Assembly (NCBI RefSeq): GCF_000189635.1
Contig: NW_002476364.1
Location: 496,001 to 560,000 of the forward strand
Length of the DNA: 64,000 bases
Reading direction: 5' to 3'
DNA from: Tetrahymena thermophila SB210
Taxonomy: Eukaryota > Ciliophora > Oligohymenophorea > Hymenostomatida > Tetrahymenidae
A program made the translations under genes and the position numbers. Of the stretch, positions 1-64,000 are shown piece after piece; the stretch's first letter is position 1, and each line of letters starts with the position of its first letter. The notes beneath the pieces are model-generated. The model ran no database searches, was not told the origin of the DNA, and saw nothing but the letters and a program-made list of their open reading frames with translations.

Positions 1-2
1 CT

Positions 3-590
3 ATTCCTCCTATAAGAAGAAAGGAATACATAATTAAACCTGTGATGTGGAGAAATATTATTTTTGAAACACTTTACCAAATTTTGGCTTTGTCTTTACT
101 GCTTTTTGGGAATTTAGAATTTATTTTTGATCTGCAAAATTAATTTTTTAGGATTGACTCTTCCTCAATAGATAAATATATTAGAAATAATTAAGTAGGC
201 TAAGGTGAACTAAGCCCAGAGGAACTCAAAATATTAAGAAAATAAAATTTAAGATTCAGGTATTCACTATGCTTTAATTGTTTGGTCTTCTTATAATTAT
301 TCAATATTCTAAGTTGCAGCAGTCTTCATTATTCTAAGATAAGTGTTTTCAGGGATATAAAAAGAAAATTTTTCCTTTTTGTTTCAGTTCTATTTATTTT
401 AGGATTTTACATTCTGCTAATGCATTACTTTCACGATTACTTTGAATGCACAAAACATGGCTTACCTGAACATTTCTTGTGTTTGATGATTTCTCTAGTA
501 AAATTATTCTATAATTATCTCATCAGGTTTATTAACCATAGACCGTTTTCGAGTATAAGATATGTAAAATACACTTTTGATTTTGAATGA
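3..590 (+). CDS. Plasma-membrane-type Ca2+ P-type ATPase, C-terminal fragment
   Basis: This is the 3' end of a gene that begins outside the window; reading frame 3 stays open from base 3 to the TGA at 588-590 (195 codons). The fragment would be the last membrane helices and tail of a type IIB calcium pump, which moves Ca2+ out of the cytosol using ATP. The sequence shows the family's C-terminal membrane block: a short stretch with MWRNIIFETLYQ, a hydrophobic helix (ILALSLLLFGNLEFIF), then YSLCFNCLVFLQLFN, which corresponds to the conserved FN.FV..Q.FN segment. Two more hydrophobic stretches and a basic tail follow. In-frame TAA and TAG codons read as glutamine. Family is confident; the exact subtype is not, because the catalytic half is missing. 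Confidence 0.85.
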
Positions 591-1222
591 ATTTACATTA
601 AAATATTTAACTATTTAATTAATTTTATTTGTTTATACTTTTTCTTTATATGCTTCAAACTTTATAATTTGTAAAAATCAATTAAATATTTTATTAATTC
701 TACAAACTATATTTAGAAAATCAAAACTTACTACTTTATTTTATACTAAATTATCGATTAATTGATTACTTACGTATATTAAATTAGTGATGTAAATTTT
801 TAATTTATTTAGACTCTAGATTAATTATGTGCTTTTGATTGTGAAATTTACTAGTTTTACTAAATTTTAACTATTTAATTATTACTTTTAAAAGCAATTC
901 AATATGTTATTTCTTAAAAAAATATGAAGTTTCTTTTATTTAAATTACTAAAATAAATGATTTATGTTAAAAATATGCAAAAATTTTACATTGATTTTAA
1001 ATAAATTTATCAAATTTTAATTTATAACTAGATAACCTAAAAATAATTTAAAATATTTAGTTAAATTAATTAATATTAAAATTATTAATCTGTTTATAAT
1101 TAAAATAATTTATGTTGAATAACTCCCTTATATAAGTATATAGTAAGAAAATACTTTGGTTTTTTAGTAAATTAATAGATGAAAATTTTAAAAAAACAAA
1201 ATATTTTAAGAATATTTCATTT
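591..1222. other. AT-rich intergenic spacer
   Basis: Convergent 3' ends flank this spacer (Ca2+ ATPase on the left, CTL-like gene on the right). It is almost pure A+T, and no exon-like or structured segment was seen. Confidence 0.6.
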
Positions 1223-3824
1223 TCAACGATTTTCGACACCATCCATGAAGTCTTTTAATTCCTAAATTAAAAAAATAAATTAATGGCTAAATTCACATTA
1301 AAATAGTAGTTTACTTGAGGGCACTTTCTTTGAGGAATAGCAATCATCATACCTTCTTCGATGCAGAACATAGTAATAAGGGCTTCACTTACAGTACCAA
1401 ACAAACTCATAATGAAACTTCCAACATAATAACTGGTGATGGCGATGACCTTTATTTATTTAAAAAAATATTTATTTGCTGCTGATATAAATTTAAAAAT
1501 TTACGAGGCAAGGAACCAAAGGATTTTCAACTCTAGCTACATAATAGTCAGTTCTTGTAAGAGCGAAATAAGATCCCAAAGTAATAACACCGCTAATAGC
1601 TGCACAACCTAAAAATTCGAATAATTCACCAATACCAGCAACCAAAGCCATTCTAATAGGATTTGCTGCCATAATTGAGAAGGCCTTAGAGGCGGATTCG
1701 CAGAAACCTTTACCATCCATCATAGTCTATTTAAATTGAAATTTTTATATTAAAATCAAAGTAAAAAAAAATATTTTTAAGATAATATTTACCCAAACAT
1801 AAGCAGATTAGTTTAAGTGCTTAAAGAATTTCTCAAAGACTACAACAAAGCAATATAAAGCCTTGTAAATGAAATCAGTGAGTTAGTTTCCTTCGTTATT
1901 CTTCTTCATATTTTCAGCAGAATCCTTGAAAATTAAAAAAAATAAATTCGTTAGTTTCAAATTTAAATATTTTAATTTTGGTATTACAGAAATTAATTTC
2001 AATAAGAATTTAATGAAGGATAGAACACCAAGAATGAATGAACCAAAGGCAGCAGTACCCATATGGTTTTTGAAGAAGAGCTTAGCACCCATGGTGGTGT
2101 TGGAGTCATCGATTTCTTCAACTTTAAAGTACCAGAAAGCAACTGCACCAATGATAATCATTTATTAGCAAGCAGCAAAGAAAGATTCAAACCAGAATAA
2201 ACCAAATAAGTGAATCCATCCGAAAGTCTTAATATCCCAAGTGATTTAAACATGTCCAAAAGGATAAAGTCCTGTCTAATTTATTCATAAAAATAATAAT
2301 GCTTATAAAATAAATTTGTTAAATTATATAGCTTACTTGTTTAGAGACACCACCTGAAGAGTAAAGGTAAATAGCTATGATAAACCAGGCAACGAAAAAG
2401 GCAGTACTAATAAGGAAACTTACAATTGGAATAAGAGTAACTCTAGGATTTTCAGTCATGAATCTAGCAGAGGCCTATTTTGATTGTTTTAGTTATTAGA
2501 ATAATTATTTTTTCAAAATTAAAATTTACTTTTAGGACATTAATAGCTAATCTGATTCTTTCGCAGAGACAGCAGATAGCAACAATAAAGACCAAAGCAA
2601 GGGAAAGTAAAACAATAGCAGCAACAAGAACCTCATCTTTGTCCTTGAAGTTGCTCATAGCATCTTCAGCAAGCTTATAGGCACTGCTATCAGTAATTGT
2701 CTTATCTCTTTAATTAATAAATAAGAAAATATTAACAAGATATCAATCAATAAAGTAAATTAAATATGATTGTTTTGTGTCAGTTAAATTTTTGATTTTA
2801 AATTTATTATATTAAATATTCTATTTCTATAAATCTTCGTTTCTTTATTAAGTAGAATACTTAATCTAATAAAATTGAGCTATTTACTTTTTTATAATTA
2901 TTTTTAATGTTAATTTAATTACAATTAAGGAGGATTGGTGAGCTTTATGTATTAGAAAAGGAAGAGCAAGCCAAGAGAGGTGAGGGCAGAAAAAATCATA
3001 ATAACGAAACTCCATACAAGACTACCAGCAAGGAAGTTAACTAAGTACATGAATATGTAACTAGATTGAAATATATTTAAATATTTTAAAAATATTCAGC
3101 TTTTAAATTGAATTTTTACCCAAGAATAATAGAGCTCAAAATAGAGGAGCTGCAAATCATCCAAGTATTTCTCAAATCAGAAGCAATTTGTTAAGCTCCT
3201 TCAACATTAAGGACAGTCTTGATTTGTTTGTAATATTCTTAATTAATAGGAATGCAGACTCTATTTGCAACTTTATTGTATAAATAAATAAATAAAATTA
3301 CATTAATGTATCAAACGAATATAAAATTTTATTTATTTCTTTTATTTGAGCAAAATATTTTATGAGATTTTAACAAGGTAATTTATTTAGATAAGAATAA
3401 ATGAATATTAACCTGGAATGGAGTCATAGATGAGTTAACTTTTTGAAACATCTTAGGTCAAAGTTCCATCAGGGCAAATGGTGTTTTTTAAACACTCAAT
3501 AGAGGTTGAGTTTGCGTTAGGACAAGACTTTACGCATACATTTTTCTTTAAACTTTTGGGTGAGGGGAAATAAATCAAAGGATAGTCTGCATTTTCTTAC
3601 ACACCACAAGGCTAGCTATCCATATCAAAAGGCTATGCTAAAATGGCGGGATTACCAGTAGACATACCCAAAAAGGCAATGACACTTGTTAGGACTATGA
3701 AAAGAGTAAAGATAAAACAGCATGATAAATCAGTGCAGCCTCTATCTTTACGAGGACCTCCTAGTAAGTCCTTGGGAATTTGCTAATCAAATTCTTTGTA
3801 TTTGTTTGGTATTTGGTCAGTCAT
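1223..3824 (-). CDS. Choline transporter-like protein (CTL/SLC44 family)
   Basis: A polytopic membrane protein of roughly 610 residues, read on the minus strand from ATG 3822-3824 to TGA 1223-1225. The N-terminus carries the family hallmark: a soluble lead, then DRGCTDLSCCFIFTLF starting the first membrane helix, followed by a Cys-rich extracellular loop. Near the C-terminus is the second family signature, DGKGFCESASKAF, followed by membrane helices (IRMALVAGIGELFEFLG). CTL proteins move choline or related cations for phospholipid synthesis; the substrate here is inferred from family only. About nine GT..AG introns were read, on the plus strand near 1262-1314, 1450-1504, 1727-1792, 1925-1987, 2276-2336, 2474-2529, 2709-2923, 3061-3119 and 3271-3412. 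One or two boundaries may be off by a few bases. Confidence 0.88.
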
Positions 3825-6607
3825 TTCTTTGCAATTAAAACTTATTTTTTACAACAAGAAAATATTAATTAATTAATATCAAACAAATAGTTTTCTTTAT
3901 CTAAGTTATAATCAGAATGGATATTAGAGCAAAGATATTTCTTTTCAAACGACTATTAAATAAAATTTAATAAACTTCCCCCACTCATCAAACAAAATTT
4001 ATGTTTGCATATTATTCATTTAGTTTTAACTAAAATTTTACTGAATTTTAAATAAATGGAATCAATCAATCAATCAATTAATTGTTTTGATAAATAAATA
4101 AACAAATATTATGAACACTATCAAACTAAAAATCCAAAATTGTATTTAATTGATACTGAAAGTAAATAATTATTACTTGCAGATAAATGTAATCAAGATA
4201 TTTTTTTAAAACAAATATTTGTAAAATTCTACGATAACCTTTCAAGCGTTTTGAAAATAAATCCTTACTTTCTTCCTTTAAAGTAAGATATTCAAAAAAG
4301 TAAAAATCAAACAAAATATTTATTTGCAGTTATAATCAATAATTAATGATAGATTAAATAAGAGAACCAGCTATTAATAAAAATTATCATTTACATTTTT
4401 ATTGATTTATTTATTTCAAATGTATTGTTAAAATGAAAATCAAAGTAAATTATTTAATAGAAAATAAATAAATAGTACGTTTTAATTTCTCAATGTAAGA
4501 AAAATAGTTATTTCGAAACATTTTTAGCTTGTCTATTTAATCTAGCTAAAATTAAATATTACAAAACAAACAAAATTTAAGTATTTTTTTTTATACCTTC
4601 AAAGTAATTCATTTATTTATATTATTTTTTCTTAAAAAATGTATTCTATATTTACAATTAAAAATATTATAAAAATTATTGAAAATTTTTATTTAATTTC
4701 ATTTTCATGATTGCTAAATTAAAAAAATTTTTAATGAGTTAGAATTTAATTATCGAAATGCTTAATTAATCCATAAGTTAAATTTATTTCTATTAAATAA
4801 AAAACTAAAAAACTATTCATGTTGTTGATAATTAAATTGAGATTTAAAATATATTTTTAATTGTTTAGAAAATCATAAATTTCCATAAATATAGATTTAT
4901 TCTTTTGATTTTTAAATTTGAAGCTTTAAAAATTTAAATAAGACTGACTATTCTATTTTTAATTTAAATTTATATAAATATTGAATAAAAAAAAAATATT
5001 TTCTTCTATTTTAAACTTACTTTTTATAAAACTATTACAACACACATAATATTCCAATAAATAAATGTTTTTTCATATAAATTTGGTTAAAATAAGTAAG
5101 ATGAATCTTTTAAAAATTTAATTAATGAATATAGCTACTTTAAATTTATTTTTAAGCAAACAAATATGATTTAAAATAATAAATTTAATTTTTAAATTTA
5201 TATTTTTATATTTAATAAAATGAATAAATCTTCAAAATACAAAACTAAATAAATATATATATATATATATTAATATTACTTATCAAACAATATAAAATTA
5301 AATAATCTATAATAAAATTTATATTTTAGTATTTATTAAGAGTAAATAAAATTCAATTCAATTCAATTAAACTTAAAATAAGCAATATCCTAAAATCATA
5401 GTTTTTTGATTGGTTTTTATGTTTTCGCTATTTTGATATAAAATACTTGGAAAATAAAAAAAAAATTAAAATATTAAACTACTGTAAGTCTTCAAACAGC
5501 GATTCTCTGTTTTAGACCAAACAGACAGAGGTTTTGAACTTATAAAACAACCAATTTTAGCTTAGTCTCTATTTTATGTCTGTTTAGATTTTGAGGTATT
5601 ACGGTTGTAATGATTTAAAAAAAAAAAAATTAAAATATTAAAAAATAATTAATTAGTAATATATGAAAAATTAATTAAAATGTCCAATATATGAGTTAAA
5701 TTAAATTTTAAATTTAAAAATGAATGACTTATAAAGTAATTAGAACTAAATAAATTATATATACATTTTAATTCAATATAAAAATGAAAATATTTTGAAT
5801 AATTTTAATAAAAAATTTAAACACTGCTTATGCGTTCGTTCTGATTAATCAAAAATTAATTATTAAAAGGCTATTTTTAGAAAATTTTTTCATATTTTCA
5901 TTCGGATTATATATACTACTAAAAAATAAATTAAAATAATAATTGAAATACAATTTAATCATCCATCAAACCATATTCATTTGTTTATTTTCTTTTGGTA
6001 TATAATTTATATTTTTCTATTCAAAACAAAAAATTAAGTTTAAAGGAAAATCTCTAAGTAAATATTGATTAAAGTTACAAAAATTATTGAAAATATAGCT
6101 ATTTATTTTAGAAAATTTACATGTTGATCAAAAGAAAAAATAAAAAAATTTCTTTTATTTTGAAAATTTTGTAGAACTATTATAGATTAATTAGATCTTC
6201 TTATATATCCTAAATGGAAGTTTTAGGTACATTTGCAAATTTAATAAAATCATTAAAAAAAATCAAAAAAAATAAAGAGAAAATGAATATTCATGTTAAT
6301 GGTTAAGAGAATTGAAATGCACTATTACTGTTTATAAATTAATCAAATTACTTATTTAATTAAAAATAATAAATAAATTTGATTATTCATTTTGCTCTTA
6401 CATCAACTTATATTTTGAATTTTACTTTTTTTAATTAGCTCTTAAATTAAATAAGTATTTTTTTGATTGATTACACAGATCTAATTAAATTTTATTATAT
6501 TTAATTTAAATTTTTAGAAACAAAACTTCTATGATATCCAATTAATAATAAATAAGATTTTTGATGATATTTTTTTTAATTTCTAATAAAAAATAGTGAA
6601 AGAAGGT
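3825..6607. other. Gene-free AT-rich spacer
   Basis: A 2.8-kb stretch between the CTL-like gene and the carrier gene. No convincing exon was found; the short open frames are low-complexity. It contains a (TA)n run near 5262-5280 and one conspicuous higher-GC island at about 5485-5612 that may encode a structured RNA (see findings). Confidence 0.5.
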
Positions 6608-7531
6608 ATGGAATAAAAACATAAAAACTTGTTTTTTGCTGGAATTGGAGGATTTCTTAAAACCATTGCTTATACTACAGTAGGTTCTCCTTTAGAAGTG
6701 ATTAGACTACGATTATAAAACTCTTCTGAAATGGTCAAAATTGGATATCTATAAAAAAACTATAGTGGAATCGTAGATTCAGTAAAATAGATAGCAAAAG
6801 AGGAAGGACTATATGCTTTTTGGAAAGGAAATTTTTCTCATATATTAAGATAAAGTCTTTCTACATTATCTTCATTCATGTTAGCTAATTAATTTTAAAG
6901 GTTTTTCAACTTCTAAGAGAAAAGTTAATCACACTTTTAATAATTTTTATAAAATGTTTTATTTGGTGGAATATCAGGATGCATTGTAATGTCTCTTTGG
7001 TATCCTCTAGAAGTAGCTAGGATTAAACTTACAAATGATAAATTTATTATAAATACTTAAAAAAAATAATACCTAAGTATAACTGATGTTTGCAAATAAA
7101 CTCTCATAAAGGAAGGGCCTAATGGGCTTTACAGAGGTTATGGAATCTCCTGTTTTGGTATGTTTTTTTATAGAGGCCTCTTTTTTGCTTTGTCTGAAAT
7201 AACAAATAAATACACTTTAGATGATAATGCAATAAATTTTATTCAAATGCAGTTTTTGTTAGGATGGAGTATACAATTTTTATCTTAGCTATTAACATAT
7301 CCTTTTTACACCATAAGTAGCAGAATGATAATGTCCTCTGGGTCTACCTAAAGATATACTTAGTCTCTTCAGTGCATATAAACAATTAAAAAATAAGAAG
7401 GACTTAAATCACTATATAGAGGAGTTAGCATTAACATTTTTAAAAGTTTAGGAGGAGCATCTTCATTCGTTTTATATAGTTTATATCTTCAAAAATAAAA
7501 TTATAAAATTTAATAAAATTTTAATAAATGA
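6608..7531 (+). CDS. Mitochondrial carrier family protein, ADP/ATP-carrier-like
   Basis: An intronless 307-residue protein, the usual length of the mitochondrial carrier family (three roughly 100-residue repeats, six helices). Repeat 1 has FFAGIGGFLKT, then SPLEVIRLRLQ; repeat 2 has FGGISGCIVMS and YPLEVARIKL. Both match the Px[D/E]xx[K/R] carrier motif. Repeat 3 has YPFYTISSRMIMSSG, which aligns with the ADP/ATP carrier segment YPFDTVRRRMMM. Here the acidic residue is Tyr and only one of the three Arg remains. The second half of each repeat keeps the EG..LY.G element (KEGPNGLYRGY, QEGLKSLYRGV). By family it would exchange metabolites across the inner mitochondrial membrane. The altered third motif makes true ADP/ATP exchange doubtful. 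Confidence 0.9.
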
Positions 7532-8880
7532 ATTGATTAATTGTATTAAATTAAATGTTTCTATTTTTATAATACTTTTATAACAATACAAATTCAACAA
7601 TTTGAAACTTCACTCTTTTTTTAATAATGAATCTATCTAATTTTAATATTTTCAATTTTTTTAAAAAATAAGGGTACAATAAAATTTTTATTTTTAGCCT
7701 ATGGATTTAAAGAGTATTCTCTTGACTGAAAAATATTAGAAACTTGATTTAAAGAATTATATATTCTTTTTAATTTTTATTTTATCTCAAAATATATATT
7801 GTATCTTAAATTAAAAATGTTAGATTTATTATTCAAATTATTTTTGTTTAAAAAAAATAATTTTATGATTTATATTCTATTTCTATATTTTTGCCTTGAG
7901 ATTGAAAGAAATTCAAAAAATTTTTGAAATCGCTAACTAACTTGCAAAATATGGTTTTCTTTCAAATAAATAAAAAATAAAATATGGGATTAAAGATATC
8001 ACATTTTATTGTAATAGATTGATTACACATAAATATAAAGATCTAAATCGAATTGCTAGACCCTCTCTATAGATAACTTAAAATAGATTCTGCTTTTTTG
8101 TCTTTAAGAGGAAAGACATATGCAAAATGATTATTTATTTTATAATAATAAAATATTTATTATTATTGTTATCCTTTATTTTATTGCTAATGTTAATATT
8201 AAAATAAATCTTTTTTTGATATTCTAAAGTTATTTTTATAGCCTTTTCTTTTTGTCTTTTATTTAATATTTTTATTCAAGATTGATTAAGTAGATTTTAT
8301 TTTTCTTTAAAAATATCTCTTCCAATTCAGTTATCATTTTAAGAGAGTCAATAAATACTTTGTTAATTTTTTTATCTCATTTTACTTTTTAAATATTATT
8401 ATTTTAAATTTTATGAATTTGTTTTCTAAATAAATTATTATAAATATATAAAAGGGTAACTTTATTATAAAAACATTTGATGAATTCCTTTTGATTTTTA
8501 ATTTTTCTCTTAGCTTTGACAGAATATTTCTTCTCTTGCTTTTTAAATCTTTTCAAAAGAAAAAAATAAAAATAATATCTAAGTATTAAAATAAAAAGAG
8601 TATTAAAAATTATATTTAAGTTATCTATGAATATCAAATCAATGAAAATTAATTTATTATTAAGGATTTTTTTTATTCTTTTATAAAAATGAATTTTAAA
8701 ATAAAATATCGCTATTCAGAACTTAAATTTTGTAAATAATCTTAGATGATTATGAAAAAATTTAATTAAAATATATTTGTGTATTTATTTATTTTACATT
8801 AAATAATATTAAATAAAAAATTGATAAATAAAAATTTAAAAAAAACAAGTAAGATTAATAAAATACATATATATAATATC
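7532..8880. other. AT-rich spacer
   Basis: Lies between the 3' ends of the carrier gene (+) and the unrecognised gene on the minus strand. Only low-complexity open frames are present; the 77-codon frame at 8404-8637 (-) is Ile/Phe/Lys-rich with no recognisable feature. Confidence 0.5.
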
Positions 8881-10510
8881 TCACTAAATCCCATACAAAA
8901 AAGACAAAAAACATTCCTTTTTCATACTTTTTATGGTTAAAGAAAGGTTAATGTTAGTTTAATTTGTATTCACTACTTTAATTTCTTTGAAGTGGACAAC
9001 AAACATATTGAGGTGCTTATTTAAAGTAATTATAGATAGTTTTTGATTTTGTTGCTTGATTGGAATTTCTCCTTCTTACTTGCCATGAATTTCTAATAGC
9101 TAAAATCTCACTAAGGAGGTTGCTGATAAATTGGTTATATCATGAAGTCATATCCCATACTTTTCTTTAATCAATATTTTCATCAAAATTTCTTACTTTA
9201 ATATTAGAAAATTCATAATCACTGCTATTTTTTGGCCAACTTAACTGATTATCTGCGCAAAAGGCTTAAAGATTAAATTACTTTGTTTCTAATGGGTTTA
9301 ATGAACCACTAAATCCTTTAATAACTGTGTGTTGAGAAGTGTTTGGAGTTTTACAACCAAACAATTGTCCATTTTCAATTACAAATCTTTGGTGTTCTCG
9401 AGTATTATTGTTTAATGTCATATAACCATCAATAGTGTGTCCGTTAGTATCGAACATGGGATTATTATTTCTGTTAAAATTGATTTAACTAATTGCAATG
9501 CTCTTGTTCTGTAATAAAGAGTTTAGATTTTAATCTCTTGATAAAGAACTTTTTGCTGGATTATCTTTAATTATCTTAAATGTTTGCATAAATTTGTTCA
9601 AACTTTTCTATTCGTCATTATATTTTGAAAATTTTTGAAGATAACTATCAATCAAAGGGTTTGAGGATACATTGGGAATTTATTATTATTCTTTTTATAA
9701 CAAATTTAAATATTTTGGTTTGATTTTTATTAAATTATCTACAGCTGGAGTATATTTTTTAAAATTATTGAGTTGATTAAGTGGTGTTGTCAAATTATCT
9801 ATTTATTTTAAAAATCCATCAGTTTAATTTGCTGTAGTTGAAATATTTTAAGAAATAGAAGATAGATTATTCGAAATCTCTTATTGAATATCTTTATACA
9901 CTTTCTAGGCATTAGCTGCCTTATCAGACACTTTTCCTAAAACTCCTCCCATTTGTTATTTAATACCTCTATCAATTTATTTTACTACTCTAGAAATATT
10001 TTGATAAACAGGAGATTGAGTAATTCCATTCAAAATTTTTTATGGTAAACCTTCACATGCTTACTTGACTTTAGATACGTTATTAACCACTTTTCCTATA
10101 ACTCCTCCAACTCCTCCAAGAAAAGTAGTTGCTACACCCAACCATGGTGTTACTTCTTTCACAAATTTACCTACTGAAGTATTATCGAACCATTCTTTAC
10201 CCTTTTAGAGTAAACGACCTACTGGATTATCTAATAATATTTTTGAAGCAGATTGATATGTATCACCAATGAATGAAACCGCTTTTCCAATTATAGTATT
10301 TTTCATTACATAACTACTTACTTCTTTTACCTTTCGACCTATAGATGTTTCATTCATAATATAATTTTGAGCTTAGTTTATTTTGTTATTCACATATTTA
10401 AGACCACTTTTAGCAGTATCTATTACTGTTGTAGCAGCTTATTTTACAGCTTTAAAAGTGCTAGTGATTCCTGTTGATACTTTAGAAAAAAAAGATCCAA
10501 GCCATCCCAT
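8881..10510 (-). CDS. Unrecognised 521-residue protein, two exons
   Basis: Read from ATG 10508-10510 to TGA 8881-8883 on the minus strand, with one 64-bp intron at 9016-9079 (phase 0; exons of 477 and 45 codons). I do not recognise the family. The first 210 or so residues look like repeated amphipathic helical segments with SIGRKVKEV, TIIGKAVSF and SVGKFVKEV motifs. They include a Gly-rich hydrophobic stretch (WLGVATTFLGGVGGVIGKVV) that could insert in a membrane. A Gln/Asn-rich coiled-coil-like middle follows. The C-terminal 150 residues look globular and carry most of the Cys, Trp and aromatic residues (GYMTLNNN, QLFGCKTPN, AFCADNQLSWPKNSS). No signal peptide is obvious. A decayed relative lies just upstream at 10950-11841, so the gene belongs to a local duplication. 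Confidence 0.7.
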
Positions 10511-12180
10511 TTTTTGATTTATTATTATTACTTTAATATTATCCTTTTTAAGTAGTGAATTTTTATTTTTTTGTGTGTGTTTTTTATTGATCTTTTTCTT
10601 ACCAAAGATTTTTTTTTATTTATTAATATTGTTATTTTTTGTTAATTTATATATTTCTAAATTAAGTGTCCAAGTAAATTCAAGTATTTAAACCTTAAAT
10701 AAAAGCATCTATCTGAATGTTAAAGCATTGATTAAAAGATTATCTTAAAATATTAATTAATGTTAAAGAATTAGAATGAATATTAATGTTTTTAGAATTA
10801 GAATATCAAAATTTTGGGGGAAATTTTGGGAGATGAATTTTCATTTTTGATTGGAAATTTTTTTAAAAAAATATAATAAAAAAAAACCCTTTTATTTAAA
10901 AGTATTTTATGAACCCCCTTTTAATTTTAAAAATTTGCTTAACTTCAACTAATTCATCTTTATCTTTTAAATCTTTTCTAACATCTACGTAAAAGGCAAA
11001 AGGCTTAAAGATTAAATTACTTTGTTTCAAATTGATTTAATGAACCACTATATTATTTATTGCTGTAGTATATTTTTTATCCAAATAACTATTGAGGTGA
11101 TTAAGTGGCATTTTAATAAAATTATTATTTACTTGATTAATCATATTATTCAAGTTTTACAGTCGTCCCTTCATCCTTAAAAAACACTTTTAGTTATTTA
11201 ATTTGTTTTTTTCAAATAATTTTAATAAAAAGGAAATTTAGTAAATTTACTCAAATCTTTTATTCAAAACATTCATATGATTTATTGATCTTAGCTCTTT
11301 TATTAGCAATTTTTTCTAAAATTTATCCAATTCCTCGTTTAAAAATATGTTAACAGTTTAATTTGTTGCTCTTAATACTCAAATAAATAGGAAATTTAGT
11401 AGCTTTATTCAAAATGTTTTATGGAAAACCTTCCTATTCTTTATATCACTTTAACTATATTATTACCATTTAACATTTACTTATAAATCCTCCCATTCTT
11501 CCTAAATAAGTAGATGCTATACCTACCCTAGGTTATAATTATTTAATTAGTTTGCAGTCTGGAGCATGTATTGTCGAATCTTTGTATTATATTTTATATG
11601 ATTGACCTACTAGGTTTCCTGTTATTTAAAATTTAATATATATCACTAATTTATGAAACAGCTCTTCCAAATTAGTCTCCTTCATTATAATTGCATTTCT
11701 ACCTAAAGATGTATTTCCCATAATAAAATCTTGAGCTTATTATATTAATATTATCAATTACTTTTTTACAACCTAAACAACACTAGTTACACTCGTGAAT
11801 GCTTTATTAACACCCTAAAACACTACACCTAAATATCCCATTTTTAGATATTTTAAAAATGAAAAGATAAGAAATCTAATAAGAATATTGATTTATTTTA
11901 ACTTTATTATTCCCTTTATAAGTCGTAAATTTGTGTTTTTATATTTTTTCTATTTATCTTTTACTTAAATAAGATTTTTTTTATTTTAATATATAGTAGT
12001 TTTTTGTTTAAATTTATATATTTCTAAATTAAATTCCAAATTAATTCAAGTATTTAAGCCTTAAATATTAGTTTGAAAGAATAATATCATTTAGGATATA
12101 TTCAATATTAGGATAATAGAATATCAAAGTATTTAGAATATAAAAATTTTTAGAATTAAAATATCAAAATTTTTTAATTT
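10511..12180. repeat. Diverged tandem duplication covering gene and upstream region
   Basis: The region upstream of the 8881-10510 gene (about 10515-10820) matches the region upstream of the decayed copy (about 11870-12180). Shared segments include the line around TTATATATTTCTAAATTAA followed by ATTCAAGTATTTAA and CCTTAAATA (near 10650 and 12020), and AGAATTA then ATATCAAAATTTT (near 10800 and 12160). The duplication unit therefore included promoter sequence as well as the gene. Confidence 0.6.
10950..11841 (-). pseudogene. Decayed paralogue of the 8881-10510 gene
   Basis: Starting from an ATG at 11839-11841, the minus strand reads MGYLGVVFQGVNKAFTSVT, which parallels the MGWLGSFFSKVSTGITS start of the neighbouring intact gene. 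Downstream matches to the intact gene recur in all three frames, for example FIMGNTSLGRN against the intact IMNETSIGRK. The DNA near 11000-11050 is nearly identical to 9262-9312. The copy is shorter than its relative, frameshifted several times and missing large middle blocks, so it cannot make the full protein. The lower boundary is approximate. Confidence 0.7.
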
Positions 12181-13187
12181 TAAATTTTTTATTTGCGACT
12201 TAATATATATATAATTACTTAAATTAAACTTCTACTATTCATAATGTATAGAAAATTTTTATTGAAAATAATTTCTTAGTGATGAAATTAATACAAAAAT
12301 AGTTATCTTTAAAGAATAAAAAAAATATTAAAAATAAAAAAAGAAATATTTATTCGAGTAGTTTTGAATATAGGATGGAATAGAAGATATTCTGAATTTA
12401 GAATACTAATTAATCGAATACAATATTTAATATAAAATAACATTAGTATTCCTCAATCGCAGATTTAAATATAAATATATATAATAAGAAAATAAACAAC
12501 AAGTAAACTCTTTTTTATTGAGAGAATTTACAAAATGAACATTAATAGTCTAATAATAGACTTTTAAAAAAATTAAACCTAAGAAACTGCACGAACTTTT
12601 AACTTTCTTAAAAAATTATAAAGATATTTTTTTCTTTAAAGAAGTTTTTAGATAGTTCAATTAATCATGACATAAGAAATTCATAGAATTTTAGCAAACA
12701 TAATTACCAAAATTTTATCTTTTTTAGATTTTCATATTATTTAGAGCTTATTTCAAAACAATTTTTAAAAATTCCTTTTTGTAAAGTTATTTATTATGAA
12801 ATAAATATACTACAATAAAATTATATTTTTAATTTAAATATCAATTAAAACTTAATAAAAATTTATATGTATTTTCAAATCATAAATAATAATTTCAGTT
12901 TTAAATAAATTGAAAATATTCTCTACGATTAAATTTTAATTACATTAAAATAGTGAGTAAACATAAATAGTAAATGACTTTGATAAAATTTAAGCCAAAT
13001 TTGAAAAAAATAATAAAAATTGTATATTTCTTATACTAAAATTTAATGATGATTACTAAACCTTAAAGATCAATTAATAAATCCATATTTTAATTAAGAA
13101 AAATATCTTGAATAATCCTAATTAATTTAAATCAAGTAATAAATACACGTTTATTTCAAAAGAAATTAAAAACAGTCAAATAGAAAA
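11842..13187. other. AT-rich spacer
   Basis: The left part is the duplicated upstream region described above. From about 12200 to 13187 I see only low-complexity A+T sequence; it contains the promoter of the esterase gene starting at 13188. Confidence 0.45.
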
Positions 13188-14417
13188 ATGACAATCTTAT
13201 AAATCATTTGCTTATTTGCTTTGATTATTTTAAAAGCCTCAGCTGAAGAAGCATCAGGTGATGTTATATTTTTAAAGAACTCCAAATCAGCAAAATGTTT
13301 AGATGGTTCGCCTTTTGCATACGTCTATTATAAAGGCTTTGGTGACGGACAAGATAAATTTATGATTTATATGTAAGGTGGAGGTGCTTGTGATGGAGAT
13401 ACTACAGAAGAGCTATTAGAATCGTGCTATTAGAGATCAAAAACAATTTTGGGATCAAGCAAAGAGTGGCCTGAAACTCTCACTAACACAGGCAACTTAA
13501 GCGATGACGAAACTAATAATCCTGCATTCTACAACTGGAATAAATTATACATTCCTTATTGTGATGGGCAACTTTACTAGGGAAGAGCTACTATTTCTTA
13601 CAAAAATACTACTTTGTATTTTAGAGGATATGACAATGTAGTGGAAGTCTTTAATATACTAATAAAAAAATATGACATTCAATCGTCCAAGATAGTTGTA
13701 TTATCAGGTGGATCTGCTGGAGGTTTAGGTGCCTTCTATTGGAACTAGTACTTAAGAAAAATAATAAACAAAAACACTTTAGTTATTGCAGCTCCTGATT
13801 CTGGTTTTTTTATAGATATCATAAAATAAGATAGAAGTTAAGCTTATAAAAAAATTGATTTAATTACTGGTGGGAATAGGAACCTAATCTAACCTGAAGG
13901 ATGTCCTTATCTTTACTAAAATGATTAAATTTACAAATGTACATATGCTTAGTATATAATAGATTTAATGCCTGTCCCAGTTTTTATTATCAATTCCTTA
14001 TACGATACATATATCTTAAAAAACACTCTCCATGTAAATTGTGTTACACCAACTTTAGGGCTTTAAAATTGTAGTTAATAAGATATCGAAAAAGTTGAAG
14101 ATTTGAGACATTAAATGCTATATCAGCTTTAATAAATTTAATCAAGAAAACAAAACTGGGGTGCTTGGGCTATTTCTTGCCTCTATCATGTGTTTTCAGA
14201 ATCTAAATAGACCTTTAATGGGCCAGATTATCAAGTTCCAATGAATTCAGGTCTAACTATTTCTTATGCACTTAAGGAATTCATTTAAATGTAATAAGAT
14301 GAAATTTTATATGATAAAAGTTATTTTATTCTTGATCCTGAAGTTTATCCAAACAATTATAATTGCAATGGAATAAACAACTTAAATTTAAAATTCTTAT
14401 AAAATTAAAAAATTTGA
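13188..14417 (+). CDS. Pectin acetylesterase/Notum-like secreted hydrolase, copy 1
   Basis: An intronless 409-residue protein with an N-terminal signal peptide (IICLFALIILKASAEEA). It belongs to the pectin acetylesterase/Notum family of alpha/beta-hydrolases, which remove acyl groups from polysaccharides or lipid-modified proteins. The nucleophile is Ser176 in SGGSAGGLGAFYW, the likely acid is Asp273 in INSLYDTY, and the His is His334 in SCLYHVFSES. Spacing is close to that of plant pectin acetylesterases. The oxyanion-side motif YMQGGGACDG is present, as are the paired Cys typical of the family (ESCYQRS, YCDG, EGCPY, NCVTP, NCSQQD). TAA and TAG occur many times as glutamine. It would act in the secretory pathway or outside the cell. 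The natural substrate is unknown. Confidence 0.9.
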
Positions 14418-15283
14418 AATCGTTTCTTTAAAATTAAATGTTTAAAATAATATTTTATCTTAAATACAAAAATTATATATAAAATATCTTTAAAATATTT
14501 CTCATTTCTCTAATTGTATATTTTATTAGCTTTAATTATTTTTGTAAAAATGATCCTTTTCTTAAAATATATTTTTATGAGTAATTAATAGTTGAAATAA
14601 AAATTTTGATTGTGTTTATTTAAGTTTGCCTTCTTATTTTAAATTCAATAAATATCAAGTATTTCAGCTTAGAATATCTTAGGTAATTATAAAAATTTAT
14701 CAATAAAACGAATTATATTTTATTTATTAAATAAAAAATTTTAAGTATTTTATTTTTCTTTATCAAATAAAAGTATGGTTAATGTAAAATGTTCAGTTTT
14801 TTTAAATTAAAATCTATCTATCTATCTGCCTACCCTAATTTATTTAAAATTTCAAAAAATTTTTATGTTAAAAATTTTTAAGTATTTAATTAATTCATAA
14901 TGAATAAAATTTTAAACTTTTCTTGAATAATCATTATTTATTTATTAATTTAAAATATTAAGCATACATTTTACATATATAAATGGAAGTGTCACTGTCA
15001 TCTTAAATTGTAAAATAAATAATTAAAAATACAACAATATGATTAGAAACTTTGAAATTCTTATATTAAAATAGATGGTTAATATTAAACTATAGGATTT
15101 AGAAAGATTTGTTAATATGTTTTGAAGCAAAATTCGCATAATCGAATGCTCAAAAGTTAAAGTAAAAAAGAAATTTCATGTTTTTGATTTAGATTACTAA
15201 AAAAAAAGAATTTAAAACAAACATAAATCTGTAATAATAATTTAATTAATTAATTAATCAAATAGTAAGTTTTGTAGGCATAA
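14418..15283 (+). other. Spacer between tandem esterase genes
   Basis: About 870 bp of AT-rich sequence holding the terminator of copy 1 and the promoter of copy 2. Short runs such as TATCTATCTATC near 14815 are present; no other gene was seen. Confidence 0.5.
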
Positions 15284-16510
15284 ATGAAGGCTCTAATGTT
15301 TTATATCTTTTTATTCTATTTAATAGCATTAGCATCTTGCTAGTAAGATGGAAAAGGAAATCTTGTGTTGATAAATGATGCTAAAAGTGCTAAATGTTTA
15401 GATGGGTCTCCTATTGGCTTTTATTTCTTCTAAGGTTTCGGAGAAGGTTAAGATAAATTCTTGATTTACTTACAAGGCGGAGGACTTTGCTAAGGTGAAA
15501 CCAATGAGGAATTACTAGAACAATGTTATTAAAGGTCAAAAACTACTTTGGGTTCCAGTAAAAAATGGGCTAAAACAGCATAAAATTCTGGTAATTTAAG
15601 TAATAATCAGTAAAGTAATCCTGCGTTTTACAATTGGAACAAAATATATGTTTAATATTGTGATGGATACCTTTACTAAGGGAGTGCTTCTATTCCCTAT
15701 AAAAATACGACTTTGCACTTTAAGGGATATGATAATATGGTGGAAATATTCAACTATCTTATCTAGAATTATAGCATTTAATCATCAAAGATGATTGTTC
15801 TATCAGGAGGATCTGCAGGAGGTTTAGGTGCATTCTATTGGAATTAATACTTAAGAAAAATTATTAACTCTAACGTAATAATTATTGCTGCACCTGATTC
15901 TGGATTCTTTGTAGATATCCCTGGAAATGATAATTCTCAAAAATATAAATAAATAGATTTACTAACTAATGGTAATAGGTCAATATTATAGCCTGAAGGA
16001 TGCCCATACCTTTAATAAAATGACTTAGTTTACAAATGTAGCTAGCCTTAATATATTATTGATTAAATGCCTGTCCCTGTGTTCATTATTAACTCTCTTT
16101 ATGATTCTTACACTTTAAAATACATACTCTAAATTAATTGTATAACACCAACTTATGGACTTTAGAACTGCAGCAACTAAGATATCTAGAAAGTTGAACT
16201 TTTAAGAAATCTAACTTTTACCTAATTACAAGAAATCTAAACAAAAAAGCCTAATTGGGGAATATGGGCTATTTCTTGTTTATATCATGTATTTTCTGAA
16301 TCTATCACCACTTATAGTGGACCTAAATATGAAGTTCCCATGAACTCCGATTTCACTGTTTCACATGTTCTAAATCAGTTTATTCAACAATAGTTAAGTG
16401 GATAATCTTAAAATAATTTCTATATTGACTAAGTAGTTTATCCTAACAATTAAAACTGCAATGGTCTTAGTAGTTTTTATAATAAATATATTTATAATTA
16501 ACAAATATGA
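15284..16510 (+). CDS. Pectin acetylesterase/Notum-like secreted hydrolase, copy 2
   Basis: A 408-residue intronless paralogue of the preceding gene, on the same strand and 866 bp downstream. It has a signal peptide (MFYIFLFYLIALASCQQ). The catalytic set is retained: Ser177 in SGGSAGGLGAFYW, Asp274 in INSLYDSY and His335 in SCLYHVFSES. The whole length aligns with copy 1 without large gaps, including YLQGGGLCQG, the Cys pattern and PVPVFIINSLYD. The pair looks like a tandem duplication in which both copies remain intact and presumably active. Differences concentrate in the N-terminus and the last 50 residues. Confidence 0.9.
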
Positions 16511-18236
16511 AATCTATATCTTAAATACAAAATTTATATCAGTATTAAATCAAAATTATAATTTTATAAATAAAAATTATTTTTTATTTTATCTTCATTT
16601 TATTTAAAATTTTAAAAGAAATTTAGATAGTTGATGAATAAATTAAACAAAACAAGTGATTGTTTTAGTTTAGAAAAATTTTAAGGATATTAGAATTAAT
16701 TAATTAAATAAATTTAACAGAATTTTGAAAACAGTAAATTGAAGCATTAAAGATTTTTGTCTTATATTATTTAAATTTAGTTTTAAAGTAAAGCTAAATT
16801 AAAAGAATTTGATAAATTTTGATTAGTAAGTAACAAATATCAAATAAATATTTAAGTGAGCTATAAATGAATTCTTCTGAAAATTTATGTTTATTTTCTT
16901 TTATGAGTTTAAGTATTATTAGTAAGAATATAATATTATATAATAAAGTTTGTTTTTATATGTTGAATTAAAGCCAAACGCCATTCTAAAATTTAGTGAT
17001 TCGATATCACTGTTTATTTTTTTGAATGGCTGATGTGTTTGAATATTATTTATGTAAAAATAAATAACTTTATATTATTGAATTTAATTAATATTAATAA
17101 TAATTTATATCAATCTTATAATTTTTCAATCAAATTTTTAATTAATTTTAGCCTTTTTAAAAATTTTTTCTTCAAATAAAAACTTAGTCCTTTTTAAAAT
17201 ACCACTCAAAAAAGTCCTTAATTAACGAAAATTTATGGTAAATGAAACCTGTCTAAATAAAAAATCCAATGTCTTAAATTTATTAAAAATTAATAATAAT
17301 ATTAATCAAAACCTATTAAAAATTTTCATCTTAGAAACATTATTATAAAATAAAACCATTTAGCTATATATTAAAAATATTTTTTAAGCCTCCAGAATTT
17401 CTTTTCTAAGCTCCTAAACAAGTTACCTCTAATTATCGAATCTTTGGTTGCATTTAAAAATTTTATTGATAAGACTAAATATTTATTATCATTCATTTTA
17501 TAATAAAGCAATTATTGTTTTTTTTTAAACTTTAAGTTTGAAGAGATTAAAAAAATAAACTATCTAATAAATAAAGAGTATTTATAAATTAAAATTAATT
17601 CACAATAAATTTTTCAAATATTTTCCATTTTAATAGATAAATTTTATTAATCTTTTAGCTCTTTTTTGAAAAAACCTACATAAAACACAAATTTTCTGCA
17701 TTATGTTTTGTATGAGTTTTTAAGAATAAGATTTAAAAATTATTTGAAAAAAAGTTAAATTTTGAACATAAAATTCCATTCTAATATAAAGTATTTAATA
17801 CCTGGATATCAATATTATTTGGCATTTTTATTATAATCTAAATAAAATATGATCAAATTACTTTAAAAACTTCAACAAATTTTAAGAAAATATTAGCTGC
17901 AAATTTATTTATTTAATTATTGATTTTTATTAAAAGTAATAATTTATTTTTTAACAAACACAACTAAATCAAAAATTAAAAAAATATTTAATAATAAAAA
18001 ATAGAATTAAGATTTTACCATGAAAAAAAGTAATTTTTAATGATAAGAGAATGAATGAATCAATGAACATATGATAAATGAATAATTTTTTGTAATTAAA
18101 CAATGAATAATTGATGAAAATATGTAACTAACTAACTAACTAATTATGTATATTGAACTAATTTAGATTTTATGCCTTTTTAAAATTTAGGGAAAAACCT
18201 ATTTATTTTATATAAATTTAAAGATTTGTTATATTA
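16511..18236. other. AT-rich spacer with one structured segment
   Basis: Convergent 3' ends flank this region. Apart from the nested inverted repeat at 16975-17041, I see only A+T-rich low-complexity sequence, including a CTAACTAACTAACTAA run near 18128-18145. Confidence 0.5.
16975..17041. other. Nested inverted repeat, possible structured RNA
   Basis: Three nested complementary pairs are visible: CAAAC (16975-16979) with GTTTG (17037-17041), GCCATTC (16980-16986) with GAATGGC (17024-17030), and AGTGAT with ATCACT around a TCGAT loop. The GC content is well above the flanks. It could be a small non-coding RNA or a 3'-end hairpin; nothing decides between these. Confidence 0.35.
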
Positions 18237-19828
18237 TCAATTGAATTTAGTGTCGAAGAGATAATCCCAAATTTTATTAGTAATACCAAAACCTTTGGCA
18301 TCACTGACATAGTGATGCTTGTTGTGATTTGATTTTAAATTTTTAAAGTATTCGATACTAGGATTGCAGTGATGTAAATAATAATGCATCATATCATAAT
18401 AAAGATAACCAGCAATAAAACCAGTGACAAAAATTCTTCCAGCATTACCAGGTAAGAAGGTATAAATAACAGTGGTCAGGACATAGTACATCATAGCACC
18501 TAAAGAAGGAGGGAATACTAATCTTTCTCTATTTTAATTAAAAGAAATTATTTAATTGGTCTAACAAAAATTTTCTAATTAAATAAATAAATAATAAATA
18601 CCCATCCATAGGAAGAGCATGATGAACACCGTGGATAATAAATGCAAGATATCTGTATAAGGCTTAGTCAGGCATCCATTTTTCCATGTGGAACAAGAAT
18701 CTATGAAGAGAGTATTCAGCCAAAGACCAAGTGAAGACAGCAAATGCCAAAATAGCGAAGACAGCAAACAAAGAGAAAGAAGCACTTGAAAGTTTAATGT
18801 AATCATCAACAATAGAATTGACATCATAATCAAAAGTAAGACCTAAGTAAAAGTGGTAAATGGCAATAGGAACCCAAATAGCGAGGATTGTGTACCATTT
18901 ATTTCTGGAGAACATATCGAGGAATTTGCTATCAAACAAAGGAACATAGAAAGGAATAGTGACGGGATTATCAATAACTTCTAAGTATTATTTGTAGGAA
19001 AGTTTCCAAATTTGATAGAAATAACCTTTGGCTAGATCGATTTAGAAATCATCAAAGTAAAGGATTTTTCCTACTCTTAAAGGGTAAGGTCTTTCTTCAC
19101 CTTCCCTCATACTTTCTTTATTGTCTCCAGCAACTTGTCCAGTTTTGTATTGGGCTAAAATTCTCTTTGCGTTTTATGAGTGAGGATGACTATTTTCATC
19201 CTTGAATATAACTGTAATGTCTTTGCCTTTGTATTTCTCTATAAGATCTTTACCACCTAGTTAGTTTATATATAAAAGATAGATAAATTACCTATTTAAA
19301 CAATACTTTTTTCTATTATTTTTAATAATTTCTTAGTAAAAATTTCATTCCCTCAAATATAATATGACATGCTTTTCTCTAATTTTTAATAGTGCGAATA
19401 GATTAAAAAATAGCTAATATTCTGCTCTATTTAGCATGGTTTGATCCTTTTATTACTTTACTTTCTTTATTTTTGCAATTATGTTATTTATTTATCACAA
19501 ATTTCATTTTGGATTGGATCAGTGGGTATTCGCAATAAAAATTATCATGATTTTGCTTATTTGATGGCGAAGAGCTTCAAAAATCGAAATATTTTATAAT
19601 TTATTTGAAAGGATTTAGAGATATTTCAAGATTTTTAGCTAAATAATTAAATATCAAATTACCTGGATGGTCAGGTAAAAAGTCTGTAACATCGTAGACT
19701 CCATGCTAGTAAGAACATAAAACTCTATCAGTAGGCTTTTGCAAATGCTTTTCCATTTCATCGACATTTTAGAAATTTTAAATTTCATAATGCTCTTAAG
19801 TTTGGTTAATAATTCTTTTAGTGGCCAT
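18237..19828 (-). CDS. FA2H: Cytochrome b5-fatty acid 2-hydroxylase
   Basis: A 370-residue protein in three exons (19663-19828, 18602-19256, 18237-18528; all joins in phase), close to the 372 residues of human FA2H. The N-terminal 90 or so residues are a cytochrome b5 domain with HPGGKDLI and the second haem-ligand region ENSHPHSQNAKRIL; the HPGG motif is split by the first intron. The rest is a membrane di-iron hydroxylase with His clusters HRFLFH, HGVHH, HYYLHH and HNKHH. It would add a 2-hydroxyl to fatty acids used in sphingolipids, in the ER membrane, with electrons from the fused b5 domain. The 406-bp first intron is long for this locus and was checked only for the splice join. Confidence 0.93.
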
Positions 19829-20995
19829 TATTATTTATAAAAGCTAATTAGTTAGTTATTCTTTTTTTTTGATTTCTCTTAAAATCTTCAATTTTTTTAT
19901 TAATTGATTATAGAGTAATAGCATTTATGATGAATACAAATATATATAAAAATTGATTAATCGCAGAATGTGAATACACATATATCAGTAAGCGATAAAA
20001 GCAACCTTTTTAACTAAAAAAAAAAGTAATATTAAATTTAATTTAGGCACCATATCAATTTAACATTTTTGAGGTTTATTTCAGATCTAGGAATGCAAAC
20101 AATCAGATTTTTCTACTTTACTCTGGAGTCAATATATTTTAAAGCTCAAAAACTAAAATGATTTTATGTGAAATGAATAAAACATTTCTAGCATTAAAAA
20201 ATAAACTGAATAACATTTATGTAAAATCAATATATTTTTGAGTAAAAATAATATGAATTAATTTATATACAATTTTTTTACTTAGCATTTGATGCACTAT
20301 TAGATTAAAAATGTTAAAAGCTTAAAAATGGTATCCTATAGATAATAAAATTAATTTATTAAAGATTTTCAATAGATTTCAAGGGCAATTTTCGCTTTCC
20401 TTGAAAAAAATATATGTTTTTTTGCTTTTTATAGAATTTGAAATAGAATAACCTAATCATTAAATATGCTAGATTATTCTCTTTCAAATTATAATGAAAC
20501 TTAGACTTTTAAAATTTGAAAAAGCAAAAAAATGAATTAATTAGACAATACGCTTCGATTTACTTTCTTTCTTTACACAAAATAATTACTCATAAAAATA
20601 TAATTCATCATAAATTTTGCTATTACCCAAATTTTCAATTCATATCATAATATCATAAGGAATATCTGTTAATTAAATTAAACTCAAAATAAAATTGTAC
20701 CATTAAAAAGTGTTAGCAATAAACGAAATATTAAATTTTTTCAAACAGTTATTACTCAAAAACAAATTTAATAATTTCTGAAATTAAGAAATTAAGAAAT
20801 TCGCTCACTATAATTACAGTTTTCAGATTGAATGATAGATTGATAGTATTATTTGAAATTAATAATATTATTAATTGATAGAGGGAAGAAAATAAATTAA
20901 TTCAAATTTCATATATTGATACAATATGTACAAAATAAGTTATTTAAATTTGCATAAAACAATCTTCTAATTTCCAAAAGTTGTTCTATTCATGA
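19829..20995. other. AT-rich spacer
   Basis: Contains the promoter of the hydroxylase gene and the 3' flank of BBS2. No additional exon was recognised. Confidence 0.5.
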
Positions 20996-23900
20996 TCAGT
21001 GCTCTGAGCCGTTTTCTATTATCCTTATCAGTGAAAATAGATCTTTATTTTTGACGGCTGTCCTACACAAAGTAGTTACCTTTGCTTTAAATTACCCAAT
21101 TCTCAGATTAGAAGCCTTGCTAATCATTGAATTCACTTCTTTAAGTGAGGACATCAAAATATCGTTGTTGGTCTTGCGCTTGAGTAGCTCTGTCATCAAA
21201 TTTTTATTTTGCACCATTACATCAGTGTAGTATTTTTTCATGAATTTCATGTCACCCAAAATTCTAGCATCCTCCGCTTTAACTATAAATGTTTTTACCA
21301 TTTAAACTGAATCTGCTATATCTGCTGTAATATTCATCCTTGCAGAGCTGTATTCTTTTAAATTTGAAGATGTTAAAAATAGATAGATAGATACAAAGAA
21401 GAAGATGAAGAAATATTTTTTAATTAAAGTCTTCATTTATTTTTATTTGAAGAAAAGAATTAATCACTATTTTTTCTGGTTATTTTAAAATTTAAAAATC
21501 AAATATTTCCCTATTTAAATCTGATTAATTACTCTAAATACATAATTATTTTTGATCGATTTAAAGCATATCAAGTATATAAAAAAGTGTAATTAGAATT
21601 TTTTAACTGAGCCAGAATAATTTAAGCAATAAAAAAAGTTACATTCCACTTTATGCAAGACTTCTTTAAATTTTTCCATTTCTTTTGGGAATTGTCCCTG
21701 TGACTCCAGTTCTGTAATATTGTTGTATTAGCACATATCTTAGATCAAGTCTCCAGCTACTTCTATATCATCGCATTTAATTTATACAGTTGCTCTCACT
21801 TGATTAACAATAATTTCTATAGTTTCATTTGTGTATATATTAACGAATTTTGCAGTCATTTCTGACTAGTTCTGCTCCAAAGCTTCTGCGATTTTATCAT
21901 CAAAAATAAAACTCTATTGCATCCATTTAACAAAACGAGGAATTCTTTCATTAATTTGCATAGTAACAAATGACTAAGGTTCATCTAAATTATGCTTTTC
22001 AAAGCTTTCTAAATAAAGATATCTTGAAAATCTGGGAAGAACACAGCTAAAGCTGAACACTTAAAAGGTGTTGCTTTAGATATTTGTTCCGACCATACAT
22101 TTTACCTATAATTTTATATAAAAACATTCAAAATTCACAAAAATAAATATCAAATTTTACAGCAATCTTTTCACTAACATTTTTCTTCACATTGAGAGGA
22201 ATATTTATGGTATTTTTAATTTTCTAAGGACAGTAAAAGAAACTCTCTCTTCCGTCAAATAATTTATCACAAAACAATATAGCATTCTTAATGTAAAGTC
22301 CCTTTGTGCATTAAACCACCAATTCAACCTGTTTATTTTTTGGGTTGATCTTAAATATATTAGCTTTTTACCAATTAAAAAAATTTATTTAAAGAGAGTT
22401 TGAATAATCAAAACTTACCTAACTATGTTCCTTGAGGTAATAATGTCGAATCAGAATTTTATTGTTTTTCTTTTAAAGATTCCTTAAGAGAGTTAACTTT
22501 CTGGACAAGCATTTCTTTCTTTTTAGTCAGCTCTTCTAATTCAATGTGCAAATCAGTTTTTTACTCAACTCTATACAATAGAAAAGTATAAATTGCAATT
22601 TAAAATTTTCAAAATGTAATAAAACTTAATAAAAACAATTCTTATTAGAATAATTTTTAAAAATGTTAAAAATATCTTTTATAATTCTAAAAATATAATT
22701 TAATTATATTAAAAATTATGTGAAAAGTTTATATTTTATTTGCTCTTTCAAGCAATAAAACTTAATTTAAAAAATTCTTATTAGAATAATTTTTAAAAAT
22801 GTTAAAAATATATTTTTTTATTCTAAAAATATAATTTAATAATATTAAAAATTATGTGAAAAGTTTATATTTTATTTGCTCTTTCAAGATTTTCATTAAT
22901 ATTATCAAGAATTCTATTTTAATTTATTTAAAATTCTTAGATTAATCCTAGCAAGATATTCATATAAGAATGATAATATCATAAAATATTTTGAAATTAT
23001 ATTCATTTTTTTAACAGAATATTATAGGAATGATTATGTCAGATCATTTATTTGTTTATATATTTTTAATTTATTTTTATTTGCCTTTTTAGATAGATTA
23101 GTTATCTATGATACAGTGATAGTTTACTTAGAGTTTAAAGGAGTTGTAAAATAAAACAATTATCAAGAATAATTCTAGTTTTTATTATTTTGGGTAATTT
23201 AAAAAATAAATGTAATGCTTTTTAGAATTTAATTATTTGTTTACGTTGCATTCTCAGATTGGATATCTTATCTTGGAGTAATTATATAACCTTTTACTTG
23301 ACCATCTGCTAAAATACATATTATTTATTTAGTACCATCTTATCTTAAATCGTCTCTAATAATTTTTGAAATGGGTCCTCCAAGTTGTAACTTGTGTAAA
23401 GTCTCACCAGTACCATCGTGCCTAATTTCTATTTGGCCATTAGATCTTCCTACAACCAAAGGACGATATCCTTTTTATTAATTAATTAGAATAATTTTTT
23501 ATCAATAAAGTAAGTGGCATATTTTATAAAATTTATACCTTCTTTCAAATTTCCAAAATCAGATAACTAGACAGCTATTGGTTTTAAAGAACTTTTTGCA
23601 CGCCACTTTCTTGTTTTTTTAGCATATATTCCTACCATACCGTTTTCCAAACCAAAAGCAAAACGAGTTTTATTCATTCTTGAAATGATTATTGGCTTTG
23701 CAGCCTCTTAAAATTCAAATAAGATTTCTTCTCCTTTAAATACTCTAATTTAATTATCTGCAGAACCTACTATTAACTCTAATTTTCCATCACCATCAAC
23801 ATCTGAAAATCCGATTGAAGTTACAACATCACTTGCTACATTCCAATATCCTTCTTCGCCATCTTCAGTGAAACCTAAAATACTGCAATTACCTCCTATC

Positions 23901-24396
23901 ATCGCCAACGATTTTTCATTACTAAATTATAAATGACAAATAAATCAAATACCATATTAAAAAAAAACTATTTTATTGCTTATTGCTTTTGTTTTTGATT
24001 TAATTTTATAAAACTTATTTATTTTATTTACCCTGACATTTCGGAAGTAAATGCGACAACATTAATACCATCTTCAATATCTTTGTAGAATCTTTCGCTA
24101 TTTTATATAACATCATAAGCTATTAAAGTATTTTAAGAACCAAGCAATAATTCTTCCTTTTCATTTTCACCATGGAATCTAGAACTAACTATCGATTTGA
24201 TATTCTTATTCAAATTTAAAAACTAAACTTGCTAATCTTTATTATCATCTGAAACACCTTATGGCGTATACAAAAACACTTTTCCACCTACTGAAACGCA
24301 TGCCAATGTAGGAGTAACACCATCCAACCTGACTATTGTTGCTAACTATTCTTAGACAGGATTTTACAAATTGAAGCTAAAAGCCTATGTAAACAT
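20996..24396 (-). CDS. BBS2: Bardet-Biedl syndrome 2 protein, BBSome subunit
   Basis: A complete 716-residue BBS2 in seven exons (human BBS2 is 721): 24032-24396, 23539-23921, 23245-23470, 22419-22570, 22161-22363, 21643-22105 and 20996-21354. Every join is in phase with GT..AG. BBS2 is part of the BBSome, the coat that carries membrane proteins into and out of cilia. The N-terminal beta-propeller is clear (LGSQNTLIAYDV, MIGGNCSILGF, DVDGDGKLELIVGS, RYAYALSNG-like RFAFGLENGMVGIY, VVGRSNGQIEIR). A coiled coil (ELEELTKKKEMLVQKV) and the GAE/platform region follow. The C-terminal helices match the conserved KAEDARILGDMKFMKKYY, SLKEVNSMISKASNLRIG and FSLIRIIENG. The last exon by itself starts with an ATG-like reading upstream of 21355, but that segment is intron. 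Confidence 0.95.
22617..22888. repeat. 136-bp tandem duplication inside BBS2 intron 4
   Basis: Two near-identical 136-bp units (22617-22752 and 22753-22888), each ending in GCTCTTTCAAG, sit inside the 674-bp intron at 22571-23244. A few substitutions separate the units. The duplication partly explains why this intron is much longer than its neighbours. Confidence 0.85.
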
Positions 24397-24763
24397 TTTT
24401 GATATTTGCTATAGTTTTTAAAAGTAAAATTTAAGATATAATTCCAAATATCTTTCTCTTTTAAATTATAAACAATTTATTTATAAACAATAAGTAATAT
24501 TTTTTCAAATTTTGCAACATTACCAAATAAATAAATTTAGAGTAGAGTTCATGGACACTTCAACATTTATCAGTTATTAGCTTATAATTGATTTTTTAAG
24601 TTATTTGAGTTTAATTATTGGGTTTTTAATTAAAATATTTTAGCTTATTTAAAAAAGTTAAATCTTCATAGAAATACCATAAAATAACTAATATTTTTGG
24701 ATTATTTTATTAACTCAAAAATAGAACTTATCAAAATTATTAAATTTTTAATATAGAATAATT
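24397..24763. promoter_or_regulatory. Divergent intergenic region, BBS2 and B-box gene
   Basis: This 367-bp AT-rich region separates the start codons of two genes transcribed in opposite directions, so both promoters must lie here. No specific motif was recognised. Confidence 0.4.
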
Positions 24764-26750
24764 ATGGATTTAGCTTGTTTGAAAGGATTTGTTGATGCGA
24801 AATCTTTTTGCAATTGTAAGTAGCATGAAGTTAGAATAAGATATATTTGTTTGGAGCCTAACTGCGAGCAAAGGCTTTCGACTATTTGTTCTATTTGCTT
24901 AAAATATGAGCATAAAGGTCATTAAAATATAGAAATTACACAATTTTATCATATTTTGATAAACGAAATGGCTGGTGAATCATAGGATTTAAGCTAAAGC
25001 AAAGATAAGCTCTTAGAAAAAGATAAAATTATATGCTAAAAAATGAAAGAAATGGATGATTTATTATTTGAGATAGAAATACTCTTTAAAACAGTAAAAT
25101 AGCTTTACAAAGATACAAAATCTGCTATTGATAATATGAAAGAACTTATAAAAGAAAGCCCTACTCCATCTCAGCAAGTATATCAATAAATAGAGTAATC
25201 TTTGATAGGAAAGCATTGGAAAGAAAGCACATAAAAAGGAATAAATTTTAGAATAAAAAACATTTTTGATAACATTCAAGAATACGACGGAGAATTTCAG
25301 ATAGACTCTAACTCTCCAAAATTATAACATATAGCAAACTAAATTACATATTTTTTATAGTTTTATGACTAAAAGCTTAAAGCTTGTCATTTGCAGCTTG
25401 AACAATGTTTTGAATTAGCCAATATAAAATTTAAAAATACTTCGTGTTTCGAAGACTAACTAGCTTTTGCAAATATATATACTGAATAAAACCTAATCAC
25501 CCTACCATAAAACTCAACTAAAATCTGGGTGCACTATATTGAGTATGATGACATATAATATACTATTTATAAAATTAATTTATATATCAATTATATACAT
25601 AAAAGGAAGCAGACAGAAGAATACTTAAAAAATTTAACTTGCCCTTAAATAATTTACTTTGATATTCCTGGGTATTACTAATTAATACAAAAGCAAATAA
25701 ATGAGTTAAATAAAAGATATTTATTTTAGTAAAATAGGGTAAAATAAACACAGCTTAAACTGCATTCAAAATGTAACTTAAAAACATGGCTAAAATTTAC
25801 AGTCTCTTTTATTGAATTTCAATAGGTATTTTATTGTTTCTCTAGAATAAATTTAATTATGCTTTTAATAAATGATTTAAAAGCTGGCAAAACATTACAA
25901 TTAATAGCTTTCAATAGATTGATAATATTTTAACTCCATGCTAAAACTTAAAAGTGTTACAGCTAAATCTCTTTAAGTAAAATTAATTTTCATTATATGA
26001 AAAAGGTTCAAAATTTAAAATATTTTTTGTTTTAGATGGAATATTAATAACATAGAGGAAGTTGCTGAAAATTAGGATAGATTTGAAATTATTTTGAATT
26101 CAATTGTCAAACTTAGATAGCTGGAAGCCCTGACTCTATTTTTAGGAAAGTAAATAAATAAATACACACAAACAAAGCCTTAAAGAAATTATTTGTATTT
26201 TGAATAATAAATAGGTGGAATAATATAAAAAACTAAAATATAATTTAACTATCTGACTCAATAACATAATTTTAAAATCTTGAATCAATTGATCTTTAGT
26301 TTCCTGAGTAATAAATATCACTAAGACTACCATGTTATATAAAAAATTTTAATTAATAGATGCAATGAACACAGTGTGAATGACGAAGCTTTGAAGCTCT
26401 TTGCATCTAAATTGAAGCTATAACCAAACCTTAAAAATATAAATCTTAACTTAAATTGGTAAGTTTCATTCACATTTGTTAAGACTAATAAATAAACAAA
26501 ATTATTTTATAGCTGGTATAGAGAAGGAAGTTAGTTAACAGAACAAAGTTTAAATTATTTCTTATCCATATTAATGGTCAGATCGTTCAATTAATTTTAA
26601 TTAAGTGTTAGAGGGTAAAACAAAAATTAATCACAAATTTAATTTATCATAATTTTTTAATAACAAAGTTCTACCGGAGTTGGATAGCCTTACTTACAAA
26701 GATTGTCTTATGAAATCAAGAAAATAAAATTTGCATCTCTCGTTTTCTGA
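24764..26750 (+). CDS. B-box zinc-finger protein with LRR-like C-terminus
   Basis: The first exon runs from ATG 24764 to about 25976. It begins with a B-box-like zinc-binding module (Cys and His spaced as CNCKQHEVRIRYICLEPNC, then CSICLKYEHKGH, residues about 16-50). A coiled-coil-like stretch with KEMDDLLFEIEILFKTVKQL follows. Further downstream, segments such as LRQLEALTLFLG, NDEALKLFASKLKLQPNLKN and LTEQSLNYFLSIL look like the degenerate leucine-rich repeats seen in many ciliate B-box proteins. The last recognisable exon ends at TGA 26748-26750. Introns lie near 25977-26035, 26150-26360, 26460-26513 and 26618-26670, but the frame does not join cleanly at the first of these. The C-terminal half of the model is therefore provisional, and the function is unknown. 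Confidence 0.55.
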
Positions 26751-27852
26751 GAAAAATATAAATTTCTGCTATTTAATTAGTTGTATTTTTATGAGCATTA
26801 AAAATCATTAATTGTAATTTAACTTTGAGTAAATATGTAAATAGATAGTCTAATTTATATATTTTTTTAGAATAATAATATTTTACTTAGTTAATTTGTT
26901 AGATAATGATTTAACTTCCAGTTGTTATGGGAAGCTATCACTGAAAATAAAGAATCTGGTTCTTATCCTTCTGCTCTTCAATTAGCTTCTGTTAAATTAT
27001 TTATCTATTAATTATAAAAATAATTTCAAATATTAATAATATCTTTTTAATTGTTTATTAAAATTTTGTTATATTTTTAAATTTAAAAACAAACAAACAA
27101 ACAAATAAATAAAGTTATTAAATATAAAAATAATAAATACATTTTTTATTTTAATTCATTTTTTTAAAAATAAAACTATTGACTAAAAATATGCAATGTC
27201 TATACTAAAATTTTATAATTATTTTATTTTAGAAGTTTTTTAACTCATTTATTTATCTATTTATTATAAATAGACCTTAAATTAATGTTTATTAATTTAC
27301 TTAAAATCCAAAAATAATAAATAGTATTTCTCAAAATTTATTTATTTTGATAATTTTTGCTCCTTCTTCAAAAATCATCCTTATCAAGGAGTAGCTAAGG
27401 TAATTTTATATTTATTTTATTATAATTTTTCTTATTTTCTTTCAAATTAAATATTAATTATTCTATTCTTAACTTTCAAAACTCTTATAATAAGTTGTAC
27501 TATAAAATAAAAAGATAGTTTAAAAAATTTTAACAGTCTCTCTCATTTTAGCTTTCATTTTAGAAATCTACAGAAAATAACTAAAATACCTAACTAACTA
27601 ACTAACTAAATAAATAAATAAATAATTATTTTTCTCTTCATGTTATATTCAAATTTAACAATAAATACTATTTAGTTATTTATTTTAATAAACTAAACTA
27701 ACTAAACTTAATTTAGATTTCAATTTCATTATAAAAAAATGATTTAAATCTTAAATACTAAATATATATATGAATGGATGGATATATTTTATTTCAAACT
27801 AATCATTTTTTAATTATATTTACATATATATCCTTTTTTTCAAAAGAGATTA
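26751..27852 (+). other. Spacer with two exon-like remnants
   Basis: Two segments stand out from the AT background. At about 26917-27005, after a TTTAACTTCCAG acceptor-like site, the plus strand reads LLWEAITENKESGSYPSALQ. At about 27353-27399 it reads NFCSFFKNHPYQGVAK, followed by a GTAATTTT donor-like site. They could be remnants of a gene or exons of a small unresolved one. The rest is low-complexity, with CTAACTAACTAA and AAATAAATAAAT runs near 27590-27625. Confidence 0.3.
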
Positions 27853-28311
27853 TCATTATTCTTATTAAATGTGGTAAGTACATTCACCAGGAGTGTAGAA
27901 AAATGAACCACTTGCACAAGCTTAGCAACCGTTACTGAATGTTTCAACACAATTACCACCTTAGCATAACATAAAACCGTTTTGGATCATACCACAAACA
28001 GGGGAGAAAATCATGGGGCACATTTTGTTGTTGACGGAGTTGGGATGACAGAAAATACCGTTTTCAGGATAAGCTTCACAAGCACCTTAAGCAACGAAAA
28101 CGACACTTGAGTCTTTGCAAGCATTGCAGTGACTAGAGAAAGTAGCTCTAATGGGTTTGCCACCTTGTAAGTTGGGTTGCTTGATACCACAAACAGGTTC
28201 AAAAATATCAGTGCATAATTTGTTGGCTGATCTATCGTTTTCTTCACAGAGGAAAGTTTAGGCAGAAGAAATAGCTAAAATAGCAGCGAGGACGATCACA
28301 AATTTGTTCAT
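27853..28311 (-). CDS. Secreted Kazal-like Cys-rich protein, copy A
   Basis: An intronless 152-residue protein with a signal peptide (MNKFVIVLAAILAISSAQ). The mature part has two Kazal-like units: CTDIFEPVCGIKQPN ... CNACKD and CPMIFSPVCGMIQNG ... CQACASG. Both keep the C.....PVCG and C..C pattern of this inhibitor fold, but the usual central Tyr/Asn-Cys spacing is loose. Many Kazal proteins bind and inhibit serine proteases; that role is not shown here. The gene is the left arm of an inverted duplication with the gene at 31436-31894. The two proteins are nearly identical except at the last few residues. Codon use is rich in GGT, GCT and ATC compared with neighbours, which suggests high expression. 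Confidence 0.88.
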
Positions 28312-31300
28312 TTTTATTATTTTTATTTATTAATTTAGTTAAGTTATTTTTTTATTTTTTGATTAAAATTATTAATTATTAGTTTAATTGGAGGGATTTT
28401 TAAACTAAGGAAGAACCTTTAGTTAATTGAAACGGAGATAAATAAATTATTTATAGAATTTAAGTTTTTGATCAGGATAAATACTAAGCCAAAGTTAAAT
28501 TAACAAATTAATAATTAAATTACCAAAAGTGTTTAGTTATAGTAAATTCATCGATTAGAAACTTATAAAAATAATGTTTGTTTAATCAACTGATTAGATG
28601 ATTTTATTTAAAAATTTTCAGGTTTTTTTAACTAGCTAGTTATTGAATCATGAAAATAAATTAAAATATGAGTAAATATAAAACTATTAAATTAATATTT
28701 AGAGATAGATAAATTTATGAATTCTAAGATAAAATTAATAGAAAAAGACTTAAAGATAGATAAAATATAATAAATACTCTATTTTTTTAATTTAAACATA
28801 GTTAATTTTAAATTAAAATATTGAGCCAGTACAAGGGCATATTTACTCCAACAATATTTATTTATTTTTTTCAATATTACAAAAGAAGAAAATTGAATAA
28901 TTTTAAATTGACAAAATAAAAACAAAAAGTAAAGTTTTTATATTTAAAAAGCTTATTTATTTGATGTTAAATAAACAAATATAAAATTAAAATGAATGTT
29001 TTTAATGCCTTTTAAATTAATCAATATATCTACATGTATTAAACTCTAACAAACATTTTTAGATAAATATTATTTATTCATTTATACTATTTTTATATTT
29101 CTTTTAAATAATTTTATACTTAATTAACATTAATTTTTGTAGGCCCAACCTTTTAAAAGTAAAAAATATTAAATAAATAATTAAAAAATAATCTGGAGTA
29201 GAAATTATTGAAGAATTTTTTTATTAATTAAAAAAATAAAAATATATCTTAGCATAAAATAATCAATAAATGGGTGTTAATATATATGGATTCTAATATA
29301 TAAGAATCTACAGTATATAATTATATAAATATAGTACTGTTCTATTTATTAATCTATCTATCTTTTATTCTTGTTATTTTTTGTGGTTTACTTATTGATT
29401 TATTTAAAAAATTAAAACCTTTCTTTCTTTTTCTAATTACTTACAATTTTTAATGTGTTAAATTGAAATTATTAAACTTTTTTTTTGTTATACGAAGCAA
29501 AAAAAATGAAATTTAGGATTAATTAAATATGTCAAAGTGTTTATTTTTTCATTTAAATATTTTATTTGAAAGAATTAATAAACTTTATTGATTCATGATG
29601 TAAAAATATGAAACAAAATATAAATTATATATGAGTATAAATAATATAAAGTTTAAATTGTTATTTTATTTATCTAAGATTGTATATATTTGTTTTTAGT
29701 ATGATATATATAAAGATTTCGATTTGTTGTAAAAGGTATTATAAAAATTTAATATAAAAACTTTACTTACAGATTTATTTTATCAAATTATAATTATTGA
29801 ATTTTTTTCATTTGTAATATTAAAACAAAAATTGTAATTGTTGCATGAAGTATGTTATTGTCCTCAATTAATTTTATTAACTATCGTAAAAATAAAAGTA
29901 TCAGAGTTTTAAAATAGATAAGTCTATTACTATTTATTTTAAATTAGAATTCATAAATTTATCTCTTAATATTAATTTTGTTATATTTAATAATTTTTTT
30001 CTTTACTCATATTTAAATTCATTCTATTGATTCCCAGTTTTATTACACATATGATGCATTAATTTATTAAATTCATGCTTTTTTTTTACTGAAAAGAATC
30101 TAATTTATATAGAGTTAGATTAATTTTATAGAATAGAAAAAATATGAGCAATTTATTCAAATCTTAATTTACTGAATTTAGATGTGTTTTACTTTAATAT
30201 TTTTGAAAGATTGACGAATAAAAATAAGAATTAATGTCCATTTCATTTAAAAAAAGAAAATTTAGTTTAGATATTAAGATAAAAGAGTAATATTTTAATA
30301 ATTTAAATATATTTAAAGATTTAGATAGATAAATAGATACACATTTAATTAATTAATTTTATGTAAATTTTTGTTTGTGTTTTTGTTAGTAATTTAATCT
30401 AAGATTTATTTAGATAAGAAAAGATATGTTTGTTAAGATGATATTTTTTTAATAAAGTATTGAGTTTTGATAATAAATTTGTAAATACTATATATAATTA
30501 CATATTTATAGTAATCATAAATATATTAATTAATTATCAAACATATAAACTTTTTTACTTTTCATACTACACTTTTTCTTTTATTTACTCATAATAGATT
30601 TCCAAAAGTTAGAAAAGAAGGACAATATTTTTTACAATTGAATTTTTAATTAAATTTGTACCCAAAACTTTCCAAATAGATATAATAAGTCATTATTGTA
30701 AGAGAGGGTATTTATTGCAAAGATTAAATGAAGTAGTCTTTAAAATTTTTAGATTATTGCTGTAGAATATTTATTTGTATTGCTGGCAAGTAACTTCCTA
30801 TATAGATTAAAAATATTGAATAAAAGTTTAATCGCAAGTGAAAGAAAAATTGAATTTTTTTTAATTTAAGTAAAATAAAATTGACAAATGATAATACTTA
30901 ATAATAAAGGATGTAATTATCTTATATGATTTCATTATAATTTTTGCTTATTATTTTAGTTCTAATTCATGATACGCGCTAATTTATTTATTTATTTTCT
31001 AAACCAAAACTATTTTCAAAGAAAAAAAAAATTATAGCAACAAAAAAACATTTTATTAAAAAAGTAATGCATGAATGTCTTATCTGCATTCAATAGTTAG
31101 CTAAAAAAAACCAGAATTAATTTAAAATAAAATTATCTTAGGCTTGTTTATTTGATTTGAATAAGCTGATTGATTCAAAGGTGGTTTTTATAAATTTCTA
31201 TTAGATAAATTTATTCTATAACTAAGCACTTTTGGTAATTTAATTATTTATTTATTTAACTTTAGCTTAGTATTTATCTTGATTAAGTATTAAGATTTCA

Positions 31301-31435
31301 TCAATAATTTATTTCTCTTTGTTTTCACTAAAGGTGCTTGCTTAGTTTAAAAATCCCTCCAATTTAAAGTAATAATTAATATTTTTAATCAAAAAAATAA
31401 AAAAATAACTCAACCAAATTAACAAATTAAAATAA
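28312..31435. other. Spacer between divergent Kazal genes
   Basis: A 3.1-kb AT-rich spacer. About 290 bp at each end are inverted copies of each other (the promoter regions of the two genes). A short inverted match, AAATTTATGAATTCTA around 28711-28726 with its complement around 29945-29960, lies inside. No gene was seen in the middle. Confidence 0.5.
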
Positions 31436-31894
31436 ATGAACAAATTTATTATCGTTCTCGCTGCTATTTTAGCTATTTCTTCTGCCTAAACTTTCCTCTG
31501 TGAAGAAAAGGATAGATCTGCCAACAAATTATGCACTGACATTTATGAACCTGTTTGTGCAATCAAGCAATCCAACTTACAAGGTGGCAAACCCCTTAGA
31601 ACTACTTTCTCTAGTCACTGCAATGCTTGCAAAGACTCAAGTGTCCTTTTCGTTGCTGAGGGTCCTTGTGAAGCCTATCCTGAAAACGGTACTTTCTGCC
31701 ATCCCAACTCTGTCAACAACAAAATGTGCCCCATGATTTACTCCCCTGTTTGTGGTATCGTCCATAATCTCTTTATGTTATGCCAAGGTGGTCCTTGTGT
31801 TCAAACTTTCGGCAATGGTTGCTAAGCTTGCACAGGTGGTTCATTCTTCTACACTCCTGGTAAATGTCTTAGCAAATTCGATTAAGATTAATGA
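31436..31894 (+). CDS. Secreted Kazal-like Cys-rich protein, copy B
   Basis: A 152-residue intronless protein, the plus-strand twin of the gene at 27853-28311. It has a signal peptide (MNKFIIVLAAILAISSAQ), then two Kazal-like units beginning CTDIYEPVCAIKQSN and CPMIYSPVCGIVHN. All cysteines are retained. The Gly of the first PVCG motif is Ala here (PVCA), the main difference in a conserved position. The C-terminus differs (KCLSKFDQDQ). It has the same codon style as copy A. The final codons are TAA GAT TAA TGA, showing glutamine reassignment right next to the true stop. Confidence 0.88.
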
Positions 31895-32230
31895 TCATCT
31901 CTTTAACAAAATAAAATAAAATATATACAATATAATATAATATAATTTAAAGCTGTTTAATCGTATTTTAAATGAAAATATCCATTCATATATTTAATTA
32001 GTATTTTATCTTTAAAGCAGTTTTTAAAAATCAAATTGAAATCTAAATTTGGTTCATATTAATTACTAAAATAAATAGTATTGTTAAATTTGAATAAAAC
32101 ATATAGAGACAAATAATTGTTTAGTGAGTTAGTTTTTAGTAAGTTAGTGTTGTTTAATAATTTGGAAATTTGAATAAATTATTTAGAGTGTATTAATATG
32201 TATCAGTTTATGGTTTGCTTTGCTTTGATC
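31895..32230. other. Short spacer
   Basis: AT-rich 3' flanks of two convergent genes (Kazal copy B and the membrane protein). Nothing else seen. Confidence 0.5.
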
Positions 32231-33805
32231 TCATTCGTATAAATCGAATAAGACTTGTGAAGGGTTATTCATTACGAGATATTTTAATTATTTTTAAAAT
32301 GCATAGATTTATAGCATCGAATTCTTCAAGACTTTAGCTGAAGTTTCGTGCATCTGTTGTTGCTTTTCTTGTAAAGCTTAATAAAATGTATTGTCAAAGA
32401 GAATACCTTTTGAGTATCTTTCTTATATTATTTTGTTGCAGTTTTCTTTGTTGAATTATATGTTAAACATTGATATGTCAGGCAGGTATTAGCTGCTGGA
32501 AAGGAGAGATAGCTAGAGCTATTCATTAAATTTGAAATTTTTATTTATGAGAGTGACTTAATTTCCATTTTCAGTCTTTAGGAAGGATTGAATCAGAATA
32601 GAACCATTTCTTTTTATCAAGATTTCGAAGATCTTGGAGAAGAAATAGAATTTTTCAACTTCGGTTATTGGGTCTTTTTCATAGTCTTCCTAGAACATTA
32701 TGGAAGAATCTATTTCGAAGTAGTCATAGAATAGGCTTAAGCTTTTGAGAAGGATGAAGTGAGAGGATTTTGTATCTTAAAGTATGATATCAATTGACTA
32801 TGTGATGCTTTTATTTTTATGGCTAATATTGATTCTGATTAATTTGTGAATTAGTATGATTTTTTTTAAACTAATCAGAAAATTAAATAGTACTAAAATC
32901 TAAATTAATAAGTAGTAGGCATAAGAGCTTTCTTTTAAATTAAAAACCTTATCTTACTACTTTTGCATCAAAATATTGCAAGTACTTATAAGTAAAAAGA
33001 TTATTAATATTGAATGGAGGCGGATGGTGTGAAATTTTTTAATAAAAACCTCATAATACTGCATAGATTTCAAGTTTTTAAGGGAAATTTCAAAACTGCA
33101 GAGAGCATAGACAGTAGATTTGAACTACTTGGTCTTATTGAATTCAAGAATCAGACTAAGAAAATAGATAATTACACACCACAAGCTAACATTTTAGTAT
33201 AAATAACTGCTTTTTGGCTGAGTTAAAATCACTGCCCACATATTGTATAAGCAAAAAGTGTTAAATAGATCCTTAGAATTCTCTAGTAAGATCTTTCTGT
33301 TGCTGAAATCAGCATTACCATTTTATATCTAAACAAACTCTTCAGAATTCACAAAGAGAGCCTTTACAGTCATAAATAAATTTAAAATATTCAGCTAAAG
33401 ATAAGCTAAAAAGATTCCTGTTTGGTTTCCATCGATCCCACAAAAGACTGACCCTTGCAAATACATGTAAACAAGCTAAATAACTAAGGCAGGGATAACT
33501 TTTATATAGATAGCATAAGTTAACATGCTTTAATGCTCAGGAAAGTATAGTTGTGAGTACTTAATTAGAAAGGTTAGATTAAGAGCATCTAAAATCCATG
33601 TCTGCAAGTATGAATACTTAATAATTACTATTACTACAGACAATATCTTATCAATAAGCATAACAACCATCACTAGATTGAAAAAAAACTGGCTTTGCGT
33701 TGAATAAGATAGAGCTGCAAAATATATGCCCAATGCATTTGATATGTTTATTAATAATGACACTAAAGTCATTCTATTTGCTCTGCGTTAATCTGCTATG
33801 TCCAT
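32231..33805 (-). CDS. Unrecognised multi-pass membrane protein
   Basis: One uninterrupted reading frame of 525 codons from ATG 33803-33805 to TGA 32231-32233. A frame this long without TGA is unlikely by chance at this base composition. The 524-residue protein starts MDIADQRRANRM. About seven or eight hydrophobic helices follow (for example MTLVSLLINISNALGIYFAA, FFFNLVMVVMLIDKILSVVI, LWCVIIYFLSLIL, LHSILIIFLLISTCNI, LLIQILVLFNFLISL). The last 180 residues are soluble and charged, with a Gln-rich helix (ALQEKQQQMHETS). I do not recognise the family. The frame stays open upstream of the chosen ATG, and an additional 5' exon near 33880-33985 cannot be excluded. Confidence 0.75.
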
Positions 33806-35184
33806 TTACTTATTTATTTAGATAGCTTGCTTTACTTTGCTTTTAGAAAATTTAGATTAATTAAATTAAATTTGTTGAATAATAATTACCAGATTTTCAA
33901 TATCAGAATTTAATTTAACCTTGAAAGTAGAAGAAGAGCTGCGTCTCTTTTTTATTTGTGTAATTGACCAGTATCTGAGAAAACTGAAAAGGATTAATTG
34001 ATTAACCAAACAAGTAAAACAAACAAAAAAATAATTGTGATTTAACGCAATCTAAAAGTTTATAGAAACCACAAGAAAAGTTTAATAAGTTTCAATAGGA
34101 TAATATTTTTGCTTTGATGTATTTAAAAAAAAGAAAAAACCTAACTTAATCAAATAAGATATTGAAAGTAAACCAAATTTTTTTAAATTACACTTTCATC
34201 TTAATGATTATCTGAAATTAATTGATCGATAAAAAAAAAGCTAACCTTAGTTATACCATTCAGTGCTTTTTAATCATATTCTAATTAATTTAAATGTAAG
34301 ATTTCTCTAAAGATTTAAAAAGTTTAAATTATTCTTTCTACACTTGAATTTTATTTTTCTATATATTTTTAAAATTTAGGAGTCTTACATTTTTATTTTT
34401 TAAAGATTCACGTTAATGTCTTTTAAAAATTTCATGCTGAATTGAACATAACTTAAAACACTTAGATTTAAAACGCATTTCTTCATTTAAATTTGCAAAT
34501 ACTGTAACATATTCTCTAAAGCTAGCTAAATTATTTTATTTTATAAGAACCTAAAGACGTTTGTTTATAGAAATAGTATAAAAAACAATTACATGAATTA
34601 TCATTTTACATTAATGGATTTTATAATATGAAGAATAAGAAAGATTCATTATTAATTTTGTTAAAAACTAATAATAATATTCATAGTTTTTAGTAAAAGT
34701 AAAAAAATTAGAGTTTATATTAATCCTACAAAGAATACAAAAAAGATATTAATATAAACGTAATTATATCTAATTTACAATGCTTATTATTTTTCTTACT
34801 TGAAGTGTTAAAAAATTCAAAAATTTAACGCAAAGTAATAAATTTTTTTTGTGTGCGTTATTAGCATCTAATTAACTAACTAGCTAACTAAGAAAAATAT
34901 CTAAGAGTTTGTCAGAAAGAAGAAAAAAGTCTTTAATATTCATAATTTAAAAATATTTAACAAACAAAAAATTAAATTTTTTTATAACTAAAAAACTTTA
35001 AAAAAAACAATTTATTTTATTAAAATATTAAAATCAAACAATTTAAATAATGAATAAATATCAAAAAAATATATTTAAATTTAATAATAATACTGGTTAT
35101 TTATTTATTTATTATTAATTTTTTCAGTTTTTAAATAGATTTTGTTTAAAAAAAAGATCAAATCACATCTTCTAATTTGAGTAA
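33806..35184. other. AT-rich spacer
   Basis: Mostly low-complexity sequence. A slightly richer segment at about 33885-33985 (minus strand) could be a 5' exon of the membrane protein gene; otherwise nothing was recognised. Confidence 0.4.
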
Positions 35185-36153
35185 TCACATGCTTTTTTTG
35201 TGTCCTTCATTAACATTTTGATAAAATACTCTTGACTATTCTGCAAAAATTGGAAGGAAGAGCTTTTAAGGTATAAAATTATATACAAAAAAGCTTTAGA
35301 GGGAATGAGAGATATGACCGTTTGAGTATGAAGCAACTCCAAGCCATTTTAAAGCCCCTTCTGCTGCTTAGATAGGATTGATAGCTCCGATTTTAGATAA
35401 TTTATTATTTTGTTTACTTCCTTTGTTAATCAAAGGAGTGTCGACAACTAAACTTCTTAAGGAAAGAACATCTATTTGCTTTTTAGAGTATTCCTAACTT
35501 AATGAACGACTCAAGAAATCATCGAATGCCTTAGTTGCACTATAAAATGAACCAAAACCCTAAGGAAGAGTTCCACAAAAAGAGCTTAAGTTAATTATTC
35601 CTAAGCGATTTTTTTAAGTATTTTTATTATAATTTCTAACAACTATCTATGTAAGGTAGATTATTGATCTAATATTCAAGTTGATCAAGGACTCATTATA
35701 CTCATCAGCCATTTCTTCAAAATTTCCTCCTTCACCTGTACCAACATTGTTTATTAATAAAGATATTTGGTATTGTTTTAGTTATTGTTCTACCATTTTG
35801 TAGTCAGGTTTTTCGAAATCCATAATAATATTTCTAACTCTAATGTTTGGGTTGATTTTAGTAAGCTCGCTCTCTACATTCTATAGCTTAGTGGGATTTC
35901 TAGATATTTATAAAATGTTAAATCCTTCTTTTGCCAAAACTTAAGCATATCCCTTTCCTATACCATCAGTGCTGCCTGTGATTACAGCATAGTTTCCTTT
36001 TACAGTATCATCATTCTTATATTTTTAAAGGACTGTTGAAAGGTTTCTAAAATGAACATAAATTATCCTAAAAAACTAAAATAGTATCTAAAGAACCCAA
36101 ATTGCTCCTAATATACTTAATATTAAATAGCCAGTTTTCAAAATGTTGTTCAT
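35185..36153 (-). CDS. Short-chain dehydrogenase, 17-beta-HSD12/3-ketoacyl-CoA reductase type
   Basis: An intronless 322-residue protein, near the 312 residues of human HSD17B12. An N-terminal membrane helix (TGYLILSILGAIWVLQILF) precedes a classical SDR core. The NADP-binding motif is TGSTDGIGKGYA, NNVGTGEGG is the NNAG-type motif, and the catalytic Ser (NLSSFCGTLPQ) and Tyr-Lys (FYSATKAFDDFLSRSL) follow in the expected order. By family it would reduce 3-ketoacyl-CoA in ER very-long-chain fatty acid elongation, or oxidise or reduce steroids; the first fits a unicellular organism better. The C-terminus ends in a short hydrophobic patch. Confidence 0.88.
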
Positions 36154-36776
36154 TTTGCTATGAATAAAAAACCAAGCAAGTAATTTTAATTATTTTATAA
36201 AAACAAATTATCAATAATAGAGAAGATGTTTATCAAATGATATAATAACAAACAAAATCTTTAAATCCTTTTAAGTATTTACTTAATTATTTGTAAATTT
36301 TCCACAAACCTTGATAAAAGAAATAACACGAAACTAATCGTTCAACTTACTAATACAAATATCTTCTTACATACCTATAAATTTCAAATATAAAGATGTT
36401 TGATATAGTAACTCCAAAAATTTAATTCTAAATTTATCAGTTTTAAGAAAATAACTAAAATCTTCCAATTAAAATATTAATATTCAGTTTGGTAAATTAA
36501 AATATTTTTAAAAATACAAATAATTTCTGAAAAATATCTCAATTATTAATAATTACTTATTTATTTTGCTGTATCAGAAATTTTCTGTTGAAAGTTGTAA
36601 TGCTCAAAAGTGAAAATCGTTTTTCAAACAATATTGAAAACTCCTCCAAATAATAAAGATATTTTCAAATATTTTTAGATTAAAAAAAGACTTTTCTTGA
36701 TGGCCTTCTTTACTAAAAGCATTTAATTTTAATTAGATTCAATAAATTTTATAAAAAATAAACAAAAAAATTGATT
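36154..36776. other. AT-rich spacer
   Basis: Upstream region of the dehydrogenase gene; no gene seen before the tandem array begins. Confidence 0.5.
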
Positions 36777-37740
36777 TTTATTAAATATAAAAAATATTTT
36801 ATTGAACAAAAAAAATACTTACTATTATATTTGTTAATAATAAATATTCAAGAAATTAATTTTATTCAAAATATTTAGAATTAATTAAAGTAAACTAAAA
36901 TATCATAACATAAAATTTAAAAAAATAAGACATAAAAATTATCGATTAATAATATAATATTAAATAGAGCAAGAAATAATTAAATTTATTTTATTTTATT
37001 CAATACTTGTATTTTAGAATTTATTAAATATAAAAAATATTTTATTGAACAAAAAAAATAATTACTTTCTTATTTGTTAATAATAAATATTTAAAGAAAT
37101 TAAATTTATTCAAAATATTTAGAATTAATTAATGCTAAGTAATCTAAAATATCATAACATAAAATTAAAAAAAATAAGACATAAAAATTATCGATTAATA
37201 ATATAATATTAAATAGAGCAAGAAATAATTGAATTTATTTTATTTTATTCAATACTTGTATTTTAGAATTTATTAAATATAAAAAATATTTTATTGAACA
37301 AAAAAAATAATTATTATTTTATTTGTTAATAATAAATATTCAAAGAAATTAATTTTATTCAAAATATTTAGAATTAATTTATGCTAAGTAAACTAAAATA
37401 TCATAACATAAAATTAAAAAAAATAAGACATAAAAATTATCGATTAATAATATAATATTAAATAGAACAAGAAATAATTAAATTTATTTTATTTTATTCA
37501 ATACTTGTATATTAGAATTTATTAAATTTAAAAAATATTTTATTGAACAAAAAAAAATAACTTTTTTATTTGTTAATAATAAATATTCAAGTAATTAAAT
37601 TTATTAAGAATATTTAGAATTAATTAATGTAAAGTAAACTAAGATATCGTAACATAAAATTAAAAAAAATAAGACATAAAAATTATTGATTAATAATATA
37701 CAATTAAATAGAGCAAGAAATAATTAAATTTATTTTATGC
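36777..37740. repeat. Four-copy AT-rich tandem array, unit 243-249 bp
   Basis: Units begin with TTAAATATAAAAAATATTTT at about 36781, 37024, 37273 and 37522. Each carries AAGACATAAAAATTATCGAT or a one-base variant and ends near CAATACTTGTA. Unit 1 is 243 bp because it lacks about six bases (ATGCTAAGTA-type insert); units 2 and 3 are 249 bp. The fourth unit is cut at about 37740. The array lies between the dehydrogenase promoter and the 3' end of the Dicer-like gene. Confidence 0.9.
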
Positions 37741-37896
37741 TTTTTTTATACCTTCAAATTATTAAATAAAAAACGAATGTTATTCCTTTTAAATATTTTA
37801 ATTCCAAAATAAAAATAAGAAATATGTTATGAAATATAAAATTTATATTAACCATAAGTAATTTATTTAAATAGTAATATTATGAGATTTTTAATT

Positions 37897-40800
37897 TCAT
37901 AAAGACTATTAATTTATTGGGTTGTTAATGATTTATTCTTTGATAGCCAAATATGCCTCTTCGATTCTTTGGCATTCAAAAACCTTATCAATAAGTAATT
38001 TTTCATTTTTAATATCATAAATCTAGAAGTTATATTTATTCTAATTAATTGGTAAGAACTACTCTGGATGTGGTAATTTAATAATTTGAATATCTTCCCA
38101 ATCATATCCCTTTTATTTTAAAACTTTAATTAAAGAATATTTAGGATACTAATCTGCTATTTGGCAAATATCTTTTATAATTAATTATATGTGTTAATTT
38201 TAATTAAAGAAATCTGATGTTTTTTCAAAATCTTATTGTAAGTCTATATATATAGCTCCTACCAAAGAGTCAAAGAGTTAAGATAAAATACTTATATCCT
38301 TATTATAGTTAGTTGCAATATTTCTGAAACTCTAAATGTTTTACTATCTCAAAAAATTAGCTGCATGATTTATTTTTTAAAATATTTATTAATATTGAAT
38401 CCCATAAATGAAGTATTAATCTAATTTAAATTTTGCAGACAAGAAAGACTTTGTTTATTCACAACATATTATTTCCATGAAAATATCTAATTCATCTAAA
38501 TTTATTTATTTATATAAAAAATCAGAATCACTCATTGGATATAAAAACAATTTTCTGAATTCATCTCAAAATAATAAATTTTTAAAATAGAAATCTAATC
38601 AATCAAAGAAATGAAATAGATAAATAAATACTTGGATTGGATTGACTGTATCTCGTGTAAAGTCGCTTTAAGACTATTTGAGAGAATATTATAGATCCTA
38701 AAAATGAAAGTACATCATTTGAAACATCATTTAGCTGTATAAAAGATTATCTTTTTTCTGTTTTTTATATTTCGGTGATGAAGTCATTCAAAGATTTTTC
38801 TAGAGTTCCAAAGATCTTATTAAGATCTGAACAAACCATATCTTATTTATATGAAGAATGAGTAAATACCTATTAGAGAAGACCTATGTTATTAAATTTG
38901 TAATTGATAGAATTCTAGCTAAATTAATTTAATAAATTTTATTTATCAGGTTTATACTAAATCTATTCTGGTTAGATATTTACGAATTTGGTTAAAACAC
39001 TATACTTTTCAATCAAGTTAAATGATTTAAGAAGAGGTTAAAATAATGAGCTATATTTTTCAAAGTTTTTGAAAATGTTTTGGTTTTGATTTATGGTAAT
39101 TCCTATTATATAATAAATTATTTCTGTAAATTATTTGTTTCTAATTTCTGCCATGTTATAATTTAATGGATTTTATTAATGATTTTTGATAAGAATTTTT
39201 TCTTGTAATGTTAACTGATCAGCAACAAACGTATGTAATTTCTATGAAATTATACTCAAGCAAGGAGCCAAAGTTACATAGTCTTTGATCAGCAAGTACT
39301 TAAAAAACTTAGACTCTACTGCTTTAGACATAACAAAGCAATCATTAAATCTCATATCTAGTTCACTTATTAAAATATCATAGTGTGTTTTAAAGTTTTC
39401 ATTGAAAACATTAATGCTGGTTATAAATCTGAAATATTACTTTCCTAAAAACACAAGGTTTTTCTCTAATTATTTTTTCTAAAAAATTTAGATTAAATCT
39501 CTTTCTGTTAAGGTTAACAGATTCTCAAATTAAAGAGGATAAATTTCTTTCTAATCTTGTTTAATATTTGATTTAGAGAGCGAACCAGTAAGCTTAAAAT
39601 TTGGCTTGATAAAAACATTTAATTGTTCTATTTGCATATTCTAAAAATCAATTATTTCTTAGTTAAGTTTTTTTGATATTTTTTCAGAAATAATTTTAAG
39701 TTTAAGAAAATCTCTAATTTAATCAATGTGGTTATTTATTTATTTAATTTCTTTGATCTAATTTTAATTCAGATCACTCATTATGTAAAGAAAAACCACA
39801 TTTTCATTAATTAGCACACTTTCTTCTGTGTTTTTATAATCTAAGATTTATGTTTTTTTATAAATTAAACATTTGCTAGTGTAAATTTTTTTAGGCTCAA
39901 GATTCATTTTATCAAGATTTAATAACTTTAAATGAGCTTATTGGTTAATTTTTCTAATTTCGTTTAATTCTTCATTGCTTAAATTCTTTTAAAAAAATAT
40001 TTAGTAAAAATATTCAATTAATTTTAATTAATTTTACAATTTAGTTATGGAAGATAAATTTAATATCTTAATGGATAAAGCCTTCTAAACACTGCTTGTC
40101 ATAAATAAGTTTAACTTAAAGTAATTCACCCTTGTATTATATATCATAGAGATAAAAGGGATGAAATTCTCTTTATTAGATTTATTCTTTTTAAACAAAA
40201 ACTTCATCTACAATTTAACGATAAAGTTTTTTGTAGACAACAATTTATCTCTTTTTTCCATTTAAATATCCTACAAATACTTCCTGCATGTTCTTTTATA
40301 TAATAGCAAAATATCTATCAGAGTATTCAACATAGTAATCATCTTCACCTCTTCCAAAATAGAAATTTTTGTAAGATTTATGTCTCGGTCTTAGCTCATT
40401 TGAGATATATTCTTTTTTAATAAAATAAAAATCGTTTGATAATAAAACTTAACAATAAATTACTGTTTTTTAATAGGCTCTTGACTGCCTGCATAAAAGC
40501 ACATCTTTAAGCATCTTCTTTTTTAAATTTTAGCTTCTGGAGATTCATAAAAATATTTGCTTAGAGTTGAAAAGGTAAAATGATAAGAGACAAATACTAA
40601 CCTCTTTCATTACTGCATTCATTGATTCATTCATACATACATTATAATAATAATTGTTTAAATGAATTTAAATGTTTAAAAAAATATTTACATTAAACAG
40701 TCGAAAACTATTGGGAATCTATTGTCCAACTAACTATTGTAGCAAAACGATTGACAAAATTAGTTGACAATTTCTTTAACCCAAAATGTATTCACATTTG

Positions 40801-41067
40801 CGTTAGTTTCTGGAATAATGAAATTTTCATAATTTTCCATCGACGTATCATCCTCATCGTTAACTTAATCTAAATTTATAACAAAATTTAATATTTTTAA
40901 TTAAATAATAATTTTTCAATAAAAATTAATTACGCTTTTCTTTTTCTTAACTAAATTACTTTTAGGTCAATAAGGATAAGCTATAGTATTCTTATTTTAT
41001 TTAATCACTCACTATTTAATGGTTTTATAATTTTATCTTATTCTAATTGATGTTTTTATAAAATAAT

Positions 41068-41135
<68 letters not shown>

Positions 41136-44100
41136 AATGAATATTAAAAGTAAATATTACATTATTGTAAACAGCAACTAAGGCATAAAATTTGCTATTT
41201 TCTGCTCTAGCTCTACCTTTCATTTGTATATATTATCTTTGACTAATTATTTTGCTAAAAGCTATGACGATATTACATGAAGGAATATCGAAACCTTCTT
41301 CAACAACACTAGTGCTTACTAAAATTTTGAATTATTTGTTTCTGAATCTCTCAACAATCTTTTATTGTTCAGAGTATTTTTATTTTAGCGCATAAAATTT
41401 GATACTAAATTATTTTTCTTGTTGTATAATGTTCTAAGCTTATTATACACTTTACGATTTTAAGTTTTAGATTTCATACGGATTTATGCTATTTATTATT
41501 TTTAAATTATTATCATCTTCTTCATCTTTTTTATTTTGGCTTGCTGTTTATGATAAAATAAGTAATATATCAAATATACATACAAAGAAAATAAATATTT
41601 ATTTACTTTATCCCATTATATATTCGCAACATTTTTAGTCTGAATTACTATTTTAGAATACACTTTAAATGAACTTCGTGACATATTTGACAACAACTTT
41701 GCTATTACAAAATATCAAAGAAATACCTTCACTTTTTGAAAGAATTGATAGCAAAACTTATGATTTATTGCTAAGATCATTATTAATATTGTTGTATTTT
41801 GCTCTAAATATTTCATAAAATTATTGTAAGATATCCTCCAGCTATTGTTTCATACAGAGAGTTTTTGGTGCAGTTATGTTAACACCTTTGAGTTCTTACA
41901 AGATATCGAAGATAAAAAATTGCACAACATAAACACCTAATAAAATAATAATAAATATTAAAAAATAAAACATTTGAATATAAAATTAATTACCTATTTG
42001 ATAAATTAAAATAATGATATATTCTTCTAAGAGATTAATTATTTTCCTAAGTATTTGAGTAAAGGCTTTAGAAGCAAGATTATCTAATCTGCTAAGCGCT
42101 TATAACTATTTATATAGCTCCTTTAATTCAGGATATTACTCTTATAGCTCATATAAAACTTTATCAGCCTGATCAAAGCCTTTAATGTTGTTAGATTCAA
42201 TGTATTGATAATCATTCTCATTCATATTAACTTCATAAAACTTCTCAGTTTATTTAATGTTTCTTAACTGTGCATAGACTTTCTGTAAATCATAATTAAT
42301 AAATTAGCAATCTAAATTATGAGCTAATTTTAGCATTTCTCTTCTCACATTAAAATTTCCTTTATTTCCTTGTGTAATAGGAGTAGCAGACAATCCAATA
42401 ATATTTGGTGTATTTTTTAAGACAATATCATTTTTCTTTACTCTATCATTATGATTATAAAATAAATAAAATTTTGTATGCTGATGTATAAAATAAATAT
42501 TACTAAAAGTAAAATTCTTTCATAATTTAAGAAAAAGCATGTTCTTTACTAGTATTGTGGCATTCGTCAAATATGATCAATTTAAACTAAAAAATTATTT
42601 ATTTAAAATATAGCAAAATATTTAATAATAATTTTACTTAAGTGAGCTGGAAATGACCTCTTCTCAATCCATTCAAAAAAATTTAAGAAGAAAAAAAAAT
42701 AATCTGTGATTGTTCAACATTTTTTTACCAAAACGATCTATTCCAGAAGTCTAAATTCATTTTACCATGGAAAAAAGAGATGTTAATATTTTAATTTATC
42801 TCTTCAGATAAATTTTGTTTGACTAAATATTCTTCTATTGATCTTTGATACGTCAAGAAATTATTATATTGTTATTCCACTAAGTTCACTTGATTTGCTA
42901 AAAATGCAACCTAATTAAAATTTTAAATTAATAAGAATAAGTAAAAGTTAAGTGAATTAAAAATATTATGATTGTAAAAGTATTTTTTTCTTATTTTTAG
43001 TGTTGAATTTTAATTTTTTTCTGAACATAAATTTATTTTATTTTAAAAATTTAATCTGAAAACAAATTTAATTTAATTTTTTCTTCATAATTCTTTCAAA
43101 AAATATCTAAAATTTATATTTTAAAAACTAAATCTGAATAGAAATTCTATTAATTTTGTCTTCATATTAATATGAAAAAATATCTATTTATCAAAAAAAG
43201 AGAAGATAGAAAAAAACCAAGAAACACAAAATTGTTTTATATTTTAAAAAAAATCAAATATTAAACAAATTTGGATTAGGTTTGTTTATTCAAGATTTCT
43301 TTAATTCTTTAATTTTTCATAGAATTATCTATAAATCCCTCCCTCCTCTTTACATTTTATATATTTATACTTTTTTGTATTTTTATGATTTATTTTGTCT
43401 AAAATAAAAATAAATAAATACCTTAGACCCTTTGAACTTTGAAAGAGTGTATTAAGCTATCATTTAGCTTACTAATGTTTTACCTGTTCCTGTTTCTAAA
43501 AATATAATGTAATTTCCATAATTTTAAATAAGATTTTTAAATATTTCCTCTTAGTAATCTCTAGGCTCAATTTAGACATATTATTATTTCAGTTACTTTT
43601 GTTTTTTCAGAATATTGCAAAAATCTTTTATGTTTTTGCTCTTTTAATAAAGAGCACTATGCTTTTTATTTTCTAAAAATTCAAATTCATCTAAAAATGA
43701 CGAATTGCTATCAATTTCTACATTGCTTATACTACTTATAGGCTCTCCTAACAATTCTTAATGTTGTTTTAATATCTATATTTAATAAAGAAATTAAATT
43801 ATTAAATAAATAAAAAATAAATAAATATAAAAATGAGTTTTTTGCTTACATTTTAGTCTTGAGAAGTTTTTTTTTCTTCGTTATCACCCTCGTCTTCTGA
43901 TGAAAATTGAAGTTATCTATTTTCATCTTCTTAATTTTAAATAATCTAGTTTAAATTATTTTATTAATATTATTTGAGGAATTGCCATCAAGTAAATTAA
44001 ATTTGTTTACGTTTTAACTATCTAAATCTAAACAGTCAATTTAGTTTGAGATATTTTGAATATTCTTCTAATCTTCTAAAAGTTTCTATCCAAACTATTT

Positions 44101-46338
44101 TTGGGTAGAGCTAATTGTAAAGTTATCATTTGAGCTTTATTATTATGAAATGTTTTCTTAAGATATTTATAGTTAAATTTAATCACTACCATTTAAATTA
44201 TTGTTATTATTGTATTGATAGTTGCTTTATTAAATTGGATTATTATTTTGTTATTGGCTTAGTTATTGAGTAATTAATTTTTTTTAGCAATAATTTATCT
44301 GATTTTCTTAAAGGTTTAATAATTTATTATCATAATCAATTTTATTTTCAGATTATTTTTTTAGACATTAATTTAATGATATCATTTATTCATTCTGCTA
44401 TTTAATTTGATTAGATTAATAATGAGTTTTTGTTTCTTGTTAATTAACATTTTCAATAATAGTTTATTAATTTCTTTAAGATTAAACTGAGCTTTCATCT
44501 ATGCAATTTTGATTATTTTAAAAAAGTTTTTGGTTATCTTTTTAAGACGATATTGAACTATCACTGATATTTTAAGCAATATCTTATTTATCTAGATTTT
44601 TTTACTCTAAATTTTAACACTATTAATTCTAAAGGATATTCAATCCATTAGAAGAATCTATTTTTGAAGATTAATCAATTATAACAATGCTTTCTAAATC
44701 CTAATCACTTTGGCTAGGTAAAAAATGAGGGAAAGGTAATATTTGCTCAAGATTGCAATTTTGTTTATTTTAAAAATGTTATTGATTACTTATTTAAAAC
44801 TTTTTTGAGCAATCTTCATTATTCTAATCAATATCCTATTTATCTAGATTTTTTAACTCTAAATTTTAATATTATTAATTCTAAAGTATTTTCAATCCAT
44901 TAGAGGAATTTATTGTAGATTTTTATGACTAAAAACTACTTTATTAATCCTGCTAATTACTTTACATAGATAATAAAAGAGGTAATATAGGCTATTAGAT
45001 ACCGTTTTGGTTATTTTTTGTAATTTTTTGATTTTCTAATTAAGGTAACATTCTATTTTCTTAAGTATTGCTAGCAACATCATCTTTTATTATCATTTTT
45101 TACTCTTAATTTTAATATAATTAATTCTAAGAAATATTTTATTGAGTTATTGGAAATTATTAGTTTTCAATTGATTATTTATTTGATGGTTAAGATAAAA
45201 TTAAGCTTTCTTCTTCAATATTATCTTTTACTTAATTTTTTTACTCTAAATTTTAATATTATTAATTCTAAATAATATTTTATTGAGTTATTGGAAATTA
45301 TTACTACGAAATTATATTTTACTAATTTTATAACTCAGTATTTAATGTTTCCAATTATTTAAAGTTTTTATTGTTTTCAATTGGTTATTTATTTGATGGT
45401 TAAGATAAAATTAAGCTTTCTTCTTTCTAAGAAATATTCTATTGAGTTATTGGAAATTATTACTATGAAATAATATTTTACTAATTTTATAACTCAGTAT
45501 TTAATGTTTCCTATTATTTAAAGTTTTTGTTGTTTTCAATTGATTATTTATTTGATGGTTAAGATAAAATTAAGCTTTCTTCTTCAATATTACTTTTTAC
45601 TTAATTTTTTTACTCTAAGTTTTAATTTTATTAATTCTAAATAATATTTTATTGAGTTATTGGAAATTATTACTACGAAATAATATTTTACTAATTTTAT
45701 AACTCAGTATTTAATGTTTCCTATTAGTTAAAGCTTTTATTGTTTTCAATTGGTTATTTATTTGATGGTTAAGATAAAATTAAGCTTTCTTCTTCAATAT
45801 TATCTTTTACTTAATTTTTTTACTCTAAATTTTAATATTATTAATTCTAAATAATATTTTATCCATTAAGGGATGTTAATTTTGATTTTTCCTACAAAAA
45901 ATCTTATTGATTTTTTTAATTAGATAAAGAAGGCGCCTCAAGTTGATCATTCAATAAATCTGAATTTTAGCTATTTTTGAGCACTTTTTTATTTTAATTT
46001 TGAGATGAAACCAAACTTTCTTATTTATCTTCAATAGCTTCACCTTTTTATATTTATTTAGTTTCAACATCTTTCTGTCCAGGATTCAAATTTTTATTAA
46101 ATCCTTCAGGATTTTGAGCAATTTCTATATTTTTGAGCAATAAGCTATTTTGATTACCAATTTTATTATGAATTGATTATAAAATAGCCAAATCTGATGA
46201 ATTAAAGGATTATTAAATTTAATCAATGCTGCTATAATCTAAAATTGTTTCATTCTTTTTCAAGAAGCTTTCTACTCTATCTTATTCTTCAAAATTGGAT
46301 TCAGAGCTACTTTCGTCTTTAAACTGACTGAAATCCAT
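37897..46338 (-). CDS. Dicer-like protein with degenerate RNase III sites
   Basis: About 2,200 residues in roughly fifteen exons. Exon 1 (44011-46338, 776 codons) encodes a Gln/Asn-rich extension with tandem repeats. A DExH helicase follows: ETGTGKT (near 43490), FDECHNTS (42555-42575), IIGLSATP (near 42395), SLIFCNSKVVV, STSVVEEGFDIPS and QMKGRARAE (near 41215). A DUF283-like dimerisation domain (VNQFCQSFC ... DAQRCAFMQAVKSLL) comes next, then a platform-like region without a clear PAZ. Last are two RNase III-like domains (about 39100-39480 and 38250-38840) and a possible weak dsRBD. Both RNase III domains lack the expected Glu/Asp metal ligands (see findings). Dicers cut dsRNA into small RNAs. 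Tetrahymena has three Dicer-family genes, DCL1, DCR1 and DCR2; with its helicase this resembles the DCR type, but I cannot assign which. Confidence 0.85.
41068..41135. repeat. (TAAG)n microsatellite in Dicer-like intron
   Basis: About seventeen uninterrupted 4-bp units, inside the intron between the last helicase exon (ending near 41174) and the next exon (near 40985). Confidence 0.9.
45060..45880 (-). repeat. Coding tandem repeats, Gln-rich part of the Dicer-like gene
   Basis: A unit of about 65-75 codons occurs roughly four times in one open frame. Each unit carries NLEQKNQVK, NIEEESLILSQPSNKQ, IENNK, ETLNTELQNQQNIIS and FPITQQNI or clear variants. The units keep the same frame, and the differences are mostly substitutions plus one or two in-frame deletions. 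Less similar units extend down to about 44600 (GLNILQNQQCQNLEQKN, GLKILQNQQYQNLELKN). Confidence 0.85.
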
Positions 46339-47558
46339 TTTATTTGATATTTATTTTGTCTCTAATTTAATTATTTATCCTATTACTTACTATTTTCCTA
46401 TTTCTCAAGAAATTAATCAACAAAAATTTTATTAAAAAATATTTATCTTCTATGTATTACTTATAATTTTCCAATTTATTATCCAAAATTTACAGATTAG
46501 ATAAATAAATAGCTTTGAGTATCATATATTTGAGAAGTTAGAATATAAATCTTCTGAAAAAAGTTTGCTTATTCATTGAAAATAAAAAACTACTTTTTAA
46601 TATTTATTTCCAAAGAAAGACTAAATTTTTTATTAAAGTATTTTCATTTAAAAAGTTTTTAATAAAAACAATTTATTTTAAAAATTAATTTAAATGCAAT
46701 TTATAAAAATAAATTTTTTTTAATTCATCACTTAAACAATATTAAAATATATCCAAACAATTTCCTATAATAAATCAGTATTTATTTATTTTTAAGTGAG
46801 TTATTTGTTTAGAATTTGCTTAAATACTAACTATTAAAATAAATATTTAAAAATAAATGAATAAAAATATTAGGTTTATCATTTTTGATAGATTATTTGA
46901 TCAAATAAAAATATTAGAAAGCCGTTTAGTTTTTGTTATGATTTAAATTCAAAATTAAGCTGTCATCTGAATAAAAAGAAGCATTACTTTAAATTTACAT
47001 ATAAAAATGAGATATATTTTGATATTAATTGAAATAAAGATTTTTATAATTAATTTTTTAATTTAAATTTGGTATTTAATAAAAAAATACTTTGCTAATG
47101 TTAAGATTTAAATATTGATAGAATATTTATTTATTAAATAATTTCTTAATTTATTTAAAGGAAACTTTTTAAAAAAATATTTTGAAAGTTTATAAAATAA
47201 ATCAATTAACAAATTAGGAATTCTAAATATTTATTTTAATAATTAAGTTTTAAAAGATTTCAACAAATGGATGTATTTTATTTACTTCAGTGGTTTTTTA
47301 ATGATTGATTTATTGATTGATTCAAAATGATTATTAGCTCTAATTTATTATAAATTTGAAGAAACTTAACCCCCTATTTACAAATAATTGATTTGTTAGA
47401 TTTTTTTTTGTTTTTGCCATTTAAATCTTAAAAAGGAAAAATTTTATATAAAAATTAGATTAAATCAACAAACAAGCAAGAAGTATTTATTTATTTATTA
47501 TTCGAGCTACTAATTTTTCAAATAAGTAGAAAGAAAAATAATTTGAATTTGCGACAAA
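46339..47558. other. Divergent AT-rich intergenic region
   Basis: Separates the start of the Dicer-like gene (-) from the start of the RING-like gene (+), so it holds both promoters. No motif or exon was recognised. Confidence 0.5.
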
Positions 47559-50056
47559 ATGATTATCTCAGAGCAAGAGGATATCATTTGCTTTTTTTGC
47601 CATTAATCATCCTTTTAGTTTAGTAATTTGCAAGTTTACAGACTATGCTCGTGCTCTCCTTCTTCTCCTCTTATTTGCACTTATTGTTGCTTATCTAGTA
47701 AAAATAACATTTTATCATTTCTTCTAAAATAAATACAAAAACTTTTGTTAAATATAAAATAGAGGAAAAATTATTTTGTCCAGAATGTGGCATGTTTTTT
47801 GATAAGCAGATTTTAAGCTAAAAAGCTTCTTATTTAAAAAATTTAGAAGTTAAACAAAAGAAGATTTCTTAGTTTAATTTTCAATATTAAAATAATATGG
47901 AAAGCTAATTCTTCGCTCAACCTATATAAAATTAGGCAAATATTCATTGCTAACAAATTCCCAATTATTAACAAATGAATTTCGTAAATATGCAACAGCA
48001 AAATTATGGTATAATTAATTGTATTTACAGTTTAAACATAACTTATATGCATTGTTTAAATTAAATAGGATAAAATTTTGTTAACGAAATGTATTAACAG
48101 TAGTCTGAGTAGGAATTAAGAAGTAGAATAAATATGAAATAAGCTTAAGCACATCCTTAATTAGGAATAAGCTTAGCAAACAGTTTGTATTAAAGCCCTA
48201 TTAAAGGCTCAAATAATATAAATTCTAATTTTAATGTTTTCGATGCTAAGATTAGTTCCTATGTTTCTAGTACAAATGAAGGAGAATCTAACAAATAAGG
48301 CTAGTTCAGTAGTCAACCAAGTAGTCAAAAGTCAGATTGGAGCTAATAAAAAAATATTGAATAAAATCTCTTTTGTTCAATCTAATCTAATTGCTATAAA
48401 AACCAAAGCAATATTGACTTTTTTAATTAGTAAAACACAATTAATTAGCCTTGGGTATTTAACCAGCAACACTAGTAGTAGCAGCAACAATAACAACAAC
48501 AACAATAAATGCAATAACAATTTTAACAGACCAAATAAAATAAATTTAAATAGAATGATAAATAATTTTTTAATAATGTTTTTGATCAACCTAAAATTCA
48601 GTAAGGAGGCTTTGCTTTTCCTGTAAACTTGCAAAACTAATAACAATAAATATATCATTCTTTTTAGAATTTTTAATTGCCTAAAATTAATCAATAACAA
48701 TAATAATAATAATAATAAATAATTTTTGAAGGAAAGGAATAGCCTCCTCCTTAGATAATATAAAAGGATTTGAAAATAGAAGAAAGTGAAATTAAATAAC
48801 AGATTTAGCAGTAATATTAATTAAGTTAATAATCAACTATTATTGATGAAGAGACAGTAGATAAAATCAATAATTTTTCATTTTAAAATTCAAACACTCA
48901 ACTAGAATAAAGTAATGAAAGTAACTATATGAACTATCTTCAAAAGGTTCCTTAACCTTAAAGTAAATAAATTTACAAAATTTTAAAATGAATGTTTTAA
49001 TATTAATTTTTATAGAAATACTGACTCACTTGCATCAATCTTTGGATCCTTCTATCTTGCAAAAATAGACAAAAGAATATAGCTAATCCTTGAATAGCAG
49101 TCAAAAAAGCCTAAACAGCTCTGGATTTGGCTAGCAAGCTGAATTCTTTTAGACAGTCGGAAAAAAGCTATAAAGAGTTAATCGCTCAAATAGTGTTTAG
49201 CTGTCACAATCGTTATCTTTAAATGATTTAGCAGACAGATCTTTGAATAAAAGCTTTAGTTTATAAGAAAAACCAAAAAATTAAAATAGAAACCAGAGAT
49301 CCTTTAGCAATAAAGATCTTGCTGAGCTATTTAAAACCAACCGCTCAAATTCAAAGTATGAAATGGAAAGTAAATAAGAGGAACCTGTAATAAATGGTAA
49401 GTTGATTAAAAGTTATTTAAATATTTTAATTTATGGTAATTTGCTTACATATTTCTAATATTTATTTGTTTGGTCTAACTTTTTTTATATTAGAATAATA
49501 GATTCTACAGTTCAAAAAAGAATAAGAATAGATGCTTTATGGAAGAGATTTCCTCATCAAAAGTTAGTAGCAACAAGAAATTAATAATCAAAATTTTCTA
49601 AGCTGTCAAAATAAAATATAAACAATTAACCATAATTAAAATAACAACAGCAACATCAATAACATTTAAATGAATAAGCAGTTACCTTACCATGAAAATT
49701 TTGGAAATTCAATAAGCGTCAATCAAAACGCTTAGGTGCCTACATTTTTTAACAATTTCAATAATAATCCTAACTAGAATTACTTTTAAAGTAAAAGTAA
49801 TATGTTTGCTTAATACGCTAATTAATCACAAGTTTTCTAGTAACCATAAATTCCTATTTAAAATTGTAATATTTTTCAAACTTAGAAATAATAAATGGAT
49901 TGCTCCTCACAATTTTCAAGAGCAACTAATTAAAATCAACCTTAAATTTAAAACCAATAAAGCAAAATGCAACATTAATTCTAATAATAGTACATGTAAT
50001 AATCTCAAATAATGAACTTCAGATTATTCTCTAATAATCAAATGGAAGAAATGTGA
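47559..50056 (+). CDS. RING-like zinc-binding, Gln/Asn-rich protein
   Basis: A 760-residue protein in four exons (47559-47697, 47763-48962, 49016-49396, 49494-50056), all joins in phase. The first 75 residues form a compact cysteine module: CFFCH, then CSCSPSSPLICTYCC, then CPECG. The spacing of these pairs resembles a RING or related treble-clef zinc finger, and the first intron falls inside the module. The rest is low complexity, with poly-Gln tracts at about 48460-48530 and 48640-48720 and Ser/Asn-rich blocks (SLNSSQKSLNSSGFG, SLSLNDLADRSLNKSF). If a true RING, it would be a ubiquitin ligase, but the ligand order is not canonical, so this stays a guess. Confidence 0.75.
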
Positions 50057-50587
50057 AAAAAAGTTGTTGGTTTGTAAATAAAGAAAGTACCCACTCAGTT
50101 ATAGAGTATCAATAAATGAATTAATGCACAAATAAATAAATAAATAAAATAATAATAATAAAAATTTTCCTAAATTATTTATCTTAAAATAAAATAATTA
50201 AAATAAATAAATAAATCAATTAAAATGAGTTAAGAAAAAATAAAAAGTACTAACTTACTTACTATATAAATTAATATGTATTTATGTAAATAATTTCATT
50301 TTTCTTCTAATTTTCCACATTTTTAATTAATTATTAATTGACCAATTGTTAATTGTTCAATTTTAATCATTTCACTCTCATTTATATTTATTTATTTATA
50401 TCCAATCATCCATCTATATTTATTTGTATTTGATTCAAAAAAACTCTTTTTTTATAGATTTCTTTACTTTTGAACTTGTAAGATTCTCTTTTTTAAATTA
50501 TAACTTTGCTTGTTTTCTTTAGAGATTTTAACACAGTTCGCTTTTATTTTTGAAAATTTTTATAAATGCAAATTAACAATTTAGCAA
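50057..50587. other. AT-rich spacer between convergent genes
   Basis: Contains AAATAAATAAAT runs near 50132-50150 and no recognisable gene. Confidence 0.5.
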
Positions 50588-51307
50588 TCAGCATGTAGAA
50601 TCTAATCCTGGACTTATCTATTGATAAGAAAGTTCGCAACTAGTTGAATCACTCTGTTTTTTATATGAAAAGTTCAAAATTTCTTTTATTTAAAAATTAA
50701 AATACTTGACAAGCATTATAGTATGAAGTACACTGACTCATGCAAACAGGAAGTGTTTTATCTTCTACAAATTATAATTAATTAATTAATATTGAGTTTA
50801 AATTACTTTTTTATAATTGAATACCTTTAGTATCGCAGGGAGGAAAATTCCATTAGCACAAGAACTGTTTATATGCATTATAGCATTTATCGTTGTAAAG
50901 CAATATTACACTCGCTCTATTTATAGAGAAATCATTTTAAAATACAATAAAATTACTACTTAAACTACCCTTTGCTTATTTCAGAAATCAGTCTTTACTC
51001 TATTTACTTTATGAAAACATCTTTTATATATAAATCTCTAGCACTTGTAGTATAACTTGGCCATACAACCTTTAATATTTATACAAACATAATTCAAACT
51101 ATTAAATTTCTATTCATTTATTTATATATTTACTCTTTCAAGAGGAACGCATATGTTAGGATACAGATAATCCTGACAGAAACTAATATCCTTCAAATAA
51201 GCTTTAGAGCTAACACAAGTACCGCTTTCATAGCCACTTAGCTGGCATCCTTTAACAAGTGAATAAACAAAATATAAAGCTAGAAATATATAAAATATAG
51301 TTTTCAT
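50588..51307 (-). CDS. Small secreted frizzled-CRD-like protein
   Basis: A 165-residue protein in five small exons (51134-51307, 50960-51069, 50825-50916, 50706-50761, 50588-50653); all joins keep phase. A signal peptide (MKTIFYIFLALYFVYSLVKG) is followed by about ten cysteines in a frizzled-type cysteine-rich-domain order: C, C, C with YPNICVP, then YNDKCYNAYKQFLCQWNFPPC, then LPVCMSQCTSYYNAC. The pattern FLC...FPPC...C...C.....C is the characteristic second half of this fold, which binds lipids or lipid-modified ligands in animals. The protein ends shortly after the domain (LDSTC, TGA), so it is a free secreted domain or a short fragment of the usual architecture. Ligand and role are unknown. 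Confidence 0.72.
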
Positions 51308-52619
51308 AGTAATTTTTTTGATTTAAAATATATGAACCTTATTTTGTTCTATAATCAATATTTAAATTAAATCTGTAAGCTAAAAGCAAACCTGTTTTTA
51401 AAATTATTATTTGTAGAATTTTCAAAACTAATTTTTTAAATAGTTAAACAAACAAACAAACAAAAAATTAAAATCATTTTCTAAAATATTTATTAAAAGT
51501 TAGCTTAAAATTTTGATTTCAAAATTATCGTACAAAAAAATGATTAAATAAAATTAAAAAGTTAAAATTTTTTAATTAAAATTTTTATTTTAGTTTTTAA
51601 AAATGATTTTAGAATTATTTTTCTACAAAGAGAAATTTAATTTTATGCTTAAAATTTATTGTAGATTAATCAATAATTAGGAATAAATAAAAAATGAATA
51701 AAGAGATCAAACAATCTTCACATATAAAATTTGTAAGATTAATTATAGATAAATCAATGAATCAGAAAAAATAAAAAAATTTGCAAAGGGTTCGATCCTC
51801 GCAGATGAAAAATTTTGTGGAATAATGAATAGATAAAAAATTTATGAAGGGATCAATCCTCACAGATGGAAAATTTTGAAGATTAATTGAATTTTTTTCA
51901 AAGAGTTTTTTTGTTAATGGGAGAAGTTTTTTGAAAAAGTAGTTGAAAAGTATGAAAAATAAAAATTAAAAATAGATTTAAAAAATGTTTGATGAAAGAA
52001 ACTTTGGTTGTTTGGATAATAGATAATTTAAATAATCTAATAAACTTTTATTTATAATATTTATTTATTTATTGATGTGTTATTATAATAATAGTAATAA
52101 CTAGTTATTTATTTATTAATTTTATTTTTGGTGTGTTTTTGTATTCAATTTCTAATCTTAATGCTGCTTGCTTGTGTTTGCTTGAAATCTTTAATGGGTG
52201 GTTTATTTATTTATTCTATTTTGATAATAAAAATCAATCACTAAATTTTCTTCGCTCAATTCCAAAAAAATTTAAAAATTGTATTGTTAAAAAAAAGCAA
52301 AAACTAGCTGGTAAATTTTGAAAATAAATTAATACGATATGCCTTGTGCAAGATTTTTATGATTGATAAAGAAAATTTGGGAAACAAACAAAAACAATAG
52401 AATATTGGATATGAATGAATAAATATTTTTCTTATTTTGTTGTATTAAAATTAAGAAAAACAAACAATCTTTGAGGAATTGTATAGTGAGAAATCAAAGT
52501 TTTTGATAGAATTAATCATATAAAATTAATTAAAAGAAAACATAAGATTTGTTAATAAAAAACAGTAAAAAAGGAATAAATTATCCACTAAAGTGATATT
52601 ATAAGGAAATAAATAGGAC
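51308..52619. other. Divergent intergenic region
   Basis: Holds the promoters of the CRD-like gene (-) and the kinesin (+). Two imperfect direct repeats occur near 51782-51823 and 51840-51885, sharing CCTC.CAGATG.AAAATTTTG. No gene seen. Confidence 0.5.
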
Positions 52620-55600
52620 ATGTTTAAAAACAGTCTGAATTCCACACAGTTTCTGAATTAGTCAGTGACTAGTTTAGCAAGCACCTCTCCCATGAAGAAC
52701 AATCACCACAACTAAAACATAATTAGCAACCCAGAGAACATTCAAGTCATGATCAGGATAAAGAACAACTCCTTAACTGAATCCCAAAGAGTTTAAACTG
52801 ACCCTGTCGTTGTTGAAAACAATCAGATTCGTATACAATACTCAAATGAGCTTAAGTCTCAAACATATAGCTTCGATAAGGTGGCTACAAAAGACAAAGA
52901 CTAGGATTATGTATTTTAGGAAATAGGCACTCCAGTTGTCAGTTACTGTCTAAAAGGTAAAATAAAACTAAATTTCCATTTTTCAATTTCTATGTAAAAA
53001 TATTCATTGGCAGACTCAGTCTTACTTAATTCACAATAAGTATTTAATGATAAAAAATAATGCTCAAAGTACTTCAAAAATAATAACAGCAACTTCATTT
53101 AACAACTTTATCGTTAGAATATTCCATCTACAGATAAAGAAATACTATTAACATCGTTTAAATGAAATAAAATTTCTTTTACCCATTCAAATTCAATCAA
53201 TTTATTGATATTTTCACAAATAAATAATAAAAATAACAAGCAAACATATTTATCAAAGTCAGCAAAATTTAACAACTATTTTTTTAATTCAAGCAAAGGA
53301 ATATCTATCTATCTATCTATCTATCTTCTCATTTATTTTTTAAATACATCAAATAAAATTCATTCATTTAATAAAAAACAAAAAACAAAAAAGCAAAAAT
53401 TTATACACAAATTTATAATTAAAAATGCATTCATTCATTCATTCATTTATAAATAGATAGATACATTAATGAGATTTTTATTATATATGTAATACTTTAT
53501 TTGAATCAATTTATCATTTTAATCAAATGTTTATTTACTAAATTATTTTCTACACATTGAAGGGATGAATGCTTGCATCTTTGCTTATGGATAAACAGGA
53601 GCTGGTAAGACATATACCATGACTGGCACACAAACAAATCCTGGAATATAACCCAGAGTCTTAGAAAGCCTTTTCAAATAATTGAATGAGAGCCTATATA
53701 CAAACGAAATTTAAAGCTTTAAAATTTCTGTAAGCTACTATGAAATATATAACGAGTAAATAAATGACCTAATAAGCAACAGGAAGGATATTAAAGTAAG
53801 AGAAAATTTGGAAGGACCATTTATTGAAAATCTTACTTAGGTAACAGTCCATTCGTTTTATGAAGCATAAAGTACTTTTAATAATTCTACAAAAAACAGA
53901 TCAATAGCTGCTACTTAGATGAATAAGCAATCTTCGAGGTATTATTTAAATTAATATAAATTAAATCATTTTAGTTAATTAATTGACATACTTGATTGAA
54001 ATATCATTTATTTATTTATTTTATAGATCTCACTCTATTTTTACTGTTACAATTCAAATTATTGACAACAACTAGACAGAAATTTAAAGTAAATTGAATT
54101 TTGTTGATATGGCAGGAAGTGAGCGTTAAAAAAAAACATAAACAGAAGGATAGAGATTAAAAGAAGCTGGTACACTAATTAAATATGATTGATAAAGCAT
54201 TTGTATTAAATATCTTATTGATTAAATATAAATTTAGGAAGTATAAACAAAAGTCTTTTTGAGTTTTCTAAGGTTATTGCAGATTTAGCAAAGCAAAAAG
54301 CTAATGTGGTTTTCAGAAACAGCAAATTAACTCACATATTGAAAGATTGTCTTGTAGGAAATAGCAAAACTTTTATAATTTGTGCAATAAATCCATCTTT
54401 TTACCATTTAGATGAAACCGAAAACACTCTTAAATTTGCAAGCAATGCTAAATTTATTGAAACCAAACCTTTTGTTAATTAAGTTGTTAAAGTTAACACA
54501 GATGAACTTCAAAGATAGATAAAAGAGTATGAATTTACAATAGAAAGCTAATCAAAATAATTAATCGAAAAAGATCATATGATTGAATAAATGAGAATCC
54601 ATTCAGATAACTTAGACGAAGAAATCAAGTATTTATTTATTTAATTAATTATAATCTTTGATATTATTTTTATTTGATGATGTATATTTATTTATCAAGG
54701 TAAATAAGGACTTACTTTTGTAAAGAAATTCAAGATTTAGAGTCTGAAAAAATAAATCAACTGAATGAATAGCAAAATGTAAACTCAAAAAAAAATAAAT
54801 AAATTATTTTTTATTAAATTTTCTTGTTTTCAATAAAAAATAAAAAGCAAATATTAGAATTAAAGTAGCAAAATGCTTGGCTTTCCTAATAAGCGTTTGA
54901 TGTAAAAATTGAATTAATTACCTTTAATTATTCTAAAATCAATTTTTTATGAAAATTTTAAAGACTTAACTTAGCTTGAGCTAGCAGTAAGGAGTGATTG
55001 ACAATCAAGAAGCTCAAATCAAAGAATTAAAATATAAGATTTTAAAGATGCACGAAGAAAAAAATCAACATGTTTATGAAACAGAAAAATAGAAACTTCA
55101 ATTACCAATTGATTAAGATTTTACTTATGATAATTGCACAGAAGATATGACACCAACAGCAGGCTTAAGTCTGAACGTTAGGAGTAATAGCTTTGAAGAT
55201 AATGAGGAAAAGTTGATATAATTAGAAGCAAATCTTAAAACTTTAGTTAATTAAAACAAATTCAATAAAAGCATACAAAAGTAGTTAGAAGAATAGAATA
55301 AATAGCTTGAAAATGAAAAATCATTTCTAAAAAATCAGAATTCTCTTCTTCAAAATGAAAATTCATAACTCAAAAATGAAAACAAGTAAAATTTTTATTA
55401 AAATAAATTTAATTAAAATTTAAATCTTAATAAAACAGAGAAATAGATCAAAAGTCTAGTCTGCTTTTAAGATAAAAAGAAAGTTTGATCGAAGAAATGA
55501 ATAAAATTAGTTAAAATTTGGGGCTTAAGAGTTAAATGTATGTGAACGAAATAGAAAATTTAAAAGAGCAATTATAAATCTAAACTTAAAGGCTAGAAAG

Positions 55601-56985
55601 TCACTAAAAAGAAAATGATTCACTCAAAAGACAATTAAAAGAAAGAAAACAAAAAATAATTTAAGAAAAAGAAATGATTATCTAACAATCAAAAAAAATC
55701 AGCGAAATTTCTCAGTCTATCATTTCAGGTATTTATTTCTTTTTTTATAAGATAGCAATTTAGTTAATTTTCTTTATAATAAATAGAAATCTCTTAAGAT
55801 TCTTGCAGCTCAATTCAAGAAATCAGCTAAAATCAATTCAACTGCAGCATAAAAGAAATGTAAAATTATTATTTTAAAATAATATTTCAAATATTTAAAT
55901 TTAATTTATTTTTAATTAAACTTACTTGACGTGATTAATTATTCTAATCATGATTTTAATTATCTAATTTTTTTATTTATTTATTATTAAATTTATTAAT
56001 TTGGGATTAAAAGAAAAATAAATTTATATATTTTGTATTTTGAAAACAGACTTCAAAAAAAGTGTAAAGAATTAAATGAAATAAATGCTGAAGTGATTCA
56101 AGATTTAGAATAAATGAAATAGCAAAACGAAGATTTGAACAATATGATCAAGCACAATAAATCAGATAAACTAACTAATCATTTACAAGTAAAAACCAAT
56201 ATTTATTTATTTGATTATTTAATTTTGAGTTATTTTATAAAAAATTAGTTTATTTTGGAAAAAACTAAAAAAAATAAATACATTTCTGACTAACTGATAA
56301 GATATTTTATAGAGCATCCAGATTAAGATGTTAACAGAAAGAAATACGATTGCTTAAAATAATTTACTCATTTCGTTTTTTCTTCTTTGCAGAACCTTCT
56401 TTCAGCAAGAAGCTCTCATGTTTCCCTTAGTGATCTTATCCAAAATAAAGATCAAAATTCTCATCTTGTCAAAGTCAAAGAGTTCATAGATAATCCCAAT
56501 TATGATATGCTTGTGTATCACTTTAAAGAACTTTTTGATAAAGAAAAAAAGAAACTATTTAGTTAATATAAAACTCTTAAAGATTTTTTGATCATAATTG
56601 CTTAAAATTAAAGACCAGATTAAATAATTACAGAGTAAGACGAATTAAAATATGGCGAATACATTGATTTGTATGCAGAGACTAATTAAATTCATCAAAT
56701 GAGAGCTCTAATTTTCGATGAATACAATTAAGTTAATCTAAGAGTAAGTTACTTGCAAAAATTCGTTTTTTATTCTTTTTTTATTTAATAATATTTAATA
56801 TATAATAATAACTAAAGAAATCTAAGAGATCGCCAATAAAACTATTTAACAGAAATGCTTTAAGCGAAAGAAATTTGAACCAATAAAATTTAGGTGAATT
56901 CTAAAGTGTTTACGATGAGCAGAAAACAATATATGATTATTATGCATAAGGTAAGAAGAAGGTTAAGATGAATTAATAGTTCTGA
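52620..56985 (+). CDS. Kinesin with N-terminal motor domain
   Basis: About 940 residues in about twelve exons; those checked (52620-52956, 53563-53938, 54027-54169, 54238-54628) are in phase. The motor covers residues about 40-390: NIQVMIRIKN (beta-1), AYGQTGAGKTYTM (P-loop, near 53590), NKQSSRSHSIF (switch I), FVDMAGSER (switch II, DLAGSER in most kinesins), SINKSL, and SKLTHILKDCLVGNSKT. The tail is long coiled coil (QLEEQNKQLENEKSFLKNQN, ENLKEQLQIQTQRLESHQ) and ends in a basic stretch. It is an ATP-driven, probably plus-end-directed microtubule motor; the subfamily cannot be assigned. Introns interrupt the tail roughly every 50-140 codons. Intron 1 (606 bp) carries microsatellites. The join at 56189-56392 skips a short exon-like stretch that would break the frame. 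Confidence 0.9.
53302..53446. repeat. Two microsatellites in kinesin intron 1
   Basis: (TATC)n at 53302-53326 and (ATTC)n at about 53428-53446, both inside the 606-bp intron 52957-53562. Confidence 0.85.
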
Positions 56986-58034
56986 TTTTAAACAAAATCT
57001 TTTATCCTTATCAGCTAAAATTCAAAAATTAAAAATAATTAAACAAATAAACAAACAAACAAACAAACAAATAAATAAACAACCAATCAAATATAGCTGT
57101 TAAAAATTAAGAATGTTTTCCACTTTAATTTTACATTTTGACTAAAATAGTTAGTGCAGTTCTTTCTTTCAAAATTAAACAAAAAAAACAATCAAAATTG
57201 CTAACTTAACTCAAATAAACTTATAAAATTGAATTAAAAACACAAAAATTAAGAAAAAGAGTTGAAATTGGTGAATTTTTTGATGATTAATTAATGAATT
57301 TATTTATTTATTAATTTTGATATAATTTATAAAAATATAAGAAAGAATATTTAAAGAATGATAGAAAGAAAGAAAATAAATAAATAGATAAATAAAAATT
57401 AAGAAATGGTTTTAATTGAATGTATCAATCTATCTATCTATATACAATAAATAATAATAATAAATGAATGAATGATTGCACTAACTATTAGTTAATTATA
57501 TAAATATAATTTTAATTATTAAACCTATATAAATTACTCTATTTTATGTACTCCCTTACTATTATATTTCTTGTTGTTAATAAATATCTTTATAAATAAA
57601 AGCCAGCCATTCAGCCAATTATAAATATTTTCAATATGATTGTTAATTATTTTAATTTATTTATTGAGGTTTTGTTTATATATTTATTTATTTATTTATT
57701 TACTCTTTTGTTTATTTATTAGTTTGTTTGTTTGTTTTTTTTGTTTATTGTCTAGTTACTTAATTATTTACATACTTACCAACTAATTTTTGATGAAGCA
57801 AGTAAATTGATAATCAATTAACTAACTTTCAAAGCATTTATGATTGAAATTTAAATACTTAAAATTAAAAAATCCATTCATTTTTTAAATTTTTTTATAC
57901 GCTTTTTTATGTTTGCAAAATCTAATTGTTACGCCTATATTATTTTAAAACAAACAAAAATTAATAGGATATTGAAATGATAAAATAGAGTGAATGAGTA
58001 AGTAAGTAAGTGAATAGAACTAATTAATGATTAC
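56986..58034. other. AT-rich low-complexity spacer
   Basis: Contains AAACAAACAAAC (57041-57075), ATTTATTTATTT (near 57680-57710) and TTTGTTTG runs. The 3' exon of the minus-strand coiled-coil gene may be hidden here, because no TGA ends its last clear exon. Confidence 0.4.
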
Positions 58035-58802
58035 CTATTAAAGATGGTTTTCATCGTCACTATCGTTTTATGAGTTATTTTATTACTAATTTTAACTATT
58101 ACTTTATTATGAGGATATATAAATTGGCTGGTTTTGGTTTGCTGATTGATTGTTATATTAAAATCTAATTTCTTCCTAGTCTTATTCTTCTTTATTTTAT
58201 GTCACGTCGCTATCCTCTTCATCTATGTCTCTGTTGGATGCTTCGCTTATATTATTACTTACATTAATTATTTTATCTTGATTATTACTCTTTTCATCAC
58301 TATCTTCTTCGTTAGCTTAGCGCTTTATTTTAGATTACTTGCGGCTACTACTTTATTTGCTTTAACCTTTCTTTTATATATCTTCCTCCACCTTATTATT
58401 ACTAATTTCTTGCGACTAACTATCGTTCATCATCTCGTTATTATTCTATACTAACTCTCTAATCGCTTCATCTCTTTTCTCTATTTCTTCCTATGCAGCC
58501 ACTAAGAGCGCTTCTAACTCTGCTACTCGATCTCTAAGCTTAATATTTTTTAAAAAGAGTAAGTAAGTAAGTTATAATAATAAGATTGATTCATTTCTAC
58601 ATAAACAAGATAATTTATTATGACTAAAAATAAATATGTTTGTTTACAAATTGAAAATTTTGGAACTTTAAGAAACGTTTTTTTATTTAACTTTGTTGAA
58701 TTATTAAAATTAATATTGGAAAAGTAACTCTTTTACTATTTCATTTTCTTCAATCGCTTGCTTTAGCAATTCTTCTAACTAACTCGCCTCAGGCTTTTAC
58801 AT
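58035..58802 (-). CDS. Acidic coiled-coil protein, 3' end unresolved
   Basis: Two clear exons: 58737-58802 (22 codons, from ATG 58800-58802) and 58035-58538 (168 codons), joined in phase across a 198-bp intron. The product starts MQKPEASQLEELLKQAIEE, continues as coiled coil (LRDRVAELEALLVAAQEEI), then becomes a Lys/Arg-Ser patch (SSSRKQSKIKRQ) and a very acidic Asp/Glu/Gln/Asn-rich tail (EEDSDEKSNNQD, DIDEEDSDVTQNKEEQDQEE). Exon 2 ends at a GTAATC donor in phase 0, but I could not place the next exon. If it is not spliced, the frame runs on through low-complexity sequence to about 57190. GC content and GAA/GAG use set it off from the flanks. Function unknown. Confidence 0.6.
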
Positions 58803-59399
58803 ATAAATAGATTATATCCTTAAATTTTTTCTTATTTGTTTTGTTATTTTATAATTTTAATATCTTTGCTTTTTTTCCCTCTCTTTTCATAACTATTCAA
58901 AATTTCTTTCTTCTATTTATTTTATTAAAAACAAACAATTATTCTTTGTTCATTCATTGATTCATTCTTATATTCATACATTTTCATCCATAAATATCAC
59001 ACCATCATTTCAAATAACAAATTAAATCAAATAAAACAACGATTTTAGTTATGTATTCAAAAATTTATTCCTTTCTTTATTACTCTAAAAGCTTTTCTTT
59101 TCATTAATTTTCATAAGTGATTCATCTAAAATAATTTTCAAAAAGTAAAAAAGGACAATAAGAAAATTAATTTAAATAAATAAATAAATTTAAAAAATAT
59201 TTTAATAATCAAAAGGAAGTTTCCTATTAAACACTAATTCAATAAAAGTAAATTCATTTATCAAATAAATAAAAAATAAAAAATACTTTGAATTTTTGAA
59301 TAATACAAATATATATAAATAATAAGAAGTAAAATATTAAATAAATAACAATTTAGTTGCTTTTCCTTAGAAAATTCAATTCTTTTGATTTACTGTTAT
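58803..59399. other. AT-rich spacer
   Basis: Upstream of the coiled-coil gene; only low-complexity sequence seen. Confidence 0.5.
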
Positions 59400-59501
59400 T
59401 GGATTTTAAAATAATTTAAATGTTGTTAGATAAAATATATTAAAATTGAATTAATGCTCTCTTATAAATATTAAATAAATTACTAAAATTTTATGCTTTT
59501 T

Positions 59502-59537
<36 letters not shown>

Positions 59538-60045
59538 AATATTTAAAAATTGGTTAACACTCTAATATAAATATGAAATAAAAAACAAAAATTATTACAA
59601 AATAAATTTATAAAATTTATTATTAAAAGAATTTAAATTTAATAAAATACTAAAATTTTATGCTTTTTTTGATAAAAATATTTAAAAATAAATTAACACT
59701 CAAACTAAAATTATTACAAAATTTAAATTAATTTTATAAATTTGTTGTTTAAATAATTTAAATTAAATTAAATTTACTAAAATGTATGCTTTATTAGATG
59801 GAAATATGTTAAAAATGAGTTAAAACTCTAATATAAATATTAAATAAAATACTAAAATTATTACAAAATTTAAATTATTTTTATAAATTTGTTGTTAAAA
59901 TAATTTAAATTAAATTAATTTTATTAAAATTTTATGCTATTTTAGATGAAGATATATTAAAATTGGATTAACACTCTAATATAAATATTAAATAAAATAC
60001 TAAAATTATTACAAAATTTCAATAAATTATATAAATTTGTTGATT
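59400..60045. repeat. Diverged AT-rich tandem repeats
   Basis: About five diverged units carrying TTTTATGCT..TTTAGAT, then TTAACACTCTAATATAAATA, then AAATACTAAAATTATTACAA and ATTTATAAATTTGTTG. Phrases recur roughly every 115-155 bp (for example near 59490, 59655, 59785 and 59930). Confidence 0.75.
59502..59536. repeat. (TAGA)n microsatellite
   Basis: Nearly nine uninterrupted units, inside the first unit of the diverged repeat array. Confidence 0.9.
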
Positions 60046-60090
60046 CTAACTAACCTGCTATGCTATAATATATTATGCTATGCTATCTCT

Positions 60091-61921
60091 TCAACCAAAA
60101 ATAGATTCTTTAACATACAAATAAATCCAGAAAACCAGCATTAAAAAGACCCAAAGCTTAAAAAATTTAGAAAGACCACCTAAAATCAATTTTAAATATT
60201 TGTTATATCAATGAAATTAAAAAATATGAATGAATACCTTCTGGACGTAAATTCTAGAGTACATCAAAGTTAGATTCAGGAGTACCAGCAATTAAAAATC
60301 TAGAATCTCCGGTAAAATCTAAACCTTTTACAACCATATCTAAATGAGTTTATTCAGCTTCAATTGACATATATCTAAGATTTGCTATTTTCACTGCTCC
60401 ATCGCAGCCTCCAAGTCCAATAAACAAACCTTCTTTGCTAAAATTAATAATTAAAACATAAAAAAATAAATAAAAAACAGTTTTTAATATTCATCTTACC
60501 TCATAGTGCAAGCACTGATTGGTTAATGGTGTGCTTTAATGGTGACAACTGGGGTAACATTTTCAGAATCCATCTTTAATTAATATTGATAAACAAATAT
60601 ATTTATATGAATGATAATTAAAAAAAAAGTTTGTTTTTAGAATATTTACTTCCCATTTTGTCAAGTAAGAAGAACCTCTACTTGGGTTAGCAACTGTGTA
60701 AATAAATTTCTCATCAAAAGAAAATCTTTTAATTTAATAAAAAAGTAAATAAATATTTTTTTATAAAGTATTGCTTGCTTGTTAGGCTAAAATAAATTTA
60801 CAAAGCACTATAAAACTTCAAGTTGAGGTCGTGAGAACCACCTCCAAGAGTTAATTTTTTGATTAATTACTTATTTTCTAAATTAAATATTCTGCAAGAT
60901 TTGTCATCGCTAGCTGAAATAATCTATTAATATTTTTTATTTATGTTACAGAGTGTAAGTAAGTAAGAAAGTAAGAAAGTTATTTATTTATTTTATAATT
61001 TAAGTTTTAAAAGCTATCCATTTTAATTCATAAATAAATAAATGAATAAATCAATTAAAGAAAAATCGAACAATCAATTTAATAATAGCAATTAAATATA
61101 AGTACTAGAGGTTTAGTAAGGTGAAAATCTACAGAGTTTATAGGAGCTGTGTGGCTTACTAATTCGAATTTTTTAGAAACTTTTAAAACGTTATTGTTTT
61201 TGTCATATTAGCAATCCCAAATCCTTTTTATTTAATTAATTAGGGGAATTTAGTGTAAACTTACATTAATAATTTTAATGGATTTGTTAATTTATTTACC
61301 TAACTATGCTATCATCACCGCCTGTAGCAACTAAAGTACCTTGATCGTTCATTTTTGCATCATTCTAGCAATTAAATAATTTAAATAAAATAAATAGAAA
61401 TAAGAAGTAGAGTAAACTTAAATTGATAATATCATACAAGAGAAGGTGGATCTGGTTCTGTAAAGTCTGCTTTAACTCTGCATAATTCATTCAAATTTCC
61501 ATTTTCATTATTTAGTTTATAAAAAATTGCATTTCCATCAGAACAAGCAACAACTATTTCAAATTTCAAATTCAAGTTCATGCGCTGTAATAAATCTTCT
61601 CCTGTATCTTAGTCATTGATGATATTGCTTAATCTATTGGCAGGCATACCTCTCTTATACACTAGCTTTAATTATTAAGATAATAAATATCTAAGTAAAT
61701 TCCATCAATATTTTTATTTTTATGTTTAATAATTTTGCTTACAAGTGAATTTTTTAGGCCTACTTTCTGGCCACCTCCACCACCAGCAAAATAAACCTTA
61801 TCTTTATACCCTAATATCTTATATAATATGCTATATTAATAATTATCTCACTATTTTTAGCATAATTTACTGAAAACACAGGTAGGTTAATTCCAAAATA
61901 CCTCCTTTTATTGGTGAACAT
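60091..61921 (-). CDS. SEC12: SEC12/PREB-type WD40 protein, Sar1 exchange factor
   Basis: A 369-residue protein in ten exons (61852-61921, 61743-61810, 61438-61665, 61300-61364, 61106-61223, 60802-60923, 60650-60725, 60500-60573, 60238-60437, 60091-60179), all in phase. SEC12/PREB is the ER membrane guanine-nucleotide exchange factor that loads Sar1 with GTP to start COPII coats. The diagnostic element is VYFAGGGGGQKVGLKNSL near the N-terminus, matching the AGGGG.AKTG loop of the family. WD40 repeats follow (ATGGDDSIVRIWDC, ISASDDKSCRIFNL, IGLGGCDGAVKIANL, KGLDFTGDSRFLIAG). A single membrane helix (FFKLWVFLMLVFWIYLYV) ends the protein, leaving a short lumenal tail, as in Sec12. Confidence 0.9.
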
Positions 61922-62082
61922 ATTTTAAAAAATCTAAATTCAATTAAAGATATTTATTAATTTCTGTAAATTAAATTTTATCAGACAAAATATAAATAAT
62001 AATCTAAACTAAATTTATCAAATCCTTTGATTGATTTATTAAGTAACCTCAGACTCAATTGTATTCTAAAATTGAAACACGT

Positions 62083-62955
62083 TATTAAAAATCTTATTAT
62101 AAATGTCTCCTTTTAACATCAAATTCTTCAAATATTATTGAAATATTTTTAAATATTTGCAAAAGAAATTTTCATTCGTTTATTTTAAGATAAATAAATA
62201 ATATTATTAGATTTTTTCAATTTTTTCATTTTTTCTGAATAAATTTAAAACAAAATATCATTTTTATATAATTTATTCGATAATTTATACAAAAATTCAT
62301 TATAAAAGCTGATTATTTATTTCAAATACTAAAAACTATTAAGAAAATAGATAGATTTTAACCATTTAAAAAGCTAGTCTATATTAAAAATCTTATTATA
62401 AATGTCTCCTTTTTCATCCAATTCTACAAATATTATTGAAATATTTTTAAATATTTGCAAAAGAAACTTTCATTGGTTTCTTTTAAGAAGTATTTGAGTT
62501 TTTCAATTTTTTCATTATCTGAATAAATTTAAAACAAAATATCATTTTTAAATAATTTATTATTATTATTATTAGATATTTTATACAAAAATTCATTATA
62601 AAAGCTGTTTATTTATCTAAAATACTAAAAACTATTAAGAAAATAGATAGGTTTTAACCATTTAAAAAGCTAGTCTATATTAAAAATCTTATTATAAATG
62701 TCTCCTTTTTCATCCAATTCTTCAAATATTATTGAAATATTTTTAAATATTTGCAAAAGAAATTTTCGTTGGTTTATTTTAAGATGTATTTGAGCTTTTC
62801 AATTTTTTCACTTTATCTAAATAAATTTTAAAAAAAATATCATTTTTAAATAATTTATTTGATATTTTATATAAAAATTCATTATAAAAGTTGTTTATTT
62901 ATTTAAAATACTAAAACATATTAAGAAAATAGATAGGTTTTAGCCATTTAAAACA
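62083..62955. repeat. Three-copy AT-rich tandem array, unit about 297 bp
   Basis: Units start with ATTAAAAATCTTATTATAAA at about 62084, 62382 and 62678 and end near GGTTTTAACCATTTAAAA. Each has TGTCTCCTTTT, CCAATTCTTCAAATATTATT and ATTCATTATAAAAGC in the same order. Unit 2 carries an extra TTATTATTATTA stretch near 62560. It lies upstream of SEC12. Confidence 0.9.
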
Positions 62956-63271
62956 TAAGCATATATAATATATTTGCTTTCAAATATGATCATTTTAAAA
63001 AAATATGAAAAAATACAAACTAGCAAATTTGTAAAATAATTAAATTTTGAGTATTTATAAAGTAGAAATATTGGTATTAATCAACGAAATGTATGCTATT
63101 ATCATAACTCTAATTAAACTGTACAATTTCTATTAGAAAGATGTTAAAACTTTCTATTATTTTCAAATATAATTCTTAATTTAATAGAGATTACATACAG
63201 ATAGATCTATTGATTTATCATCAAATTTATAAATAAAGAATTTTTATATTTAAATTTTTGTTTTAGCTTAA
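62956..63271. other. AT-rich spacer upstream of surface-antigen gene
   Basis: Just over 300 bp of AT-rich sequence that must contain the promoter of the gene at 63272; no specific motif was recognised. Confidence 0.45.
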
Positions 63272-63781
63272 ATGTAAATATACTTGGTTATTACTATTTT
63301 AAATTACCTTTGTTTTGTCAAAGTCTTAGCTTAACCCCTATAGGGCTCTACCCCATAATCATGCGCTTAAAATGGGGCTTGTCGTGATGCTAATACTGGA
63401 TGTGGATTTGCAGGAATTGCTAGTAATTGGACATATAAGGCAGCTACAACTTCTTGTATAGTTACTGATTGCAATTAAATTACAAATTAAAATGCCCAAG
63501 TTTCCAATTTTTCGTGTGCTTCTTGTAACACAAATAATTCAGCTTCAGCAAATCAAAACAATAACGGAGGTAACATTTATGCAAACACAAACAATAGTGC
63601 ATGTGTTTCTATAAACTGTGCACAATTAGCTGCATAAGGATAAATGACAACATCAACATGTCAATAATGTGTTGACCCAAAAGCAACTGTAAATTCTGAT
63701 AATGCTACTTGCACTGTTCCAACCTCATCTAAAATTTTATCAATAAGCTTTATAGTTTTGATTGTTTCATTCATTTTCTGA
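63272..63781 (+). CDS. Short immobilization-antigen-like GPI-type surface protein
   Basis: An intronless 169-residue protein. The first 20 residues are a signal peptide (MQIYLVITILNYLCFVKVLA). The mature part is rich in Asn, Thr, Ser, Ala and Cys, with CxxC pairs and regularly spaced Cys (CAQNGACRDANTGCGF, FSCASCNT, STCQQCVDPKATVNSDNATC). The last 18 residues are hydrophobic (SKILSISFIVLIVSFIF), typical of a GPI-anchor signal. This is the layout of ciliate immobilization (i-) antigens such as the Ser proteins. Those usually have several tandem Cys-repeat units and 350 or more residues, so this one has about one unit. GC content is higher than in the surroundings. Confidence 0.82.
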
Positions 63782-64000
63782 AATAAGTATGTAAACTATT
63801 TTAATTTTAAAAGTGTATCTGTTAAAATTATTTGTTTTCATAAAGAAAGTATGTTTATTTGTTTGTTTGTATGTTTTTAAAAGCTTAAATAGATAAAATA
63901 TCATCTATTTATATATTATTAACTTATATAATAAGTTTTTGATAGGTCTAATCATTTTGGTATTAAATTAAGATTTTTATTTTACATGATATTTCACATT
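63782..64000. other. 3' flank of surface-antigen gene
   Basis: AT-rich sequence with a TTTGTTTGTTTG run near 63858; no gene seen before the window ends. Confidence 0.5.

What the first reader, a model, noticed from the sequence alone, without database searches (positions are those of the whole stretch)
38250..39480. Dicer-like protein with all eight RNase III metal-ligand positions changed
Read directly: the first RNase III-like domain has LVFLGK where active enzymes have LEFLGD, and KQFTEIIYYIIG where they have K..(A)D.(V/F)E.L.G. The second has LSFLGS and SQLFDSLVGAIY. By alignment to the conserved signature, the changes are Glu to Val, Asp to Lys, Asp to Glu and Glu to Tyr in domain a. In domain b they are Glu to Ser, Asp to Ser, Asp to Gln and Glu to Asp. 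The fold-defining hydrophobic residues and the THSSY motif before domain b are kept, and the helicase motifs look intact. This suggests a pseudo-Dicer that binds or unwinds dsRNA, or pairs with another protein, rather than cutting it.
Basis: partly seen in the sequence, partly recalled or inferred. Interest (0 to 1): 0.85.

Follow-up and report, generated by a model that had tools for sequence, protein, structure and literature searches.

The report
Tetrahymena Dicer relative without cutting sites
A Tetrahymena gene encodes a Dicer-like protein whose two RNA-cutting sites have decayed while its RNA-motor part stays intact, so it probably handles double-stranded RNA without cutting it.

Summary
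The window is from the Tetrahymena thermophila somatic genome. The minus-strand gene (ATG 46338 to TGA 37897, 14 exons) gives a 2352-aa protein identical to an NCBI entry named 'type III restriction enzyme, res subunit'. By elimination it is DCR1; the original papers were not held. All eight metal-ligand positions differ from E-D / D-E: V, K, E, Y in domain a and S, S, Q, D in domain b. Two remain acidic, and T. malaccensis keeps Asp at one. The 123 other relatives aligned keep the acids, save one row gapped at two positions. The loss is shared by three Tetrahymena species. The helicase keeps 55 of 69 near-invariant Dicer columns, as Dcr2 does (56), while the nuclease domains keep 18 of 45 against 36. 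Both dead domains stay 67-85% identical between species, so this is a maintained pseudonuclease, not a pseudogene. Most likely role: an ATP-dependent dsRNA-binding helper or sensor in RNA silencing. That role is inferred; lack of cleavage is strongly implied, not tested.

The parts
37897..46338 (-). whole gene, 14 exons, 2352 aa, ciliate code (253 TAA/TAG codons read as Gln)
   Evidence: spliced model identical to P0001; exons 46338-44011, 43945-43850, 43775-43422, 42910-42638, 42586-42504, 42442-41994, 41936-41607, 41543-41161, 41042-40934, 40869-40692, 40612-40464, 40411-40038, 39985-38632, 38495-37897
43874..46338 (-). Gln/Asn-rich N-terminal region (residues 1-800) with internal DNA repeats
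   Evidence: (21% Q, 15% N); much of it missing in the two predicted orthologs
41170..43577 (-). DExH helicase (residues 875-1429): ETGTGKT 43496-43476, DECH 42568-42557, LSATP 42393-42379, QMKGRAR 41226-41206 (span includes introns)
   Evidence: Pfam ResIII 80.8 bits, Helicase_C 56.3 bits; 55 of 69 near-invariant columns kept
40465..40804 (-). DUF283 / Dicer dimerisation domain (residues 1491-1577, span includes an intron)
   Evidence: Pfam PF03368 23.4 bits against cut-off 23.7; the malaccensis ortholog carries the precomputed domain
39071..39523 (-). degenerate RNase IIIa domain (residues 1857-2007); V1880 39454-39452, K1884 39442-39440, E1990 39124-39122, Y1993 39115-39113
38242..38902 (-). 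degenerate RNase IIIb domain (residues 2064-2238, split by intron 38631-38496); S2129 38707-38705, S2133 38695-38693, Q2226 38280-38278, D2229 38271-38269
   Evidence: Pfam PF00636 29.5 bits against cut-off 27
37936..38145 (-). C-terminal dsRBD-like segment (residues about 2271-2340)
   Evidence: helix-three strands-helix order in the AF2 model at pLDDT 44-68; several superposition ranges run to the model's end, over the C-terminal part of Dicers; no Pfam dsRBD hit

Best explanation
It is a maintained Dicer pseudonuclease, a paralogue of Tetrahymena Dcr2 and by elimination the gene DCR1. Its two RNase III domains pack on each other in cis as in Dicer but lack the carboxylates that hold the two catalytic metals, so they form a dsRNA cradle that does not cut. 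Its intact RIG-I/Dicer-type helicase binds dsRNA and hydrolyses ATP. It most likely works as a dsRNA-handling helper or sensor that feeds, holds or withholds dsRNA for a catalytic Dicer, Dcr2 with its RNA-dependent RNA polymerase Rdr1 being the first candidate, much as the helicase DRH-1 helps C. elegans DCR-1. Shown: sequence, ligand loss, its conservation, helicase conservation, homology. Predicted with partial confidence: tandem RNase III fold. Inferred: no cleavage, dsRNA binding, ATPase, partner.
Against: No assay, expression or interaction data. Two acids remain (E1990, D2229), so very weak or one-metal cleavage cannot be excluded from sequence; the D44N mutant is titled as a complex with a processing product, so one ligand change alone need not mean no cutting. 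Domain b evolves faster here (66.9-74.3%) than in Dcr2 (78.2-83.0%). Domain a is barely recognisable. Without the other Dicers in the alignment AF2 gives no usable fold (pLDDT 34.1, pTM 0.25). A Dcr2 partnership is a guess.
Confidence: 0.6

Rival explanations
1. Trans-pairing: the dead RNase III domains pair with the live RNase III domains of another protein to make half-active or specialised cutters, as proposed for trypanosome editosomes.
For: The noncatalytic RNase III domains of KREPB9/KREPB10 keep a glycine needed for dimer formation, and its mutation lowers editosome association (PMC5770545, abstract and passages). The glycines in FLGK/FLGS and in IIG/LVGA are kept here in all three species.
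Against: [quoted passage not shown]
Confidence: 0.12
2. Residual or altered nuclease: the remaining acids, with other residues, support slow or differently ordered cleavage.
For: E1990 (Asp in malaccensis) and D2229 are acidic in all three species; MAFFT alignments put E1876 on the first Glu of domain a.
Against: By the profile register each site keeps one acid; K1884 puts a positive charge at a metal site; most registers do not support E1876.
Confidence: 0.06
3. Decoy: a dominant-negative brake that binds dsRNA or Dcr2 partners and lowers siRNA production.
For: Same domain order as Dcr2, sister in the helicase tree (100/99), nearest relative in the genome.
Against: No dosage or expression data; a mere decoy would not obviously need a helicase as conserved as that of Dcr2.
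Confidence: 0.15
4. Decaying pseudogene or assembly error.
For: The database product name is not Dicer.
Against: One open frame over 14 exons identical to the database protein; same losses and high identity in two other species.
Confidence: 0.01

Closest known systems
Tetrahymena thermophila Dcr2p (P0012, contig C212)
   Same: Helicase, DUF283, tandem RNase III order; sister in the helicase tree (with a long-branch warning); the only other locus matched by the whole protein in its genome
   Different: All eight metal ligands intact; makes 23-24 nt siRNAs (PMC4331008, passages)
Tetrahymena DCR1 as a named gene
   Same: The species is said to have DCL1, DCR1 and DCR2 (PMC8138440, passages); the window gene is the one left after Dcr2 and the locus without a helicase hit
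   Different: The founding papers (Mochizuki and Gorovsky 2005; Lee and Collins 2006, 2007) were not held, so neither the identity nor whether they mention the degenerate sites was checked. One older paper credits the species with a single Dicer (PMC2287173, passages)
KREPB4-KREPB10 of trypanosome editosomes
   Same: RNase III domains with degenerate metal ligands but kept glycine (PMC5770545, passages)
   Different: RNA editing in mitochondria; no Dicer helicase (recalled)
C. elegans DRH-1
   Same: RIG-I-like helicase that acts with a catalytic Dicer (PMC11095941, abstract and outline)
   Different: RIG-I-like receptor; the protein here is a full Dicer-shaped chain
Drosophila Dicer-1 and mammalian Dicer
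   Same: Dicers in which one activity was lost (PMC10328071, passages)
   Different: There the helicase lost function and the nuclease stayed; here it appears to be the reverse

Membership tests
Dicer (class III RNase III) | RIG-I/Dicer-type DExH helicase | tested here: met
Dicer (class III RNase III) | DUF283 / Dicer dimerisation domain | tested here: inconclusive
   23.4 bits against cut-off 23.7; listed for the malaccensis ortholog; own-genome PF03368 search listed only C212
Dicer (class III RNase III) | two RNase III domains in tandem | tested here: met
   domain b clear, domain a weak; tandem superposition on Dicers, model dependent on Dicer rows
Dicer (class III RNase III) | E-D / D-E metal ligands in each RNase III domain | tested here: not met
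   V, K, E/D, Y and S, S, Q, D
Dicer (class III RNase III) | PAZ domain | tested here: inconclusive
   no Pfam PAZ hit; none is listed for the three Tetrahymena Dcr2 proteins either
Dicer (class III RNase III) | cuts dsRNA to sized small RNAs | not testable with these tools
   needs purified protein
Noncatalytic RNase III partner (editosome KREPB type) | degenerate ligands with the structural glycine kept | tested here: met
   comparison in PMC5770545
Noncatalytic RNase III partner (editosome KREPB type) | association with catalytic RNase III proteins in a complex | not testable with these tools
   needs interaction data
RIG-I-like receptor / Dicer-related helicase | C-terminal RIG-I regulatory domain instead of RNase III | tested here: not met
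   no such Pfam hit; RNase III present (which scanned the helicase to the C-terminus)
T. thermophila DCR1 | third Dicer-like gene besides DCL1 and DCR2 | tested here: inconclusive
   P0012 is named Dcr2p; two long C167 reading frames give RNase III hits and no helicase hit; DCR1 left by elimination, no sequence or gene id from the original papers

The most novel reading that the evidence does not exclude
In Tetrahymena a complete Dicer has been turned into a nuclease-free dsRNA motor or sensor, the reverse of the fly Dicer-1 and mammalian cases where the helicase lost function and the nuclease stayed: a Dicer that works like a RIG-I-like receptor or DRH-1 and sets how the live Dcr2 meets its dsRNA.
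Probability: 0.35. Interest if true: 0.75.

Novelty: new variant of a known kind. Interest (0 to 1): 0.5.

Why it matters
Among the 123 other relatives aligned here none replaces any of these ligands; one is gapped at two. A naturally dead Dicer with a conserved helicase separates the two halves of the enzyme and would let one test what a Dicer helicase does alone, in a model organism where gene knockout is routine. It also warns that counting Dicers by name or domain hit can overstate dicing capacity.

Tried and rejected
Pseudogene or frameshift: set aside. My first model used a nearer acceptor for the last intron, which added 23 aa; the database proteins of all three species use the later one (intron 38631-38496), so I adopted it. 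E1876 as the first ligand of domain a: suggested by MAFFT gaps and the HMM alignment of P0003, set aside on the registers of P0001 and P0002, on hhalign and on the first aligned pairs in two superpositions (model 29 to 1209 in fly Dicer-2 7w0c, 29 to 1312 in human 9v42), assuming no gap within that helix.

Other paralogues: the whole protein against its own genome gave 15 matches, 13 being its own exons and two in C212, the Dcr2 locus (after five unanswered tries). Only best candidates are scored there, and the PF00636 search did not list this gene itself, so a more diverged relative could be missed. A search with the RNase III part of the utriculariae protein found only the three orthologs at E up to 0.1, so no ortholog outside these three species was seen. 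AF2 with the three orthologs alone failed. I had no DNA of the other two species, so no dN/dS; amino-acid identity against Dcr2 stands in. The Dcr2 domain a contains an acidic variable insert that lowers its identity, so 'a is more conserved here than in Dcr2' should not be over-read. The tree used 28 chosen rows and warns that the Dcr1-Dcr2 join is between long branches. Literature: in the listings of nine searches and in passages or outlines of eleven papers I saw no statement that this protein's sites are degenerate; no paper was read whole, and the library holds open-licence papers only. My recollection that one of the founding groups remarked on divergent Dcr1 nuclease motifs is unverified.

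Full report
What it is. The window lies at C173:496001-560000 of a 101-Mb genome in 445 contigs. With the last intron taken as 38631-38496 the spliced window gene is identical to it over all 2352 residues, with 253 TAA/TAG codons read as Gln. Orthologs are P0002 (T. utriculariae, 79%) and P0003 (T. malaccensis, 75%).

The eight positions. In T. thermophila they are V1880, K1884, E1990, Y1993 (domain a) and S2129, S2133, Q2226, D2229 (domain b). Across the three species they read V/V/V, K/K/K, E/E/D, Y/Y/Y and S/S/S, S/S/S, Q/Q/Q, D/D/D. Six are non-acidic in all three; two remain acidic. Of 129 database proteins returned, I dropped P0006, P0007 and P0010 as non-Dicer helicases and aligned 126; in the 123 that are not Dcr1, E or D stands at every position, save P0008, gapped at the last two. 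That set holds the 120 listed of 850 matches to a Dcr2 query, so it is weighted towards ordinary Dicers.

Register. Domain b is firm: 44.0 bits to an HMM of the relatives and 98.3% by hhalign. The phmmer match to human Dicer 5zak starts at residue 1704 with L2128 (the printed alignments, to 3c4b and 2eb1, have no gap there), which puts S2129 and S2133 at 1705 and 1709. Domain a is diverged: 4.8, 9.6 and 12.7 bits for the three orthologs and 47% by hhalign. MAFFT opened a four-residue gap to pair E1876 with the first Glu, and the HMM alignment of P0003 did likewise. The HMM alignments of P0001 and P0002 and hhalign give V1880. Two superpositions start model residue 29 (E1876) at 1209 in Drosophila Dicer-2 7w0c and at 1312 in human 9v42. 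One search places the human domain-a Glu and Asp at 1316 and 1320 if no gap falls in the first ten residues of its match (query 2 to 1311); V1880 and K1884 then fall on them. Only end points of those alignments were shown, so this step is inference.

Selective decay. Of columns at least 95% conserved in other Dicers, the helicase (108 other rows) keeps 55 of 69 (Dcr2 56), domain a (120 other rows) 7 of 19 (Dcr2 15; one of the seven depends on the gapped E1876) and domain b 11 of 26 (Dcr2 21). NCBIfam's RNaseIII model scores Dcr2 100.8 bits and is not listed for P0001 at E up to 0.1. Pfam still sees one Ribonuclease_3 match (29.5 bits, cut-off 27), in domain b.

Maintenance. Pairwise identities among the three species: helicase 80.3-83.9% here, 82.9-83.6% in Dcr2; domain a 79.5-84.8% here, 73.1-78.5% in Dcr2 (whose domain holds a variable acidic insert); domain b 66.9-74.3% here, 78.2-83.0% in Dcr2. 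The dead domains are thus clearly constrained, domain b less than in the live enzyme.

Context in the genome. PF00636 finds two other loci over its cut-off: C212, which matches P0012, NCBI's Dcr2p, and C167, two of whose reading frames give RNase III and no helicase hits and, read by eye, keep E-D / D-E in both domains. The whole protein finds only itself and C212. T. thermophila is said to have DCL1, DCR1 and DCR2 (PMC8138440, passages), Dcr2p making 23-24 nt siRNAs and Dcl1p scnRNAs (PMC4331008, passages); an older paper says it has a single Dicer (PMC2287173, passages). By elimination the window gene is DCR1. In a 28-row helicase tree Dcr1 and Dcr2 are sisters (100/99), with a long-branch warning.

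How it probably works. A metal site with a single acid, and in domain a a Lys, should not bind the two catalytic metals (established RNase III mechanism, recalled). RNase III mutants E110K and E110Q appear in PDB titles crystallised with dsRNA, so a crippled site can hold dsRNA; D44N is titled as bound to a processing product, a reminder that one change alone need not abolish cutting. The helicase is as conserved as in an active Dicer. The closest functional picture is a helper helicase such as DRH-1, which works with DCR-1 in C. elegans (PMC11095941, abstract and outline). A trans-pairing role as in editosomes (PMC5770545, passages) is possible but less natural with both domains in one chain. 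All of this is inference until tested.

Novelty. The gene is of a known kind and probably a named gene. Whether the degenerate sites are in print I could not settle: the three key papers are not held, and the searches listed under Tried and rejected showed no such statement.

Noticed in passing
37897-46338 (-), protein P0001: The database name 'type III restriction enzyme, res subunit' fits only the helicase part (Pfam ResIII) and hides a Dicer-like gene.
   Followed up: yes
45266-45862: 159- and 210-bp DNA repeats (94-95% matches) inside the Gln/Asn-rich first exon; much of this region is absent from the two orthologous proteins, whose predicted starts may however be wrong.
   Followed up: partly
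36777-37738: A 249-bp AT-rich tandem repeat, 3.9 copies, 93% matches, between this gene's 3' end and the next gene.
   Followed up: no
41064-41135: A (TAAG)18 microsatellite inside the intron 41160-41043.
   Followed up: no
38278-38280: The Gln at one metal position of domain b is written TAA, a stop in the standard code, so a standard-code reading would miss it.
   Followed up: yes
35185-36153 (-): A short-chain dehydrogenase gene (adh_short 107.8 bits) downstream; a pectinacetylesterase (321.5 bits) lies at 13188-14417 (+).
   Followed up: no
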